Shown: positions 1 through 64,000 of the stretch, piece after piece
Position numbering within the stretch: position 1 is the stretch's first letter
How the letters are laid out: the number at the start of each line of letters is the position of its first letter
NCBI RefSeq assembly: GCF_002148795.1
Contig: NZ_MPOB01000004.1
Span: 372,001 to 436,000 of the forward strand
DNA from: Oceanibaculum nanhaiense
Lineage (GTDB): Bacteria > Pseudomonadota > Alphaproteobacteria > Oceanibaculales > Oceanibaculaceae
Direction: 5' to 3'
Length of the DNA stretch: 64,000 nucleotides
Program-made: the position numbers and the translations under genes
The notes under the pieces: generated by a model
Told to the model about the DNA's origin: nothing
Databases searched by the model: none
What the model saw: only the letters and a program-made list of their open reading frames with translations

Positions 1-21
1 GCACTGAATTATGGATCGTAT

Positions 22-420
22 ATGAGTCGTAAGCGCATATTTTTCAAACGCCCACCAAGGCGCCGGTTTGGCTGGTTGTTGGGCACTGCGGTTCTGGTCG
101 CCGGTTTGTCATGGTCGCTGTATGGCGGTTTTCCCGATGCCGGGGTGCCGGATTGCGGCAGTGATGCGGTGCGCCAGCAGATTCGTAAAACCCTGACAAC
201 GAACTCGCCGGCGCAGGCTTCCGGGATCGAGGTGGTTTCCTACCGTGAGAACCGACGCCGGATGGCCGAAGATGTCGTTGAAGCGCGTGACTGCGCGGCC
301 CGCACCCTGCATGACGGGACCGTGGGAATTGTCCGCTATACCGTGCTGAGACGATCGGACAGCGACGGGTTTCACGTCGATATAAGGGAGCAGGCGGCCT
401 TGCAGGATTTACGCCGCTGA
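22..420 (+). CDS. Unknown membrane-anchored protein, 132 aa
   Basis: I do not recognise the family. The N-terminus is strongly basic (residues 1-18 rich in Arg/Lys) and is followed by one hydrophobic stretch at about residues 18-36, so it should be a single-pass protein with a short cytoplasmic basic end and a periplasmic domain, or an uncleaved signal anchor. The rest (about 95 residues) is soluble, with two Cys (about 44 and 91) that could form a disulfide. No catalytic motif is visible. It lies upstream of and in the same direction as the ABC gene, but a terminator-like hairpin overlaps its stop codon, so it is probably a separate unit. Coding is plausible from frame length and codon use; function is unknown. 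Confidence 0.6.
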   Translation: MSRKRIFFKRPPRRRFGWLLGTAVLVAGLSWSLYGGFPDAGVPDCGSDAVRQQIRKTLTTNSPAQASGIEVVSYRENRRRMAEDVVEARDCAARTLHDGTVGIVRYTVLRRSDSDGFHVDIREQAALQDLRR

Positions 421-437
421 CGCCGGCTTCTTTTTTT
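413..437 (+). terminator. Probable intrinsic terminator of the first gene
   Basis: A short GCCG/CGGC hairpin overlaps the stop codon at 418-420 and is followed by TTC and a run of seven T. The stem is short, so the call is tentative. Confidence 0.4.
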
Positions 438-602
438 CGGATTCCCGCGTTTTTGCGGTGCAAACTTGCCTCAAACCCTGACATCTTCGCTATAGTCTAA
501 CCTGCGTCCGGGAAATGACCGGGCGTGACAATGAAACGCCCTTGCACGCCGCGCTGATGTGGTGAAGCGGGGGACGATGAACCAGGCGAGCGTGAACCGT
601 TC

Positions 603-639
603 TAGAGCGCGATCGCATTAAAGCGTGAATCGCCCTCTA
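603..639. repeat. Dispersed palindromic repeat, copy A module 1
   Basis: 37-bp element that begins TAGAG, carries GCGATCG in the left arm and TGAATCGCC in the right arm, and ends CTCTA. The arms AGAGCGCGAT and ATCGCCCTCT are inverted with one mismatch. A related copy in opposite orientation lies at 9617-9651. Such AGAG...CTCT palindromes are a common intergenic repeat class in alphaproteobacteria; the family membership here is my inference. Confidence 0.6.
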
Positions 640-650
640 TGTTTTTGGTT

Positions 651-676
651 AGAGCAGGATCGTTCGATCCGGCTCT
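651..676. repeat. Palindromic repeat, copy A module 2, just before the ABC gene start
   Basis: Near-perfect inverted repeat: left arm AGAGCAGGATCG, 2-base TT centre, right arm CGATCCGGCTCT, with one mismatched pair. Its right arm matches the right arm of the copy at 9617-9651. It ends about 9 bases before the Shine-Dalgarno of the ABC gene, so as RNA it would form a hairpin in the leader. Confidence 0.6.
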
Positions 677-695
677 GGGAGATGGAAGGGAACAG

Positions 696-2327
696 ATGTC
701 CGATAAGCCGGTCCTGCAAGTAAAGAACCTGACCGTTCGCCTGCCGCGCGGCGCCGACCGCGAGAATGCGGTGGAAAACATCAACCTGGAAGTCCGTCCG
801 CAGGAGATTCTCTGCGTTGTCGGCGAATCGGGGTCCGGCAAGTCGGTGACGGCCCATACCGTCATGGGGCTGTTGCCGAAGAAACAGCTGGTGCCGACCG
901 CCGGCGAAATCCTGCTGGAAGGCGAGAATCTGCTCACCGCCACGCCGGAGCGCATGCGGCAGCTGCGCGCCAGCCGCATGTCGATGATTTTCCAGGAGCC
1001 GATGACGGCGCTCAATCCGGTGATGACGGTTGGCGACCAGATCGATGAATTGCTGCGCTTCCACACGCAGATGAGCCAGGAAGAGCGCCTGACGCGGGTG
1101 CTGACGGTGATGGCGGATGTGCATCTGCCGGACCCGGAACGTATCCGTAATTCCTATCCGCACCAGCTTTCCGGCGGCCAGCGCCAGCGCATCATGATCG
1201 CGATGGCGCTTGCGCTCGATCCGGTGCTGCTGATCGCCGACGAGCCGACGACCGCGCTGGATGTGACGACCCAGGCCCAGATTCTGCGTCTTATCAAGGA
1301 TTTGCAGGGGCGCCATCAGACGGGTGTGCTGTTCATTACCCATGATTTCGGTGTGGTGGCGGAAATCGCCGACCGCGTCGCCGTCATGCAGTATGGCAAG
1401 CTGGTCGAATTTGGTGAGGCAAAGCAGATCCTGCGCAACCCGCAGCATCCCTACACGCGGATGCTGATTTCCTCCGTGCCCAGCATCAAGCCGAAGCATC
1501 GTGAACCCATCGTCAATGCACCGATCGTGCTGGAGACGGAGAATCTCTCGAAGACCTATGGCGGTGGCGGCGGCCTGTTCCAGAAGGCGCATCCGGTGCA
1601 TGCGGCAAAGGATGTCAGCCTGACGGTCCGCCGTGGCGAAACACTTGGCATCGTAGGCGAATCCGGTTCCGGCAAGTCCACCGTGGCCCGCTGCGTGGTG
1701 CGGCTGATCGACCCGACCTCGGGCTCCATCAATCTGCACAATGTCGATATCGGCACCTTGCCGCCGAGCTTGCTGCGGCCGCACCGCAAGAAGGTGCAGA
1801 TCGTCTTCCAGGATCCCTACCGCTCGCTCAATCCGCGGCGCACCGTCGGCCAGTCGATTGTCGAGGGGCCGATGAATTTCGGCCTGTCCTCGAAGGAAGC
1901 CTGGGAACGCGCCCGCGACCTGATGAAGCTTGTGGGGCTCGACCCTTCCGCGGTTGACCGTTTCCCGCACCAGTTCTCTGGCGGTCAGCGTCAGCGTATC
2001 TGCATTGCACGGGCGCTGGCGATGGAACCGGAACTGCTGATCGCCGACGAAGCCGTCTCGGCGCTGGATGTGTCGGTGCAGGCACAGGTGCTGGATCTGC
2101 TGGACGATGTGCGCAAGCGCTTCAATCTCGCCATGCTGTTCATCACCCATGATCTGCGGGTGGCCGCGCAGATCTGTGACCGCGTGGCGGTGATGTTCAA
2201 GGGCGAGGTGGTGGAATACGGCCCGGCCAGCAAGGTGTTTAGTGCGCCGGAGCATGAATATACCAGGGCGCTGTTCGACGCCGCCCCCGGCAAGGACTGG
2301 GAATTCGGCAAGTTCGACGCGGCCTAG
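696..2327 (+). CDS. ABC transporter, two fused ATP-binding domains (oligopeptide/microcin C type)
   Basis: A 543-aa cytoplasmic ATPase with two complete nucleotide-binding domains, as in YejF or GsiA, which energise uptake of peptides or related solutes. Domain 1: Walker A GESGSGKS at 43-50, signature LSGGQ at 158-162, Walker B LLIADEP at 178-184, H-loop at about 216. Domain 2: Walker A at 321-328, signature FSGGQ at 427-431, Walker B LLIADEA at 447-453. Each half ends with the oligopeptide-transporter C-terminal segment (HPYTR, HEYTRAL). The longer frame begins at 639, but ATG 696 is preferred: it has GAAGGGA upstream and gives the usual N-terminus, while the extra 19 residues are encoded by a repeat. 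No permease or binding-protein genes are adjacent, so the substrate is open. Confidence 0.9.
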
Positions 2328-2334
2328 CCCGGAT

Positions 2335-3171
2335 TTATCCGGCGATCCACGGGTTGGCGGGCAGGGGGGAATTTTCCGCCCCTGCCGCCAGCACCGAGAG
2401 GAAGAGGGCGATCTGCGGCTGCTCGCCCGCATCCACCCGCTCATGGCGGATTCCGGCGAAGATATCCTCGCCGGAAAGCCAGCGCTGCTCGGCATCCCCG
2501 GTTTCAAGCGCGATGCAGAGCGCCTGGTTCAGCTCGTATAGCCGGTCATCGAGCCCTTCGGCCTGCAATGCCGCCAGCAGCGTGTAGGAATAGGCGGTGC
2601 GCAGCGCGCCATAGGGTTTGGGCACCGGAATCTGCGCCGGCTCGCCCGCGAAGCTGGCGCGGCAGGCTGCGACCGAGGCCGAAACCATGGTGCGGCAGAC
2701 ATTGGGCCGTGACTCATAGGCGCCGCACAGCCCATTTTCGTCCAGCAGGCCGCAGGCAATATGCGCCAGGTAACGCTGGCGCGGGTCGAGATCGCGGCCC
2801 GCCAGATCGGCGGCCTTCAGCTTTTCCAGCACGTCTTGCCGCCGGGATGGATCGGTTTTCCTGAAATGCCGGGCCAGCAGGAAAATCTCCGGCGCGCTGG
2901 CTGTCACCATATTGTGGCAGCAATAGCTGCAGCCCTTGCTGCATTCCAGGGCGAAGGCGCCGGCCTGCTGGCGCAGTGACCGGTTCAGCGCATCGAGATG
3001 ATGCCGTGCCGCCTCCTGTGCGCGGGCCGCGTTCGGCCGCTGGGCAAGGATGCGGCGCAGATTCCCGGTATGGGCGAACAACAGCGGGAAATCGTGGCCG
3101 ACCGGCAGGCCGGCGCGGCGCAAGGCGGCCTGGGCCGCCTTCTCCTGCTTCTTGCGTTCGGCGCGGGACAT
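2335..3171 (-). CDS. YkgJ-type zinc/iron cysteine-cluster protein
   Basis: 278-aa soluble protein of the YkgJ/UPF0153 group, thought to bind a metal or Fe-S cluster through conserved cysteines; its role is unknown. Visible Cys: 77, 81, 84, 85 (ECSKGCSYCCHN), 140, 149 and 159 (ESRPNVCR), the typical spread of the family. The N-terminal 25 residues are basic and Ala-rich. An ATG at 3171 gives MSRAERKKQE and lies 10 bases after the parE stop; a longer frame to 3213 would overlap parE and is less likely. It probably forms an operon with parE. It converges with the ABC gene, 7 bases apart, with a small palindrome (CCGGAT/ATCCGG, 2329-2342) across the junction. Confidence 0.8.
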   Translation of the reverse strand: MSRAERKKQEKAAQAALRRAGLPVGHDFPLLFAHTGNLRRILAQRPNAARAQEAARHHLDALNRSLRQQAGAFALECSKGCSYCCHNMVTASAPEIFLLARHFRKTDPSRRQDVLEKLKAADLAGRDLDPRQRYLAHIACGLLDENGLCGAYESRPNVCRTMVSASVAACRASFAGEPAQIPVPKPYGALRTAYSYTLLAALQAEGLDDRLYELNQALCIALETGDAEQRWLSGEDIFAGIRHERVDAGEQPQIALFLSVLAAGAENSPLPANPWIAG

Positions 3172-3181
3172 GCCGCCGCCG

Positions 3182-5176
3182 TCAGACGTCCAGATCGCGG
3201 ACGAAGCGGGCATTTTCCTGAATGAAGGCGAGGCGCAGTTCCGGCTTCCGGCCCATCAGGCTTTCCACCAGCTGGGCGGTGTCCTTGGCGTCCTCGCGCT
3301 GTTCGGCGTCGCGCATGTCGGGAATGGTCACCCGGACCAGGACGCGCTTGTCCGGGTCCATGGTGGTTTCCTTCAGCTGCTGCGAGGGCATCTCGCCCAG
3401 GCCCTTGAAGCGGCTCATCTCGATCTTGCCGCGTCCCTTGAAACCATTGGCGATCAGCTCGTCCTTATGCTTGTCGTCGCGGGCATAGAGCGTCACCGCC
3501 CCCTGCGTCAGCCGGTAGAGGGGGGGGATGGCCAGATAGAGATGGCCGTTCTCGATCAGCTTCGGCGTCTCGCGATAGAAGAAGGTCATCAGCAGCGAGG
3601 CGATGTGCGCGCCATCGACGTCGGCGTCGGTCATGATGATGACCCGGTCGTAGCGCAGCGCCGCCTCGTCATAGCGGTCGCCGGTGCCGCAGCCCAGCGC
3701 CAGCATCAGATCGGCGAGTTCCTGATTGCCGCGCAGCTTGTCGGCCGAGGCTGAGGCGACGTTCAGGATCTTGCCGCGCAGCGGCAGCACCGCCTGGGTG
3801 TCGCGCCGGCGCGCCTGCTTGGCGGAGCCGCCCGCCGAATCGCCCTCGACCAGGAAGATTTCGGTATCTTCCCGGTTGGTGCGGGTGCAATCGGCCAGCT
3901 TGCCGGGCAGGCGCAGCCGCTGGGTCGCGGTCTTGCGCTGGGTATCCTTCTGCTGCCGGCGCTTCAGCCGTTCCTCGGCCTTGTCGATGATGAATCCCAG
4001 AAGCTGGTTCGCCTGTTCCGGCTGGTCGGCCAGCCAATGGTCGAACCGGTCCTTCACCGCCTGATCGACAAGGCGGGTGGCATGCTGGGAGACCAGCTTT
4101 TCCTTGGTCTGGCCCTGGAATTGCGGGTCGCGGATGAAGACTGACAGCATGACGGCCGTGCCGCCCAGGATGTCATCCGCCGTGATCTGCGCGGCGCGCT
4201 TGTTGCCGACCAGTTCGCCATAGGCTTTCAGTGCCCGCAGCAGCGCCGTGCGCAAGCCCTGCTCATGAGTGCCGCCCAGCGGGGTCGGCACGGTATTGCA
4301 GTAGGCGTTCAGGAAGCCGTCATCCTCGTCCGCCGGCCAGGCAATCGCCCATTCAATGCGGCCGTTCTCGCCATTCTGCACCTCCACCTCGCCGGTGAAG
4401 GGCTGCGCGGTGACCTGCGCGCGATCCTCCAGCGCATGGCCGAGGAAGTCGGCAAGGCCGCCGGGGAAATGCAGCGTGTCGCTGGCCGGTGTCGTATCGC
4501 TGCCGGTGATCAGCACGGGATCGCAGCTCCAGCGGATTTCCACGCCCTTGAACAGATAGGCCTTGGAGCGCGCCAGGCGGTACAGCATCGCCGGCTTGAA
4601 GCGTGCGCGCTCGCCGAAAATCTCCGGGTCGGGGTGGAATTTCAGCGTGGTGCCGCGCCGGTTCGGGGCGGCGCCGATCACCTCCAGCGGTCCCTGCGGT
4701 GCGCCGCGGCTGAAATGCTGGGCGTAAAGCCGTTTTTCGCGGGCGACCTCGACGGTCAGCCGGTCGGACAGCGCGTTCACCACGGACACACCGACGCCGT
4801 GCAGACCGCCAGCGGTCTTATAGACGGAATCGCTGAACTTGCCGCCGGAATGCAAGGTGGTGAGGATCACCTCCAGCGCCGATTTATCGCGGTATTTCGG
4901 GTGCGGATCGACCGGGATGCCGCGGCCATTGTCACGGACCACGACACTGCCATCTTCATGCAGTTCCAGTTCGATGCGGTTGGCATGGCCGGCCACCGCT
5001 TCGTCCATCGCATTGTCGAGCACCTCGGCGACCAGATGGTGCAGGGCACGCTCGTCGGTGCCGCCGATATACATGCCGGGCCGGCGCCGGACCGGTTCCA
5101 GCCCTTCGAGAACCTCGATATCCTTGGCGGTATAGTCGCCGGTATCGCGCGCTGTCGTTTGAAAAAGGTCTGCCAT
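3182..5176 (-). CDS. parE: DNA topoisomerase IV subunit B
   Basis: 664-aa ATPase subunit of topoisomerase IV, which with ParC unlinks daughter chromosomes. GHKL ATPase motifs: DNAMDE 54-59, DNGRGIP 82-88, GGLHGVGVSVVNALS 123-137, and the transducer QTK at 356-358. TOPRIM motifs: EGDSAGG 444-450 and DADVD 517-521. The size and the stretch RDTQAVLPLRGKILNV favour ParE over GyrB; GyrB of this group is usually longer (about 800 aa). ATG 5176 gives a normal N-terminus. The thioesterase gene diverges upstream; parE and the Cys-cluster gene are 10 bases apart. Confidence 0.95.
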   Translation of the reverse strand: MADLFQTTARDTGDYTAKDIEVLEGLEPVRRRPGMYIGGTDERALHHLVAEVLDNAMDEAVAGHANRIELELHEDGSVVVRDNGRGIPVDPHPKYRDKSALEVILTTLHSGGKFSDSVYKTAGGLHGVGVSVVNALSDRLTVEVAREKRLYAQHFSRGAPQGPLEVIGAAPNRRGTTLKFHPDPEIFGERARFKPAMLYRLARSKAYLFKGVEIRWSCDPVLITGSDTTPASDTLHFPGGLADFLGHALEDRAQVTAQPFTGEVEVQNGENGRIEWAIAWPADEDDGFLNAYCNTVPTPLGGTHEQGLRTALLRALKAYGELVGNKRAAQITADDILGGTAVMLSVFIRDPQFQGQTKEKLVSQHATRLVDQAVKDRFDHWLADQPEQANQLLGFIIDKAEERLKRRQQKDTQRKTATQRLRLPGKLADCTRTNREDTEIFLVEGDSAGGSAKQARRRDTQAVLPLRGKILNVASASADKLRGNQELADLMLALGCGTGDRYDEAALRYDRVIIMTDADVDGAHIASLLMTFFYRETPKLIENGHLYLAIPPLYRLTQGAVTLYARDDKHKDELIANGFKGRGKIEMSRFKGLGEMPSQQLKETTMDPDKRVLVRVTIPDMRDAEQREDAKDTAQLVESLMGRKPELRLAFIQENARFVRDLDV

Positions 5177-5282
5177 AAGCGGAGTATATCTGCAGCGGGC
5201 AACGGTTCAAGCGTATCCTGTGGGAGGTAACTTTAGATTAACAATATATAGTAGATATTGCCGCCTTTTAGAGGAGGGGAGA

Positions 5283-5690
5283 ATGAACGAAACCGAAGCT
5301 GTGCCAAGCGAAAAGGCGCCGCATGGCGATCTGCAGATCAGGACGGTCGCCATGCCGGCCGACGCCAACCCGAATGGCGATATCTTCGGCGGCTGGGTGC
5401 TCTCCCAGATGGATATCGCGGGCGGTGTCGCGGCGCAGCAGCGGGCCGGCGGGCGGGTCGCCACGGTCGCGGTGGATGCGATGACCTTCCACCGGCCGGT
5501 TTTCATCGGCGACATTCTGTGCTGCTACACGGCTATCGAACGGGTGGGGCGCACCTCCATCACCATTCGCATCGAGGCCTGGGCGCAGCGTCGGGACCAC
5601 AGCCCCCGCGTGCTGGTGACGGAAGGCACCTATACTTTCGTCGCCATCGACGAGAACCGGCGGCCGAGACCGGTCGATCCGGAAATCTGA
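5283..5690 (+). CDS. Acyl-CoA thioesterase, YciA/hotdog family
   Basis: 135-aa single hotdog-domain hydrolase that cleaves acyl-CoA to acid and CoA. The family pattern DANPNGDIFGGWVLSQMD (26-43) carries the catalytic acidic residue region and the GG at the dimer helix; RPVFIGD and the ending YTFVAID are also typical of YciA. ATG 5283 is preceded by GAGGAGGGGA at 5270-5279, an excellent Shine-Dalgarno, so the upstream in-frame start at 5220 is rejected. Monocistronic; no terminator seen. Confidence 0.9.
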   Translation: MNETEAVPSEKAPHGDLQIRTVAMPADANPNGDIFGGWVLSQMDIAGGVAAQQRAGGRVATVAVDAMTFHRPVFIGDILCCYTAIERVGRTSITIRIEAWAQRRDHSPRVLVTEGTYTFVAIDENRRPRPVDPEI

Positions 5691-5768
5691 GCCGCCCGCG
5701 CGAGACGAGACCTGCGCCTCGGACAGGGTTTTGTTGCAGTGCACGCATGGCAAATAGGACAGTAAAGC

Positions 5769-5797
5769 TTGCCTATTGTGCGTCGCAGCAATATATT
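5769..5797 (+). promoter_or_regulatory. Sigma-70 type promoter for the 73-aa gene
   Basis: TTGCCT (5769-5774), 17-base spacer, TATATT (5792-5797). Expected transcription start about 5804, giving a leader of about 50 bases before ATG 5853. Confidence 0.6.
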
Positions 5798-5852
5798 GGT
5801 TTCAACGATATGGGAGAGCGCTCTTCGTAACCCATTTTTACGGAGATACCCG

Positions 5853-6074
5853 ATGTTCAAAGACCTCGAAAAGACCCACGCGGCATATCAGAACTATGAG
5901 CTGCCGCCCTTCGATCCGAGCCAGATTTACATCCATGTCCGGTACGCGCGCCAGTTGCGCGCCCAGGCGATCAACGAGGGTATGACCCTGTTCATCGTGA
6001 ACCCGGTTAAGGCCATTGTGCGCCGCACACTGGACGCCATGAAAAGCCACGGTGGCGCTGCTGCGCACTCCTGA
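5853..6074 (+). CDS. Small conserved-looking protein of unknown function, 73 aa
   Basis: MFKDLEKTHAAYQNYELPPF... followed by a helix containing YARQLRAQAI and a C-terminal helix with VNPVKAIVRRTLDA. No transmembrane segment or Cys. ATG 5853 has CGGAGA upstream; an in-frame start at 5769 overlaps the promoter and is rejected. It resembles the short alphaproteobacterial proteins with an 'ARxLRAQA' helix, but I cannot name a family with confidence. It is a complete transcription unit: promoter at 5769-5797, terminator at 6098-6127. Confidence 0.7.
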   Translation: MFKDLEKTHAAYQNYELPPFDPSQIYIHVRYARQLRAQAINEGMTLFIVNPVKAIVRRTLDAMKSHGGAAAHS

Positions 6075-6097
6075 TCGGCAGCAGAATAAAATAAGGA

Positions 6098-6127
6098 ACG
6101 GCTCCGCTGCGGCGGGGCCGTTTTTTT
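6098..6127 (+). terminator. Intrinsic terminator of the 73-aa gene
   Basis: ACGGCTCCGC / GCGGGGCCGT stem around a TGCG loop, followed by seven T (6121-6127). Confidence 0.9.
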
Positions 6128-6157
6128 GTGCTCTCGCCATCTGTTTGCCTGGGAGCA

Positions 6158-6190
6158 ACAAAAACGCCCCCGCCGGCTGGCGGGGGCGTT
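6158..6190 (-). terminator. Intrinsic terminator of glnA
   Basis: Perfect 12-bp stem (6163-6174 with 6179-6190, arms AACGCCCCCGCC/GGCGGGGGCGTT), loop of 4; the minus strand continues with T-rich sequence. Confidence 0.9.
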
Positions 6191-6219
6191 CTCATCCCGA
6201 CTATCGGGAGACGGTCAGC

Positions 6220-7629
6220 TTAGACGCTGTAGTACATCTCGAACTCGATCGGGTGCGGGGTGTGCTCGAAGGCGTACACCTCTTCCCACTTCAGCGCGAT
6301 GTAGGCGTCGATCATGTCGTTGGTGAACACCTCGCCGCGGGTCAGGAACTCGCGGTCGGCATCCAGTGACTGCAGGGCTTCGCGCAGCGAGCCGCAGACG
6401 GTCGGCACTTCCGCCAGCTCTTCCGGCGGCAGGTCGTACAGGTTCTTGTCCATCGGGTCGCCCGGATGGATCTTGTTGATGATGCCGTCGAGGCCGGCCA
6501 TCATCAGCGCCGAATAGGTCAGGTACGGGTTGCCGGCCGGATCCGGGAACCGCACCTCGACGCGCTTGCCCTTCGGGCTGGCGACGTGCGGGATGCGGCA
6601 GGAAGCCGAACGGTTACGCGAGGAGTAGGCCAGCAGCACCGGCGCCTCGAAGCCCGGAATCAGCCGCTTGTAGCTGTTCGTCGTCGGGTTCGAGAAGGCG
6701 TTGATCGCACGGGCGTGCTTGATCACGCCGCCGATGTAATAGAGCGCCGTCTCCGACAGGTCGGCATAGCCGGAACCCGCGAAGGTGTTCTTGCCGCCCT
6801 TCCAGATCGACTGGTGGACATGCATGCCCGAGCCATTGTCGCCCTTCACCGGCTTCGGCATGAAGGTCGCGGACTTGCCATAGGCAGCGGCGACCATCTG
6901 GATGCAGTACTTGTAGATCTGCATGTTGTCGCCGCACTTCACCAGCGTGTCGAACTTGATGCCCAGCTCGTGCTGCGCCGCCGCCACTTCATGATGGTGC
7001 TTCTCGACGCTGACGCCCATCGCGGAGATGGTGTCCAGCATCTCGCCGCGCATGTCCTGGCCGCTATCGACCGGGGCAACCGGGAAATAGCCGCCCTTGG
7101 CCGGCGGACGGTGGCCGAGATTGCCTTCCGGATAGACCTTGCCGCTGTTGTACGGGCCTTCCTCGGAATCGAGGTGATAATAGGCCTCGTTCATACCGGT
7201 CTTGAAGCGCACGTCATCGAACACGAAGAACTCGGCCTCGGGGCCGAAATAGGCGATGTCGCCGATGCCGGTGCTGCCGAGATAGGCCAGCGCCTTCTTG
7301 GCGATGGAGCGCGGGTCGCGCTCGTAGGGCTGGCCGGTCGAGGGCTCCAGCACGTCGCACACCAGGATCAGCGTCGGCTGCGCCGAGAACGGATCCATCA
7401 CGGCGGTCTCGAGGTCCGGCATGAGGGTCATGTCGGATTCGTTGATCACTTTCCAGCCGGCGATCGACGAGCCGTCGAACATGAAGCCTTCGACCAGCGC
7501 CTCTTCATCGACGGTCTCGATGTGCTGCGTCACGTGCTGCCACTTGCCGCGCGGGTCGGTGAAGCGGAGATCGACGTAGTTGGCGCCGTTCTCCTTGATC
7601 ATCTGCATTACGGTCTTGGTGTCCGACAT
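6220..7629 (-). CDS. glnA: Type I glutamine synthetase
   Basis: 469-aa enzyme making glutamine from glutamate, ammonia and ATP; dodecamer in the cytoplasm, the entry point of ammonia assimilation. Beta-grasp N-terminus (to about 100) with [13 protein letters not shown]/metal region [23 protein letters not shown]-like segment [25 protein letters not shown]. The adenylylation site is Tyr398 in [10 protein letters not shown], so activity should be controlled by GlnE. It follows glnB in the same direction, 77 bases apart, the usual alphaproteobacterial glnBA unit, with a hairpin between the two. Length is normal (468-470). Confidence 0.98.
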
Positions 7630-7679
7630 ATCCCTTTTCCCTCGCTCGGGTTCTTAAGGTTTGGGTGACTGTGGTGGTT

Positions 7680-7702
7680 CTGCCGGGGGTTTACCCGGCA
7701 GT
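7680..7702 (-). other. Hairpin between glnB and glnA
   Basis: CTGCCGGG / CCCGGCAG inverted repeat within the 77-base gap, with no T run. It may slow transcription or stabilise an mRNA end, and could set unequal glnB and glnA levels. Confidence 0.45.
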
Positions 7703-7706
7703 CTCG

Positions 7707-8072
<366 letters not shown>

Positions 8073-8130
8073 CTAAGGCCATCGGGAGGTACCGGGATCA
8101 GCTTCCGCCGCTCACGGTTAATCCTGTGAT

Positions 8131-8146
8131 AGCAGGACTCATGCCA
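8131..8146 (-). promoter_or_regulatory. Sigma-54 (RpoN) type promoter of glnBA
   Basis: On the minus strand the sequence reads TGGCATGAGTCCTGCT, matching the TGGCAC-N5-TTGCW consensus except for two bases, with the required GG and GC ten apart. About 86 bases upstream of the glnB ATG. Nitrogen-controlled expression of glnBA by NtrC is known in this class. Confidence 0.6.
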
Positions 8147-8231
8147 GCTTGCCGGAATCGCGGAAACGCCTGCATCGTCGCCCGGCGGCCTTGTCGCTGG
8201 TTGCGGGAATCGGGACGTTCTGATGTCATAT

Positions 8232-8248
8232 TGCACACAAAACGGGCA
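8232..8248. promoter_or_regulatory. Possible NtrC enhancer site
   Basis: TGCAC-N7-GGGCA partial dyad, near the NtrC pattern TGCACC-N5-GGTGCA. It lies about 120 bases upstream of the expected sigma-54 start, a normal enhancer distance. Confidence 0.35.
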
Positions 8249-8296
8249 TTTGTTCGGCTAAATTTTAATCGTCCGGTGCTTAATATCGCGCCATAG

Positions 8297-9484
8297 TCAC
8301 GCGGAGAGCAGTCTGCGGATGCGCGCCATTGCCTCCCGAATGTTCTCCGTGCTGTTGGCGTAGGAGAAACGCAGATAGCCCTCGCCATGCTTGCCGAAGC
8401 TGGTGCCGGCGATGACCGCGACGCCGGCTTCTTCCAGCAATCTTGTCTGCAGTTCCTTGGTGCCGATGCCGGTCCCCTCGACATTGGGGAAGGCATAGAA
8501 GGCACCGCCGGGTTCGACACAGCGGAAGCCCGGAATCTGGTTCAGCTCGGAGACGATGACACGGCGGCGCTCGTCGAACGCCTTCACCATGGCGTGAACG
8601 GCATCCTGCGGGCCAGTCAGCGCGGCGATGCCGGCATATTGCGTGGCCGCGTTCACACAGGAATGGCAGTTCACTGCCAGCTTCTCGGCATGCGGCAGCA
8701 CGGCTTTCGGCCACACGCTGTAGCCAAGCCGCCAGCCGGTCATGGCGTAGGTCTTCGACCAGCCATCCAGCAGGATCACCCGGTCCTGCAGTTCCGGATA
8801 GGACAGCAGGCTGACATGCTCGCGCCCGTCATAGAGCATCTGGCCATAGATCTCGTCGCTCATGATCGTGACATGCGGGTGATCGGCCAGGCCTTTGGCC
8901 AGCTTGTCCATCTCCGCCTTCGGCACCGCGCCGCCGGTGGGGTTGGCGGGGCTGTTCAGCATCAGCAGGCGGGTCTTCGGCGTGATCCTGGACAGCACAT
9001 CCTCGGCGGAGAAGGCGAAGCCGTTCTCCTCCAGCAGCGGGATCGGCACCGGTGTCGCGCCGGAAAAGCGGATCACCGATTCGTAGATCGGGAAGCCGGG
9101 ATTCGGGTACAGGATCTCGACGCCGGGCTCGCCATACAGCATGGCGGCGAAGAACATCGTCACCTTGCCGCCGGGTACGATCAGCACCTGGCCGGGATCG
9201 ACGCTTACCCCCAGACGGCGCTGCAGGTCGGCGCTGACCGCCTCGCGCAGGGCCGGAATGCCGGCCGCAGGCGTATAGCCATGATGCCCGTCGCGCAGCG
9301 CCTTGCAGGCGGCCTCCACGATATGGTCGGGCGTGCGGAAGTCGGGCTGGCCGATGCCCAGATTGATAATGTCCTTGCCCTGCGCGGCCAGCTGGCCGGC
9401 GCGGGCCAGCACCTCGAAGGCGGTTTCTGTGCCCAGCGTGGACATGCGGGCGGCGAGTTGCGGGGCGTCGGGTGTGATGGCCAT
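8297..9484 (-). CDS. PLP-dependent class I aminotransferase
   Basis: 395-aa fold-type I aminotransferase. Substrate-binding/PLP motifs: NLGIGQPDF (41-49), PGGK (104-107), NSPANPTGG (177-185), SDEIY (209-213), and the Schiff-base Lys244 in DGWSKTYAMTGWRLGY. The motif set fits aspartate/alanine-type aminotransferases (AspC/AlaA group) but the exact amino acid cannot be read from sequence. Starts at ATG 9484 and is divergent from the aminotransferase at 9669. glnB lies downstream in the same direction but has its own promoter. Confidence 0.88.
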   Translation of the reverse strand: MAITPDAPQLAARMSTLGTETAFEVLARAGQLAAQGKDIINLGIGQPDFRTPDHIVEAACKALRDGHHGYTPAAGIPALREAVSADLQRRLGVSVDPGQVLIVPGGKVTMFFAAMLYGEPGVEILYPNPGFPIYESVIRFSGATPVPIPLLEENGFAFSAEDVLSRITPKTRLLMLNSPANPTGGAVPKAEMDKLAKGLADHPHVTIMSDEIYGQMLYDGREHVSLLSYPELQDRVILLDGWSKTYAMTGWRLGYSVWPKAVLPHAEKLAVNCHSCVNAATQYAGIAALTGPQDAVHAMVKAFDERRRVIVSELNQIPGFRCVEPGGAFYAFPNVEGTGIGTKELQTRLLEEAGVAVIAGTSFGKHGEGYLRFSYANSTENIREAMARIRRLLSA

Positions 9485-9616
9485 GGCGGGATCGTTTCCT
9501 GGAAGGCTGGTTATTGTTGGCGGCCACTATGCCGCAAGCCGGGCAGGGCGGAGAAGCCGAAAACCGCATGGCCCGCGCCAGCACTTCATGCTACGAAATT
9601 TGCCCTTTTGCGGCAC

Positions 9617-9651
9617 GAGAGTGCGATTCAATCTGAAACGATCCGGCTCTA
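9617..9651. repeat. Dispersed palindromic repeat, copy B
   Basis: 35-bp element, inverted relative to copy A at 603: read on the minus strand it begins TAGAGCCGGATCG and ends TGAATCGCACTCTC. It sits in the divergent gap between the two aminotransferase genes, ending 17 bases before ATG 9669, so it may affect their control regions. Confidence 0.6.
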
Positions 9652-9668
9652 GCGACGGGAACCCTGCC

Positions 9669-10844
9669 ATGAAGCCAGCCAATGCCATCCTCTCCGGTTA
9701 CGGAACCACCGTGTTCGAGGTGATGTCGCGGCTGGCCATGGAGAAGGGGGCGATCAATCTGGGACAGGGTTTCCCGGACGATAACGGGCCGGCCGAGGTG
9801 GTGGCCGCCGCGCAGGCGGCGCTGGCCGACCGGCCGAACCAGTATCCGCCGATGATGGGTGTGCCGGAGCTGCGCCAGGCCGTCGCCGCGCACAACAAGC
9901 GGTTCTACGATCTGGACGTGGACTGGCAGACCGAGACCATGGTGACCTCGGGCGCCACCGAGGCGCTGGCCTCCTGCCTGTTCGGGCTGATCGAGCCGGG
10001 CGACGAGGTTGTCCTGATCGAGCCGCTCTACGATTGCTACCTGCCGATGATCCGCCGCGCCGGCGGCATCCCGAAGCTGGTACGGGTCGAGCCGCCGCGC
10101 TGGGAACTGCCCTACGAGGCGCTGGCGGCGGCGTTTTCCGACAAGACCAAGCTGATCCTGCTGAACAGCCCGATGAACCCGGCCGCCAAGGTGTTCAGCC
10201 GCGAGGAGCTGGGATTTATCGCCGATCTGGTGAAGAAGCACGATGCCTATGCGGTCTGCGACGAGGTCTATGAGCACATCGTCTTCGACGGGCTGACACA
10301 CCATCCGCTGATGACCCTGCCGGGCATGCGCGAACGCTGTGTGCGCATCGGTTCGGCCGGCAAGACCTTCTCGCTGACCGGCTGGAAGGTGGGCTATGTG
10401 ACGGCCAGCCCGGCGCTGTTGCAGCCGATCTCGAAATGCCACCAGTTCCTGGTGTTCACCACGGCGCCCAACCTGCAGCGCGCGGTGGCCTTCGGCCTGA
10501 TGCAGGATGACAGCTATTTCACCGGCCTGGCCGCCTCGATGCAGGCAAAGCGCGACCGTTTCTCCGCCGGCCTGCGCGAGATCGGCTTCGCGGTGCAGCC
10601 CTGCCAGGGCACCTATTTCGTGAATGCCGGCTTCGCGCCGCTGGGCTTTGCTGGCGATGACGCCGATTTCTGCCGCCATATCATCGAGGAGGCGGGGGTG
10701 GCCGCGATTCCGGTGTCGGCCTTCTATCAGGATCAGGAGAGTGCCGTGCGCACCACGGCGCGCTTCTGCTTCTCCAAGCAGGATACGGTGCTGGACGAGG
10801 CACTGGACCGGCTGGCCCGGCATTTTGGCAGACAAGCGGCCTGA
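9669..10844 (+). CDS. PLP-dependent aminotransferase (kynurenine/methionine aminotransferase-like)
   Basis: 391-aa fold-type I aminotransferase. Motifs: INLGQGFPDDNGP, VTSGATEALASC, EPLYDCYLPM, NSPMNPAAKVFS, CDEVYEH, and the PLP Lys in GSAGKTFSLTGWKVGY. GQGFPD and 'FSLTGWKVG' are typical of the YbdL/kynurenine aminotransferase group, which transaminates aromatic amino acids or methionine; the true substrate is not determined. ATG 9669 gives the family start; the much longer frame from 9303 runs antisense to the neighbouring gene and is rejected. Confidence 0.85.
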   Translation: MKPANAILSGYGTTVFEVMSRLAMEKGAINLGQGFPDDNGPAEVVAAAQAALADRPNQYPPMMGVPELRQAVAAHNKRFYDLDVDWQTETMVTSGATEALASCLFGLIEPGDEVVLIEPLYDCYLPMIRRAGGIPKLVRVEPPRWELPYEALAAAFSDKTKLILLNSPMNPAAKVFSREELGFIADLVKKHDAYAVCDEVYEHIVFDGLTHHPLMTLPGMRERCVRIGSAGKTFSLTGWKVGYVTASPALLQPISKCHQFLVFTTAPNLQRAVAFGLMQDDSYFTGLAASMQAKRDRFSAGLREIGFAVQPCQGTYFVNAGFAPLGFAGDDADFCRHIIEEAGVAAIPVSAFYQDQESAVRTTARFCFSKQDTVLDEALDRLARHFGRQAA

Positions 10845-10913
10845 ACCCTGAAGAATCCCACATCTGGTTCTTGACCGGAAAGGGACGTTCGGGTACCAAG
10901 GCGCTCCCACGGT

Positions 10914-10991
10914 GGCGGGCTTAGCTCAGTTGGTTAGAGCGCTTGGTTGTGGTCCATGAGGTCACGGGTTCGAACCCCGTAGCTCGCCCCA
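10914..10991 (+). tRNA. tRNA-His (GTG)
   Basis: Cloverleaf with acceptor GCGGGCT/AGCTCGC, D-arm GCTC/GAGC, anticodon loop TTGTGGT with GTG, T-arm ACGGG/CCCGT, encoded CCA (10989-10991). G at 10914 is the extra G-1 and would pair with C73, the His identity pair. The anticodon stem has one T-T mismatch. Confidence 0.95.
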
Positions 10992-11015
10992 TTTCCCCAA
11001 AGTGTCGTGCGATAG

Positions 11016-11048
11016 AAAAAGGCGCGCCGGATTTCTCCGACGCGCCTT
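11016..11048 (-). terminator. Intrinsic terminator of the RTX nucleotidase gene
   Basis: 13-bp stem with one mismatch (AAGGCGCG.CGGA arms) around TTTC; read on the minus strand it is followed by five T. It also lies after tRNA-His and could act in both directions. Confidence 0.8.
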
Positions 11049-11071
11049 GTGTATTTTCTGCTGCTCCCCGA

Positions 11072-13645
11072 TCAGGCGACGGCGAAATCCGCCGCCGTCA
11101 GGTCGGCCACGGCCACGCCCTGCAGCGTGATGCTGTTGCTGCCGCCGAGATCGATCACGACGTTGCCGCCGCTGTTCACCGCTGCCGCCAGCACCTGCTC
11201 GGCACTGAACAGGCCGTTGCTGTTGGCGTTGGACGAAATGAACAGCTTGTCCGTGCCGGCCTGGAAGTCGGTGATGACATCGACGCCGCTGGCCGCTTCG
11301 AAGATGAAGAAGTCCACCCCGTCGCCACCAGTCAGCGTGTCATTGCCCTGGCCGCCATAGAGCAGGTCGTTGCCAGCCCCGCCATCGATCGAGTCATGGC
11401 CCTTGCCGCCGCGCAACACTTCGCCCGCGTTGCCGCCGATAATGGTGTCGGCGTTGCGGTTGCCGTTGGCCACCGCCACGCCGCTGTCGCCGCTGAGGTC
11501 GATCCGGTCGTTGCCGTCGCCGCCCTCAATGGTGTCGTTGCCGGCCCCGCCGGTCAGCGAATCGTTGCCGGCACCGCCGCGGATGCTGTCATTGTAGCCG
11601 CCGCCATTGATCGTGTCGGCGCCATCGCTGCCGTTACGCTGCTCGGTCAGCACGGAGTCGCCGCGCAGTTCCAGATTCTGGATGCGGGTATCCTGGCTGG
11701 CGGCGGTATCCGCCTCGGCATACGGCGTGGTGCTGTGGAGAGCGGCCAGATATTCCGCCAGGGCATCCTGTTCCGTGCCGGGGGCGGCGAAGGTGGAGAG
11801 ACCGGCGTCGGTCAGCGTGTCGGCCAGATCGACCCGGTTCGCGAAGGTCGGGTCGGCGGCGATGAAATCGTCCAGCGGATAGCTGTCGCCGCCATCGGCC
11901 AGGAAGCTCAGCGTCACCATGCGGATCGCGCGGCTGGCGTCGCCCACCAGTTCGCCATTCTGCACGATGACATCGACGATGAAGCCGTCATCGTCAACGA
12001 TGGCGAGGTTCTGAATGCGGCTGCCGGCTGCCTGGTCCGTGTCGTAGCTGAAGCGCAGCCCGCCCCACTGGCCGAACTGGCCCGGTGAGGCGCCGCCGCC
12101 GGAAGCGGCGACGGAATGCTCCACCAGCTGCTTCAACTGGTCGGCGGTGACGGTCACGACCGACAGCGCGTTGTTGAAGCGCAGCGAGTTCAGGATATCG
12201 AGCTGCGAGACCTGGCCGGCTTCCTTGCCGGACAACGCATTCGCCTCGGGCGCCGACAGCTCGTACACGCCGGGCGAGGTTTCGCTGACCTGGCCGATGG
12301 CGGCACGGATGCCGCCGCCATTCTTCATCGAGACCAGCACGCTGCTGTCAGTCTGCTTCGCCACATAGAGGTTGGCGTCGGCGGTCAGGTTGCCGAGGTT
12401 GGTTTCTTCGGTGCGCACCGAGCCGCGCACGCCGTTCAGATAAACGCTGGTGCTGCCGGTGATGACGCCGTCCTGCGCGGTGACGATGGAGCTGACCGCA
12501 CTGGTCAGTTCCTGCACCAGATCGCCCTTGCTGCCATCGGCGAAGGCATCGGTCGTGCCGTACAGCGCCTCGACCTGCTCGGTCGTGGAGGCGAAGGCGC
12601 CGCTGACATTCGCATCGATGCTGGAGGTATCGAGCACGCCATTGTCGTTGAAGGTCAGCACCAGCCGGCCGACATAGCTGTATTCGCCGTCGGTGCTGAC
12701 GATGGCGACCGGATCGCCGTCGGCGTTGGTGGTGAGGTAGGGATAGGTCTCGGCCGGCGTATCGCCATCCTGCAGGCCGCGCGACACGTCCTCGGCATCG
12801 GCCTGCAGCGTGTCGGAGCCGCCGGCGATGATCACGTCCACGCCTTTCAGCAGGCCGGCCAGTTCCTTTTCCAGCGCGATCTGCTGCAGGTGGCTGACCA
12901 GGATGATCTTGTTCACCCCAGCGGCCAGCATGGCGTCGATTTCCGGCTGGATGATCGCGGCCAGCGCGGCCATATCGTTGCTGCCGCCGCTTTCGACAAC
13001 CACGCTGCCCGGCGAGGAGATCGAGGCCAGTACCTGCGTCGTGGCACCCACAACGCCGATCTTTTCGCCGCTGCGCTCGATGATGGTGGAGGCGGCCAGC
13101 TTCGGCGCGCCGGAGACCAGCTCGCCCGCCGCATTCAGCGACTGGAAGGCGGTGTTGGTCTGCAACTCGCTGCTATAAAGCGCGTTCAACCCGCTATTGG
13201 CCGAGAAGTCCAGATTGGCGCTGAGATACGGGAACATGGCGCCGAGCCAGCCGGTATCGGCCGTGCTGCTGCCCAGGCTGGCGGCGATCACCGACTGCAG
13301 ACCGTCCGTGCCGGCATCGAAATCATGGTTGCCGAGCGCCGAGGCATCGAAGCCGATGGTGTTCATGATCGCGATGTCGAGTCGGCCGGAGCCAGCCGAC
13401 AGGTCCTCGAAGCTCTGACCGTAAAGCTGGGTATAGACCGTGTTCAGCGTTGCCGCGATGGAAGAATCGGCGGCCGCGTTGAAGAACGGGCCGGGGATGA
13501 AATTGTCGCCGGCGGACAGCACGACGGTGTTCGCGTAGGTGTCTTCCAGGTAATCGACGATGGCGGCGAAATTCGGCGCCCGCCCAATCGCGTCAACACC
13601 GCCTTCCAGATCGGAAGCGTGCAGGATTTGTAACGTATAGGCCAT
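11072..13645 (-). CDS. Secreted metallophosphatase/5'-nucleotidase with RTX calcium-binding repeats
   Basis: 857-aa protein, likely exported by a type I secretion system and releasing phosphate from nucleotides outside the cell. N-terminal calcineurin-like domain (about 1-300): LQILHASDLEGG (5-16), AGDN (45-48), ALGNHDFD (103-110), VSHLQQ (250-255), IIAGGSDT (272-279). A 5'-nucleotidase C-terminal domain follows (about 380-600, with ETNLGNLTADA). Residues about 668-775 hold around ten GGxGxDxxx nonapeptides, the RTX calcium-binding roll, and the C-terminus ends DFAVA as in T1SS substrates; there is no N-terminal signal peptide. Two usual metal-ligand His positions look replaced (see findings). 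No type I exporter genes are nearby. The gene is isolated and ends at a strong terminator. Confidence 0.85.
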   Translation of the reverse strand: MAYTLQILHASDLEGGVDAIGRAPNFAAIVDYLEDTYANTVVLSAGDNFIPGPFFNAAADSSIAATLNTVYTQLYGQSFEDLSAGSGRLDIAIMNTIGFDASALGNHDFDAGTDGLQSVIAASLGSSTADTGWLGAMFPYLSANLDFSANSGLNALYSSELQTNTAFQSLNAAGELVSGAPKLAASTIIERSGEKIGVVGATTQVLASISSPGSVVVESGGSNDMAALAAIIQPEIDAMLAAGVNKIILVSHLQQIALEKELAGLLKGVDVIIAGGSDTLQADAEDVSRGLQDGDTPAETYPYLTTNADGDPVAIVSTDGEYSYVGRLVLTFNDNGVLDTSSIDANVSGAFASTTEQVEALYGTTDAFADGSKGDLVQELTSAVSSIVTAQDGVITGSTSVYLNGVRGSVRTEETNLGNLTADANLYVAKQTDSSVLVSMKNGGGIRAAIGQVSETSPGVYELSAPEANALSGKEAGQVSQLDILNSLRFNNALSVVTVTADQLKQLVEHSVAASGGGASPGQFGQWGGLRFSYDTDQAAGSRIQNLAIVDDDGFIVDVIVQNGELVGDASRAIRMVTLSFLADGGDSYPLDDFIAADPTFANRVDLADTLTDAGLSTFAAPGTEQDALAEYLAALHSTTPYAEADTAASQDTRIQNLELRGDSVLTEQRNGSDGADTINGGGYNDSIRGGAGNDSLTGGAGNDTIEGGDGNDRIDLSGDSGVAVANGNRNADTIIGGNAGEVLRGGKGHDSIDGGAGNDLLYGGQGNDTLTGGDGVDFFIFEAASGVDVITDFQAGTDKLFISSNANSNGLFSAEQVLAAAVNSGGNVVIDLGGSNSITLQGVAVADLTAADFAVA

Positions 13646-13874
13646 TTGAGTTCCCCCTCTAAGGCTTTACGGGCCGCAAGCGGCCAATCCTGTCTCGATT
13701 AAACGGGGGCGGTTACGTCGGCATGGCGGGGCGGTTGCGCTGGCGTGAAGAGTTGCGGACGGTTTCATGAAACGATCCCGCGACTGCAGCGCTGATCTGC
13801 CCTGGCGCGTGCTTGTCACGACGCAGCGCCGGGCCTATGCATGAACCGTCTTAATGAAGGGGAGGGACGAACAG
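13646..13874. other. Divergent control region with two palindromes
   Basis: Between the nucleotidase and aldolase genes. Holds a GGCCGC-AA-GCGGCC palindrome (13672-13685) and a perfect 12-bp palindrome GTTTCATGAAAC (13762-13773) that could be an operator. No clear promoter pair read. Confidence 0.35.
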
Positions 13875-14657
13875 GTGACCCAGGCGATGCCGCTCAAGGA
13901 AAGATTGCAGGCCGGCAAGCCTGCCCTAGGCTGCTTTCTCAACATGGCGAACGGGATGGCGGCGGAAATCTGCGCGCGCGCCGGCTTCGACATGGTGCTG
14001 ATCGATTGCGAACACGGGCCAGGCGATATCACGGCGGCGATCCAGCAGATGCAGGCAGCCCAGGCCGGCGGTTGCCCGGCCATGGTCCGCGTGCCCTGGA
14101 ACGACACGGTCTATCTGAAGCGCATCCTGGATGCCGGTGCGCAGGGCGTGATGATTCCTGCCATCAGCACGGCAGAGGAGGCACAGGCCGCCGTCGCCGC
14201 CTGCCGCTATCCGCCGCGCGGCGTGCGTGGCATCGCCTATCCCATCGTCCGCGCTTCCGGTTATGGCGCCGATCTCGCCACCTATCTGGAAAAGACGGTC
14301 GATGAGCTGCTGGTCATGGCACAGATCGAAACCCGCGCCGGCGTCGAGAATGCAGCATCCATCGCCGGCACCGAGGGCGTCGATCTGATCTTCGTCGGGC
14401 CGATGGATCTGTCCGCCAGTCTCGGCTATTTCGGCCAGCCGGACCACCCCGAGGTGCGCAAGATTATCGAGGGCGTGAAGGTGAAGGTGAAACAGGCGGG
14501 CAAGCTGATCGGCATTATCCCGACGCCGGAATTCGACGCGCGCACGCTGTTCGGCCAGGGCTACGACCTGGTGCTGGACGGCGCCGATGTCGCCTTCCTG
14601 CGCGACGGCGCGCTGGCGAAGGTCCGGGCGGTCGCCGACATCACCGGCGGGAAGTAG
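13875..14657 (+). CDS. HpcH/HpaI aldolase family protein
   Basis: 260-aa TIM-barrel class II aldolase of the HpcH/HpaI (2,4-dihydroxyhept-2-ene-dioate aldolase) superfamily, which cleaves or forms hydroxy-keto acids using a divalent metal. Motifs: LIDCEHGPGD (catalytic His region), VRVPWND, MIPAIST, the metal-binding Glu in QIETRAGVEN and the Asp in FVGPMDLSASLG. The longest frame begins at ATG 13854, but GTG 13875 is preferred because GGGGAGGGA (13859-13867) sits at ideal distance from it and inside the alternative reading. Substrate is unknown. Followed after 2 bases by the NAD(P)HX repair gene. Confidence 0.85.
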   Translation: MTQAMPLKERLQAGKPALGCFLNMANGMAAEICARAGFDMVLIDCEHGPGDITAAIQQMQAAQAGGCPAMVRVPWNDTVYLKRILDAGAQGVMIPAISTAEEAQAAVAACRYPPRGVRGIAYPIVRASGYGADLATYLEKTVDELLVMAQIETRAGVENAASIAGTEGVDLIFVGPMDLSASLGYFGQPDHPEVRKIIEGVKVKVKQAGKLIGIIPTPEFDARTLFGQGYDLVLDGADVAFLRDGALAKVRAVADITGGK

Positions 14658-14659
14658 CC

Positions 14660-16141
14660 ATGAAAGCCGCCTCCCTGGCGCTGCTGACCACCGCCCAGAT
14701 GTATGCGGCGGACAAGGCGGCGATGACGGGGGGCGTGCCCGGCCTCGACCTGATGGAGGCGGCGGGCAGGGCGGTCGCCGACGCGATCCGCCGGCGCTGG
14801 GCGCCCAGACCGGTGCTGGTGCTGGCAGGGCCGGGCAATAATGGCGGCGATGGCTATGTCGCCGCACGTCTGCTGGCGGCGGCCGGCTGGCCGGTGACAA
14901 TCGCCGCGCTGGTGCCGCCGGGAGAGCTTAAAGGCGACGCGGCCGTCATGGCCGCGCGCTGGGCCGGCCCGGTTATCGGCTTTGACGACATCGATTGGAG
15001 CGGCATCGGGCTTGTCATCGACGCGCTGTTCGGTGCTGGCCTGTCGAAACCGGTGGATGGCCTGGCGCGCGCGGCGCTGGAGGCGGCAGGGGCGCGAGGC
15101 CTGCCCATCATTGCGGTCGATGTGCCGAGCGGCGTTTCCGGCGATACCGGTGAGGTTCTAGGGTACGCGCCACAGGCGGCGCTGACTGTCAGCTTCTTCC
15201 GCGCCAAGCCGGGCCATCTGCTGCTGCCCGGTCGCGATCTCTGCGGGACCGTCGAGATCGCCCCCATCGGCATTCCTGAATCGGTAATGGATGACATCGC
15301 CCCGGCCTGCTGGCGCAACGGCCCGGCGCTGTGGCTGGACAGCCTGCCGGTACCGCGCGGTGACACCCACAAATACCATCGCGGCCATGCGCTGATCCTA
15401 GGCGGGCCGATGACCGGCGCCGGAAGGCTGGCGGCGCAGGCGGCACGGCGCATCGGGGCGGGGTTGGTGAGCCTCGCGGTGCCGCCGGGGACCGCCGATA
15501 TCTATGCCGCCGACCATTCGGGTGCCATCGTGCAGGAATGTCCGGACAGGGAGGCGCTTGCCGATATCCTGCGCGATCCGCGCCGCAACGCGCTGCTGGC
15601 CGGGCCGGGAGCGGGGCAGGGCGCGGAGGTGCGTCCTGCCGTGAGCGCCGTGCTGGAGACCGGACGCGCGACGGTGCTGGATGCCGACGCCATCAGCGCC
15701 TTCGCTGGCGAGGCGGCTGCGCTGGCCGCGCTGATTAAGGGGCCGTGTGTGCTGACCCCGCATGACGGCGAGTTCGCGCGGCTGTTCCCTGACCTTATGG
15801 GCGACAGGCTGAACCGCGCCCGTCAGGCGGCCAGGATGCTGGGTGCGGTGCTGGTCCTGAAGGGTTCGGACACGGTGATCGCGGCGCCGGATGGCCGGGC
15901 GGTTATCAACGACAATGCCCCCGCCGACATGGCGACAGCCGGAGCCGGCGATGTGCTGGCGGGACTGGTGCTGGGACTGCTGGCGCAACGCATGCCGGCC
16001 TTCGAGGCCGCGGCCGCCGCCGTCTGGCTGCATGGCGCCGCCGCCGGCATCGCGCCGGCCGGGCTGATCGCCGAGGATATCCCCGACCGTCTGCCGGGCC
16101 TGCTGCAGCGGCTGCGGCGGAATCGCGCACCGGGCTTTTGA
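14660..16141 (+). CDS. nnr: Bifunctional NAD(P)H-hydrate epimerase / ADP-dependent dehydratase
   Basis: 493-aa fused repair enzyme that restores damaged hydrated NADH and NADPH. N-terminal YjeF epimerase domain (about 1-215) with GPGNNGGDGY (57-66), IDALFGAGL and AVDVPSGVSGD. C-terminal ribokinase-like dehydratase domain (about 225-493) with THKYHRGH, LLAGPGAGQG, VLTPHDGEF and NAPADMATAGAGDVLAGL. Length is standard for the fusion. It begins 2 bases after the aldolase gene, so the two are probably cotranscribed, and ends 150 bases before tRNA-Leu. Confidence 0.95.
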   Translation: MKAASLALLTTAQMYAADKAAMTGGVPGLDLMEAAGRAVADAIRRRWAPRPVLVLAGPGNNGGDGYVAARLLAAAGWPVTIAALVPPGELKGDAAVMAARWAGPVIGFDDIDWSGIGLVIDALFGAGLSKPVDGLARAALEAAGARGLPIIAVDVPSGVSGDTGEVLGYAPQAALTVSFFRAKPGHLLLPGRDLCGTVEIAPIGIPESVMDDIAPACWRNGPALWLDSLPVPRGDTHKYHRGHALILGGPMTGAGRLAAQAARRIGAGLVSLAVPPGTADIYAADHSGAIVQECPDREALADILRDPRRNALLAGPGAGQGAEVRPAVSAVLETGRATVLDADAISAFAGEAAALAALIKGPCVLTPHDGEFARLFPDLMGDRLNRARQAARMLGAVLVLKGSDTVIAAPDGRAVINDNAPADMATAGAGDVLAGLVLGLLAQRMPAFEAAAAAVWLHGAAAGIAPAGLIAEDIPDRLPGLLQRLRRNRAPGF

Positions 16142-16294
16142 GCGGGTGTTGCCGCGTCCCGGCAATTGGTATACAAGCGCCCCCTTAGCGTTGCTCGGGA
16201 GAGCGGCGATAGCGCTTGGTTGCACGGCCCCAGGCTTTATGGTCCGTGGCTTTATGGCTGGCGCGTCGCGATCCCGGCCGGTGCGGCGTCCCGG

Positions 16295-16379
16295 GCGGGC
16301 GTGGTGAAATTGGTAGACACGCAGGATTTAGGTTCCTGTGGCGAAAGCCGTGGGGGTTCAAGTCCCTCCGCCCGCACCA
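16295..16379 (+). tRNA. tRNA-Leu (TAG)
   Basis: 85-base class II tRNA: acceptor GCGGGCG/CGCCCGC, anticodon TAG within GATTTAGGTTC, long variable arm, T-loop TTCAAGT, encoded CCA at 16377-16379. A pair of GGCTTTATGG copies lies shortly upstream (about 16233-16257). Confidence 0.96.
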
Positions 16380-16481
16380 TGCCGCCTAAGGCCGGGTTGC
16401 CATTCCGGATAGTACGCGTTGAAGATTTGACCTGACACCGCCGCCCGTCGCGGCCCCAGACGAGAACGATTCGAGAGCCCC

Positions 16482-18047
16482 ATGGAAATCACCCAGACGC
16501 AGTCCGCCGGCTTGACCCGTGAATTCAAGGTGGTCGTTGCCGCCAAGGACATCGAGGAAAAGCTGAATATCCGCCTTGCGGAAGTGCAGGGGATGGTCAA
16601 CCTGCCGGGCTTCCGCCCCGGCAAGGTGCCGTTGACGCTGGTGAAGAAGCGCTTTGGCGCCTCGGTCATGGGCGAGGTGCTGGAGCAGGTGGTGCAGGAC
16701 AGCTCCAGCCAGGCTCTCGCGGAGAATAATGTCCGTCCGGCGATGCAGCCGCAGATCGAGATCGAGAAGTTCGACGAGGGTGCCGACCTCGAATACAAGC
16801 TGAAGGTCGAGGTCATGCCGGAGATCGTGCCGGTCGATTTCTCCACCATCGAGGTCGAGCGCGAGACCGCCGAAATCGCCGAGGAAGAGATCGAGCAGGC
16901 GATGTCCCGCATCGCCGAGCAGAACCAGCAGACCAAGCCGGTCGAGAAGAAGCGCGCGGTGAAGAGCGGCGACGTGGTGGTGATCGATTTCACCGGCAAG
17001 CTGGAAGGCAAGGATGACGACCGGCTGAAGGGCGAGGGCGCGCGCCTGACGCTCGGCTCCAACACTTTCATCGCCGGCTTCGAGGATCAGCTGGTCGGCG
17101 CCAAGCCCGGCGAGACCCGCGAAGTGAAGGTGACCTTCCCGGAGGAGTACGGCAATGCCGAACTCGCTGGCAAGGAAGCCGCTTTCACCGTCGAGGTGAA
17201 GGAACTGCACGAGCCGATCCCGGTCGAGATGAATGACGAGTTCGCCAAGAGCCTGGGCTTCGACGATCTGGAAGGCGTGAAGGCCGCTATCCGCCAGCAG
17301 ATCGAGGGCGAGTACAAGCAGGCCGCGCGCACCAGGGTGAAGCGCCGCCTGCTCGACAAGCTGGCCGAGTCGCACAGCTTTGAGGTGCCGCAGGGCATGC
17401 TCGACGCCGAATACGAGACCATCGTGCGCCAGATTGCTGGCGCGGATCACGATCACGCGCATGACCACGATCATGATCACGACCACGATCATGACCATGA
17501 TCACGATCACGGGCATGACCACGATCACGGGCATGACCACGATCACAAGCACGCCGTCGATGAGAAGCTGAACGACGAGGAGAAGTCGGAGTACCGCACC
17601 ATCGCCGAGCGCCGCGTGCGTCTGGGCCTGCTGCTCTCCGAGGTCGGCCGCTTGAACAACATCGATGTCAGCGATGAGGAAGTGCAGCGCGCGATGATCC
17701 AGGAAGCCAGCCGCTATCCGGGTCAGGAGCGTCAGGTGGTCGAATTCTACCGCGGCAATCCGCAGGCGCTGGCCAATCTGCGTGCGCCGCTGTTCGAGGA
17801 GAAGATCATCGATTTCATCCTCGAAATGGCCAAGGTCTCGGAAAAGACCGTAACGGCGGAAGAGCTGTTCAAGCCGATCGACGAGGATGGCGAGGAAGCC
17901 GGCGCCGACAAGAAGAAGCCGGCGAAGAAGGCCGCCGCCAAGAAGACCAAGGCTGCCGACAAGGATGCCAAGGCAGACGCCAAGGATGAGGCTGCGGAAG
18001 CCAAGCCGAAGAAGCCGGCGAAGAAGGCCGCCGCCAAGTCGGAGTGA
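16482..18047 (+). CDS. tig: Trigger factor with His/Asp-rich insertion
   Basis: 521-aa ribosome-associated chaperone and peptidyl-prolyl isomerase meeting nascent chains at the tunnel exit. Ribosome-docking signature GFRPGKVP at 43-50; FKBP-type domain about 160-245 (VVIDFTGKLEG, FIAGFEDQLVG); C-terminal chaperone arms around it. Two unusual parts: residues 322-357 are an almost perfect (Asp-His) repeat with 18 His and 14 Asp, inserted after the helix ending IVRQIAGA; and residues about 475-521 are a Lys/Ala/Asp tail like histone H1. The family is usually about 430-480 aa, so the extra length is accounted for by these. Start at ATG 16482 is typical. First of the tig-clpP-clpX-lon block. Confidence 0.95.
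   Translation: MEITQTQSAGLTREFKVVVAAKDIEEKLNIRLAEVQGMVNLPGFRPGKVPLTLVKKRFGASVMGEVLEQVVQDSSSQALAENNVRPAMQPQIEIEKFDEGADLEYKLKVEVMPEIVPVDFSTIEVERETAEIAEEEIEQAMSRIAEQNQQTKPVEKKRAVKSGDVVVIDFTGKLEGKDDDRLKGEGARLTLGSNTFIAGFEDQLVGAKPGETREVKVTFPEEYGNAELAGKEAAFTVEVKELHEPIPVEMNDEFAKSLGFDDLEGVKAAIRQQIEGEYKQAARTRVKRRLLDKLAESHSFEVPQGMLDAEYETIVRQIAGADHDHAHDHDHDHDHDHDHDHDHGHDHDHGHDHDHKHAVDEKLNDEEKSEYRTIAERRVRLGLLLSEVGRLNNIDVSDEEVQRAMIQEASRYPGQERQVVEFYRGNPQALANLRAPLFEEKIIDFILEMAKVSEKTVTAEELFKPIDEDGEEAGADKKKPAKKAAAKKTKAADKDAKADAKDEAAEAKPKKPAKKAAAKSE
17445..17552 (+). repeat. Low-complexity GAY-CAY repeat inside tig
   Basis: 36 codons, nearly all GAT/GAC alternating with CAC/CAT, coding (Asp-His)n with one Ala, two Gly and one Lys interruption. 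A mix of synonymous codons shows the repeat has been kept by selection or is old, not freshly slipped. Confidence 0.9.
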
Positions 18048-18054
18048 TCCTGCG

Positions 18055-18085
18055 CTTGAAGCCGGGCTTGTTGCGGGCCAAATTC
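18055..18085 (+). promoter_or_regulatory. Possible heat-shock (RpoH) promoter of clpP
   Basis: CTTGAAG at 18055-18061 and a weak CCAAATT box at 18078-18084, 19 bases after CTTG. The -35 is good and the -10 poor. ClpP control by RpoH is established in other proteobacteria. Confidence 0.3.
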
Positions 18086-18104
18086 CCGTGACATGATGCC
18101 CACC

Positions 18105-18129
18105 GCCGCCGGGTACGACGCCCGGCGGC
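18105..18129 (+). other. Hairpin between tig and clpP
   Basis: Perfect 9-bp inverted repeat GCCGCCGGG/CCCGGCGGC with a 7-base loop and no T run. It lies in the clpP leader, 30 bases before the start; could pause polymerase, protect mRNA ends or act on translation. Confidence 0.45.
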
Positions 18130-18159
18130 TTCGGTCCGAAGCAGGAAAGCACCCGAGCG

Positions 18160-18801
18160 ATGAGTGAGCGTGATCCGATCGACGTCTATATGAACACCCT
18201 GGTCCCGATGGTGGTCGAGCAGACCAACCGGGGCGAGCGGGCCTACGACATCTATTCCCGGCTGTTGAAGGAACGGATCATCTTCCTGACGGGGCAGGTG
18301 CATGACGGCGTGGCCAGCCTGATCTGTGCCCAGTTGCTGTTCCTGGAGTCGGAAAACCCGACCAAGGATATTGCGATCTACATCAATTCGCCGGGCGGTG
18401 TCGTCACCTCCGGTCTCGCGATGTACGACACCATGCAGTATATCCGCCCCGACGTGTCCACCCTGTGCATCGGCCAGGCGGCGTCGATGGGGTCGCTGCT
18501 GCTGGCCGCTGGTGCCAAGGGCAAGCGCTTCTGCCTGCCGCATTCGCGCGTGATGGTGCATCAGCCTTCCGGCGGGGCCCAGGGGCAGGCGACGGACATC
18601 GAGATTCAGGCGCGTGAAATCCTCTCGATCCGCGCCCGATTGAACCGGATTTACGCCGATCATACCGGTCAGCCGATCGAGGAAATCGAAAAGACGCTGG
18701 AACGCGACCGATTTATGTCGGCCGAAGAAGCGAAGAATTTCGGCCTGATCGACGAGGTCGTTTCCCGCCGCGCCGTGCCTGAGGCGGAAGAAAAGAAATA
18801 A
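18160..18801 (+). CDS. clpP: ATP-dependent Clp protease proteolytic subunit
   Basis: 213-aa serine protease forming the 14-subunit chamber that degrades proteins unfolded by ClpX or ClpA. Catalytic triad visible: Ser109 in GQAASMGS, His134 in VMVHQPSGG, Asp183 in ERDRFMS. Hydrophobic handle residues [12 protein letters not shown] are present and a propeptide-like N-terminus precedes VPMVVEQT. Normal length. Lies between tig and clpX, the standard order. Confidence 0.98.
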
Positions 18802-18870
18802 CGATCAATGGGTTATGGCGCGCGCCTTTACCTGGCGGTTGCCATAACCCATTTAAATAATGTTGATCGT
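18801..18870. other. Long interrupted inverted repeat between clpP and clpX
   Basis: Outer arms ACGATCAA (18801-18808) and TTGATCGT (18863-18870); inner arms AATGGGTTATGGC (18807-18819) and GCCATAACCCATT (18841-18853), both perfect, around a 21-base loop. It starts in the clpP stop codon. No T run, so either a processing/stability hairpin or a weak terminator. Confidence 0.7.
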
Positions 18871-18982
18871 GTGAAGGCGGCTGTAACGAAATCGACGCAT
18901 GGCCGCGCTTTTTCACATTGAGCCCAGCGGAACGCTGCGGCTAACATAGCCTATTGAGCGCACGTGACCCCACGGAGTTAAG

Positions 18983-20251
18983 ATGAGCAAATCCGGCGGC
19001 GGCGATTCGAAGAATACGCTTTATTGCTCCTTTTGCGGCAAGAGCCAGCACGAGGTCCGCAAGCTGATCGCGGGTCCGACCGTATTCATTTGTGATGAAT
19101 GCGTCGAACTGTGCATGGACATCATCCGCGAGGAGCATAAGAGCAGCCTCGTCAAATCGCGCGACGGCATTCCGACGCCAACGGAAATCCGGACCGTGCT
19201 GGACGACTACGTCATCGGACAGAGCCACGCCAAGCGCGTGCTGTCGGTTGCCGTGCACAACCACTACAAGCGGTTGGCGCATGGTGCGAAGAATGGCGAT
19301 GTCGAGCTGGCAAAGTCGAACATCCTGCTGGTCGGCCCGACCGGCTGCGGCAAGACGCTGCTGGCCCAGACCCTAGCGCGCATCATCGATGTGCCCTTCA
19401 CCATGGCCGATGCGACGACACTGACCGAGGCGGGCTATGTCGGCGAGGATGTGGAGAACATCATCCTGAAGCTGCTGCAGGCCGCCGACTACAATGTCGA
19501 GCGGGCGCAGCGCGGCATCGTCTATATCGATGAGGTCGACAAGATTTCCCGCAAGTCGGACAATCCGTCGATCACGCGGGACGTCTCGGGCGAGGGCGTG
19601 CAGCAGGCGCTGCTGAAGATCATGGAAGGCACCGTTGCCTCCGTGCCGCCGCAGGGCGGGCGCAAGCATCCGCAGCAGGAATTCCTGCAGGTCGATACGA
19701 CCAACATCCTGTTCATCTGCGGCGGTGCCTTCTCCGGGCTGGAGAAGATTATCGGGCAGCGCAACAAGGGCACCTCGATCGGCTTCGGCGCCGATGTGCA
19801 GGGGCCGGAGGAGCGCCGCACCGGCGATGTGCTGCGCGAGGTCGAGCCGGAGGATCTGCTGAAATTCGGCCTGATCCCCGAATTTATCGGCCGTCTGCCG
19901 GTTCTCGCGACGCTGGAGGATCTGGACGAGAATGCGCTGGTGGACATCCTCAGCAACCCGAAGAACGCGCTGGTCAAGCAGTACCAGCGGCTGTTCGAGA
20001 TGGAGGATGTGCATCTGACCTTCGCCGAGGACGCCCTGCGCGCCATCGCGCAGAAGGCGATCCAGCGCAAGACCGGCGCGCGCGGCCTGCGTTCGATCAT
20101 GGAGAGTATCCTGCTGGACCCGATGTTCGACCTGCCGGGCATGGAGGATATCGACGAGATCGTCGTGAACCGCGAGGTTGTGGAGAGCAAGGTGGCGCCG
20201 CTCTATGTCCACAGCCGCGAGCGCAATAAGGACGCGAATACCAGCGCGTGA
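18983..20251 (+). CDS. clpX: Clp protease ATP-binding subunit ClpX
   Basis: 422-aa AAA+ unfoldase that recognises tagged substrates and feeds them to ClpP. N-terminal zinc-binding domain with Cys15, 18, 37 and 40; Walker A GPTGCGKT 118-125; Walker [10 protein letters not shown] at about 179-187; pore loop [11 protein letters not shown]-type loop region [10 protein letters not shown]-terminal small domain with [13 protein letters not shown] sensor 2. ATG 18983 preceded by ACGGAG. Normal length. Confidence 0.98.
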
Positions 20252-20304
20252 CGGTCCCCCGTTGGCGTCCTCTGGGGGCTGCATCGACATTGAAATCCGA
20301 ACTG

Positions 20305-20333
20305 GCCACAACCTCTAATCAAGGGGTTGTGGC
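20305..20333 (+). terminator. Hairpin after clpX, weak terminator
   Basis: GCCACAACC/GGTTGTGGC stem extended by two pairs (20305-20315 with 20323-20333), loop of 7, followed by TGTTCCGTCTT, which is only partly T-rich. Confidence 0.45.
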
Positions 20334-20372
20334 TGTTCCGTCTTGACGGACGATGTATGGTGCTGCCACGCT

Positions 20373-20400
20373 CTTGAACGGGCCTGAACAAGGGCCATCT
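20373..20400 (+). promoter_or_regulatory. Heat-shock (RpoH) type promoter of lon
   Basis: CTTGAAC (20373-20379), 13 bases, GGCCATCT (20393-20400), close to the sigma-32 pattern CTTGAAA / CCCCATNT. Expected start about 20407, about 97 bases before lon. lon is a known RpoH target. Confidence 0.5.
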
Positions 20401-20503
20401 GATTAGTCGAAAGGTCGATCTGCCATCCCGCGCCATTTTCTGTCGCTTCCAGCCTTATCGAAGCGGTTATTCCCCCGGCGGGACAGGGTCGAAAAGAGGT
20501 AGA

Positions 20504-22909
<2,406 letters not shown>

Positions 22910-22948
22910 TCCTGCCCACAGGCTCAGATTGTCTGAGTGAATTGCCGA

Positions 22949-22987
22949 ATCGGCCCCCTGTCCTCGTGACCGGGGGCCGATTTTTTT
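22949..22987 (+). terminator. Intrinsic terminator of lon
   Basis: 10-bp perfect stem ATCGGCCCCC/GGGGGCCGAT (22949-22958 with 22972-22981), followed by seven T. Confidence 0.92.
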
Positions 22988-23081
22988 CGCATTCCTCTCC
23001 GGATGCATCCCGGAATATGCGGCAAACTTGCATTTATCCCCAGAAAACGTCAGGAAACTGCGGATTTCTGCGGCTTGGCGA

Positions 23082-23111
23082 TTGACGCAGGCGGATCGGG
23101 CGATTTACAGT
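23082..23111 (+). promoter_or_regulatory. Probable sigma-70 promoter of hupB
   Basis: TTGACG (23082-23087), 18-base spacer, TACAGT (23106-23111). Start expected near 23118, giving an 80-base leader. Confidence 0.45.
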
Positions 23112-23198
23112 CTCTCGGTCTTGAGGATGTCCTCGTGGCGTTCTTGGGCGTTGATTTGAATACGCCTTTCTTTTTTGAGGATTGCGAGGGGGGCCGAC

Positions 23199-23471
23199 GT
23201 GAATAAAAATGAACTCGTGGCTGCGGTCGCGGAAAACAGCGGACTGACGAAGGCTGATGCCGGTAAGGCAGTCGATGCTGTTTTCGATTCGATTACTTCT
23301 GCGCTGAAGACGGGGGACGAAGTTCGTCTCGTTGGCTTTGGCACTTTTGCCGTCTCGGCGCGCGCGGCCAGCGAAGGTCGTAACCCGCGGACCGGTGAGA
23401 AGATCAAGATCCCAGCTTCCAAGCAGCCGAAGTTCAAGGCTGGCAAGGGTCTGAAGGACGCGATCAACTAA
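23199..23471 (+). CDS. hupB: DNA-binding protein HU
   Basis: 90-aa nucleoid protein that bends and compacts DNA as a dimer. Begins (M)NKNELVAAVAE and holds the DNA-arm signature GRNPRTGEKIKIPASK and the core VRLVGFGTF. A longer frame starts at 23175, but GTG 23199 gives the exact HU length, with GCGAGGGGGG (23186-23193) at good spacing. The position after lon is conserved in alphaproteobacteria. Confidence 0.96.
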   Translation: MNKNELVAAVAENSGLTKADAGKAVDAVFDSITSALKTGDEVRLVGFGTFAVSARAASEGRNPRTGEKIKIPASKQPKFKAGKGLKDAIN

Positions 23472-23496
23472 ATCGCGTTCCGTTTTGGGGCTTTAG

Positions 23497-23535
23497 AAAT
23501 CACGCCAGCGGGTTTTCTCCTGGCGTGATTTTTAT
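23497..23535 (+). terminator. Intrinsic terminator of hupB
   Basis: 11-bp stem AATCACGCCAG/CTGGCGTGATT (23498-23508 with 23520-23530), followed by TTTAT. Confidence 0.85.
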
Positions 23536-23579
23536 TTCGGCGCCGCGCGCGCCGATGCCAGAGGGAATCTGGTGCTTAA

Positions 23580-23654
23580 GGGCGATTAGCTCAGCGGTAG
23601 AGCGTCTCGTTTACACCGAGAATGTCGGCGGTTCGATCCCGTCATCGCCCACCA
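23580..23654 (+). tRNA. tRNA-Val (TAC)
   Basis: 75 bases. Acceptor GGGCGAT/ATCGCCC, D-arm GCTC/GAGC, anticodon loop TTTACAC with TAC, T-loop TTCGATC, A73 and encoded CCA. Confidence 0.97.
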
Positions 23655-23791
23655 TTTCCAGGCTATCCGCGACGCTTTGTAACGGCTTCTACTTTAGCGT
23701 CGGACAATCTGTTTCAGCTTGGAGAAAGATCGTTGACACCCATCGGGTGAGACGCTATTTCAAGGCTCCCTTTCACGAGGGGCCCTGTCGC

Positions 23792-23868
23792 GGGGGTGTA
23801 GCTCAGTTGGTTAGAGTGCCGGCCTGTCACGCCGGAGGTCGCGGGTTCGAGCCCCGTCACTCCCGCCA
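23792..23868 (+). tRNA. tRNA-Asp (GTC)
   Basis: 77 bases. Acceptor GGGGGTG/CACTCCC, D-arm GCTC/GAGT, anticodon loop CTGTCAC with GTC, T-loop TTCGAGC, G73 and encoded CCA (23866-23868). Confidence 0.97.
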
Positions 23869-24000
23869 TTTCTTCGGAAATGAATACCCGATTTCGCTGT
23901 CGATGCGTCGCCACTTTCCGTGTGCGGCGCATTACGCGTTTTAGGGCGCGTTCCGGTGGATTTTGGCGCGTCTGAATGCATGCTGCATGTGCGGTTTGCT

Positions 24001-24028
24001 TTGCCAAATGATATGTCATCTGTATAGT
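24001..24028 (+). promoter_or_regulatory. Sigma-70 promoter of the nuo operon
   Basis: TTGCCA (24001-24006), 16-base spacer, TATAGT (24023-24028). Expected start near 24035, leaving a leader of about 134 bases before nuoA. It is the best box pair in the 300-base gap after tRNA-Asp; nothing else was read there. Confidence 0.65.
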
Positions 24029-24168
24029 GGCGCCCGTATCCGATGGCTGACGAAGTCGCTGTCCGATGGCGATGGCCAGGGGCAGCGTACGGCGGACTGC
24101 CAAATGCACGGGACAGGGGCCTTGAGCCCCGACACCAACCCGGTGAGTTCTCGCTAGGGCCGCATCGC

Positions 24169-24534
24169 ATGGAAGAGTTTCTGAAAGAGTATCTGGCGAT
24201 ACTGATCTTTCTCGGCGTAGCCATTGGTTTGGCCGCCGTGATGGTGATCGCCTCCTATCTCGTCGCGCCGCAGCGTCCCGATTCCGAAAAAGTGTCGGCT
24301 TACGAGTGCGGGTTCGAGGCCTTCGACGATGCGCGCAGCCGGTTCGATGTGCGCTTCTATCTGGTGGCGATCCTGTTCATCATCTTCGATCTTGAGGTTG
24401 CCTTCCTGTTTCCCTGGGCAATCTCGCTGGGCGAGATCGGGCTGTTCGGCTTCTGGTCGATGGTGGTGTTCCTCGGCATCCTGACCATCGGCTTTGCCTA
24501 TGAATGGAAGAAAGGAGCCCTGGAATGGGAGTGA
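24169..24534 (+). CDS. nuoA: NADH-quinone oxidoreductase subunit A
   Basis: 121-aa membrane subunit of proton-pumping complex I. Three hydrophobic helices (about 8-32, 62-84, 90-112). Conserved loop [20 protein letters not shown] holds the Cys at the quinone-channel mouth. ATG 24169 gives the family start; an upstream in-frame ATG at 24043 would add 42 non-family residues. Overlaps nuoB by 10 bases. Confidence 0.96.
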
Positions 24535-25088
24535 CCCTTCCGCGCAACGGCCTCGTGCCGGCTCCCCAGGGGGCGCTGCCTCCCGGCGCCGAGCAGGACG
24601 CCCTGCTGCGCCATGTGACCGACGAGATGTCCGACAAGGGGTTCGTGGTCGCTCAGCTGGACAAGCTGATCGGCTGGGCACGCAGCGGTTCGATGTGGCC
24701 GATGACCTTCGGTCTCGCCTGCTGCGCGGTGGAAATGATGCACACCGCTGCCAGCCGCTACGATCTCGACCGCTACGGCATCGTGTTCCGCCCCAGCCCG
24801 CGCCAGTCCGACGTGATGATCGTCGCCGGCACGCTGTGCAACAAGATGGCGCCGGCCCTGCGCAAGGTCTATGACCAGATGGCGGAGCCGCGCTATGTCA
24901 TCTCGATGGGCAGCTGTGCCAATGGCGGCGGCTATTACCATTATTCCTATTCGGTGGTGCGCGGATGCGATCGCGTTGTGCCGGTCGATATCTATGTGCC
25001 GGGTTGCCCGCCGACGGCGGAGGCCCTGCTCTACGGTATCCTGCAATTGCAGAAGAAAATCGGCCGTTCCAGCAGCTTTGCCCGCTGA
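24525..25088 (+). CDS. nuoB: NADH-quinone oxidoreductase subunit B
   Basis: 187-aa peripheral subunit carrying the terminal 4Fe-4S cluster N2 that reduces quinone. Cluster ligands Cys66, Cys67 (GLACCAVE), Cys131 (GSCANGG) and Cys161 (PGCPPTAE). ATG 24525 has AAAGGAG at 24511-24517; an in-frame ATG at 24504 lies before this site and is rejected. Starts within the last codons of nuoA, so translation is probably coupled. Confidence 0.97.
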
Positions 25089-25115
25089 TCCCCTCTCTTC
25101 GCTAGCGACTGCATC

Positions 25116-25739
25116 ATGAACCAAGCATTGATCGATCTGGGCGACTATATCGCCGGCGCTGCGGCGAACGAGGTGGAGCGCAGCGAGCTTGTCTCCGATG
25201 AGCTGATCCTGTGGACGCGCCCGGCCTCGCTGATCCGGCTGATGACCATGCTGCGCGATGACAGCAACTGTCAGTTCAAGGTGCTGGTCAGCGTCTGCGG
25301 GGCCGATTACCCGGCGCGCGAACAGCGCTTCGAGGTGGTCTATAACCTGTTGAGCATGAAGCATAACCAGCGCATCCGGGTGAAGGTGGCAACCGACGAG
25401 GCGACGCCGGTGCCGTCGGTCGTAGGGGTGTTCCCCAGCGCCAACTGGTTCGAGCGCGAGACCTGGGATCTCTACGGCGTGCTGTTCAGCGACCATCCCG
25501 ACCTGCGCCGCATCCTCACCGACTACGGTTTCGAGGGACATCCGCTGCGCAAGGATTTCCCGCTGACCGGCTATGTCGAGGTGCGCTATGACGAAGAGCA
25601 GAAGCGCGTGGTGTATGAGCCGGTGAAGCTGGTGCAGGATTTCCGGACCTTCGATTTCACCAGCCCGTGGGAAGGCATGACCCGTCAGCTTCCGGGCGAC
25701 GAAAAGGCCAATGTCCCGCAGGATGAGGGGAAAGCCTGA
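25116..25739 (+). CDS. nuoC: NADH-quinone oxidoreductase subunit C
   Basis: 207-aa 30-kDa subunit in the peripheral arm, contacting B and D. Signature [37 protein letters not shown] region (about 109-148) is clear. Separate from nuoD, unlike the enterobacterial CD fusion. Ends in TGATG, sharing one base with the nuoD start. Confidence 0.97.
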
Positions 25740-26917
25740 TGCCTGAGGTCACAATCAAGCCGATGACGCTGAATTTCGGCCCCCAGCATCCGGCCGCCCA
25801 TGGCGTGCTGCGGCTGGTGCTGGAGATGGACGGCGAGGTCATCGAGCGTGCCGACCCGCATATCGGCCTGCTGCATCGCGGCACCGAGAAGCTGATCGAG
25901 TACAAGACCTACCTTCAGGCCGTGCCCTATTTCGACCGGCTGGATTACGTCTCGCCGATGTGCCAGGAGCATGCCTATGCGCTGGCGGTCGAGAAGCTGC
26001 TGGGCATCGGGGTGCCGGCGCGCGCGCAATATATCCGCGTGCTCTATGCCGAGATCACCCGCATCCTGAACCATCTGCTGAACATCACCACTTTCGCGCT
26101 CGATGTCGGTGCCATGACGCCGCTGCTCTGGGGCTTCGAGGAACGCGAGAAGCTGATGGAGTTCTATGAGCGGGTGTGCGGTGCGCGCCTGCATTCGGCC
26201 TATTTCCGGCCGGGCGGCGTGCATCAGGACCTGCCAGCCGGGCTGGCTGACGACATTCTGGCCTGGATAGAGACTTTCCCGGCGGTGATCGACGATATCG
26301 AGAGCCTGCTGACCGAGAACCGCATCTTCAAGCAGCGCACCGTCGATATCGGCGTCATGTCGGCGGAGGAGGCGCAGGCCTGGGGCTTCTCCGGCCCGTC
26401 GCTGCGCGCCTCCAACGTGGCGTGGGATCTGCGCAAGTCGCAGCCCTACGACGCTTATGCCGACATGGATTTCGACGTGGTGATCGGCAAGACCGGCGAT
26501 TGCTATGCGCGGTATCTGGTGCGCATGGAAGAGATGCGCCAGAGCCTGAAAATCATGCGCCAGGCCATTGAGAAGATGCCGGATGGCCCGGTGAAGACCA
26601 CAGACCGCAAGGTGGCGCCGCCGAAGCGCGGCGAGATGAAGCAGTCGATGGAAGCGCTGATCCATCACTTCAAGCTCTATACCGAGGGCTATCACGTGCC
26701 GGCCGGCGAGACCTATACCGCCGTCGAGGCGCCGAAGGGCGAGTTCGCCGTGTATCTGGTGGCCGATGGCAGCAACCGGCCGTACCGCTGCCATATCCGC
26801 GCCCCGGGGTTCCCGTTCCTGGCGGCCATGGATTACATGTGCAAGGGGCACATGCTGGCCGATTCCGTGGCGATCCTGGGGTCGCTCGACATCGTTTTCG
26901 GGGAGATCGACCGATGA
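25739..26917 (+). CDS. nuoD: NADH-quinone oxidoreductase subunit D
   Basis: 392-aa 49-kDa subunit forming the quinone pocket with Nuo[14 protein letters not shown] near the N-terminus supplies His21; Tyr70 in [10 protein letters not shown] is the quinone-headgroup tyrosine. C-terminus ends DIVFGEIDR, the family norm. Overlaps nuoE by four bases (ATGA). Confidence 0.97.
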
Positions 26918-27578
26918 GCGCCGCGCCGACCGTGAAGGTGCAGCAGCCGGAGAGCTTCTCCTTCACCAAGGAGAACATGGCGACGGTCAAGAAGATCATC
27001 GCCAAGTACCCGGAAGGCCGCCAGCTTTCTGCCGTCCTGCCGTTGCTCGACCTGGCGCAGCGCCAGCACGACAACTGGGTGCCGCAGGCGGCGATGGAGC
27101 ATATCGCTGAAATCCTGGACGTGGCGCCGATGCGGGTGATGGAGGTCGCGACCTTCTACACCATGTTCCATCTGGTGCCGGTCGGTAAGTACCACCTGCA
27201 GCTCTGCACCACGACGCCGTGCTGGCTGCGTGGCTCCGACGATGTGGTGGCGACCTGCCGCAACAAGCTGGGCATCGATTTCGGCGAGGTGACGGCGGAC
27301 GGCAAGTTCTCGATGGTCGAGGTCGAATGCCTGGGGGCCTGCGCCAATGCGCCGATCCTGCAGGTGAATGACGATTTCTACGAGGATATGGACGCCGAGA
27401 CGACGACCAGTCTGCTCGACCAGCTGGCGCGCGACGAGGTGCCGCCGGCAGGCCCGATGAACGGCCGCCAGTTCTCGGCGCCGGAAGGCGGGCCGACCAC
27501 GCTGCTGGACATGAAGCCGGCGAAGAAGCCTGCCAGGAAGAAAGCCGATACGTCGGATAGCGATGAGGCGAGTGTCTG

Positions 27579-27579
<1 letters not shown>
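26914..27579 (+). CDS. nuoE: NADH-quinone oxidoreductase subunit E
   Basis: 221-aa 24-kDa subunit with the 2Fe-2S cluster N1a. Ligands Cys98, Cys103 ([10 protein letters not shown]), Cys139 and Cys143 (CLGACANAP). ATG 26914 overlaps the nuoD stop; the longer frame to 26839 is inside nuoD. The last 45 or so residues (Pro/Gly then Lys-rich, [11 protein letters not shown]) extend beyond the ordinary thioredoxin-fold core and are likely disordered. Confidence 0.96.
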
Positions 27580-28871
<1,292 letters not shown>

Positions 28872-28892
28872 GATAGGGGTAGGGGAATATCC

Positions 28893-30968
28893 ATGCCGAA
28901 ACTGATTGTCGACGGCATCGAAGTCGAGGTCCCTGCCGGGGCCACCGTCCTGCAGGCCTGCGAAGTGGCCGGCAAGGAAGTGCCGCGCTTCTGCTATCAC
29001 GAGCGCCTGTCCATCGCCGGCAATTGCCGCATGTGCCTGGTGGAGATGGAGAAGGCACCGAAGCCTATCGCTTCCTGCGCCTTTCCGGCCGCTGAAGGCA
29101 TGGTCATCAAGACCGACACGCCGCTGGTGGAAAAAGCCCGCAACGGCGTCATGGAATTCCTGCTGGCGAACCATCCGCTGGATTGCCCGATCTGCGACCA
29201 GGGCGGCGAATGCGACCTGCAGGACCAGGCGATGGCCTATGGCCTGGGCGACAGCCGTTATCATGAGAACAAGCGCGCGGTCACCGACAAGCATATGGGG
29301 CCGCTGATCAAGACGATCATGACGCGCTGCATCCATTGCACGCGCTGCATCCGCTTCGCCAGCGAAGTGGCCGGCGTCGATGATATGGGCGCGCTGTATC
29401 GCGGCGAGAGCATGCAGATCACGACCTATCTGGAAAAGGCGCTGGCTTCCGAGCTGTCGGCCAATGTCATCGATCTGTGCCCGGTCGGCGCGCTGACCTC
29501 GCGGCCCTACGCCTTCGTGGCGCGGCCGTGGGAACTGAAGAAGACCGAGACCGTCGATGTGATGGACGCCGTCGGCTCCGCCATCCGGGTGGACAGCCGC
29601 GGCTCCGAGGTTCTGCGCGTGCTGCCGCGCCTGAACGAGGACGTGAACGAAGAGTGGATTTCCGACAAGACGCGCTATGCCTGCGACGGGCTGAAGCGCC
29701 AGCGTCTGGACACGCCCTATGTCCGCGTGAACGGCAAGCTGCAGCCAGCCAGCTGGGATGAGGCGCTGCTTGCGGTCGCCGACAGGATGCGCGCGACACC
29801 GGCCGCGAAGCTGGCGGCGATTGCCGGCGATACAGTCGATGCCGAATCGATGTATGCGCTGAAGGGCATCATGACGGCGCTTGGGGCCGCCAGCCTCGAC
29901 TGCCGGCAGGACGGCACCAAGCTGACTGCCGGCCCGCGCGGCGGCTATATCTTCAATACGGGCATTGCCGGTATCGAGCAGGCCGACGCCATCCTTCTGA
30001 TCGGCACCAATCCGCGCACCGAGGCGCCGATCCTGAATGCACGCATCCGCAAGCGCTGGCTGGCGGGCGGGCTGAAGGTGGCTTCTATCGGCGCACCGGT
30101 GGATCTGACCTACAAGACCGAGTTCCTGGGCGACAGCCCGGCCATCCTGTCCCAGTTCGCCTCCGGCAAGCACGCCTTCGCCAAGGTGCTGAAGGCGGCC
30201 GAGCGGCCGATGATCGTGATCGGGCAGGGCGCGTTGACCCGTGCCGATGGCGCCGCGATCCTGGCAACCGCGCGGGAGATCGCCGAGAAGCTGAACATGG
30301 TCCGTGAGGACTGGAACGGCTTCAACGTACTGCATACGGCGGCGGCGCGCGTCGGCGGCCTCGATCTCGGCTTCGTGCCGGGCGGGGGCGGCAAGGATGT
30401 CGCGGGCATCCTCGCCGGTGCCGAAGCTGGCGACATCGAGACGGTCTATCTGCTGGCCGCCGACGAGATTGACAGCGACCGGCTGAAGAAAGCCTTCGTG
30501 ATCTATCAGGGCCATCATGGCGATCGCGGCGCACATGTCGCCGACGTGATCCTGCCGGGGGCGGCCTATACCGAGAAGGAAGGCCTCTACGTCAACACCG
30601 AGGGGCGGGTGCAGCTCGGCAAGATGGCGGCCTTCCCGCCGGGTGAGGCGCGCGAGGACTGGAAGATCCTGCGCGCCTTGTCGGAGCGACTGGGCAAGAC
30701 GCTGCCATACAATTCGCTGGTCGAGCTGCGCCAGAAGCTGGTGGCGGACCATCCGGCGTTCGCCCGGGTGGAGCATGCCGAGGCCGGCGCGTGGGGCGCG
30801 TTCGGCGAGGCCGGCAGCATCGAGGATGCGGCCATCGCCTATCCGATCCGGAATTTCTACATGACGGACCCGGTCAGCCGCGCCTCGGTGACGATGGCGA
30901 AATGCACCGAGGCCTTCGTGCTGAAGAATGCGGGCGACGAGCAGGGGATGACGGGGACCCATGGTTGA
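28893..30968 (+). CDS. nuoG: NADH-quinone oxidoreductase subunit G
   Basis: 691-aa Fe-S subunit carrying electrons from F to I. 2Fe-2S ligands Cys34, 45, 48 and 62; His/Cys cluster His94, Cys98, 101, 107; 4Fe-4S set [10 protein letters not shown] with downstream CPVGALTS. The C-terminal molybdopterin-oxidoreductase-like domain (from about 220) is present without need for the cofactor. The length is that of the alphaproteobacterial/mitochondrial 75-kDa type. RBS GGATAGGGGTAGGGG before ATG 28893. Overlaps nuoH by 8 bases. Confidence 0.97.
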
Positions 30969-31971
30969 GTTCTGGGACGGCTATGTACTGCCGCTGATCA
31001 TCATTCTGGCCCAGATTCTGGCCATCGTGGTGCCGTTGCTGGTGGCGGTGGCCTATCTGACGCTGGCCGAGCGCAAGGTGATCGCCGGCATGCAGCTGCG
31101 CACCGGCCCGGCCAAGGTCGGTCCGTTCGGCCTGCTGCAGCCACTGGCCGACGGTCTGAAGCTGTTCGCCAAGGAGACGATCCTGCCGGCCGGCGCCAAC
31201 CGCGTCGTGTTCATCATGGCGCCGATGCTGACCTTCGTGCTGGCGATGGTGGCCTGGGCGGTGATCCCGGTGGGCGACGGGCTGGTGATCGCCGACATCA
31301 ATGTCGGCATCCTGTACCTGTTCGCGATTTCCTCGCTGGGCGTATACGGAATCATCATGGCGGGCTGGGCCTCGAACTCGAAATACCCGTTCCTGGGCGC
31401 GCTGCGCTCGGCGGCGCAGATGGTCTCCTACGAGGTGTCCATCGGCTTCGTCATCATCACGGTGCTGCTCTGCGTCGGGTCGCTGAACCTGTCGGACATC
31501 GTGCGTGCGCAGGAGACGGTGTGGTTCGCCATCCCGCTGCTGCCGATGTTCGTGATCTTCTTCGTGTCCGCGCTGGCGGAAACCAACCGCGCGCCGTTCG
31601 ACCTGCCGGAAGGCGAGTCGGAGCTGGTGGCCGGTTATTTCGTCGAATATTCGTCGATGAGCTTCGCGCTGTTCTTCCTCGGCGAATACGCGAACATGAT
31701 CCTGATGAGCGCGATGACCACCATCCTGTTCCTGGGGGGGTGGCTGCCGCCGTTTGATATCGCACCGTTCAACTGGGTGCCGGGGCCGATCTGGTTCGTA
31801 CTGAAGATCTGCGCGGTCCTGTTCGTGTTCCTGTGGGTGCGCGCGACATTCCCGCGCTACCGCTACGACCAGCTGATGCGTCTGGGCTGGAAGGTGTTCC
31901 TGCCGCTGTCGCTGCTTTGGGTGGTGCTGACGGCGGGCGTGCTGGTGGCTTTCGACTGGCTGCCGAAGTGA
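30961..31971 (+). CDS. nuoH: NADH-quinone oxidoreductase subunit H
   Basis: 336-aa membrane subunit (about eight helices) linking the quinone site to the pump modules. Conserved segments [27 protein letters not shown] and [20 protein letters not shown] (the acidic loop of the E-channel) are intact. Its start lies inside the nuoG end. A 123-base gap follows before nuoI. Confidence 0.97.
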
Positions 31972-32094
31972 GGCTTGTCATCCGGCGGGCGGCGACTATG
32001 GTAGGCGCCGCCGGACCGGAGGGTGATTTGGGGTTCGATGTGCCGGCCCGGCAAAGGGCCGGCCGCCACGGAAGGGATTTGAGGGACGGACTGC
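31972..32094 (+). other. Gap between nuoH and nuoI with hairpin
   Basis: GCCGGCCC/GGGCCGGC hairpin (32042-32049 with 32056-32063), no T run. A 14-codon frame 32038-32082 with GGGG upstream covers the hairpin; I cannot say whether it is translated. One of only two notable gaps in the operon. Confidence 0.4.
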
Positions 32095-32583
32095 ATGGCG
32101 TTCATTGATCGAAATGCCCGCGCGCTGCTCCTGACGGAGCTGGTCTCCGGGATGGCCTTGACCTTGAAGTATTTCTTCAAGCCGAAGGTGACGCTGAACT
32201 ACCCCTACGAGAAGGGGCCGATCAGCCCGCGCTTCCGGGGCGAGCATGCGCTGCGCCGTTATCCGAACGGCGAGGAACGCTGCATCGCGTGCAAGCTGTG
32301 CGAGGCGATCTGTCCGGCGCAGGCCATCACCATCGAGGCGGAACCGCGCGAGGATGGCAGCCGGCGCACCACGCGCTACGACATCGATATGACGAAGTGC
32401 ATCTATTGCGGCTTCTGTCAGGAAGCCTGTCCGGTGGATGCCATTGTCGAGGGACCGAATTTCGAGTTCGCGACCGAGACCCGCGAGGAGCTGTTCTACA
32501 ACAAGGACAAGCTGATCGCGAATGGCGACCGCTGGGAAGCGGAGATTGCGGCGAATCTTGCCGTTGACGCGCCTTACCGCTGA
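32095..32583 (+). CDS. nuoI: NADH-quinone oxidoreductase subunit I
   Basis: 162-aa ferredoxin-like subunit with clusters N6a and N6b. Two CxxCxxCxxxCP motifs: Cys63, 66, 69, 73 and Cys102, 105, 108, 112. The N-terminal amphipathic helix (about 10-28) anchors it at the membrane. RBS GAGGGA upstream of ATG 32095. Confidence 0.98.
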
Positions 32584-32612
32584 AGGCTCGGCCGGCGGGG
32601 GTACAGGCGGGG

Positions 32613-32681
32613 ATGCAAGGTTTTATTAGGGGAGGGGCGGTCATGGTCGGCCGCATCCAGGGGCACCAATCGAGGGCTTGA
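32613..32681 (+). CDS. Possible leader ORF coupled to nuoJ, 22 codons
   Basis: Between nuoI and nuoJ. ATG 32613 follows AGGCGGGG; an internal in-frame ATG at 32643 has a stronger site (AGGGGAGGGG, 32627-32637). Its TGA (32679-32681) shares one base with the nuoJ ATG, as for the other coupled nuo genes. The peptide is basic with no known match. Could be a real coupling peptide or chance. Confidence 0.3.
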   Translation: MQGFIRGGAVMVGRIQGHQSRA

Positions 32682-33295
32682 TGATTATCCAGGCACTAGT
32701 CTTCTATCTGTTCGCGGGGATCACCGTGGCGTCGGCCGTCATGGTCATCGCCTCGCGCAATCCCGTGCACTCCGTGCTCTATCTCATCCTGGCCTTCTTC
32801 AACGCTGCCGGGCTGTTCGTGCTGATCGGGGCGGAATTCCTGGCGATGATCCTGGTCGTCGTCTATGTCGGCGCGGTCGCGGTGCTGTTCCTGTTCGTGG
32901 TCATGATGCTGGACATCAACTTCGTGCGGATGCGCGAGGGCTTCCTGCAATACTTGCCGATTGGCGGGCTGATCGGAATTATCCTGCTGATCGAGCTGGG
33001 GCTGGTCTTCGGGACCTGGATTCTGGCGCCGGAGATGGCGCAGATGTCGGCGTTGCCGACGCCGGCCATGGCCGATGTCAGCAATACCGAGGCCATCGGC
33101 CGGGTCATGTACACGAAGTATGTCTATCTGTTCCAGGCCTCGGGGCTGGTGCTGCTGGTCGCGATGATCGGTGCCATCGTGCTGACGATGCGCCAGCGCG
33201 AGGGCGTGCGTAAGCAGTCCATCGCCGTGCAGAATGCGCGCCGCCCCGAAGATGTGGTGGCGACCGTCAAGGTGCCGACCGGCGGGGGAGTGTAA
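32681..33295 (+). CDS. nuoJ: NADH-quinone oxidoreductase subunit J
   Basis: 204-aa membrane subunit with five helices; [18 protein letters not shown] is the conserved helix with the pi-bulge. ATG 32681 has CGAGGG about 4 bases upstream; an adjacent TTG at 32678 is too close to it. Six bases separate it from nuoK. Confidence 0.95.
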
Positions 33296-33300
33296 GCATC

Positions 33301-33609
33301 ATGGAAATCGGCCTGTCCCATTACCTCACACTGGCGGCGATCCTGTTCACGCTGGGCATTTTCGGCATTTTCGTGAACCGGAAGAACGTCATCATCATCC
33401 TGATGTCGATCGAACTGATGCTGCTGGCGGTGAACATCAACCTGGTCGCCTTCTCCAGCTTCATGGGCGACCTGGTCGGCCAGATATTCGCCATGCTGGT
33501 GCTGACGGTGGCGGCAGCGGAAGCGGCCATCGGCCTTGCCATCCTGGTCGTGTTCTTCCGCAACCGCGGCTCGATCGAAGTCGAAGACGTCAACATGATG
33601 AAGGGCTGA
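33301..33609 (+). CDS. nuoK: NADH-quinone oxidoreductase subunit K
   Basis: 102-aa three-helix MrpC-like subunit. Conserved Glu in [15 protein letters not shown] and in [12 protein letters not shown], the proton-path carboxylates. Length typical. Confidence 0.97.
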
Positions 33610-33615
33610 TCCAGG

Positions 33616-35547
33616 ATGTTTGCCGCAATCGTCTTTCTGCCCCTCCTGGGCGCCATCATCGCGGGCTTCTTCGGCCGGGTCATCGGCGACCGCGCGGCGC
33701 AGCTCGTCACCTGCGCGCTGATGCTGGTATCGATGGCGCTGTCCATCCTCGTGTTCATCGACGTGGCGCTGGGTGGCAACCCGCGCACGGTGGAGTTGTT
33801 CACCTGGTTCCAGTCGGGCGCGCTGGATGTCAGCTGGGCGCTGCGCGTCGATACGCTGACTGCGGTCATGCTGATCGTCGTCACCGTGGTGTCGTCGATG
33901 GTGCATGTCTATTCGGTCGGCTACATGTCGCACGATCATTCAATCCCGCGCTTCATGGCCTATCTGTCGCTGTTCACCTTCTTCATGCTGATGCTGGTGA
34001 CGGCCGATAATCTGGTGCAGATGTTCTTCGGCTGGGAGGGCGTGGGCCTTGCCTCCTATCTGCTGATCGGCTTCTGGTACCACAAGGATTCCGCCAACGA
34101 CGCCTCGATCAAGGCGTTCCTGGTGAACCGCGTCGGCGATTTCGGCTTCATGCTGGGCATCTTCGGCTGCTTCCTTCTGTTTGATACGGTGGCCTTCGAC
34201 GAGTTGTTCCAGGCCGCGCCCGGCGCCGTCGGCCAGAAGATCGACTTCCTGGGCATGCAGCTCGACGCGCTGACCACGATCTGCCTGCTGCTGTTCGTGG
34301 GCGCCATGGGCAAGTCGGCGCAGTTCATCCTGCACACCTGGCTGCCGGACGCGATGGAAGGCCCAACGCCGGTCTCCGCGCTGATCCATGCCGCGACGAT
34401 GGTGACCGCCGGCGTGTTCATGGTCTCGCGCCTGTCGCCGCTGTTCGAATATGCGCCAGCGGCACTGGAGGTGGTGACCTTCCTCGGCGCGATCACGGCG
34501 ATCTTCGCGGCGACCGTCGGCCTGACGCAGACCGACATCAAGCGGGTCATCGCCTACTCGACCTGCTCGCAGCTGGGCTACATGTTCTTCGCCATCGGCG
34601 TGTCGGCCTATTCGGCGGCGATCTTCCACCTGATGACGCATGCTTTCTTCAAGGCGCTGCTGTTCCTGGGCGCCGGCTCGGTCATCCATGCAATGTCCAA
34701 CGAGCAGGACATGCGCAAGATGGGCGGTATCTGGAAGCTGATCCCGCTGACCTACGGGCTGATGTGGATCGGCTCGCTGGCGCTTGCCGGCGTGCCCTTC
34801 TTCGCGGGCTTCTATTCCAAGGACATGATCCTGGAATCGGCCTTCGCCAGCGGCACGCAGGTCGGACATTTCGCCTTCTGGCTCGGCATTATCGCGGCGG
34901 TGCTGACCGCGTTCTATTCTTGGCGCCTGCTGCTGCTGACCTTCCACGGCAAGCCGCGCGCCGACCATCACACGATGGAGCATGTGCACGAATCGCCGAA
35001 GGTCATGACGATCCCGCTGATCGTGCTGGCCATCGGCGCCATCTTCGCCGGCTATGTCGGTTACGAATCCTTCGTCGGTGATGGCCGCGAGGCGTTCTGG
35101 GGTGCATCCATCTTCGTGCTGGAGGGCCGCGACGTCATCGAGGCGGCGCACCATGTGCCGCTGTGGGTGAAGCTGCTGCCCATCCTGGCCGGCGTGGTCG
35201 GCATCGGCGGTGCCTATTACGTCTACATGCTGCGCCCGGGCACGGCGGAAGCGGTGGCTACCCAGTGGCGCCCGCTGTACCTGTTCCTGCTGAACAAATG
35301 GTACATCGACGAGTTGTACGATTTCCTGTTCGTGCACCCGACGCGCTGGATCGGCCGCGTGCTGTGGAAGCAGGGCGACGGCAGGATCATCGACGGCTTC
35401 GGCCCTGACGGCATCGCGATGACCACGCGGCTGCTGGCACAGCGCACGGCGCTGCTGCAGTCGGGATATCTCTATCACTATGCATTCGCCATGCTGATCG
35501 GCGTGGTGGTGCTGGTGACCTGGTACGTGTTCTCTCGGATGGCCTGA
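33616..35547 (+). CDS. nuoL: NADH-quinone oxidoreductase subunit L
   Basis: 643-aa antiporter-like proton pump, about 16 helices, with the long lateral helix at the C-terminus. Proton-path marks: Glu in [16 protein letters not shown], Lys in [20 protein letters not shown], His/Lys in [15 protein letters not shown]. Six bases after nuoK. Normal length for the class. Confidence 0.98.
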
Positions 35548-35550
35548 CCC

Positions 35551-37068
35551 ATGACCAGTAGCTGGCCCTTGCTCTCACTCGTCACCTTCCTGCCGCTGGT
35601 GGGCGCCCTGTTCATCCTGGCGACCCGCGGCGAGGCCGAGGTGGTGGCCCGCAACGCCCGGAACATGGCGTTGTGGACATCGCTCATCACCTTTGCCCTG
35701 TCGCTGATGATCTGGGTGCAGTTCGACAGCGCGACCGCGGATTTCCAGCTGGTCGAGAAGGTCGCCTGGATGCCGGAATTCGGCATCGGCTACCATATGG
35801 GCGTCGATGGTATCTCGATGTTCTTCGTGCTGCTGTCCACTCTGCTGACGCCGATCTGCATCCTGGCGAGCTGGGAGTCGGTCAAGACCCGCGTGAAGGA
35901 GTACATGATCGCCTTCCTCGTCCTCGAGACGATGATGGTCGGCATGTTCTGCGCGCTGGATCTGGTGCTGTTCTACATCTTCTTCGAGGCGGTGCTGATC
36001 CCGATGTTCCTCATCATCGGGGTGTGGGGCGGGGCGCGCCGTGTCTATGCCGCCTTCAAGTTCTTCCTCTACACGCTGCTCGGCTCGGTGCTGATGCTGC
36101 TGGCCATCCTGGCGATGTATTTCGATGCCGGCACGACCGACATCCCGACGCTGATGGCGCACGGCTTTCCGTCCAGCATGCAATACTGGCTGTGGCTGGC
36201 CTTCTTCGCCTCCTTCGCGGTGAAGGTGCCGATGTGGCCGGTGCACACCTGGCTGCCGGACGCCCATGTCGAGGCGCCGACGGCGGGGTCCGTCATCCTG
36301 GCGGGCGTGCTCCTGAAGATGGGCGGTTACGGTTTCATCCGCTTCAGCCTGCCGATGATGCCTGAGGCGAGCGAGTATTTCGCGCCGCTGGTTTTCACGC
36401 TGTCCATCGTCGCCGTCATCTACACCTCGCTGGTGGCGCTGGCGCAGGAGGACATGAAGAAGCTGATCGCCTATTCCTCGATCGCCCATATGGGCTTCGT
36501 GACGATCGGCATCTTCACCGCCACCATGCAGGGGCTGCAGGGGGCGATCTTCCAGATGCTGAGCCACGGCATTGTCTCCGGAGCGCTGTTCCTGTGCGTA
36601 GGCGTGGTCTATGACCGGCTGCACACGCGCGAGATCGCGCGCTATGGCGGCCTCGTTCACAACATGCCGCGCTATGCGCTGGTGTTCATGGTGTTCATGC
36701 TGGCCTCGGTCGGCCTGCCGGGCACCAGCGGCTTCGTCGGCGAGTTCCTGGTGCTGACCGGCGCCTTCATGACCAACAGCTGGATCGCCTTTCTGGCGGC
36801 CACCGGCGTGGTGCTGGGCGCGGCCTACATGCTCTACCTCTACCGGCGCGTCGTGTTCGGTGTGCTGGACAAGGACGATGTGAAGGCGATGCTGGACCTG
36901 AACTGGCGCGAGAAGGCGCTGTTCGCGCCGCTGATCGTGCTGGTGCTGTGGATGGGCATCTATCCCTCGACCTTCCTGGACGTGATGGCGGTGTCGGTCG
37001 AGAATCTGATCCAGAATTACGAGACGGCGCTGGCTGCCGGCCAAGCGACGTCCGTGGCGGTACGGTAA
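35551..37068 (+). CDS. nuoM: NADH-quinone oxidoreductase subunit M
   Basis: 505-aa antiporter-like proton pump of 14 helices. Key residues in [15 protein letters not shown] (Glu), [18 protein letters not shown] (Lys) and [15 protein letters not shown]. Three bases after nuoL. Confidence 0.98.
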
Positions 37069-37086
37069 GGGACGGGGCGAACGGAC

Positions 37087-38550
37087 ATGCAAGACACAAC
37101 CCTTGTGCTCGGAACCCTCGTGCTCGGACCGGCGATCCCGGAAATCTTCCTGGCCTGCGCCGGCATGGTGCTGTTGCTGCTGGGCGTGTTCCAGGGCAAC
37201 CGGTCGCTGCGCAGCCTGTCCTGGCTGACCGTGGGCAGCTTCGCCGTCACCGCGGTGTTGCTGTACATCTTCGCCGGCTGGGGCAGCAAGACCATCGCCT
37301 TCGAGGGCATGTTCGTTGCGGATTCCTTCGCGCTGTTCGCCAAGCTGTTCATCCTGCTGGGTTCGGCGGTCGCGGTCATCCTGTCGATGGATTATCTGGA
37401 GCGCGAGAACGCGGCGCGCTTCGAATATCCGGTGGTGATCCTGTTCGCCACGGTCGGCATGATGATGATGGTTTCGGCGAACAATCTGATGTCGCTCTAT
37501 GTCGGCCTCGAGCTGCAGAGCCTCTCGCTCTATATCGCGGCTGCCTTCCGGCGCGATTCGCTGCGCTCCACCGAGGCCGGCCTGAAATATTTCGTCCTCG
37601 GCGCACTGTCCTCCGGCATGCTGCTCTATGGCAGCTCGATGATCTACGGCTTCACCGGCAGCACCGATTTCGCGGTTCTAGCGCAGTCGCTGGGCAGCGA
37701 GCCCTCGGTCGGCCTCATCGTCGGCATCGTGTTCCTGTCGGCTGGCCTTGCCTTCAAGGTCTCCGCCGTGCCGTTCCACATGTGGACGCCGGACGTCTAT
37801 GAGGGCGCGCCCACACCGGTGACGGCGCTGTTCGCCTCGGCGCCGAAATTCGCCGCCATCGCGCTGTTCTGCCGGGTGATGGTGGAACCGTTCGGCGAGA
37901 TCGCCAATCAGTGGCAGCAGATCATCATCCTGATCTCGGTCGGCTCCATGGTGCTGGGCGCGCTGGCCGCGATCATGCAGACCAACATCAAGCGGCTGAT
38001 GGCCTACAGCTCCATCGGCCATATGGGCTATGCGCTGGTCGGCCTGGCGGCTGGCAGCGAGATCGGCGTGCGCGGCGTGCTGATCTACATGGCGATCTAT
38101 CTGGTGATGAATGTCGGCACCTTCGCCGTCATCCTGTGCATGCGCCAGCAAGGCCGGCTGGTCGAGAACATCTCGGACCTGGCGGGCCTGTCCCGAACCC
38201 ATCCGATGATGGCGGTGGCACTGACCATCTTCATGTTCTCCATGGCCGGCATTCCGCCGCTGGCCGGCTTCTTCGGCAAGCTGTACGTGTTCCTGGCGGC
38301 CATCGAGGCCGGCCTGTACATCCTCGCCGTGATCGGCGTGGTCAGCAGCGTGATCGGTGCCTTCTACTATCTGCGCATCGTCAAGGTGATGTATTTCGAT
38401 GAGCCGGTGGAGGAGCTGGACAGCCCGGTTCGCCGCGAACTCGGTACCGTGATCACGGTCAGCGGTCTGTTTACCCTGCTGTTCTTCCTGTGGCCGGCGC
38501 CGATTCTGAACGGGGCCGCGCAGGCGGCGGCAGCGCTCTTCCCGGGATGA
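37087..38550 (+). CDS. nuoN: NADH-quinone oxidoreductase subunit N
   Basis: 487-aa antiporter-like pump. [17 protein letters not shown] carries the Glu, [20 protein letters not shown] the Lys, and [15 protein letters not shown] the second motif. Ends the nuo set and overlaps birA by ATGA, so birA is expected to be coupled to complex I expression. Confidence 0.98.
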
Positions 38551-39290
38551 GAGCAGCCGCCCCGCGTTTCGAGGTCGTCGCCCTCGGCAGCGTCGGCAGC
38601 ACCAATGACGAGGCCCACCTTCTTGCCCGCCAGGGCGCGGCCGACCGCACGGCGGTAACGGCTGTCGAACAGCTGGGGGGCAAGGGCCGCCGGGGCCGCG
38701 CCTGGGCCTCGCCGCCGGGCAATCTCTACCTTTCGGCTATTTTGCGGCCATCCTGCCCGGTGGGGCAGGCGGCCCAGCTTTCCTTTGTTGCGTCTCTGGC
38801 GATGCGCGATGCGGTGCGCCGGTTTCTGCCGGACAGTGCCGCGGTCGCGGTGAAATGGCCGAACGACGTGCTGGTCGAGGGGGGCAAGATTTCCGGCATC
38901 CTGCTGGAAACCGGGCCGATCAATGACGGCGATGTCGAGTATGTGATTCTCGGCATGGGCATCAACCTGGCGCACCATCCGGACAATGCGGAGCGCCCGG
39001 CGACCAGCCTGGCCGCCCTGAATGCAGATCCGGGCGTGGCGGCGGCGCGAGACGCCCTGCTGGAGGCGCTGGGCCGCTGGGACAGCCTGTGGCGGGCGCG
39101 GGGGTTCACGCCGATCCGCGAGGCCTGGCTCAGCGATGCCATCGGGCTTGGCGCGCCGATCCAGGTGCGGCTACCGGACAGTACTCTTGATGGTGTGTTC
39201 GCCGATCTCGACATGGATGGGGCGCTGTTGCTGGAACAGCCGGACGGGCTGCGGCGGATTACCGCCGGCGACGTTTTTCTGGCGCGTTAG
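38547..39290 (+). CDS. birA: Biotin--[acetyl-CoA-carboxylase] ligase
   Basis: 247-aa enzyme attaching biotin to the carrier protein of acetyl-CoA carboxylase via biotinyl-AMP. Motifs [27 protein letters not shown] (biotin/ATP loop, written GKGRRGR here), [19 protein letters not shown] and the C-terminal SH3-like domain. No N-terminal helix-turn-helix, so it is a pure ligase, not a repressor. ATG 38547 overlaps the nuoN stop. Longer frame to 38490 is inside nuoN. Confidence 0.96.
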
Positions 39291-39302
39291 GAGGAGATGA
39301 AC

Positions 39303-40076
39303 ATGCTGCTGGCAATCAACTCCAACAACACCAATGTGAAGTTCGCGCTCTATGATGGCGACCGGGAGGTCGGCTCCTGGCGCATCGGCACCGATACAAA
39401 GCGCACAGCCGACGAATATGCGATCTGGCTGATCCAGCTGATGGCGCTGAAAGGCAAGCAGCCTTCCGATGTGACGGAATGCCTCATCGCCTCGGTCGTG
39501 CCGGATACGCTCTACAATCTGCGTCAGCTCTGCCGCACCTATTTCGGCCATGATGCGCTGGTCTATGGCGAGGCCCCGGTGAAGAAGGGGACGGTCGCCA
39601 AGGTGGACAGCCCGGAAGAAGTTGGTGCCGACCGGCTGGTCAATACGGTCGCGGCGCACCATTTCTACGGTGGCCCTGCCATCGTGGTCGATTTCGGGAC
39701 TGCCACGACCTTCGATGTGGTCGATGCCGATGGGAATTATTGCGGCGGGGTCATCGCGCCGGGCATCAACCTCTCCATCGAGGCGCTGCGCATGGCCGCC
39801 GCCCTGTTGCCGCGCGTCGCTGTGCGGCGTCCGGACAAGGTGATCGGCTCCAACACGGTCGGTTGCTTCGAATCCGGTATCTTCTGGGGGTATATCTCGC
39901 TGATCGAGGGGCTGGTGGCGCGAATCCGCAACGAGTTCGGCCAGCCGATGAAGGTGATCGCGACCGGCGGACTGGTGCCGGTCTTCGCCGATGCGACCGA
40001 CATATTCGATATTCTCGACCAGGACCTGACGATGAAGGGCATGGTTATCGTAAACCGCTTGAACAGACAGGCATGA
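39303..40076 (+). CDS. coaX: Type III pantothenate kinase, variant first motif
   Basis: 257-aa acetate/sugar-kinase-fold enzyme phosphorylating pantothenate in the first step of CoA synthesis. GADRLVNTVAA (catalytic Asp) and IVVDFGTATTFDVV are intact, as is APGINLSIEAL. The N-terminal phosphate motif, normally DxGNT, reads NSNNT, with Asn replacing both Asp and Gly. ATG 39303 is preferred over ATG 39297: AGGAGGAG at 39289-39296 touches the latter but is six bases from the former, and the family starts MLLAI. Lies between birA and rnj; overlaps rnj by ATGA. Confidence 0.9.
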   Translation: MLLAINSNNTNVKFALYDGDREVGSWRIGTDTKRTADEYAIWLIQLMALKGKQPSDVTECLIASVVPDTLYNLRQLCRTYFGHDALVYGEAPVKKGTVAKVDSPEEVGADRLVNTVAAHHFYGGPAIVVDFGTATTFDVVDADGNYCGGVIAPGINLSIEALRMAAALLPRVAVRRPDKVIGSNTVGCFESGIFWGYISLIEGLVARIRNEFGQPMKVIATGGLVPVFADATDIFDILDQDLTMKGMVIVNRLNRQA

Positions 40077-41815
40077 CGAAAAAACAGAAGAAGAGCGCCG
40101 CCGCGCCAATCAAGAGCGCGGCCGTGAAGAGTGCGGCCCGGAACGGGACCACCACCGATTATCTCGATCCCGACGATGAGGGGCTGTATTTCCTCCCCCT
40201 CGGCGGTGCTGGCGAGATCGGCATGAACCTCAATCTCTACCGCCACAAGGGCCAGTGGCTGATGGTCGATTGCGGCGTGACCTTCGGCGACGATTCGATG
40301 CCGGGCCTCGATGTCATCACACCCGACCCCACCTTCATCGTGGAGCATGTGGACGAGCTGTGCGGGCTGATCCTGACCCATGCGCATGAGGATCATCTGG
40401 GCGCCGTGCCCTATCTCTGGCAGCGCCTGCGCTGCCCGATCTACGCCACGCCGTTCACCGCCTCGGTGCTGCGCCGCAAGCTGGAAGACACCGATTTCGG
40501 CAAGCAGGTGCCGGTTACCATCGTGCCGCTGTCCGGCAGCTTCGAAGTGGGGCCGTTCGAGATCGAGCTGATTACCCTGACCCATTCGATCCCGGAACCG
40601 AATGCGCTGGTGATCCGCGCCGGCAAGGCCGGGCCGGTGGTGCATACGGGTGACTGGAAGTTCGACCCCGATCCGCTGATTGGCGAGACCTCGGACGAGG
40701 CGCGCCTGCGCGAGCTGGGCGAGGAGGGGGTGCTGGCGATGATCGGCGATTCCACCAACGTCTTCAGGGAAGGCGAGGCGGGATCGGAAGCCGATGTGCG
40801 CCGGAACCTGATCGAGATGGTGGGCCGCTTCGAGAATCGCGTGGCCGTTGCCTGTTTTGCGTCCAACGTGGCCCGGCTGGAAACCATGGCGAAGGTCGCC
40901 GAGGCCCATGGCCGCCATCCGGCGCTGATCGGGCGGTCGCTGTGGCGCATGAACTCGGCGGCGAAGGAGAATGGCTATCTGAAGGGCATCGAGTTCCTGA
41001 GCGAGCACGATGCCGGCTTCTTGCCGCGCGACAAGGTGCTGCTGATCTGCACCGGCAGCCAGGGCGAGCCGCGCGCGGCGCTGTCCCGCATCGTCGGCGA
41101 CAGCCATCCGCACATCACGCTGGAGGGCGGCGATACGGTTATCTTCTCCTCCCGGGTCATTCCGGGGAACGAGAAATCCATCGCCCGGGTGCAGAACGCG
41201 CTGATCCGCCGCGGCATCGAGGTGGTGACACCGAAGAACGATGATATCCATGTCTCCGGCCATCCGGCGCGCGACGAGCTGGTACGCATGTACCAGCATG
41301 TGCGCCCGCAGATCGCCATCCCGGTGCATGGCGAGAGCCGCCATCTGATCGAGCATGCCAAGCTGGCGCGCGAGTGCCAGGTGCCGGAAACGCTGGTTGT
41401 CTCCAATGGCGACGTCATCAGGCTCTATCCAGGGCCGGCGGCGCGGGTGGACGAGGTCTATAACGGGCGCCTGGCGCTGGATGGCAAGCGGCTGGTGCGG
41501 TTGGGTGACACTGTGCTGCGCGATCGCCACCGCCTGATGCAAAGCGGTGCCGTCACCCTGACGCTGGTGCTGGACAGGGCCGGCCGGCTGCGCAGCGACC
41601 CCGTCGGCAGCTTCCATGGCGTCCTCGACGTCGAGGACGTGGCTTGTGACGATATTCTGGACCTGGCGGCCGATACGGTCGAGGCGATGCAGGCGAGCGC
41701 CCGCCGCGACGATGCGTCGGTGGCTGAGGCGGTGCGGATCGCGGTGCGCCGTGCGCTGAACGAGGATCTGGGACGCAAGCCGGTGACCGATGTGCATGTG
41801 GTCAGGCTGGACTAG
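40073..41815 (+). CDS. rnj: Ribonuclease J
   Basis: 580-aa metallo-beta-lactamase/beta-CASP nuclease with 5'-3' exo- and endonuclease activity in RNA maturation and decay. Metal motif THAHEDHLG with His103, His105, Asp107, His108; further LVMVDCGVTFGDD-like segment, MIGDSTNVFREGEAGSE, VACFASNVARLE, STGSQGEPRAALSR-like CTGSQGEPRAALSR, and IPVHGESRHL. The first 30 residues are Lys/Ala-rich and extra. ATG 40073 overlaps the coaX stop; the track upstream is antiparallel coding only. Typical of alphaproteobacteria after coaX. Confidence 0.95.
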   Translation: MTKKQKKSAAAPIKSAAVKSAARNGTTTDYLDPDDEGLYFLPLGGAGEIGMNLNLYRHKGQWLMVDCGVTFGDDSMPGLDVITPDPTFIVEHVDELCGLILTHAHEDHLGAVPYLWQRLRCPIYATPFTASVLRRKLEDTDFGKQVPVTIVPLSGSFEVGPFEIELITLTHSIPEPNALVIRAGKAGPVVHTGDWKFDPDPLIGETSDEARLRELGEEGVLAMIGDSTNVFREGEAGSEADVRRNLIEMVGRFENRVAVACFASNVARLETMAKVAEAHGRHPALIGRSLWRMNSAAKENGYLKGIEFLSEHDAGFLPRDKVLLICTGSQGEPRAALSRIVGDSHPHITLEGGDTVIFSSRVIPGNEKSIARVQNALIRRGIEVVTPKNDDIHVSGHPARDELVRMYQHVRPQIAIPVHGESRHLIEHAKLARECQVPETLVVSNGDVIRLYPGPAARVDEVYNGRLALDGKRLVRLGDTVLRDRHRLMQSGAVTLTLVLDRAGRLRSDPVGSFHGVLDVEDVACDDILDLAADTVEAMQASARRDDASVAEAVRIAVRRALNEDLGRKPVTDVHVVRLD

Positions 41816-41856
41816 CCAGCCTATCATCGGATGATGACGAAGGACGGAACCAGCGC

Positions 41857-42261
41857 ATGATCGGCCGGCTGAACCATGTCGCCATTGTCGTGCCCGATCT
41901 GGCGGCGGCGGCGGAAACCTATCGCGGCGTGCTGGGCGCGGATGTTTCCGCGCCGCTCGACATGCCGGAGCATGGGGTGACGACGGTGTTCGTCACCCTG
42001 CCGAACACCAAGATCGAGCTGCTGCATCCGCTGGGGGAGGATTCTCCGGTGCGCGCCTTTCTGGAGCGCCACCCGTCGGGCGGCATGCATCATCTGTGCT
42101 ATGAGGTGGCGGACATCCTTGCCGCGCGGGATCGCCTGGCGGAGGCGGGGCTGAGGGTGCTTGGCGATGGCGAGCCCAGGATCGGCGCGCACGGCAAGCC
42201 GGTGCTGTTCCTGCATCCGAAGGATCTGAACGGCACGCTGGTCGAAATCGAGCAGGTTTGA
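41857..42261 (+). CDS. mce: Methylmalonyl-CoA epimerase
   Basis: 134-aa vicinal-oxygen-chelate enzyme interconverting the two methylmalonyl-CoA epimers in propionate use. Metal ligands His7 (LNHVAIVV), His79 region (SGGMHHLCYEV) and Glu130 (GTLVEIEQ) are visible, and FLHPKDLNGTLVE is a family mark. ATG 41857, 41 bases after rnj. The mutase genes are not in the window. Confidence 0.93.
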   Translation: MIGRLNHVAIVVPDLAAAAETYRGVLGADVSAPLDMPEHGVTTVFVTLPNTKIELLHPLGEDSPVRAFLERHPSGGMHHLCYEVADILAARDRLAEAGLRVLGDGEPRIGAHGKPVLFLHPKDLNGTLVEIEQV

Positions 42262-42271
42262 GGAATCGGCA

Positions 42272-42505
42272 ATGTACTGGACATCGGGAATCGTCGTTTA
42301 CGTCATCGCCTGGTGGCTCGTCTTCTTCATGATGCTGCCGGTTGGTGTGAAAACACCGGACAAGCCGGAAACCGGGCATGCGGCGAGCGCGCCGGTGAAG
42401 CCGATGCTGGTGCGCAAGGCGCTGATCACCAGCGTCATCGCCGCTGTGATCTGGGCCGTGGTCTATTGGATCGTGGCATCGGACATCTATTCCTTCCGGC
42501 AGTAG
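42272..42505 (+). CDS. DUF1467 family membrane protein
   Basis: 77-aa protein with two hydrophobic helices (about 5-26 and 50-70) and the family core SGIVVYVIAWWLVFFMMLPVGV ending in a GHAASAPVKP-type loop. Function unknown; small inner-membrane protein widely found after mce in alphaproteobacteria. 10 bases after mce. Confidence 0.85.
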   Translation: MYWTSGIVVYVIAWWLVFFMMLPVGVKTPDKPETGHAASAPVKPMLVRKALITSVIAAVIWAVVYWIVASDIYSFRQ

Positions 42506-42519
42506 GGCCCCGCAGAACC

Positions 42520-43053
42520 ATGTCAGGCTATTGTGACAGCGCGCCGGGGCATCCGGTCCATGCCAGCTACCATGATACGGAATACGGTTTCCCGGTCACT
42601 GATGACAAGGTGCTGTTCGAACGGCTGGCGCTGGAGATCATGCAGGCCGGCCTGTCCTGGGAAATCACGCTGAAGAAGCGTCCGGCCCTGTTTACCGCCT
42701 TCGAAGGTTTCGATCCGGCAATCGTCGCCCGCTACGGCGCCGACGACCGCGCCCGGCTGCTGGCCGATGCCGGCATCATCCGCAACCGGCTGAAGATCGA
42801 CGCCATCATCACCAATGCTGGCATCATCTGCGGCATGCGGGACAGCCATGGCAGTTTCGTCGGCTGGCTGGACGCCAATCATCCGCTGGACAAGGCGGCG
42901 TGGGTAAAGCTGTTCAAGAAAACCTTCCGCTTCACCGGCGGCGAGATTGTCGGCGAGTTCCTGATGAGCACCGGCTATCTGCCTGGTGCGCACCGTGACG
43001 ACTGTCCGGTGCAGTCGAAAATCCTGACCGCGAATCCGCCCTGGTGCCGATAA
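42520..43053 (+). CDS. tag: DNA-3-methyladenine glycosylase I
   Basis: 177-aa base-excision repair enzyme removing 3-methyladenine. Zinc ligands as in the E. coli enzyme: Cys5, His18 (YHDTEYG), His158 and Cys162 (GAHRDDCP). Catalytic-pocket Glu39 in LALEIMQAGLSWEITLKKR. ATG 42520, 15 bases after the DUF1467 stop. Confidence 0.94.
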   Translation: MSGYCDSAPGHPVHASYHDTEYGFPVTDDKVLFERLALEIMQAGLSWEITLKKRPALFTAFEGFDPAIVARYGADDRARLLADAGIIRNRLKIDAIITNAGIICGMRDSHGSFVGWLDANHPLDKAAWVKLFKKTFRFTGGEIVGEFLMSTGYLPGAHRDDCPVQSKILTANPPWCR

Positions 43054-43150
43054 GGGCGTGAGAAGCGGTTTCATGTGCACATTATTTGCGCAAACCGCGT
43101 CTATATTCTCTGCAAATGCCAAAACTGCCAGCAAAATAGGCAAAAAATAA

Positions 43151-43176
43151 TGGCAAGAGCAGCTTTGCTCTTGCCA
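43151..43176. other. Perfect inverted repeat overlapping the sRNA -35 box
   Basis: TGGCAAGAGC (43151-43160) and GCTCTTGCCA (43167-43176), 6-base loop. A-rich DNA lies before it, so on the minus strand it would resemble a terminator; on the plus strand its right arm supplies the TTGCCA box of the next promoter, so it could also be an operator. Confidence 0.6.
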
Positions 43177-43199
43177 TAGTGCAATGCACAATTCATATT
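43171..43199 (+). promoter_or_regulatory. Sigma-70 type promoter of the orphan sRNA candidate
   Basis: TTGCCA (43171-43176), 17-base spacer, CATATT (43194-43199). Expected start 43206-43207, exactly at the first hairpin. Confidence 0.55.
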
Positions 43200-43205
43200 T
43201 TTATC

Positions 43206-43303
43206 AGGTCGTTTGAGGTTGGTATGACCTCTCGACCGACGCCTGGTGGCGATTCCTCCCTAAACTTGGGCCGTGCCGCTTCACAGCGGCGCGGTCTTTT
43301 TTT
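43206..43303 (+). ncRNA. Candidate small regulatory RNA, about 98 nt
   Basis: An intrinsic terminator without an upstream gene. Predicted order: 5' hairpin 43207-43237 (GGTCG/CGACC plus GAGGT/ACCTC), mini-hairpin 43240-43251 (CGCC/GGCG), a single-stranded stretch with TCCTCCC (43254-43260, complementary to Shine-Dalgarno sequences), then an 11-bp terminator stem 43269-43296 and seven T. No open frame of note. This build matches trans-acting, Hfq-type alphaproteobacterial sRNAs such as AbcR, but I cannot assign a family. Confidence 0.6.
43269..43303 (+). terminator. Orphan intrinsic terminator
   Basis: 11-bp GC-rich stem (43269-43279 with 43286-43296, including two G-T pairs), loop TTCACA, T run 43297-43303. 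Confidence 0.93.
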
Positions 43304-43389
43304 GTGCCGCTCAGGCTACAAAATAGATTTACCAAAGTCATCATCTTTCTGCATGTTAAATGCAAATGCCACAGAGTGGGATTTCATCC

Positions 43390-43839
43390 ATGCCGTTTGC
43401 CGCCCGAAAGCTTGCCGTTGGTACCGCTCTAGCGCTGCTGGTTACGTCGCCGGCGTCGGCGGTGGAGATCATCATCGGCGGGGATGCCTGTTCCGGCGCG
43501 GTTGCGTACCGTCCTGAAGCCGGTGTGGCCTATCAGCCGGGGGTTGATGCCTATGGCCGCAAGGTGGCCCCGGCGGACCTGTCCGGCGGTTCTGCCATCC
43601 AGATACCCGACACCATTGCCATCGACATTACGGTGGAGCTGCAGAAGCGCTTTGGCCTGCCGTCAAATTCCACGCTGTTCAAGCCGGAGGCGCGCATCGG
43701 TACGCTGGAAGTGGATCGGAACGGCGCCATGCGGTTCAACGGCGAGCCGGTGACCAGGGACGAGGCGCTGGCGGTGCAGGCGGCCTGCCGGGAGGCGCTG
43801 GGCCTGCCGCCCTTGCCGCTGCCGAAACCAGCCAAATAG
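43390..43839 (+). CDS. Secreted/periplasmic protein of unknown function
   Basis: 149 aa with a clear signal peptide: basic start, hydrophobic core at about 8-20, cleavage near SPASA-VEI (24/25). The mature part has two Cys (about 34 and 137), a Gly/Tyr-rich region and a Pro-rich end. No domain recognised. ATG 43390 is chosen because it places the signal peptide correctly; an in-frame ATG at 43360 adds ten polar residues. Follows the sRNA unit. Convergent with the dehydrogenase gene across a shared terminator. Confidence 0.7.
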   Translation: MPFAARKLAVGTALALLVTSPASAVEIIIGGDACSGAVAYRPEAGVAYQPGVDAYGRKVAPADLSGGSAIQIPDTIAIDITVELQKRFGLPSNSTLFKPEARIGTLEVDRNGAMRFNGEPVTRDEALAVQAACREALGLPPLPLPKPAK

Positions 43840-43840
43840 A

Positions 43841-43870
43841 AAAAAGGGCGACCTGATCAGGCCGCCCTTT
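43841..43870. terminator. Bidirectional terminator between convergent genes
   Basis: AAAGGGCG/CGCCCTTT stem (43843-43850 with 43863-43870) enclosing the palindrome CCTGATCAGG. Strong T run on the minus strand, short on the plus. Confidence 0.85.
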
Positions 43871-43892
43871 CCATAAGCCTATGCCGGAAGGC

Positions 43893-45116
43893 TTACATGA
43901 ACGCCTGGATGCCGGTCTGGGCGCGGCCCAGGATCAGCGCATGCACGTCATGCGTGCCTTCGTAGGTGTTCACCGCCTCCAGATTCAGCACATGGCGGAT
44001 GACGTGGTATTCGTCGGACACGCCGTTGCCGCCATGCATGTCGCGGGCGACGCGGGCGATGTCCAGCGACTTGCCGCAATTGTTGCGCTTCAGCAGCGAG
44101 ATCATCTCCGGCGCCGCGCGGCCCTCATCCATCAGCCGGCCGAGGCGCAGGCAGGAATGCAGGCCCAGCGTGATCTCGGTCTGCATGTCGGCCAGCTTCT
44201 TCTGGATCAGCTGGTTGGCGGCCAGCGGCCGGCCGAACTGCTTGCGGTCCAGCGTGTACTGGCGTGCCGCGTGCCAGCAGAATTCGGCGGCGCCAAGCGC
44301 GCCCCAGGCAATGCCGAAACGTGCCTTGTTCAGGCAGCCGAACGGACCCTTCAGTCCCTCGACATTCGGCAGCAGATTCTCGTCCGGCACGAAAACCTCA
44401 TCCATGACGATCTCGCCGGTGATGGAGGCGCGCAGGCTGAACTTGCCCTCGATCTTCGGCGCCGACAGGCCCTTCATGCCCTTTTCCAGCACGAAGCCGC
44501 GGATCACGCCATCCTCGGTCTTGGCCCAGACCACGAAGACGTCGGCGATCGGCGAGTTGGTGATCCACATCTTGGCGCCGGAGACGACATAGCCGCCATC
44601 GACCTTCTTGGCACGGGTCTTCATGCTGCCGGGGTCGGAGCCGTGGTCCGGCTCGGTCAGGCCGAAACAGCCGACCCATTCGCCGGTCGCCAGCTTCGGC
44701 AGGTACTTCTGGCGCTGCGCCTCGTTGCCGTATTCGTGGATCGGGTGCATGACCAGGCTGGACTGCACGCTCATGGCGGAGCGGTAGCCGGAATCGACAC
44801 GCTCGACCTCGCGGGCGACCAGGCCGTAGCAGACATAGTTCACGCCGGCGCAGCCATAGCCATCGATGGTGGAGCCGAGGAAACCCTGCTCGCCCAGCTC
44901 GTTCATGATCTCGCGGTGGAAGATTTCGTGCCGGAAGCCCTCCTGCACGCGGGTCATCAGCTTCTCGTCGCAGAAGGCGTGCGCGGCGTCGCGCACCATG
45001 CGCTCGTCTTCGCTCAGCGCGTCGTCGAGGAGAAGCGGATCCTCCCAGGAGAAGCTGGGGCGGCCCGACTTGCCGGCGGCGGGTTTCATGGTGGTGGCGG
45101 CCTGCTGCGCAGTCAT
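43893..45116 (-). CDS. gcdH: Glutaryl-CoA dehydrogenase
   Basis: 407-aa FAD acyl-CoA dehydrogenase that oxidises and decarboxylates glutaryl-CoA to crotonyl-CoA in lysine, tryptophan and benzoate breakdown. Marks: [55 protein letters not shown] and the catalytic Glu386 in [18 protein letters not shown], a stretch specific to this dehydrogenase. ATG 45116 with GGAG eight bases upstream gives the right size; the open frame to 45248 adds a non-family N-terminus. An operator-like palindrome lies upstream. Confidence 0.95.
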
Positions 45117-45419
45117 TATCGTTACTCCGGTAGGTCGATAAAACCGTAAGAAAGCGGAACAGAGTTGTTCACTAAACGAACATAGCGTGCAACCCCAGAA
45201 TCTCCATATATATGGTTGGCTTGCGGCAAAACGCCATGGCGCAGGCACCTCTGGCAGTCATTGACCGATCAGGGGTTGGGCCAGGAAGAGGGATGTCCGT
45301 GGCGGAAAACTGGGATATGTTGGCCCGTACTCCGGTGGCCGGCAACTGGCAGTTCCGGGTTCGCTTAATTCTTTTGTTTGGGGCCGGTACGGGTTGACGG
45401 ACCGCCTGGACGGGATCGC
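45117..45419. other. Intergenic region upstream of the dehydrogenase
   Basis: 303 bases between divergent genes. Contains alternating GAACA/TGTTC half-sites (45157-45182), an ATATATAT tract at about 45209-45217 and a TTGACG box at 45395-45400 shortly before the 72-aa gene. No convincing gene. Confidence 0.4.
45157..45182. promoter_or_regulatory. Possible operator: alternating GAACA / TGTTC half-sites
   Basis: GAACA (45157-45161), GAGT, TGTTC (45166-45170), seven bases, GAACA (45178-45182). The second pair forms a 17-bp dyad TGTTC-N7-GAACA 50-66 bases before the gcdH start. Three alternating half-sites recall IclR-family operators of aromatic-acid genes (inference). Confidence 0.45.
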
Positions 45420-45638
45420 ATGAAAACCGACTTCGACGAGAACAGCGTCATCATCGAGTTCTACTCGGTTGGCGCCTATGTGAAGGTCAGCGCCATCGAT
45501 CCCAGGACGCTGGTCGAGGTTTCCATCGTGGGCGACCCGCAGCGCGGGGAGGCGGCCTTGCGCCAGGCGGTTCTGCGCAAGCTGCGCTATGTTATGGAAA
45601 AACGCGCAAAGGGCGGCCGCGGCGGTCTCGTGGTTTGA
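45420..45638 (+). CDS. Small conserved protein, DUF6898-like
   Basis: 72 aa, one beta-rich module: IIEFYSVGAYVKVSAIDPRT...EVSIVGDPQRGEAALRQAVLRKLRYVMEK. It matches my memory of a short alphaproteobacterial family (DUF6898) of unknown role; not checked. Soluble, no Cys. ATG 45420; a longer frame from 45378 lacks family character. Confidence 0.7.
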   Translation: MKTDFDENSVIIEFYSVGAYVKVSAIDPRTLVEVSIVGDPQRGEAALRQAVLRKLRYVMEKRAKGGRGGLVV

Positions 45639-45680
45639 TGGCCTGGGTGTGACGGTCTCGTTGTGTGACGTGCGAACAGT

Positions 45681-45724
45681 TTAACGTTCGCCCGGTCTTA
45701 ACGTTCGCCCGGTCTTAACGTTCG
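45681..45724. repeat. 17-bp tandem repeat, 2.6 copies
   Basis: Unit TTAACGTTCGCCCGGTC at 45681-45697 and 45698-45714, third copy broken after TTAACGTTCG (45715-45724). Each unit holds the palindrome AACGTT. Lies between the 3' ends of the 72-aa gene and mucR, 19 bases from the mucR stop. Confidence 0.85.
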
Positions 45725-45742
45725 TCCTGCGCAAATTTGACC

Positions 45743-46198
45743 CTAGACCTTGGCGCGGCGCCCGCGGCTGCCGTTCTTGCCGAGACCGATCTTCTTGGCA
45801 AAGGCGGAGCGCTGCTTGGCATAGCTGGGCGCCACCATCGGATAGTCGGCAGGCAGGCCCCATTTCGCCCGATACTCATCCGGCGTCATATTGTAGTTGG
45901 TGCGCAGATGACGCTTCAGCATCTTCAGTTTCTTGCCATCTTCAAGGCAGATGATGTAGTCGTCGCCGATGGATTTCCGAATCGCAACGGCCGGTTTCAG
46001 CGGCTCCGCCGGCATTTCTCCATTCCTGTCGCTAAGGGTGCGCAGCGAATTGTAGATAGTGCCGATAATTTCGGAAACTTGCGTGGCGGGCAAAGGGTTG
46101 TTGCGCAGGTAAGCTGCCACGACCTCGCTGGTCATCTTCAGCAATTCGTTCGGTGTGACGCTTTCGGGCGCGGCCTCTGTGTTCATCACGACATCCAT
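45743..46198 (-). CDS. mucR: MucR/Ros family transcriptional regulator
   Basis: 151-aa H-NS-like regulator of surface, motility and virulence-type genes in alphaproteobacteria. N-terminal oligomerisation region (about 12-60) and a zinc-finger-type DNA-binding domain: Cys84, Asp87, His97 and Asn (101 or 103) sit where Ros has Cys-Cys-His-His, so zinc binding may be lost as in some Mesorhizobium homologues. Family stretch KKLKMLKRHLRTNYNMTPDE and WGLPADYPMVAPSYA. ATG 46198 is the longest start; ATG 46186 is an alternative. Strong promoter upstream. Confidence 0.92.
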   Translation of the reverse strand: MDVVMNTEAAPESVTPNELLKMTSEVVAAYLRNNPLPATQVSEIIGTIYNSLRTLSDRNGEMPAEPLKPAVAIRKSIGDDYIICLEDGKKLKMLKRHLRTNYNMTPDEYRAKWGLPADYPMVAPSYAKQRSAFAKKIGLGKNGSRGRRAKV

Positions 46199-46611
46199 CG
46201 TTAAGTTTTGTAAAATTTGATATTTATACGGTACATATAATAGATGTCAATTGCCATGCGCAATAATCAAATCACAAACTTCATAAGCCTTGCGCACACT
46301 GCTTTAAGAATAAAAATCATAGGCAACAACCTGGTTAATAAGTGTTAACAATTACTTTGTATGCAATATCTTGACCTAACGATTTGTGCGCACCGACTCG
46401 TTTGGCAAGGGGCGGGGCGTGATTTCCTGTCGAAAAAGCGCGTTCGGCACAGTTGGGCTGCTTCTGGTCTATTCCTTGAAGCGCCTTGAATAGACCTTGT
46501 GGTGGACTGGCAGGAGTGCCGGACATATGGTAGTGTCTTTCCAGCCTAGCGTAGGCAATTCCTTGCGCCCGGGTGGTGCCACAGCTTCGACACTGGCCTG
46601 TAAAGACATTC
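46199..46611. other. AT-rich control region of mucR and upstream of rpiB
   Basis: About 410 bases; 46199-46370 is strikingly AT-rich against the GC-rich surroundings, as expected for a MucR-bound, autoregulated region. The rpiB-proximal part has no promoter that I could read; a reverse-strand frame 46335-46625 is not credible. Confidence 0.5.
46223..46250 (-). promoter_or_regulatory. Strong sigma-70 promoter of mucR
   Basis: On the minus strand: TTGACA (46250-46245), 16-base spacer, TATAAA (46228-46223). Perfect -35. Start about 46216, giving a leader of only about 18 bases. Confidence 0.75.
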
Positions 46612-47049
46612 ATGACTGAGACCATCGCGATTGCATCCGATCATGCCGGCTTTGCGCTGAAGAGCGTTTTGAAGCACGAGCTGGAAATTTTGGGATATGC
46701 GCCGCTCGATCTGGGAACCGACGATACCGCGTCGGTGGATTACCCGGATTATGCGGAGAAGCTGGCCCAGGCGATAAAGGCGGGCAAAGCGGCGCGCGGC
46801 ATTCTGGTCTGCGGCACCGGCATCGGCATCAGCATCGCCGCCAATCGTCACCGGGAAATCCGCGCGGCGCTGTGTCAGGATGTGACCACGGCGCAGCTGT
46901 CGCGGGAGCATAATGATGCGAATGTGCTGGTGCTCGGCGGTCGCATCGTGGGCGAGGAGGTGGCGAAAGGATGCCTGAAGGTGTTCCTGGAGACGCCTTT
47001 CGCCGGCGGCCGTCATGAAGGGCGGGTCGCGAAACTCTCGAAAACCTAG
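46612..47049 (+). CDS. rpiB: Ribose-5-phosphate isomerase B
   Basis: 145-aa enzyme interconverting ribose 5-phosphate and ribulose 5-phosphate. Motifs [21 protein letters not shown], the catalytic Cys loop [13 protein letters not shown] and [17 protein letters not shown] 46612; a frame to 46573 adds unlikely residues. Next to glyA, the common arrangement. Confidence 0.95.
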
Positions 47050-47159
47050 GTTCACAGTGCTGGACAAGCCGTTATGCCGGGGGCTATGCCCTCACTCCCG
47101 TTTCTCAGCTTCGCCGTTCCCCAGATTTCCCGTTCCTTAGCTTCAAGGTTGCCGCCTCG

Positions 47160-48476
47160 ATGACTTCCTCCAAGCCCCTCGCTTCCCGCCCGCTCAGCCA
47201 TGACCGGTTCTTCGAGGCCTCGCTGGCAGAGGCCGATGCCGACCTGAAGGCAGCCATCCAGGATGAGCTTCATCGGCAGCAGGAACAGATCGAACTGATC
47301 GCCTCGGAAAACATCGTCTCCCGCGCTGTGCTGGAAGCGCAGGGTTCGGTGATGACCAACAAGTACGCCGAGGGCTATCCCGGCAAGCGCTATTATGGCG
47401 GCTGCGAGTTCGTCGATGTTGCCGAGGCGTTGGCGATTGAGCGCGCGAAGAAGCTGTTCAACTGCAGCTTCGCCAATGTGCAGCCGCATTCCGGCGCGCA
47501 GGCCAACCAGGCGGTCATGCTGGCGCTGGCCAAGCCCGGCGACACCATCATGGGGCTGTCGCTGGCGGCTGGCGGCCATCTGACCCATGGCGCCGCGCCG
47601 AACCTGTCGGGCAAGTGGTTCAACGCCGTGCAGTATGGCGTGCGCCGCCAGGACGGGCTGATCGACTATGATGTGGTCGAGGAGATGGCGAAGGAGCACA
47701 AGCCGAAGATCATCATCACCGGCGGCTCGGCCTATCCGCGCACCATCGATTTCAAGCGCTTCCGAGAGATTGCCGATTCGGTCGGCGCGATCTTCTGGGT
47801 CGATATGGCGCATTTCGCCGGTCTGGTGGCTGGCGGTGCCTATGCCGATCCGCTGCCGCACGCGCATGTGGTGACCACCACCACGCACAAGACGCTGCGC
47901 GGTCCGCGCGGCGGCATGATCCTCTCCAATGACGAGGATCTGGGCAAGAAGATCAATTCCGCTGTCTTCCCCGGTCTGCAGGGCGGCCCGCTGATGCATG
48001 TCATCGCCGCCAAGGCGGTGGCTTTCGGCGAGGCGCTGAAGCCGGAATTCAAGGATTACGCCCGTGCCGTAGTGGAAAACGCCAAGGTCCTGTCCGCCAC
48101 ACTGGTCGAGCGCGGGCTCGACATCGTCTCCGGCGGTACCGACAGCCATGTGGTTCTGGTGGATCTGCGCCCGAAGAAGCTGACCGGCAACATCGCCGAG
48201 AAGGCGCTGGAGCGGGCCGGCATCACCTGCAACAAGAATGGCGTGCCGTTCGACCCGGAGAAGCCGATGGTGACCTCGGGCGTGCGCCTGGGCTCGCCGG
48301 CTGCCACCACGCGCGGGTTCGGCACGGCGGAATTCCGCCAGGTCGGCGAAATGATCGGCGATGTGCTGGACGGGCTTGCGGCCAATCGGGACGATAATTC
48401 GGCGGTCGAGGATGTGGTGCGCGGGCGGGTGAAGGAGCTTTGCGCGCGCTTTCCGATCTATTCGAACCTGGGCTAA
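47160..48476 (+). CDS. glyA: Serine hydroxymethyltransferase
   Basis: 438-aa PLP enzyme converting serine and tetrahydrofolate to glycine and methylene-tetrahydrofolate. [41 protein letters not shown] Lys244 in [27 protein letters not shown]-terminal 15 residues are extra but short. First of a run toward nrdR and the rib genes. Confidence 0.98.
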
Positions 48477-48549
48477 GCGGAATAAGGCCGGTCACCCTGA
48501 AAACCGGCTGGGAAACAGAGGGTCAGGGAACAGAGGGGAGTAGGGGGCA

Positions 48550-49020
48550 ATGCGCTGTCCGTTCTGCGGGAATGACGACACGCAGGTGAAGGATTCTCGG
48601 CCAACCGAGGATAATTCTGCGATCCGACGCCGGCGCTTCTGCCCGGAATGCGGCTCGCGCTTCACGACGTTCGAGCGGGTCCAGCTGCGCGACCTGGTCG
48701 TGGTGAAGCGCAGTGGCAAGCGCGCGCCTTTCGACCGGGACAAGCTGGCCCGTTCGCTGCAGATCGCCCTGCGCAAGCGGGCGGTGGAGAATGAGCGGCT
48801 GGAGCGCGTGGTGAACTCCATCGTGCGGCGGCTGGAAAGCTCCGGCGAGACTGAGATCCCCGCGGAACAGATTGGCCTCATGGTGATGGAGGCGTTGCGT
48901 AATCTCGATCCTGTCGCCTATGTCCGCTATGCTTCCGTGTATAAAAATTTCCGTGAAGCCAAAGACTTCGAGGAGTTTGTTGGGAAGATAGATCAGGATA
49001 TGGAGGCGGCCGAGGATTGA
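48550..49020 (+). CDS. nrdR: Transcriptional repressor NrdR
   Basis: 156-aa ATP/dATP-sensing repressor of ribonucleotide reductase genes. Zinc ribbon [16 protein letters not shown]...[11 protein letters not shown] (Cys3, 6, 31, 34) and the ATP-cone [21 protein letters not shown]. Operon with glyA (73-base gap) and ribD (4-base overlap). Confidence 0.97.
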
Positions 49021-50129
49021 CCGATCTCGCCCATATGCGCGCCGCCCTGTCCCTTGCCGAACGCGGCCTGGGGCAGGTGGCGCCCAACCCGGCGGTCGGT
49101 TGCGTCCTGGTTTCCCCTGACGGTCAGATCGTCGGCCGAGGCTGGACCCAGAAGGGCGGCCGCCCGCATGCCGAGACCGAGGCGCTGCGCCGCGCCGGCC
49201 CGCTGGCGAAGGGGGCCACGGCCTATGTCACGCTGGAACCCTGTTCGCACCACGGCAAGACCCCGCCCTGCGCCGATGCGCTGATCGAGGCCGGTATCGC
49301 CCGCGCGGTGGTTGCCCTGGAGGATTCCGATCCACGGGTGGCAGGGCGCGGCATTGAACGGCTGCGCGCGGCCGGTATCCCGGTCGATGTCGGCCTTTGC
49401 GCGGATGAAGCACGCCAGCTGAATGAGGGGTTTTTCCTGAAGGTTGAGCAGGGCAGGCCGCTGGTCACGGTGAAACTCGCCAGCTCGCTCGACGGCAACA
49501 TCGCCACCCACACCGGCGACAGCAAATGGATCACCGGGCCGGAGGCGCGCCGCCGCGCGCATCTGCTGCGCGCCACGCATGACGCCATTCTGGTTGGCAG
49601 CAATACGGCGCTCTCCGACGATCCAGAACTCACCTGCCGCCTGCCGGGGCTTGCCGAGCGCTCGCCGATCCGGATCGTGGCGGATGGCCGGCTGCGGCTG
49701 CCGCTGACCAGCCGGCTGGTGGCGACGGCATCCCAGGTGCCGACCTGGCTGTGCACGCGGCAGGGGAACGATCCGGCGCGGCTCGACGCTTACCGTGATC
49801 TCGGGCTTGAGGTGATCGAACTGCCGGCCGAGGGGGACAATCCGCTCGACGTCGTGGCGCTGATGCAGGCGCTGGGTGCACGCGGCGTCACGCGGCTGCT
49901 GGTGGAAGGTGGCGGTGCTGTGATCGCGGCCCTGCTGCAGCATGATCTGATCGACCGGCTGGTCTGGTTCCGCGCCGGCCTCGCCCTCGGTGGCGACGGC
50001 GTGCCGGCCATTGCCGGCCTGGGGCTGGAGCGGGTGGCGGACGCCCCGAAATTCATGCGCACCGATGCCCTCGCGGTGGGGGCGGACATGATGGAGTGCT
50101 TCGCGCGCAACCCCATCCCGCGCGCTTAG
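49017..50129 (+). CDS. ribD: Bifunctional riboflavin deaminase/reductase RibD
   Basis: 370-aa enzyme for the second and third steps from GTP in riboflavin synthesis. Deaminase zinc site His51, Glu53 (HAETEAL), Cys76 ([11 protein letters not shown]) and Cys85. Reductase domain from about 150: [25 protein letters not shown] region and [16 protein letters not shown] 49017 overlaps the nrdR stop (TTGA) and has GGAGG about ten bases upstream; the alternative ATG 49035 has no ribosome site. TTG is the best but not certain start. Confidence 0.93.
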
Positions 50130-50171
50130 GCGTTGCCATCCCGGCCCATGGCCCATATATCAGCAGTAATA

Positions 50172-50323
50172 CGACGTTCTCAGGGCGGGGTGAAACTCCC
50201 CACCGGCGGTAAGCAGGTTCGTCCTGCAAAGCCCGCGAGCGCCCGGCCGCATGGCCGGGGTCAGCAGATCCGGTGAGATGCCGGAGCCGACGGTTAAAGT
50301 CCGGATGGGAGAGAGCGGGTATC
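50172..50323 (+). ncRNA. FMN riboswitch (RFN element)
   Basis: All hallmark blocks in order: GTTCTCAGGGCGGGGTGAAA, CCCCACCGGCGGTAA, AGCCCGCGAGCGCC, a variable hairpin around GGCCGCATGGCC, GGTCAGCAGATCCGGTG, CCGGAGCCGACGGTTAAAGTCCGGATGG and GAGAGAGC. FMN binding represses the ribE-ribB-ribH genes downstream. No clear T-run terminator follows, so translational control is likelier. Confidence 0.96.
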
Positions 50324-50409
50324 GTCCGTCGGTGACGCGGTTTGCGCGTGCCGTCGCTTTCCCGTTTCGCCCTGATTGCGCGCTGACCTGTTTTACGAAG
50401 GAAGCCGCC

Positions 50410-50472
50410 ATGGATCAGGGCCCGGTCCCGAGCCATAAAGCCACCGCCCGTCCCGCTTCTGGGGGCATGTGA
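50410..50472 (+). CDS. Leader ORF between the FMN riboswitch and ribE, 20 aa
   Basis: ATG 50410 has a strong Shine-Dalgarno, GAAGGAAG (50397-50404). The 20 codons end in TGA at 50470-50472, sharing one base with the ribE ATG (TGATG), as for coupled genes. ribE has only a weak own site (GGGGG inside the leader). The peptide (MDQGPVPSHKATARP...) has no recognised family. Likely a coupling device in the riboswitch expression platform (inference). Confidence 0.5.
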   Translation: MDQGPVPSHKATARPASGGM

Positions 50473-51086
50473 TGTTCACCGGCATCGTCACCGATATCGG
50501 CCGTGTCGCTGCCATCCGTACGGATGGCGATACGGTGCTGACCATCGAAACCGCCTATGCGCCCGAGGGCATCGATCTCGGCGCCTCCATCGCCTGTTCC
50601 GGCGTCTGCCTGACGGTGACGGAGAAGGGGCAGGAGAAGGGCGTGAACTGGTTCCGCGTCGCGGCCTCGGCGGAAACCCTCTCAAAGACGAGTCTGGGCG
50701 GCTGGCGCGTCGGCTCCCGGATCAACCTGGAACGCGCCCTGCGCCTGGGCGACGAGCTGGGGGGCCATCTGATGCTCGGCCATGTCGATGGCATTGCACG
50801 GCTGGTCTCGGTCACGCCGGAAGGCGACAGCCACCGGCTGGTACTGCAGGCACCGGCCGATCTGGCACGCTATGTGGCGCCCAAGGGCTCGGTCTGCCTC
50901 GACGGCATCTCGCTCACCGTGAACGCGGTCGAAGACATGCCGGACGGGACGGCGCATTTCGGCATCAACATCGTGGGCCATACCTGGACCCACACCACTC
51001 TGGCCGACCGCCGCCCCGGCGACGGCCTGAACATGGAAATCGACGTGCTCGCGCGCTATGTGGCGCGGCTTACGGCAAGGGATTAA
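50472..51086 (+). CDS. ribE: Riboflavin synthase alpha subunit
   Basis: 204-aa trimeric enzyme joining two lumazines to riboflavin. Duplicated barrel: MFTGIVTDIGRV start, SIACSGVCLTVTE in half one, GGHLMLGHVDG and KGSVCLDGISLTVNAV in half two. ATG 50472 is right for the family. First enzyme gene after the riboswitch. Confidence 0.97.
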   Translation: MFTGIVTDIGRVAAIRTDGDTVLTIETAYAPEGIDLGASIACSGVCLTVTEKGQEKGVNWFRVAASAETLSKTSLGGWRVGSRINLERALRLGDELGGHLMLGHVDGIARLVSVTPEGDSHRLVLQAPADLARYVAPKGSVCLDGISLTVNAVEDMPDGTAHFGINIVGHTWTHTTLADRRPGDGLNMEIDVLARYVARLTARD

Positions 51087-51092
51087 GCGATC

Positions 51093-52241
51093 ATGGACAC
51101 CAAGGATTTGCGCCGCACCACCTATCATGAGGCGCTGGCTTCCATCGAGGAGATCATCGAGGACGCCCGCAACGGCAAGATGTTCATCCTGATCGATGAC
51201 GAGGATCGGGAGAATGAGGGCGATCTGGTGATCCCCGCCGAGATGGCGACGCCGGAGGCAGTGAATTTCATGGCGAAATTCGGCCGCGGTCTGATCTGCC
51301 TGGCCATGACGCGGGAGCGGATCGACGAGCTGGGCCTGCCGCTGATGCCGCGCAAGCACAGCTCGCGGCACGAGACCGCTTTCACCGTCTCCATCGAGGC
51401 GAAGGACGGGGTGACGACCGGCATTTCCGCCGCCGACCGGGCGCGCACCATTGCCGTCGCCATCGACCCCGCCTGCAACCGCGACGAGATCGTCACGCCG
51501 GGCCATGTCTTTCCGCTGGTGGCGCGTGAGGGCGGCGTGCTGGTGCGCGCCGGCCATACCGAGGCCGCCGTCGATCTGGCCCGCATGGCCGGGCTGCTGC
51601 CGGCCGGCGTGATCTGCGAGATCATGAATGATGACGGCACCATGGCGCGGCTTCCCGACCTGATCCAGTTCGCGCAGTATCATGGGCTGAAGGTCGGCAC
51701 CATTGCCGATCTGATTGCCCATCGCCGGCGCACCGAAAGCATCGTGCGGCGCAGCCTGGAGAGCCAGATCGACACGCTGCATGGCGGCGCGTTCCGCATG
51801 GTGATTTATGTGAACAAGGTTACCTATGCCGAACATATCGCGCTGGTAAAGGGCGATATTTCGACGTCGGACCCGGTGCTGGTACGCATGCATGCGCTGA
51901 ACGTGCTGGACGATGTGCTGGGCGACCGGGGCAGCGGCAAGGGCGGCCAGCTTCAGGCTGCCATGCAGCAGATCGCGGCGGTCGGGCGCGGCGTCGTTGT
52001 GCTGATCCGTGAACCGAGCGCCACGACCCTGTCCGATACGGTGCGCGCGCGGCTGGAACATGAAGGTGCTGGTGGCGAGCTGCGCGACTATGGCGTTGGC
52101 GCGCAAATCCTGCTCGACCTCGGCATTCGGGACATGATCCTGTTGTCGAACAGCCAGAAGAACATCGTCGGTCTGGACGGTTATGGCCTCAGCATCGTAG
52201 AACGCCGGCCAATATCCATCGCAACGGAAAAGGGCGCCTGA
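51093..52241 (+). CDS. ribB: 3,4-dihydroxy-2-butanone-4-phosphate synthase with degenerate GTP cyclohydrolase II domain
   Basis: 382 aa. N-terminal RibB domain (1-about 215) intact: [11 protein letters not shown] 35-45, [24 protein letters not shown] 154-162 and [12 protein letters not shown]. It makes the four-carbon precursor from ribulose 5-phosphate. The C-terminal half aligns with RibA in layout, but the zinc cysteines (normally HSxCLTGD and RCDC) are absent: the region reads [18 protein letters not shown] at 265-282, and EGRGIGL is missing. It is therefore not expected to open GTP; a true RibA should be elsewhere. Such RibBX hybrids are known in alphaproteobacteria. Confidence 0.93.
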
Positions 52242-52245
52242 GCCA

Positions 52246-52674
52246 ATGACGCATGTGCTGATCGTGGAGGCACGGTTCTACGAGGACCTGGCCGACGAGC
52301 TTGTGAAGGGGGCAATGGCGACGCTGGAGGCGGCCGGCGTGACCTATGACCGCATCGCCGTGCCAGGCGCCTTCGAGATTCCGGCTGCCATCGGCTATGC
52401 CGCGCAGGGCGGCAAGTATGCCGGCTATGTCGCGCTCGGCTGCGTGATCCGCGGCGAGACCACGCATTACGATTATGTCTGCGGGGAAAGCGCGCGCGGC
52501 TTGCAGGATCTGGCGATTCAGCGCCATCTGGCGATCGGCTATGGCATTCTCACCTGCGAGAATGGCGAGCAGGCCTGGACACGCGCCAGCGTGGCCAAGA
52601 AGAACAAGGGTAAGGACGCGGCGGAGGCCTGCCTGGCGATGATCGAGCTGAAACAGCGCTTTGGGGTATCGTGA
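52246..52674 (+). CDS. ribH: 6,7-dimethyl-8-ribityllumazine synthase
   Basis: 142-aa subunit condensing the products of RibD and Rib[27 protein letters not shown] (catalytic His), and NPGYGILT-type [10 protein letters not shown] motifs. Four bases after ribB. Slightly shorter than the typical 150-160 at the N-terminus but complete in motifs. Confidence 0.96.
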
Positions 52675-53177
52675 GGATGGCAGCTGGTACGGGTAAGCCC
52701 AAGGCAGGAACGACCGCCAAGTCGCGGGGCCGGTCGGTCGCGCGTTTGCAGGCGGTGCAGATTCTCTACCGCATCGAGATGACGGAGGAACCGCCGCAGA
52801 CCGCTTTGCCGGATTTCCTTGCCAGCGCCTCGGCCGGTGAGGTGGAAGGCGAGGCGCTGAGCCAGACCGACGTGTCCTTGCTGAAAGAGATCGTGCATGG
52901 CGTGTTTCACCGGGCGGAAAAGGATATCGACCCGATCCTGTCCGCCGTGCTGCCGGCGGACTGGCCGCTGGACCGGCTGGAATCGGTGATGCGTGCGATT
53001 CTGCGCGCCGCCGGCTTCGAAATGCTGGCCAAGGGCGAGGTGCCGGCGCGCGTTGTCATCAATGAATATGTCGATCTGACGCATGCCTTTTTCGAAGGCA
53101 AGGAGCCGGGCTTCGTGAACGGCGTGCTGGACAAGATCGCGCGCACCTTGCGACCAGAGGAGTTCCCGGCCTCGTGA
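52671..53177 (+). CDS. nusB: Transcription antitermination factor NusB
   Basis: 168-aa all-helical RNA-binding partner of NusE in rRNA antitermination. [16 protein letters not shown] at 23-38, [11 protein letters not shown] and [14 protein letters not shown] near the end. GTG 52671 overlaps the ribH stop (GTGA); ATG 52677 is possible. Basic N-terminal tail of about 20 residues. Standard ribH-nusB-thiL order. Confidence 0.95.
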
Positions 53178-54178
53178 GCGGCAATCCCTCTCTCGACGAA
53201 TTTGGCCGTATCGCCCGCTATTTCGCGCCGCTGGCCCGATCCGCGAAGGGGGCGTTCGGCCTGACCGACGATGCCGCCGTATTCGATTGCCCGGCAGGCG
53301 AGGAAATCGTCGTCACCACCGACGCGATGGTGTCCGGGGTGCATTTCCTGCCGGACGATCCGGCCGATCTGGTGGCGCGCAAGACCCTGCGGGTCAATCT
53401 CTCCGACATTGCGGCGATGGGGGCGGTACCGTTCGGCTATACGCTGGTGACGGCGCTGCCGCGCGCGCTTGCCGGGCCGGCGGGCGAGGCCTGGCTGGAA
53501 CGCTTCGCGGACGGGCTCAGGAGCGACCAGGAGGCGTTCGGCGTCACCCTGCTCGGCGGTGACAGCGTATCCACGCCGGGGCCGCTGATGGTCTCGATAA
53601 CCGTGCTGGGCCGCATTCCGAAAGGGCAGGCGGTGACACGCGGTGGCGCGCGCGCGGGCGACCTGATTTTCCTCTCCGGCACATTGGGCGACGGCGCCCT
53701 GGGGCTGCGCGTGCTGCAGGGCGGTCTCGCGGGATTGTCACGCGAGCATCAGGAATTCCTGGCCGACCGCTATCGGCTGCCGCGTCCGCGCGTCGGCCTT
53801 GGTCCCCGGCTGGTCAGCCTCGCCAGCGCCATGCTGGATGTTTCCGACGGGCTGGTGGGCGATCTGAGGCACATTGCCGATGTCTCCTCGGTGGCAGCTG
53901 AAATCCGCATCGACCGGCTGCCCCTGTCGGCGGCGGCCTGGGCCGCCATCGAGCAGGACAAATCGGTCGTCGAGGCCGTGCTGACCGGCGGCGACGATTA
54001 CGAGCTGCTGTTCACGGCGCCGCCCTCGCGGCGGGAAGCGGTTATAGCCGCCGCCGCCGATGCCGGGGTGCCGGTTGCGGAAATCGGCCGCGTCCTGGCC
54101 GGCAAACCGGGCGTGACGGTACTCGACCTGGCGGGCGAGCCGATGACTCTCACGGCCGCCGGTTATGTTCACTTCTGA
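53174..54178 (+). CDS. thiL: Thiamine-monophosphate kinase
   Basis: 334-aa AIR-synthase-fold kinase giving thiamine diphosphate. DDAAVFDCP with metal Asp, TTDAMVSGVHFLPDDPADLVARK region, NLSDIAAMGAVP, GGDSVSTPGPLM and TGGDDYELLFTAP. GTG 53174 overlaps the nusB stop. A T-rich tail follows without a hairpin. Confidence 0.96.
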   Translation: MSGNPSLDEFGRIARYFAPLARSAKGAFGLTDDAAVFDCPAGEEIVVTTDAMVSGVHFLPDDPADLVARKTLRVNLSDIAAMGAVPFGYTLVTALPRALAGPAGEAWLERFADGLRSDQEAFGVTLLGGDSVSTPGPLMVSITVLGRIPKGQAVTRGGARAGDLIFLSGTLGDGALGLRVLQGGLAGLSREHQEFLADRYRLPRPRVGLGPRLVSLASAMLDVSDGLVGDLRHIADVSSVAAEIRIDRLPLSAAAWAAIEQDKSVVEAVLTGGDDYELLFTAPPSRREAVIAAAADAGVPVAEIGRVLAGKPGVTVLDLAGEPMTLTAAGYVHF

Positions 54179-54217
54179 TTTTTTTGCTTTTTTCGCGCAA
54201 GCAGCGATGATGCGCGC

Positions 54218-54676
54218 ATGAAGATCGTCATCATCCTCGTCGTTCTGCTGGCCATGATCGGCGGTGGCGGTTTCGCTGCCTGGACATTCTTTCCGGATAT
54301 GGTGAAGCCGATGCTCGGCATCTATCCGGAAGGGGAGGAGCCGCCAAAGCCGCCGCCAGCGACCGGTGTGGTGAATATCGATCCGCTGATCATGCCGATC
54401 TTCGAGGATGGAACGGTTCGACGCTTCCTGGTGCTGGAGCTGTCCTTCGAGGTCTATCAGCCGAATGGCGGCCTGATCGTGCAAAGCCAGCTGCCGCGCC
54501 TGCAGAACGCTTTCCTGACCTATATCCTGTCGCTGCAGGCCAATGGGCTGAACGACAAGCTGACGGATTTGCGTTTTCTGAAAGACCGGCTGATGCGGGT
54601 GACGACCGATGTGGTGGGGCCGGGTGTGGTCCACGACATCCTGTTGAAGAATGTTTTCGAGCGTCCTGTTTCTTAG
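54218..54676 (+). CDS. FliL-like single-pass membrane protein
   Basis: 152 aa; one N-terminal helix (2-24), a Pro/Glu linker (37-48), then a periplasmic domain with NIDPLIMPIFEDGTVRRFLVLELSFEV and a final helix DRLMRVTTDVVGPGVVHDILLKNVFERP. The layout and the C-terminal segment resemble FliL, the stator-associated flagellar protein, but no flagellar gene is nearby, so the tie to motility is tentative. Confidence 0.65.
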   Translation: MKIVIILVVLLAMIGGGGFAAWTFFPDMVKPMLGIYPEGEEPPKPPPATGVVNIDPLIMPIFEDGTVRRFLVLELSFEVYQPNGGLIVQSQLPRLQNAFLTYILSLQANGLNDKLTDLRFLKDRLMRVTTDVVGPGVVHDILLKNVFERPVS

Positions 54677-54770
54677 GCATCAGACCCGGCAAGCGAACAT
54701 AACCGGCTACCGACACGCCATGCTATGCGACTGGCAAGAATAAGAAATCGTCTTTTTGGTGCCTTGAAAC

Positions 54771-55991
54771 ATGACCAGCATTCCTGACGCGCCGGCAATC
54801 ACGACCGGCGATCCGACCCGCAAGAATGTGGTGTTGCTGGCGCTGTGCCAGGCGCTGTCAATGTCCGGCAGCTCGCTGGTCATGACCGTGTCGGCCATCG
54901 TCGGCACGATGATTGCCGCCGACAAGACGATGGCGACGCTGCCGCTCGCCTTCCAGATGACGGCGATGATGGTGACCACGATCCCGGCGTCGCTCGCCAT
55001 GAAGCGCTTCGGCCGGCGTGCCGGCTTCCTGTTCGGCATCATGGTGGGAATTGGCGGCGCGGTGCTGGCCACCTATGCGATTTTCGAGCGTAATTTCGTG
55101 CTGCTGTGCGTGGCGTCTGGCGTGATGGGCATCCAGATGGGGTTTGCCCAATTCTATCGCTTTGCGGCGGCCGATACGGCGAAGCCGGATTTCAAGAGCA
55201 AGGCGATCTCCCTTGTCCTAGCGGGCGGCGTTATCGCGGCCGTGCTGGGGCCGAACCTGGCGAAGTGGGCACGCGACCTGTTCGAGCCGGTGATGTTTGC
55301 CGGCAGCTATGCCGCCATTGCCGTGCTGTGGCTGATTCCGCTGGTCCTGCTGTTCTTCATCGACATTCCCCGCCCGAGCGTCGAGGAACGCAAGCAAAGC
55401 GGCAGGCCATTGGTCGTCATCATGCGCCAGCCGGTGTTCGTGGTGGCGATCATCGGCGCTGTCGTCGCCTATGCCATGATGAACATGGTGATGACATCGA
55501 CGCCGCTTGCCATGCTGGCCTGCGGGCTGGAGTTCGAGGATGCCGCCTTCGTCATCCAGTGGCACGTGCTGGGCATGTATGCCCCGGCTTTCTTCACAGG
55601 ATCGCTGATCGCACGCTATGGCATGCTGAACGTCATGCTGGTCGGCGCCGTGCTGATGCTGGGCTGCGTGGCGGTCAATCTGAGCGGGCAGGATGTCACC
55701 CGTTTCTGGCTTGCGCTGGTGCTGCTGGGGGTGGGCTGGAATTTCCTGTTCGTCGGGGCGACGACCCTGCTGACCGAGACCTATGTGCCGGCCGAGAAGG
55801 CCAAGGTTCAGGCGGCGAACGATTTCCTCGTGTTCGGCTCCGTGTCGGTCTCGGCATTTTCCTCCGGGATGCTGCAAAACGCCTTCGGCTGGGACATCGT
55901 CAACATGATGGCGCTGCCCTTCCTGGCGGTTGCCTTGTGCATGGTCGCATGGCTGCGTTTCCTGCGCCCGGAACATACCGCCAATCCATAA
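54771..55991 (+). CDS. MFS transporter
   Basis: 406-aa integral membrane protein with about 12 helices. MFS A-type loop MKRFGRRAGFLFG between helices 2 and 3; second half begins at about 215 after a short cytoplasmic loop rich in Arg/Lys. Substrate cannot be inferred. ATG 54771, 94 bases after the FliL-like gene. A small TTACGC/GCGTAA hairpin (56032-56049) follows. Confidence 0.85.
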   Translation: MTSIPDAPAITTGDPTRKNVVLLALCQALSMSGSSLVMTVSAIVGTMIAADKTMATLPLAFQMTAMMVTTIPASLAMKRFGRRAGFLFGIMVGIGGAVLATYAIFERNFVLLCVASGVMGIQMGFAQFYRFAAADTAKPDFKSKAISLVLAGGVIAAVLGPNLAKWARDLFEPVMFAGSYAAIAVLWLIPLVLLFFIDIPRPSVEERKQSGRPLVVIMRQPVFVVAIIGAVVAYAMMNMVMTSTPLAMLACGLEFEDAAFVIQWHVLGMYAPAFFTGSLIARYGMLNVMLVGAVLMLGCVAVNLSGQDVTRFWLALVLLGVGWNFLFVGATTLLTETYVPAEKAKVQAANDFLVFGSVSVSAFSSGMLQNAFGWDIVNMMALPFLAVALCMVAWLRFLRPEHTANP

Positions 55992-56149
55992 CGCCTTGCT
56001 TGTTAACCCCTTCCTTTATTTGCCTGTTCTGTTACGCTTCGGCGCGTAAGCGGGAGGGTGTGCGGGGCGTTCTTGCCCTGCCATGTCCAAAATAAAGGAT
56101 AAGGCGGTGCGGCCTCCGGGCCGGCCGACGCAACAAGGGGCTCACATTC

Positions 56150-58228
56150 ATGTCGGGTTTATACTTATTTGTCGTTGCCTGCGGCGCGGTCGCGCTGCTC
56201 TACGGGCTTTATGCATCCCGTGGCGTGCTGGCGGCCAGCGCTGGTTCCGCGAGGATGCAGGAGATCGCGGGGGCGATCCAGGAAGGGGCGAACGCCTATC
56301 TCAACCGGCAGTACAGGGCGATCGCCATTGTCGGCGTCGTCGTTGCCGTTATTCTGGTGCTGACGCTGGGCGTGCTCAGCGCCGTCGGCTTCGTGATCGG
56401 TGCCGTACTGTCCGGCATCGCCGGCTATATCGGCATGAACGTGTCGGTGCGCGCCAATGTCCGCACAGCCGAGGCGGCGCGCCACGGCCTTGCGCCGGCG
56501 CTGGACATCGCGTTCAAGTCCGGCGCGATCACCGGCATGCTGGTGGTCGGTCTCGGCCTGCTGGGCGTTGCCGTCTATTACCTTATCCTGCTGCAGATGG
56601 GCACGCCGATCCGCAGCATCCTGGAGGCGCTGGTCGCCTTGAGCTTCGGCGCTTCGCTGATCTCCATCTTCGCCCGCCTCGGCGGCGGTATCTTCACCAA
56701 GGGCGCTGATGTCGGCGCCGACTTGGTCGGCAAGATCGAGGCCGGCATTCCCGAGGACGACCCCCGCAATCCGGCGGTGATCGCGGATAATGTCGGCGAC
56801 AATGTCGGCGATTGCGCCGGTATGGCGGCCGACCTGTTCGAGACCTATGCCGTTACCGTTGTCGCCACCATGCTGCTGGCCGCGATCTTCTTCGCACCGG
56901 CACTGCAGCCGACCCTGATGGCCTATCCGCTGGTCATCGGCGCTGTCTGTATTCTGGGTTCGGTTGTCGGCACCTTCTTCGTGAAGCTGGGCGCCAGCAA
57001 GAAGATCATGGCGGCCCTGTACAAGGGGCTGATCGTCAGTGCGGTGATTTCGGCGGGGCTGATCGTCATCGCCACCGGCTACATGCTGGGCTTCTCCAAC
57101 CCGATGGAGGCGGGCAGCCGTACGGTGACAGGCGCCAACCTGCTGGTTTGCGCGATCACCGGCCTGGTGGTCACCGGCCTCATCGTCTGGATCACGGAAT
57201 ATTACACCGGTACCGACTACCGGCCGGTGCGCAGCGTCGCCAAGGCTTCCGAGACCGGCCATGCCACCAACATCATCCAGGGCCTTGCCGTGTCGATGGA
57301 GGCCTGTGCCCTGCCGGTGCTGGTGATCTGCGGCGGCATCCTGGTCTCCTACATCGCGGCCGGGCTGTTCGGCATTTCCATCGCCGCGACGACGATGCTG
57401 GCGCTGGCTGGCATGGTGGTGGCGCTCGATGCCTATGGTCCGGTAACCGACAATGCCGGCGGCATCGCCGAAATGGCGGAGCTTCCGCCAGAGGTCCGTG
57501 AGGTGACGGACGCGCTGGACGCGGTCGGCAACACCACCAAGGCGGTGACCAAGGGCTATGCCATCGGTTCCGCCGGTCTGGCCGCCGTGGTGCTGTTCGC
57601 GGCCTATACCGAGGATCTGAAGCATTATTTCCCGGATCTGGATGTGCAGTTCCGCCTGCAGGATCCCTATGTGGTGATCGGCCTCTTCTTCGGTGGCCTG
57701 CTGCCCTACATGTTCGGCGCGATGGGCATGATGGCGGTCGGCCGCGCGGCGGGTGCCGTGGTCGTGGAGGTGCGCCGGCAGTTCAGGGAAATTCCGGGCA
57801 TCATGGAAGGCACCGCCAAGCCGGAATATGGCAATGCGGTAGACATGCTGACCAAGGCGGCGATCAAGGAGATGATCGTCCCGTCGCTGCTGCCGGTGCT
57901 GGCGCCGGTCTTCCTCTATGTTGTGATCGCCCTGATCGGCGGTCAGGCTGCCGCCTTCACGGCGGTGGGTGCGATGCTGCTCGGCACCATCGTGACCGGC
58001 CTGTTCGTGGCGATCTCGATGACCTCGGGCGGTGGTGCCTGGGACAATGCCAAGAAGTATATCGAGGACGGTCATCATGGCGGCAAGGGCTCTGATGCCC
58101 ACAAGGCCGCGGTGACCGGCGATACGGTCGGCGATCCCTACAAGGACACGGCCGGCCCGGCGGTGAACCCGATGATCAAGATCATCAACATCGTCGCCAT
58201 CCTGCTCTTGGCCGCGCTGGCGCATTGA
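56150..58228 (+). CDS. hppA: K+-independent proton-pumping membrane pyrophosphatase
   Basis: 692-aa enzyme with about 16 helices that couples PPi hydrolysis to proton export. Substrate sites [53 protein letters not shown] and [34 protein letters not shown] has Lys where K+-dependent enzymes have Ala, so it should not need K+. Common in Rhodospirillales (R. rubrum is the classic case). Monocistronic, strong terminator after it. Confidence 0.97.
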
Positions 58229-58248
58229 CGGGATAAAGGTCCGACAAG

Positions 58249-58283
58249 AAAAACGCCCCCGGAAATACCGGGGGCGTTTTTTG
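58249..58283. terminator. Bidirectional terminator, hppA / lipoprotein gene
   Basis: 12-bp stem AAACGCCCCCGG/CCGGGGGCGTTT (58251-58262 with 58268-58279), AAATA-type loop, T runs on both strands. Confidence 0.92.
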
Positions 58284-58311
58284 TGCTTTCCTGACTGTCG
58301 GTGCGAAGGCC

Positions 58312-58827
58312 TTAGCGGCCGATACCGCCGGTTGGCAAGGCGCCGCGGCTGTCCACCGCATTAAAGCGGCCGAGATTTCCGAACATCTGCTGCAGGAAGG
58401 TCATTTCGGCACCGGCCGTGGGGGTGGTGCGCTCGACGATCTGCACCTGATTGCCGTTCTCCTTGTCCAGCCGGTCGATGCCGCTGACGATACCATCCTT
58501 GTCGAAGCTGATGATGACGACCTGCTGCTCCAGCACTTCCGGCGCGAAAAACGCCAGTGTCTCGGTACGCTTGCCGATATAGTACCAGTTCTCATTGTCG
58601 AACAAAGCTGTCGCCGAGGGCGAGCCGAGAGCTTGCTGCACCTGCTCGCGGCTGGTCTGGCCGATCTTCACGGTTTCTATCCGGTCGTTATCGACCATGT
58701 TTCCGCGGGTATCGACAATCGGCGCGCAGCCGGCCATGGCAGATGCCATCAGGGCGCCAGCGAGGGCGATCCCCAGGCAACGGCTGCGGGGAGCACGAAA
58801 AGCAGGAAGGGAAATGAGCTTGAACAT
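58312..58827 (-). CDS. bamE: Outer membrane assembly lipoprotein, BamE/SmpA/OmlA type
   Basis: 171-aa lipoprotein of the BAM complex that inserts outer-membrane proteins. Lipobox ...SAMAGC with Cys34; after it, NDRIETVKIGQTSREQVQQALGSPS and NENWYYIGKR, the SmpA/OmlA core. ATG 58827 gives a normal signal peptide; the open frame to 59001 is too long. Ribosome site is weak. The C-terminal 50 residues are less conserved. Confidence 0.9.
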   Translation of the reverse strand: MFKLISLPAFRAPRSRCLGIALAGALMASAMAGCAPIVDTRGNMVDNDRIETVKIGQTSREQVQQALGSPSATALFDNENWYYIGKRTETLAFFAPEVLEQQVVIISFDKDGIVSGIDRLDKENGNQVQIVERTTPTAGAEMTFLQQMFGNLGRFNAVDSRGALPTGGIGR

Positions 58828-59003
58828 CACGCCTGATCTGTTGGTCCACACGACAGCCCAATGGCAGGCTCGGCATAATTTGCCACGGCAGCTTGACCTG
58901 CAGGCCGGGTCACGCGATCTATAGGGCAGAAACTCGCACCGTCCTTCGCGGCTGTCAATCTTGCCGCGGGGGGAATGGTCCGGTCGATACGAATTGAGCA
59001 TCC

Positions 59004-59597
59004 ATGCCCTTCAGCAAGTTCTTCAGCAAGGCCGCGCGACGGCGGGAAAGCGCCGACAGGCTCTATCTGGCCCTGGTCGCGCTGGCGCGGGATCCACGCT
59101 TCTATACCGATCTCGGCGTGCCGGACACGGTGGATGGCCGTTTCGAGATGCTGTCCCTGTTCGTTTATCTGGCGCTGCGCCGCCTGCGCCGGGAGGGTGA
59201 GGGGAACGCGGACTTCTCCCAGGATTTGTTCGACACCATGTTCGCCGACCTGGACCAGAGCCTGCGTGAGCTGGGAGCGGGCGACCTCGGCGTCGCGCCG
59301 CGCATCAAGCGCATGGCCGAGGGGTTTTATGGCCGCATCGCCGCCTACGACAAGGCGCTGGAAGAGGGCGGTGAGGCACTCGGAGTCGCGCTGCGCCGCA
59401 ATCTCTATGGCACGGTCACACCCGATGAAGCGGTTCTGGCGCGCATGGCGGGAGTTCTGCGGCGTCTGGACAGCGCCTTTGCCGGGCTTCCGGTCGCGGC
59501 GGTGCGCACCGGCGAGCCTGGAATCTCGCTGGATCTGGTCCTTGCTGGCCAGCCGGAAACGGAAGGCCAGCCAGAAACGGAAGGAGCGCAGGCATGA
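59004..59597 (+). CDS. Ubiquinol-cytochrome c chaperone (Cbp3/UQCC1 family)
   Basis: 197-aa soluble protein aiding cytochrome b maturation in the bc1 complex. Core LYLALVALARDPRFYTDLGVPDTVDGRFEML and FADLDQSLRELGAGDLGVAPRIKRMAEGFYGR are family marks. The C-terminus ends with a duplicated GQPETE from an 18-bp tandem duplication. Overlaps the next gene by ATGA. Divergent from bamE by 176 bases. Confidence 0.9.
   Translation: MPFSKFFSKAARRRESADRLYLALVALARDPRFYTDLGVPDTVDGRFEMLSLFVYLALRRLRREGEGNADFSQDLFDTMFADLDQSLRELGAGDLGVAPRIKRMAEGFYGRIAAYDKALEEGGEALGVALRRNLYGTVTPDEAVLARMAGVLRRLDSAFAGLPVAAVRTGEPGISLDLVLAGQPETEGQPETEGAQA
59547..59582 (+). repeat. 18-bp tandem duplication at the end of the Cbp3-type gene
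   Basis: Two units (59547-59564, 59565-59582) differing at one base, each coding GQPETE. The second unit's end contributes to the GGAAGGAG ribosome site of the DUF177 gene. Confidence 0.85.
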
Positions 59598-60169
59598 GCG
59601 CTGAAGAAGCGAAACCGGAATTCTCCCGGCCGGTTCTGGTATCGAAGATTGGCCGCAATGGCCTGTCGATGACGATCCGTGCGGAACCGGAGGAGCGCGA
59701 GGCGCTTGCCCGCCGTCTCGATCTGCTGGCGCTGGACCGTCTGGAGGCGATTGTCGAATTTCGCGAAAAGGCGGATGGCTTCGTCCTCGAGGCCGATCTC
59801 GTCGCCGATCTGGCGCAGCGTTGCGTGGTCAGCCTGCAGCCGGTGCCGGTGCGGATCGAAGAGCATTTCACCCAGTATTTCTCCGAGAATGCGCCGAGCG
59901 ATGCGGAGCTGATGCAGCGCGCGATGGAGGAGGGGCTCGATTTCTTTGCCGAGGCCGAGGATGACGAAATCCCCGACCCGATCGTGAATGGCCGGATCGA
60001 TGCCGGGGAGGCGATGGTGCAGCAGCTCGCCGTGATGCTCGACCCGTATCCGCGTCTTCCCGAGGCGGAATTGCCGGCAAGGCGCCGTGGCGTTACCTTG
60101 AATGCGGAGGATGAACCGCTCGAGAAAGCCAATCCCTTCGCGGAATTGGCGGATAAATTCCAAAAATAG
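59594..60169 (+). CDS. DUF177 (YceD) family protein
   Basis: 191-aa protein of the YceD group, linked by neighbourhood to rpmF and implicated in 23S rRNA accumulation. Acidic stretch AEAEDDEIPDPIVNGRIDAGE and the ending ENPFAELADKFQK-like KANPFAELADKFQK are typical. ATG 59594 after GGAAGGAG. Operon with the Cbp3-type gene; a terminator separates it from rpmF. Confidence 0.88.
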   Translation: MSAEEAKPEFSRPVLVSKIGRNGLSMTIRAEPEEREALARRLDLLALDRLEAIVEFREKADGFVLEADLVADLAQRCVVSLQPVPVRIEEHFTQYFSENAPSDAELMQRAMEEGLDFFAEAEDDEIPDPIVNGRIDAGEAMVQQLAVMLDPYPRLPEAELPARRRGVTLNAEDEPLEKANPFAELADKFQK

Positions 60170-60174
60170 CGGGG

Positions 60175-60210
60175 AACCTGCGCGAACGGCTTGCTGCGCG
60201 GCAGGTTTTT
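60175..60210 (+). terminator. Terminator after the DUF177 gene
   Basis: AACCTGC/GCAGGTT stem (60175-60181 with 60201-60207), extended by a GCG pairing with a bulge, then TTTTT. Partial read-through into rpmF is possible. Confidence 0.65.
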
Positions 60211-60291
60211 AGCTAAACAAGCGCGCTCCGCAGTCTCGCGCGATATGGCAAGTCTGCGACCCATCTTTGAATTGCTCAGAAAGTCGGACCC

Positions 60292-60468
60292 ATGGCTGTT
60301 CCGAAGAAAAAGAAATCCAGTTCGAGCCGCAACATGCGCCGCTCGCATGATTCGATCACCGCGACGCTGTCCAACGAGTGCCCGAACTGCGGCGAGCCGA
60401 AGCTGCCGCATCACGTCTGTTCGTCGTGCGGGTATTATAAGGGCCGTGAGGTTTCCGAGGCGGCCTGA
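60292..60468 (+). CDS. rpmF: 50S ribosomal protein L32
   Basis: 58 aa. [20 protein letters not shown] then the zinc-ribbon [20 protein letters not shown] with four Cys (30, 33, 43, 46). Exactly the L32 layout and size. It precedes plsX by 26 bases, the conserved rpmF-plsX-fabH order that links ribosome and lipid synthesis. Confidence 0.97.
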
Positions 60469-60494
60469 GGCTTGCCGAATGGGGGGCTGATCCT

Positions 60495-61541
60495 TTGAGC
60501 GCTCGTGTCACGCTTGCCCTGGATGCCATGGGTGGCGACAAAGCGCCGGAAATGGTGATCCGGGGAGCGGAGATCGCGCTTGAGCGCCTTCCCGATCTCC
60601 GGTTTATCATTTTTGGCCGGGAAGAAGAGATTGCGGCTCTCATCCCGAAGGACAGCCCGCTCAGCAAGGCTGCGGAAATCCGCCATTCGCCGGATGTCGT
60701 TGGCGCCGATGTGAAGCCGTCCGTTGCCTTGCGCAACAGCCGCGATACCAGCATGCGCCATGCCATCGAAGCGGTGCGCGAGGGCAGTGCCTCCGGCATG
60801 GTGTCCGCGGGCAATACCGGCGCGTTGATGGCGATGTCGAAGGTTGCCCTGCGCACGGTGCCCGGTATCGATCGCCCGGCGATCGCGTCCTTCTTCCCGA
60901 CCCGGCGCGGCGAAAGCGTCATGCTGGATCTGGGCGCCAATATCGATTGCGATGCCGCAAATCTGGTGCAGTTCGCCATTATGGGCGATGTTTTCGCGCG
61001 CGCGGTTCTTGGCATGCCGAAACCGACCATCGGCCTGTTGAATGTCGGCGCCGAGGACCAGAAGGGCCACGAGCATATCCGCGCGGCGGCGGCAATTCTG
61101 CGGGCAACGACGCTCCCCCTCGATTTCCGCGGCTTTGTCGAAGGCGACGATATCGCTGCCGGTACGGTCGATGTCATCGTGACCGACGGCTTCACCGGCA
61201 ATGTCGCCCTGAAGACGGCGGAGGGGATGGCGAAGCTGATCACCACTTTCCTGCGCGAATGCTTCAAATCCTCGCTCATGGCCCGGGTCGGCTATGTGCT
61301 GAGCCGGACCGCCCTGAAGCGGCTGACGCAGCGCGTGGACCCCCGGCGCTACAATGGCGCGATGTTCCTGGGCCTTAACGGGATCGTGGTGAAAAGCCAC
61401 GGTGGTACGGATGAGTTCGGTTTTGCCAACGCCATCGGTGTTGCCGCTGATCTATGCCGCCAAGGGTTCATCGAGCGCATCCGGGACGAGATCGGCAATC
61501 TGACCCAGGAATTGAACGAGAAAAAGGCGGCAGCGATATAA
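60495..61541 (+). CDS. plsX: Phosphate acyltransferase PlsX
   Basis: 348-aa peripheral membrane enzyme making acyl-phosphate from acyl-ACP for phospholipid synthesis. [20 protein letters not shown] start, [50 protein letters not shown] region. TTG 60495 is used: GGGGGG lies about 8 bases upstream and no ATG/GTG fits. Shares one base with fabH (TAATG). Confidence 0.96.
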
Positions 61542-62515
61542 TGATCTACCGGTCTCGTCTGGTTGGCTGGGGCGGCTACCTGCCGGCGCGTATTGTCACC
61601 AATGCTGAACTGGCCCAGCGCGTGGATACCACGGACGAGTGGATCGTGCAGCGCACCGGCATCCGCCAGCGTCATATCGCCGGAGAAGGCGAGCTGACCT
61701 CGGACCTGGCGCTGGGTGCTGCCCGCAAGGCGATGGCGGTGGCCGGCAAGGTGGCGGCGGATATCGATCTTGTGATCGTCGCGACGACGACGCCGGACGA
61801 AACTTTCCCGGCCACGGCGACCAAGGTGCAGGCCGCGCTCGGCATGACACGCGGCGCCGCCTTCGATGTGCAGGCGGTGTGTGCCGGCTTCATCTATGCG
61901 CTGGCCATCGCGGATAATTTCATCAAGTCGGGGCAGGCCAGGAATGTGCTGGTCATCGGCGCGGAAACCTTCTCCCGCATTCTCGACTGGGAAGACCGTT
62001 CGACCTGCGTGCTGTTTGGCGATGGCGCCGGCGCGGTGCTGCTGACGGCGGAAGAAGCCGAGGGCAAGCCAGGCGACCGGGGTCTGCTGTCCACCCATCT
62101 GCATTCCGACGGGCGCGAGCATGACGCGCTCTATGTCGATGGCGGCCCGTCCTCGACCGGCACGGTCGGGCATGTGCGGATGGTCGGCCAGCATGTCTAT
62201 AAACACGCAGTAACAAAGCTGGGCGCGGTTATCGAGGAGGCGCTGGAGGCCAATGGGCTGACCGCTTCCGATATCGACTGGCTGGTGCCGCATCAGGCCA
62301 ACAAGCGCATCATCGACAGCATGCGCCAGCGTTTCGGCCTGGACGAGGACAAGGTCGTGCTGTGCATCGACCGCCACGCCAATACTTCGGCGGCCTCCGT
62401 GCCTCTGGCGCTGGCCGAGGCGATGGATGATGGCCGGATCAAGCCGGGCGACCTTGTCGTGCTTGAGGCGATCGGCGGCGGGCTGGCCTGGGGGGCCGGA
62501 CTCCTGCGGATTTGA
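61541..62515 (+). CDS. fabH: 3-oxoacyl-ACP synthase III
   Basis: 324-aa thiolase-fold enzyme starting fatty-acid synthesis from acetyl-CoA and malonyl-ACP. Catalytic Cys114 (VQAVCAGF), His251 (VPHQANKR), Asn281 (RHANTS). ATG 61541 overlaps the plsX stop; the longer frame is inside plsX. Confidence 0.97.
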
Positions 62516-62574
62516 GTTCGCCGCCAGCCCTCATGTTAAATCTCACTTAAAAAACCCGGCTCATCCCTTTGTAA

Positions 62575-62603
62575 TTGACGGATTTATCCGGTCGCGTTAC
62601 CGT
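62575..62603 (+). promoter_or_regulatory. Probable promoter of ihfA
   Basis: TTGACG (62575-62580), 17-base spacer, TACCGT (62598-62603). Same -35 as the hupB promoter. Confidence 0.4.
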
Positions 62604-62626
62604 GACTTTCCTTGGGGAGGCATGGC

Positions 62627-62938
62627 ATGACCGAAAAAACCGTTACCCGTGCGCAGTTGAGCGAAGCGGTATATCAGGAAGTTGGCCTGTCACGGAACGA
62701 GTCCGCCGATCTGGTGGAGACCGTTCTGAATGAGGTTGCCGACGCGCTGGAGCGCGGCGAGATGGTGAAAATTTCATCCTTCGGCAGCTTTTCGGTGCGG
62801 CAGAAGGGCCGCCGCATCGGGCGGAATCCGAAGACCGGCGAGGAAGTGCCGATCCTGCCGCGCCGCGTTCTGGTCTTCCGCCCGTCGCATGTGCTGAAGA
62901 ACCGGATCAATGCCCTGCTTTCCGGCAAACGGGGTTGA
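62627..62938 (+). CDS. ihfA: Integration host factor alpha subunit
   Basis: 103-aa DNA-bending protein working with Ihf[28 protein letters not shown] start, [29 protein letters not shown] with the arm. ATG 62627 has GGGGAGG at 62614-62620; ATG 62622 is out of frame and too close. 37 bases before the merR gene, usual order. Confidence 0.96.
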
Positions 62939-62975
62939 GGGTTTTCTTGGCTGACACAGTGTCGGACCGGGGGAA

Positions 62976-63527
62976 ATGAGCGTGGAAACCGTGAGTAGTC
63001 CGTCCTCCTCGCAGCGCCGGGGCAGTGGCAAGTCGGCCGCTGCTTTCAGGACGATCAGTGAGGTTGCCTCGGAACTCGACGTTCCGCCGCACGTCCTGCG
63101 GTTCTGGGAAACCAAATTCTCGCAGATCAGGCCCATGAAGCGGGGCGGCGGACGTCGCTATTACCGCCCTGAGGATGTCGATCTGCTGCGCCGCATCCGC
63201 GAGCTTCTCTACAAGGATGGCTATACGATCAAGGGCGTGCAGCGGCTGCTGCGCGACGGCATCCACCGCGATGGCGGGGATGATGATCCCGACGAGGATG
63301 AGGACGAGGGGCTGGCGGCCGAAGGCTTTTCCGAAAGCGCCCCCAATGGCCAAGCGGGAGGCCAAGGGGGTGGGGAGGATGAGGATGAGGCGGAGGAAAC
63401 CGACCTGTTCTCTGCTTCCGGCGAAAAGACGGCGGCCCTGGCGCCATCCGCGCGACTAGAAATTGAGACGGCCTTGCAGGAATTGACCGAGCTGTCGGGC
63501 CTGTTGCGGCAGGCGGCCCGGAAATAG
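62976..63527 (+). CDS. MerR family transcriptional regulator
   Basis: 183 aa. Winged helix at about 25-95: [22 protein letters not shown]...[35 protein letters not shown]. Residues about 100-142 are a highly acidic, Gly-rich linker, followed by a C-terminal helix (about 155-182). No effector-binding Cys or metal motif is seen; target unknown. A conserved neighbour of ihfA. GGGGGAA before ATG 62976. Confidence 0.9.
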
Positions 63528-63603
63528 CACCGAAAATCGCATTCCTTGCGGCTTGAAACCGTTGCGCGGCGCGGCGATGGTCGTTATGGTCCGCGTCCTC
63601 GGT

Positions 63604-63680
63604 CGGAGCGTAGCGCAGCCTGGTAGCGCACTTGTCTGGGGGACAAGGGGTCGTCGGTTCAAATCCGGCCGCTCCGACCA
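63604..63680 (+). tRNA. tRNA-Pro (GGG)
   Basis: 77 bases. Acceptor CGGAGCG/CGCTCCG, anticodon stem CTTGT/ACAAG, loop CTGGGGG with GGG, T-loop TTCAAAT, A73 and CCA (63678-63680). Confidence 0.96.
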
Positions 63681-63694
63681 GTCTTCCCCCAATC

Positions 63695-64000
63695 CTATCC
63701 TGTAATCTGCTGGCGTAATCGTTCGAACACGGCCTCGATGCTGTCGTTCATCGCCGTCATTTGCGCTGCCGTGGCCGGGTCCAGACTCCGCAACAGGGCC
63801 AGCGTGCGCTCGTCCAGCCTCGGATGCAGAGTCGCGTAGGCAAGGGAAGTACCGCTCCCGGCCTCGATCTCATGCAGCGCGATATCGAAGCGCACGCCAT
63901 CGCGCACAAGTTCCGACAGGATCAGGATGAACTGCGCCTTGTCGCAGAAATAGCTGGGGCAGTCGAGGCTGGCCGGGATGGCGTCGTTCGCGGCGAGACC
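63695..64000 (-). CDS. Unknown protein, cut by the right edge of the window
   Basis: The frame is open from the edge at 64000 to the stop at 63697-63695, giving the last 101 residues; the true start lies outside. It reads ...SLDCPSYFCDKAQFILILSELVRDGVRFDIALHEIEAG... and ends in a helical segment with RLDERTLALLRSLDPATAAQMTAM. No family recognised. Faces tRNA-Pro. Confidence 0.55.
   Translation of the reverse strand, partial: GLAANDAIPASLDCPSYFCDKAQFILILSELVRDGVRFDIALHEIEAGSGTSLAYATLHPRLDERTLALLRSLDPATAAQMTAMNDSIEAVFERLRQQITG

Follow-up and report, generated by a model that had tools for sequence, protein, structure and literature searches.

Architecture of the locus

Downstream of the DNA-repair gene tag in Oceanibaculum nanhaiense, and ahead of a gene for a conserved hypothetical protein (43390-43839, without a Pfam match), lies a compact unit (43171-43303) that a preliminary description, made from the letters alone, had read as the gene of a base-pairing RNA with its own promoter and terminator. 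All coordinates refer to the window, the whole stretch of 64,000 nucleotides that we analysed (contig NZ_MPOB01000004.1, positions 372,001 to 436,000), which also holds an FMN riboswitch (50172-50320; RF00050, 113.5 bits) and five tRNA genes.

The sigma-70-like promoter, TTGCCA-N17-CATATT on the plus strand (43171-43199), was found exactly where it had been placed, with its -35 box at 43171-43176 and, after a 17-nt spacer, its -10 box at 43194-43199. It is unchanged in four Oceanibaculum genomes, and inspection of the wider sub-group of related loci revealed a TTGC-type -35 box with a -10-like box at a distance of about 17 nt. Within the spacer lies TGCAATGCA (43180-43188), a predicted operator that matches the PhaR/AniA core YGCRNYGCR exactly. 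The -35 box is provided by the right arm of a perfect 12-bp dyad, ATGGCAAGAGCA-GCTT-TGCTCTTGCCAT (43150-43177), which is unique in the genome and, with a T-rich run behind it on the minus strand, resembles a terminator of that strand.

The predicted sRNA is ~99 nt long (43205-43303, plus strand), its start placed by the -10 box and its end by the U-run. It opens with the previously described two-part 5' hairpin (43207-43237), which we confirmed and which varies in sequence while conserving its pairing. There follow a nearly invariant short hairpin, CGCC-UGGU-GGCG (43240-43251), and an unpaired anti-Shine-Dalgarno seed, AUUCCUCCCUAAACU (43252-43266), nearly identical to the alpha-r8 10-mer UUUCCUCCCU. 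The TCCTCCC that had been credited with the ability to pair with ribosome binding sites (43254-43260) is present and unpaired in the fold. The RNA ends in an intrinsic terminator (43268-43303) with the expected seven U (T run 43297-43303) and a stem (43268-43297) that we count as 13 pairs rather than 11. The preliminary description had not included the short hairpin, the operator-like dyad at 43180-43188 or the 12-bp dyad at 43150-43177. The folding energy of the RNA, -47.1 kcal/mol (z -3.64), was equalled by none of 200 shuffles.

Conservation, covariation and gene neighbourhood

We found the unit conserved in ~52 alphaproteobacterial genomes. A search of the genome collection for the 21-mer GTGGCGATTCCTCCCTAAACT gave 50 stretches with an exact match, to which the window genome and a further genome (G003) add two, and the carriers include Azospirillum, Niveispirillum, Nitrospirillum, Oceanibaculum and other alphaproteobacteria. 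Of 51 loci, 32 have the unit at most 1 kb downstream of tag; in several of the remaining loci the gene next upstream is DUF1467 or mce. One carrier contig (L129) is titled as an Anaerolineae bacterium, probably a binning error, given that it bears the alphaproteobacterial unit.

The structure itself is also conserved. Across 42 distinct sequences, 23 of the 28 pairs have undergone compensatory changes on both sides, and 91.5% of the cells of the covariation alignment are paired, with none of 500 shuffles matching any of five measures; as a control, shifting the partner 1-3 columns lowered the pairing to about half. This alignment takes in one canonical alpha-r8 copy and two antisense matches and was fitted to the structure model. 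Because of that fitting, we also folded 30 sub-group sequences without any alignment; z averaged -4.2 over the whole RNA and -2.9 when the 5' hairpin was taken by itself, with every value negative. Two pairs of the 5' hairpin have already changed on both sides within the four genus genomes, whose alignment was not fitted to the structure. Three MAFFT alignments (A1, A2 and A4), in which the 5' hairpin was out of register, were excluded from the pair counts. The compensatory changes in relatives whose absence had been named as grounds for refuting the proposal are thus clearly present. The promoter taken alone is at chance level (one found against 0.5 expected from shuffles of the 1-kb region), but the fold and its conservation are not, and it is the conservation that settles the matter: judged by its sequence, the unit is real and functional-looking.

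On the far side of the unit the neighbourhood is less constant. Where Oceanibaculum has the hypothetical protein gene, several lineages instead have a xanthine/uracil permease gene that converges on the sRNA (L096:5242-7047, L108:3397-4866, L121:3065-4594, L137:6456-7745, L138:7142-7987 and L099:3454-5271). A weak terminator-like hairpin lies between the permease gene and the sRNA in L096 and L108, and none was found there in L137. Upstream of the sRNA, many relatives outside Azospirillum have kept the dyad, with different inner arm bases and with the T-rich run on the minus strand, while at this position Azospirillum lacks it. Changed inner bases followed by a T-rich run are more in keeping with a terminator on the minus strand than with a fixed protein site; a sigma-54 site, which we considered for the same dyad, was rejected because the GG-GC spacing is wrong. 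In lineages with the convergent permease gene, the dyad might serve both strands, as the -35 box of the sRNA and as the minus-strand terminator of a permease mRNA that would run antisense through the entire sRNA and end at its promoter. We think this arrangement unlikely; if it were true, the permease mRNA would carry in its 3' UTR a built-in antagonist of the sRNA.

A probable divergent member of the alpha-r8 family

At the gathering thresholds of Rfam, no family matched the unit (43171-43303). In a relaxed search the best match was RF00519 (suhB/MmgR), which aligned over its full model length with 39.8 bits (E 1e-6), 1.2 bits below its gathering cut-off of 41 bits; other sRNA families stayed far under their cut-offs, and none of the matches in 42900-43500 was to AbcR (alpha-r15), even with E values up to 10 admitted. 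RF00519 corresponds to the alpha-r8 family, known as MmgR in Sinorhizobium meliloti and as SisA-D in Caulobacter (PMC12559287). The Rfam covariance search that had been proposed, with AbcR and the alpha-r families in mind, thus turned up an alpha-r8 relative, albeit just under the cut-off, and nothing of the AbcR type. The unit had been called an orphan of unknown family; it appears instead to be an MmgR/SisA relative at a syntenic locus.

In alpha-r8 RNAs an unpaired 10-mer, UUUCCUCCCU, lies 3' of a weak hairpin. The corresponding 10-mer here, AUUCCUCCCU, agrees with it at 9 of 10 bases, having A rather than U at the first; it is unpaired and located 3' of the CGCC/GGCG hairpin. Stem-loops with a Rho-independent terminator at the end, a feature of alpha-r8 RNAs, are present as well. 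Several orthologs reach or exceed the cut-off, with exactly 41.0 bits for the nearest (L009), 41.5 for L121, 44.3 for L015 and 45.1 for L094. In the reciprocal direction, a covariance model (R1) trained on nothing but the window copy's orthologs in the four genus genomes recovered the canonical alpha-r8 copies of these genomes with 39-40 bits, and 119 of the 289 genomes of the class contained a match.

A score under the RF00519 cut-off, a 5' hairpin and a locus of its own and the deviating first base of the 10-mer are also what would be expected of a separate, undescribed sRNA family that had converged on the alpha-r8 anti-Shine-Dalgarno core. We consider such convergence improbable, because the match takes in the whole model, including the short hairpin, the CUCCCUAAACUU core and the terminator, because sub-group members score on both sides of the cut-off and because R1 recovers the canonical copies. 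For these same reasons we have filed the unit as a divergent member of alpha-r8, with the shortfall of 1.2 bits and the A at the start of the 10-mer as caveats. With tag before it, the next gene after it on the same strand and a terminator at its end, the unit would also fit an attenuator or a tag 3' UTR, that is, a cis-regulatory leader or 3' element in place of a free-standing sRNA. This is very unlikely, given that the unit has its own conserved promoter, that conservation begins at the promoter region and not at the tail of tag, and that the unit stays constant while the next gene changes by lineage from a hypothetical protein to a convergent permease. An open frame of 112 amino acids with a GTG start (43179-43517) almost certainly does not encode a small protein, as indels break its frame among close relatives in the genus alignment while the RNA pairing is kept.

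The unit thus very probably encodes a small regulatory RNA of the MmgR/SisA family, known from related bacteria, whose members silence mRNAs by covering the ribosome-binding sites, and we hold with considerable confidence that its product is an sRNA of ~99 nt, a divergent alpha-r8 (RF00519) member that would act as an Hfq-assisted anti-Shine-Dalgarno repressor of mRNAs for carbon uptake and of polyhydroxybutyrate-related ones. A trans-acting base-pairing RNA with an anti-Shine-Dalgarno seed, as first proposed, is accordingly the best reading of the fold and the compensatory changes. What is new is an additional member of a known sRNA family, not an orphan.

The same genome contains a canonical alpha-r8 copy (G000:C2:97455-97541, minus strand), which scores 54.5 bits to RF00519 and lies between a GNAT gene and an N-formylglutamate amidohydrolase (FGase) gene. 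FGase linkage is usual for the family where copies are single and not for extra siblings, SisB-D being found elsewhere as well (PMC12559287); the tag-linked window copy does not have it. The two copies share the seed UUCCUCCCUAAACUUGGGCCGUG, the terminator and a PhaR-like core at the promoter, and differ in their 5' hairpins, flanking genes and RF00519 scores. In the canonical promoter, TGCAGTGCG lies just after the -10 box and TGCAATGCA further upstream. Two weaker RF00519-like matches, C3:45272 and C5:226644, were rejected as siblings on account of their low R1 scores (19.3 and 14.6 bits) and the absence of the CCUCCCUAAACU core. The first of these (C3:45272-45345, minus strand; L066:1501-1574) is an sRNA-like unit, sub-threshold to RF00519, with two copies of CCUCCUGAAACU before its terminator, and is perhaps a different anti-Shine-Dalgarno sRNA.

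Among 18 sampled sub-group loci, 15 had no RF00519 match over the cut-off or had one only elsewhere, and two had one at this site; a third locus had its match over the cut-off at another copy, 1.2 kb from this one. The sub-group is therefore largely invisible to standard annotation, and in the open-access papers that we searched we found no report of a tag-linked alpha-r8 sub-group. Both sub-groups occur together in Niveispirillum, where an RF00519 copy over the cut-off (L096:3799-3873) lies ~1.2 kb upstream of the tag-linked copy. Another locus (L022, from G036:C7) has three tandem RF00519 copies within ~600 bases, all over the cut-off.

Predicted control by PhaR and predicted targets

The PhaR/AniA operator core was defined in S. 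meliloti, where PhaR binds and represses mmgR at a site close to the transcription start (PMC12542648). The TGCAATGCA of the window promoter is an exact core, although the 21-nt consensus is not matched at its two outermost positions, and two genus mates have TGCATTGCA at the same site, with an altered centre and the dyad kept. All four genus genomes carry phaR. Sites of the form TGCANTGCA number 33 genome-wide, compared to 7 for a reversed-pattern control; two such sites flank the -35 box of the phasin gene and one precedes phaA, an arrangement that resembles the S. meliloti layout. As only a minority of the Azospirillaceae copies have the core, control by PhaR would be lineage-specific. Going by these motifs, the Oceanibaculum sRNA seems to be wired to the carbon-storage regulator PhaR. 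When polyhydroxybutyrate (PHB) is low, PhaR would repress the sRNA promoter; when carbon is in surplus, PHB granules would sequester PhaR and release the promoter, and the sRNA would accumulate.

The genome contains an hfq gene, and Hfq would be expected to bind the 3' U-run of the sRNA, whose exposed AUUCCUCCCUAAACU would pair with Shine-Dalgarno regions of the GGGAGGA type and block translation. The predicted target mRNAs are rich in those of transporter solute-binding proteins and include phaB, and together with Hfq the sRNA may in this way lower both uptake and storage when carbon is in surplus. Genome-wide, 31 start sites are preceded by AGGGAGGA, a perfect complement of one part of the seed. 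Solute-binding proteins account for seven of the 27 scanned proteins of this set (TctC, SBP_bac_8, two DctP, two Peripla_BP_6 and NMT1_3), compared to 1 of 37 for two control Shine-Dalgarno words (Fisher p ~0.008, for small sets and a hand-picked seed word). A phaB-like reductase gene beside phaA is also among the AGGGAGGA start sites. For the phasin mRNA as a direct target we found only a modest duplex (-14.1 kcal/mol). Because anti-Shine-Dalgarno complementarity is generic, the target list is weak, and we offer the predicted set as a lead. A further target, a solute-binding protein gene (L213:1516-1767) apparently frame-shifted near its start through an assembly error or as a pseudogene, was left out of the count.

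A close parallel to the window copy is MmgR of S. meliloti, with which it shares a three-hairpin fold, an exposed CUCCCU core, a terminator, a PhaR/AniA promoter site (predicted here), a genomic Hfq and a PHB context. Unlike MmgR, the window copy has a tag-linked locus, a longer two-part 5' hairpin and an A in place of U at base 1 of the 10-mer, and we recognised no NtrC or sigma-54 site for it. AbcR1 and AbcR2 are sRNAs that regulate transporter mRNAs, a way of working similar to the one predicted for the window copy, although the window RNA matches no AbcR-type family in Rfam, even at E 10. One paper on AbcR sRNAs describes such regulation (PMC5461406). As with SisA-D of Caulobacter crescentus (PMC12559287), Oceanibaculum has several siblings per genome that share an anti-Shine-Dalgarno seed and have separate promoters and loci; whereas the SisA-D genes share no promoter motif, both Oceanibaculum siblings carry the PhaR-like core.

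With these findings the alpha-r8 family, which is conserved widely but has been little studied, gains a syntenic sub-group found in Azospirillaceae, Oceanibaculum and their relatives. Because Rfam mostly misses this sub-group, a second alpha-r8 sibling is probably present, though unannotated, in many genomes. In Oceanibaculum, the predicted PhaR core on both siblings, taken together with the seed-matched start sites of transporter genes and phaB, suggests a link from carbon storage to nutrient uptake that is open to test.
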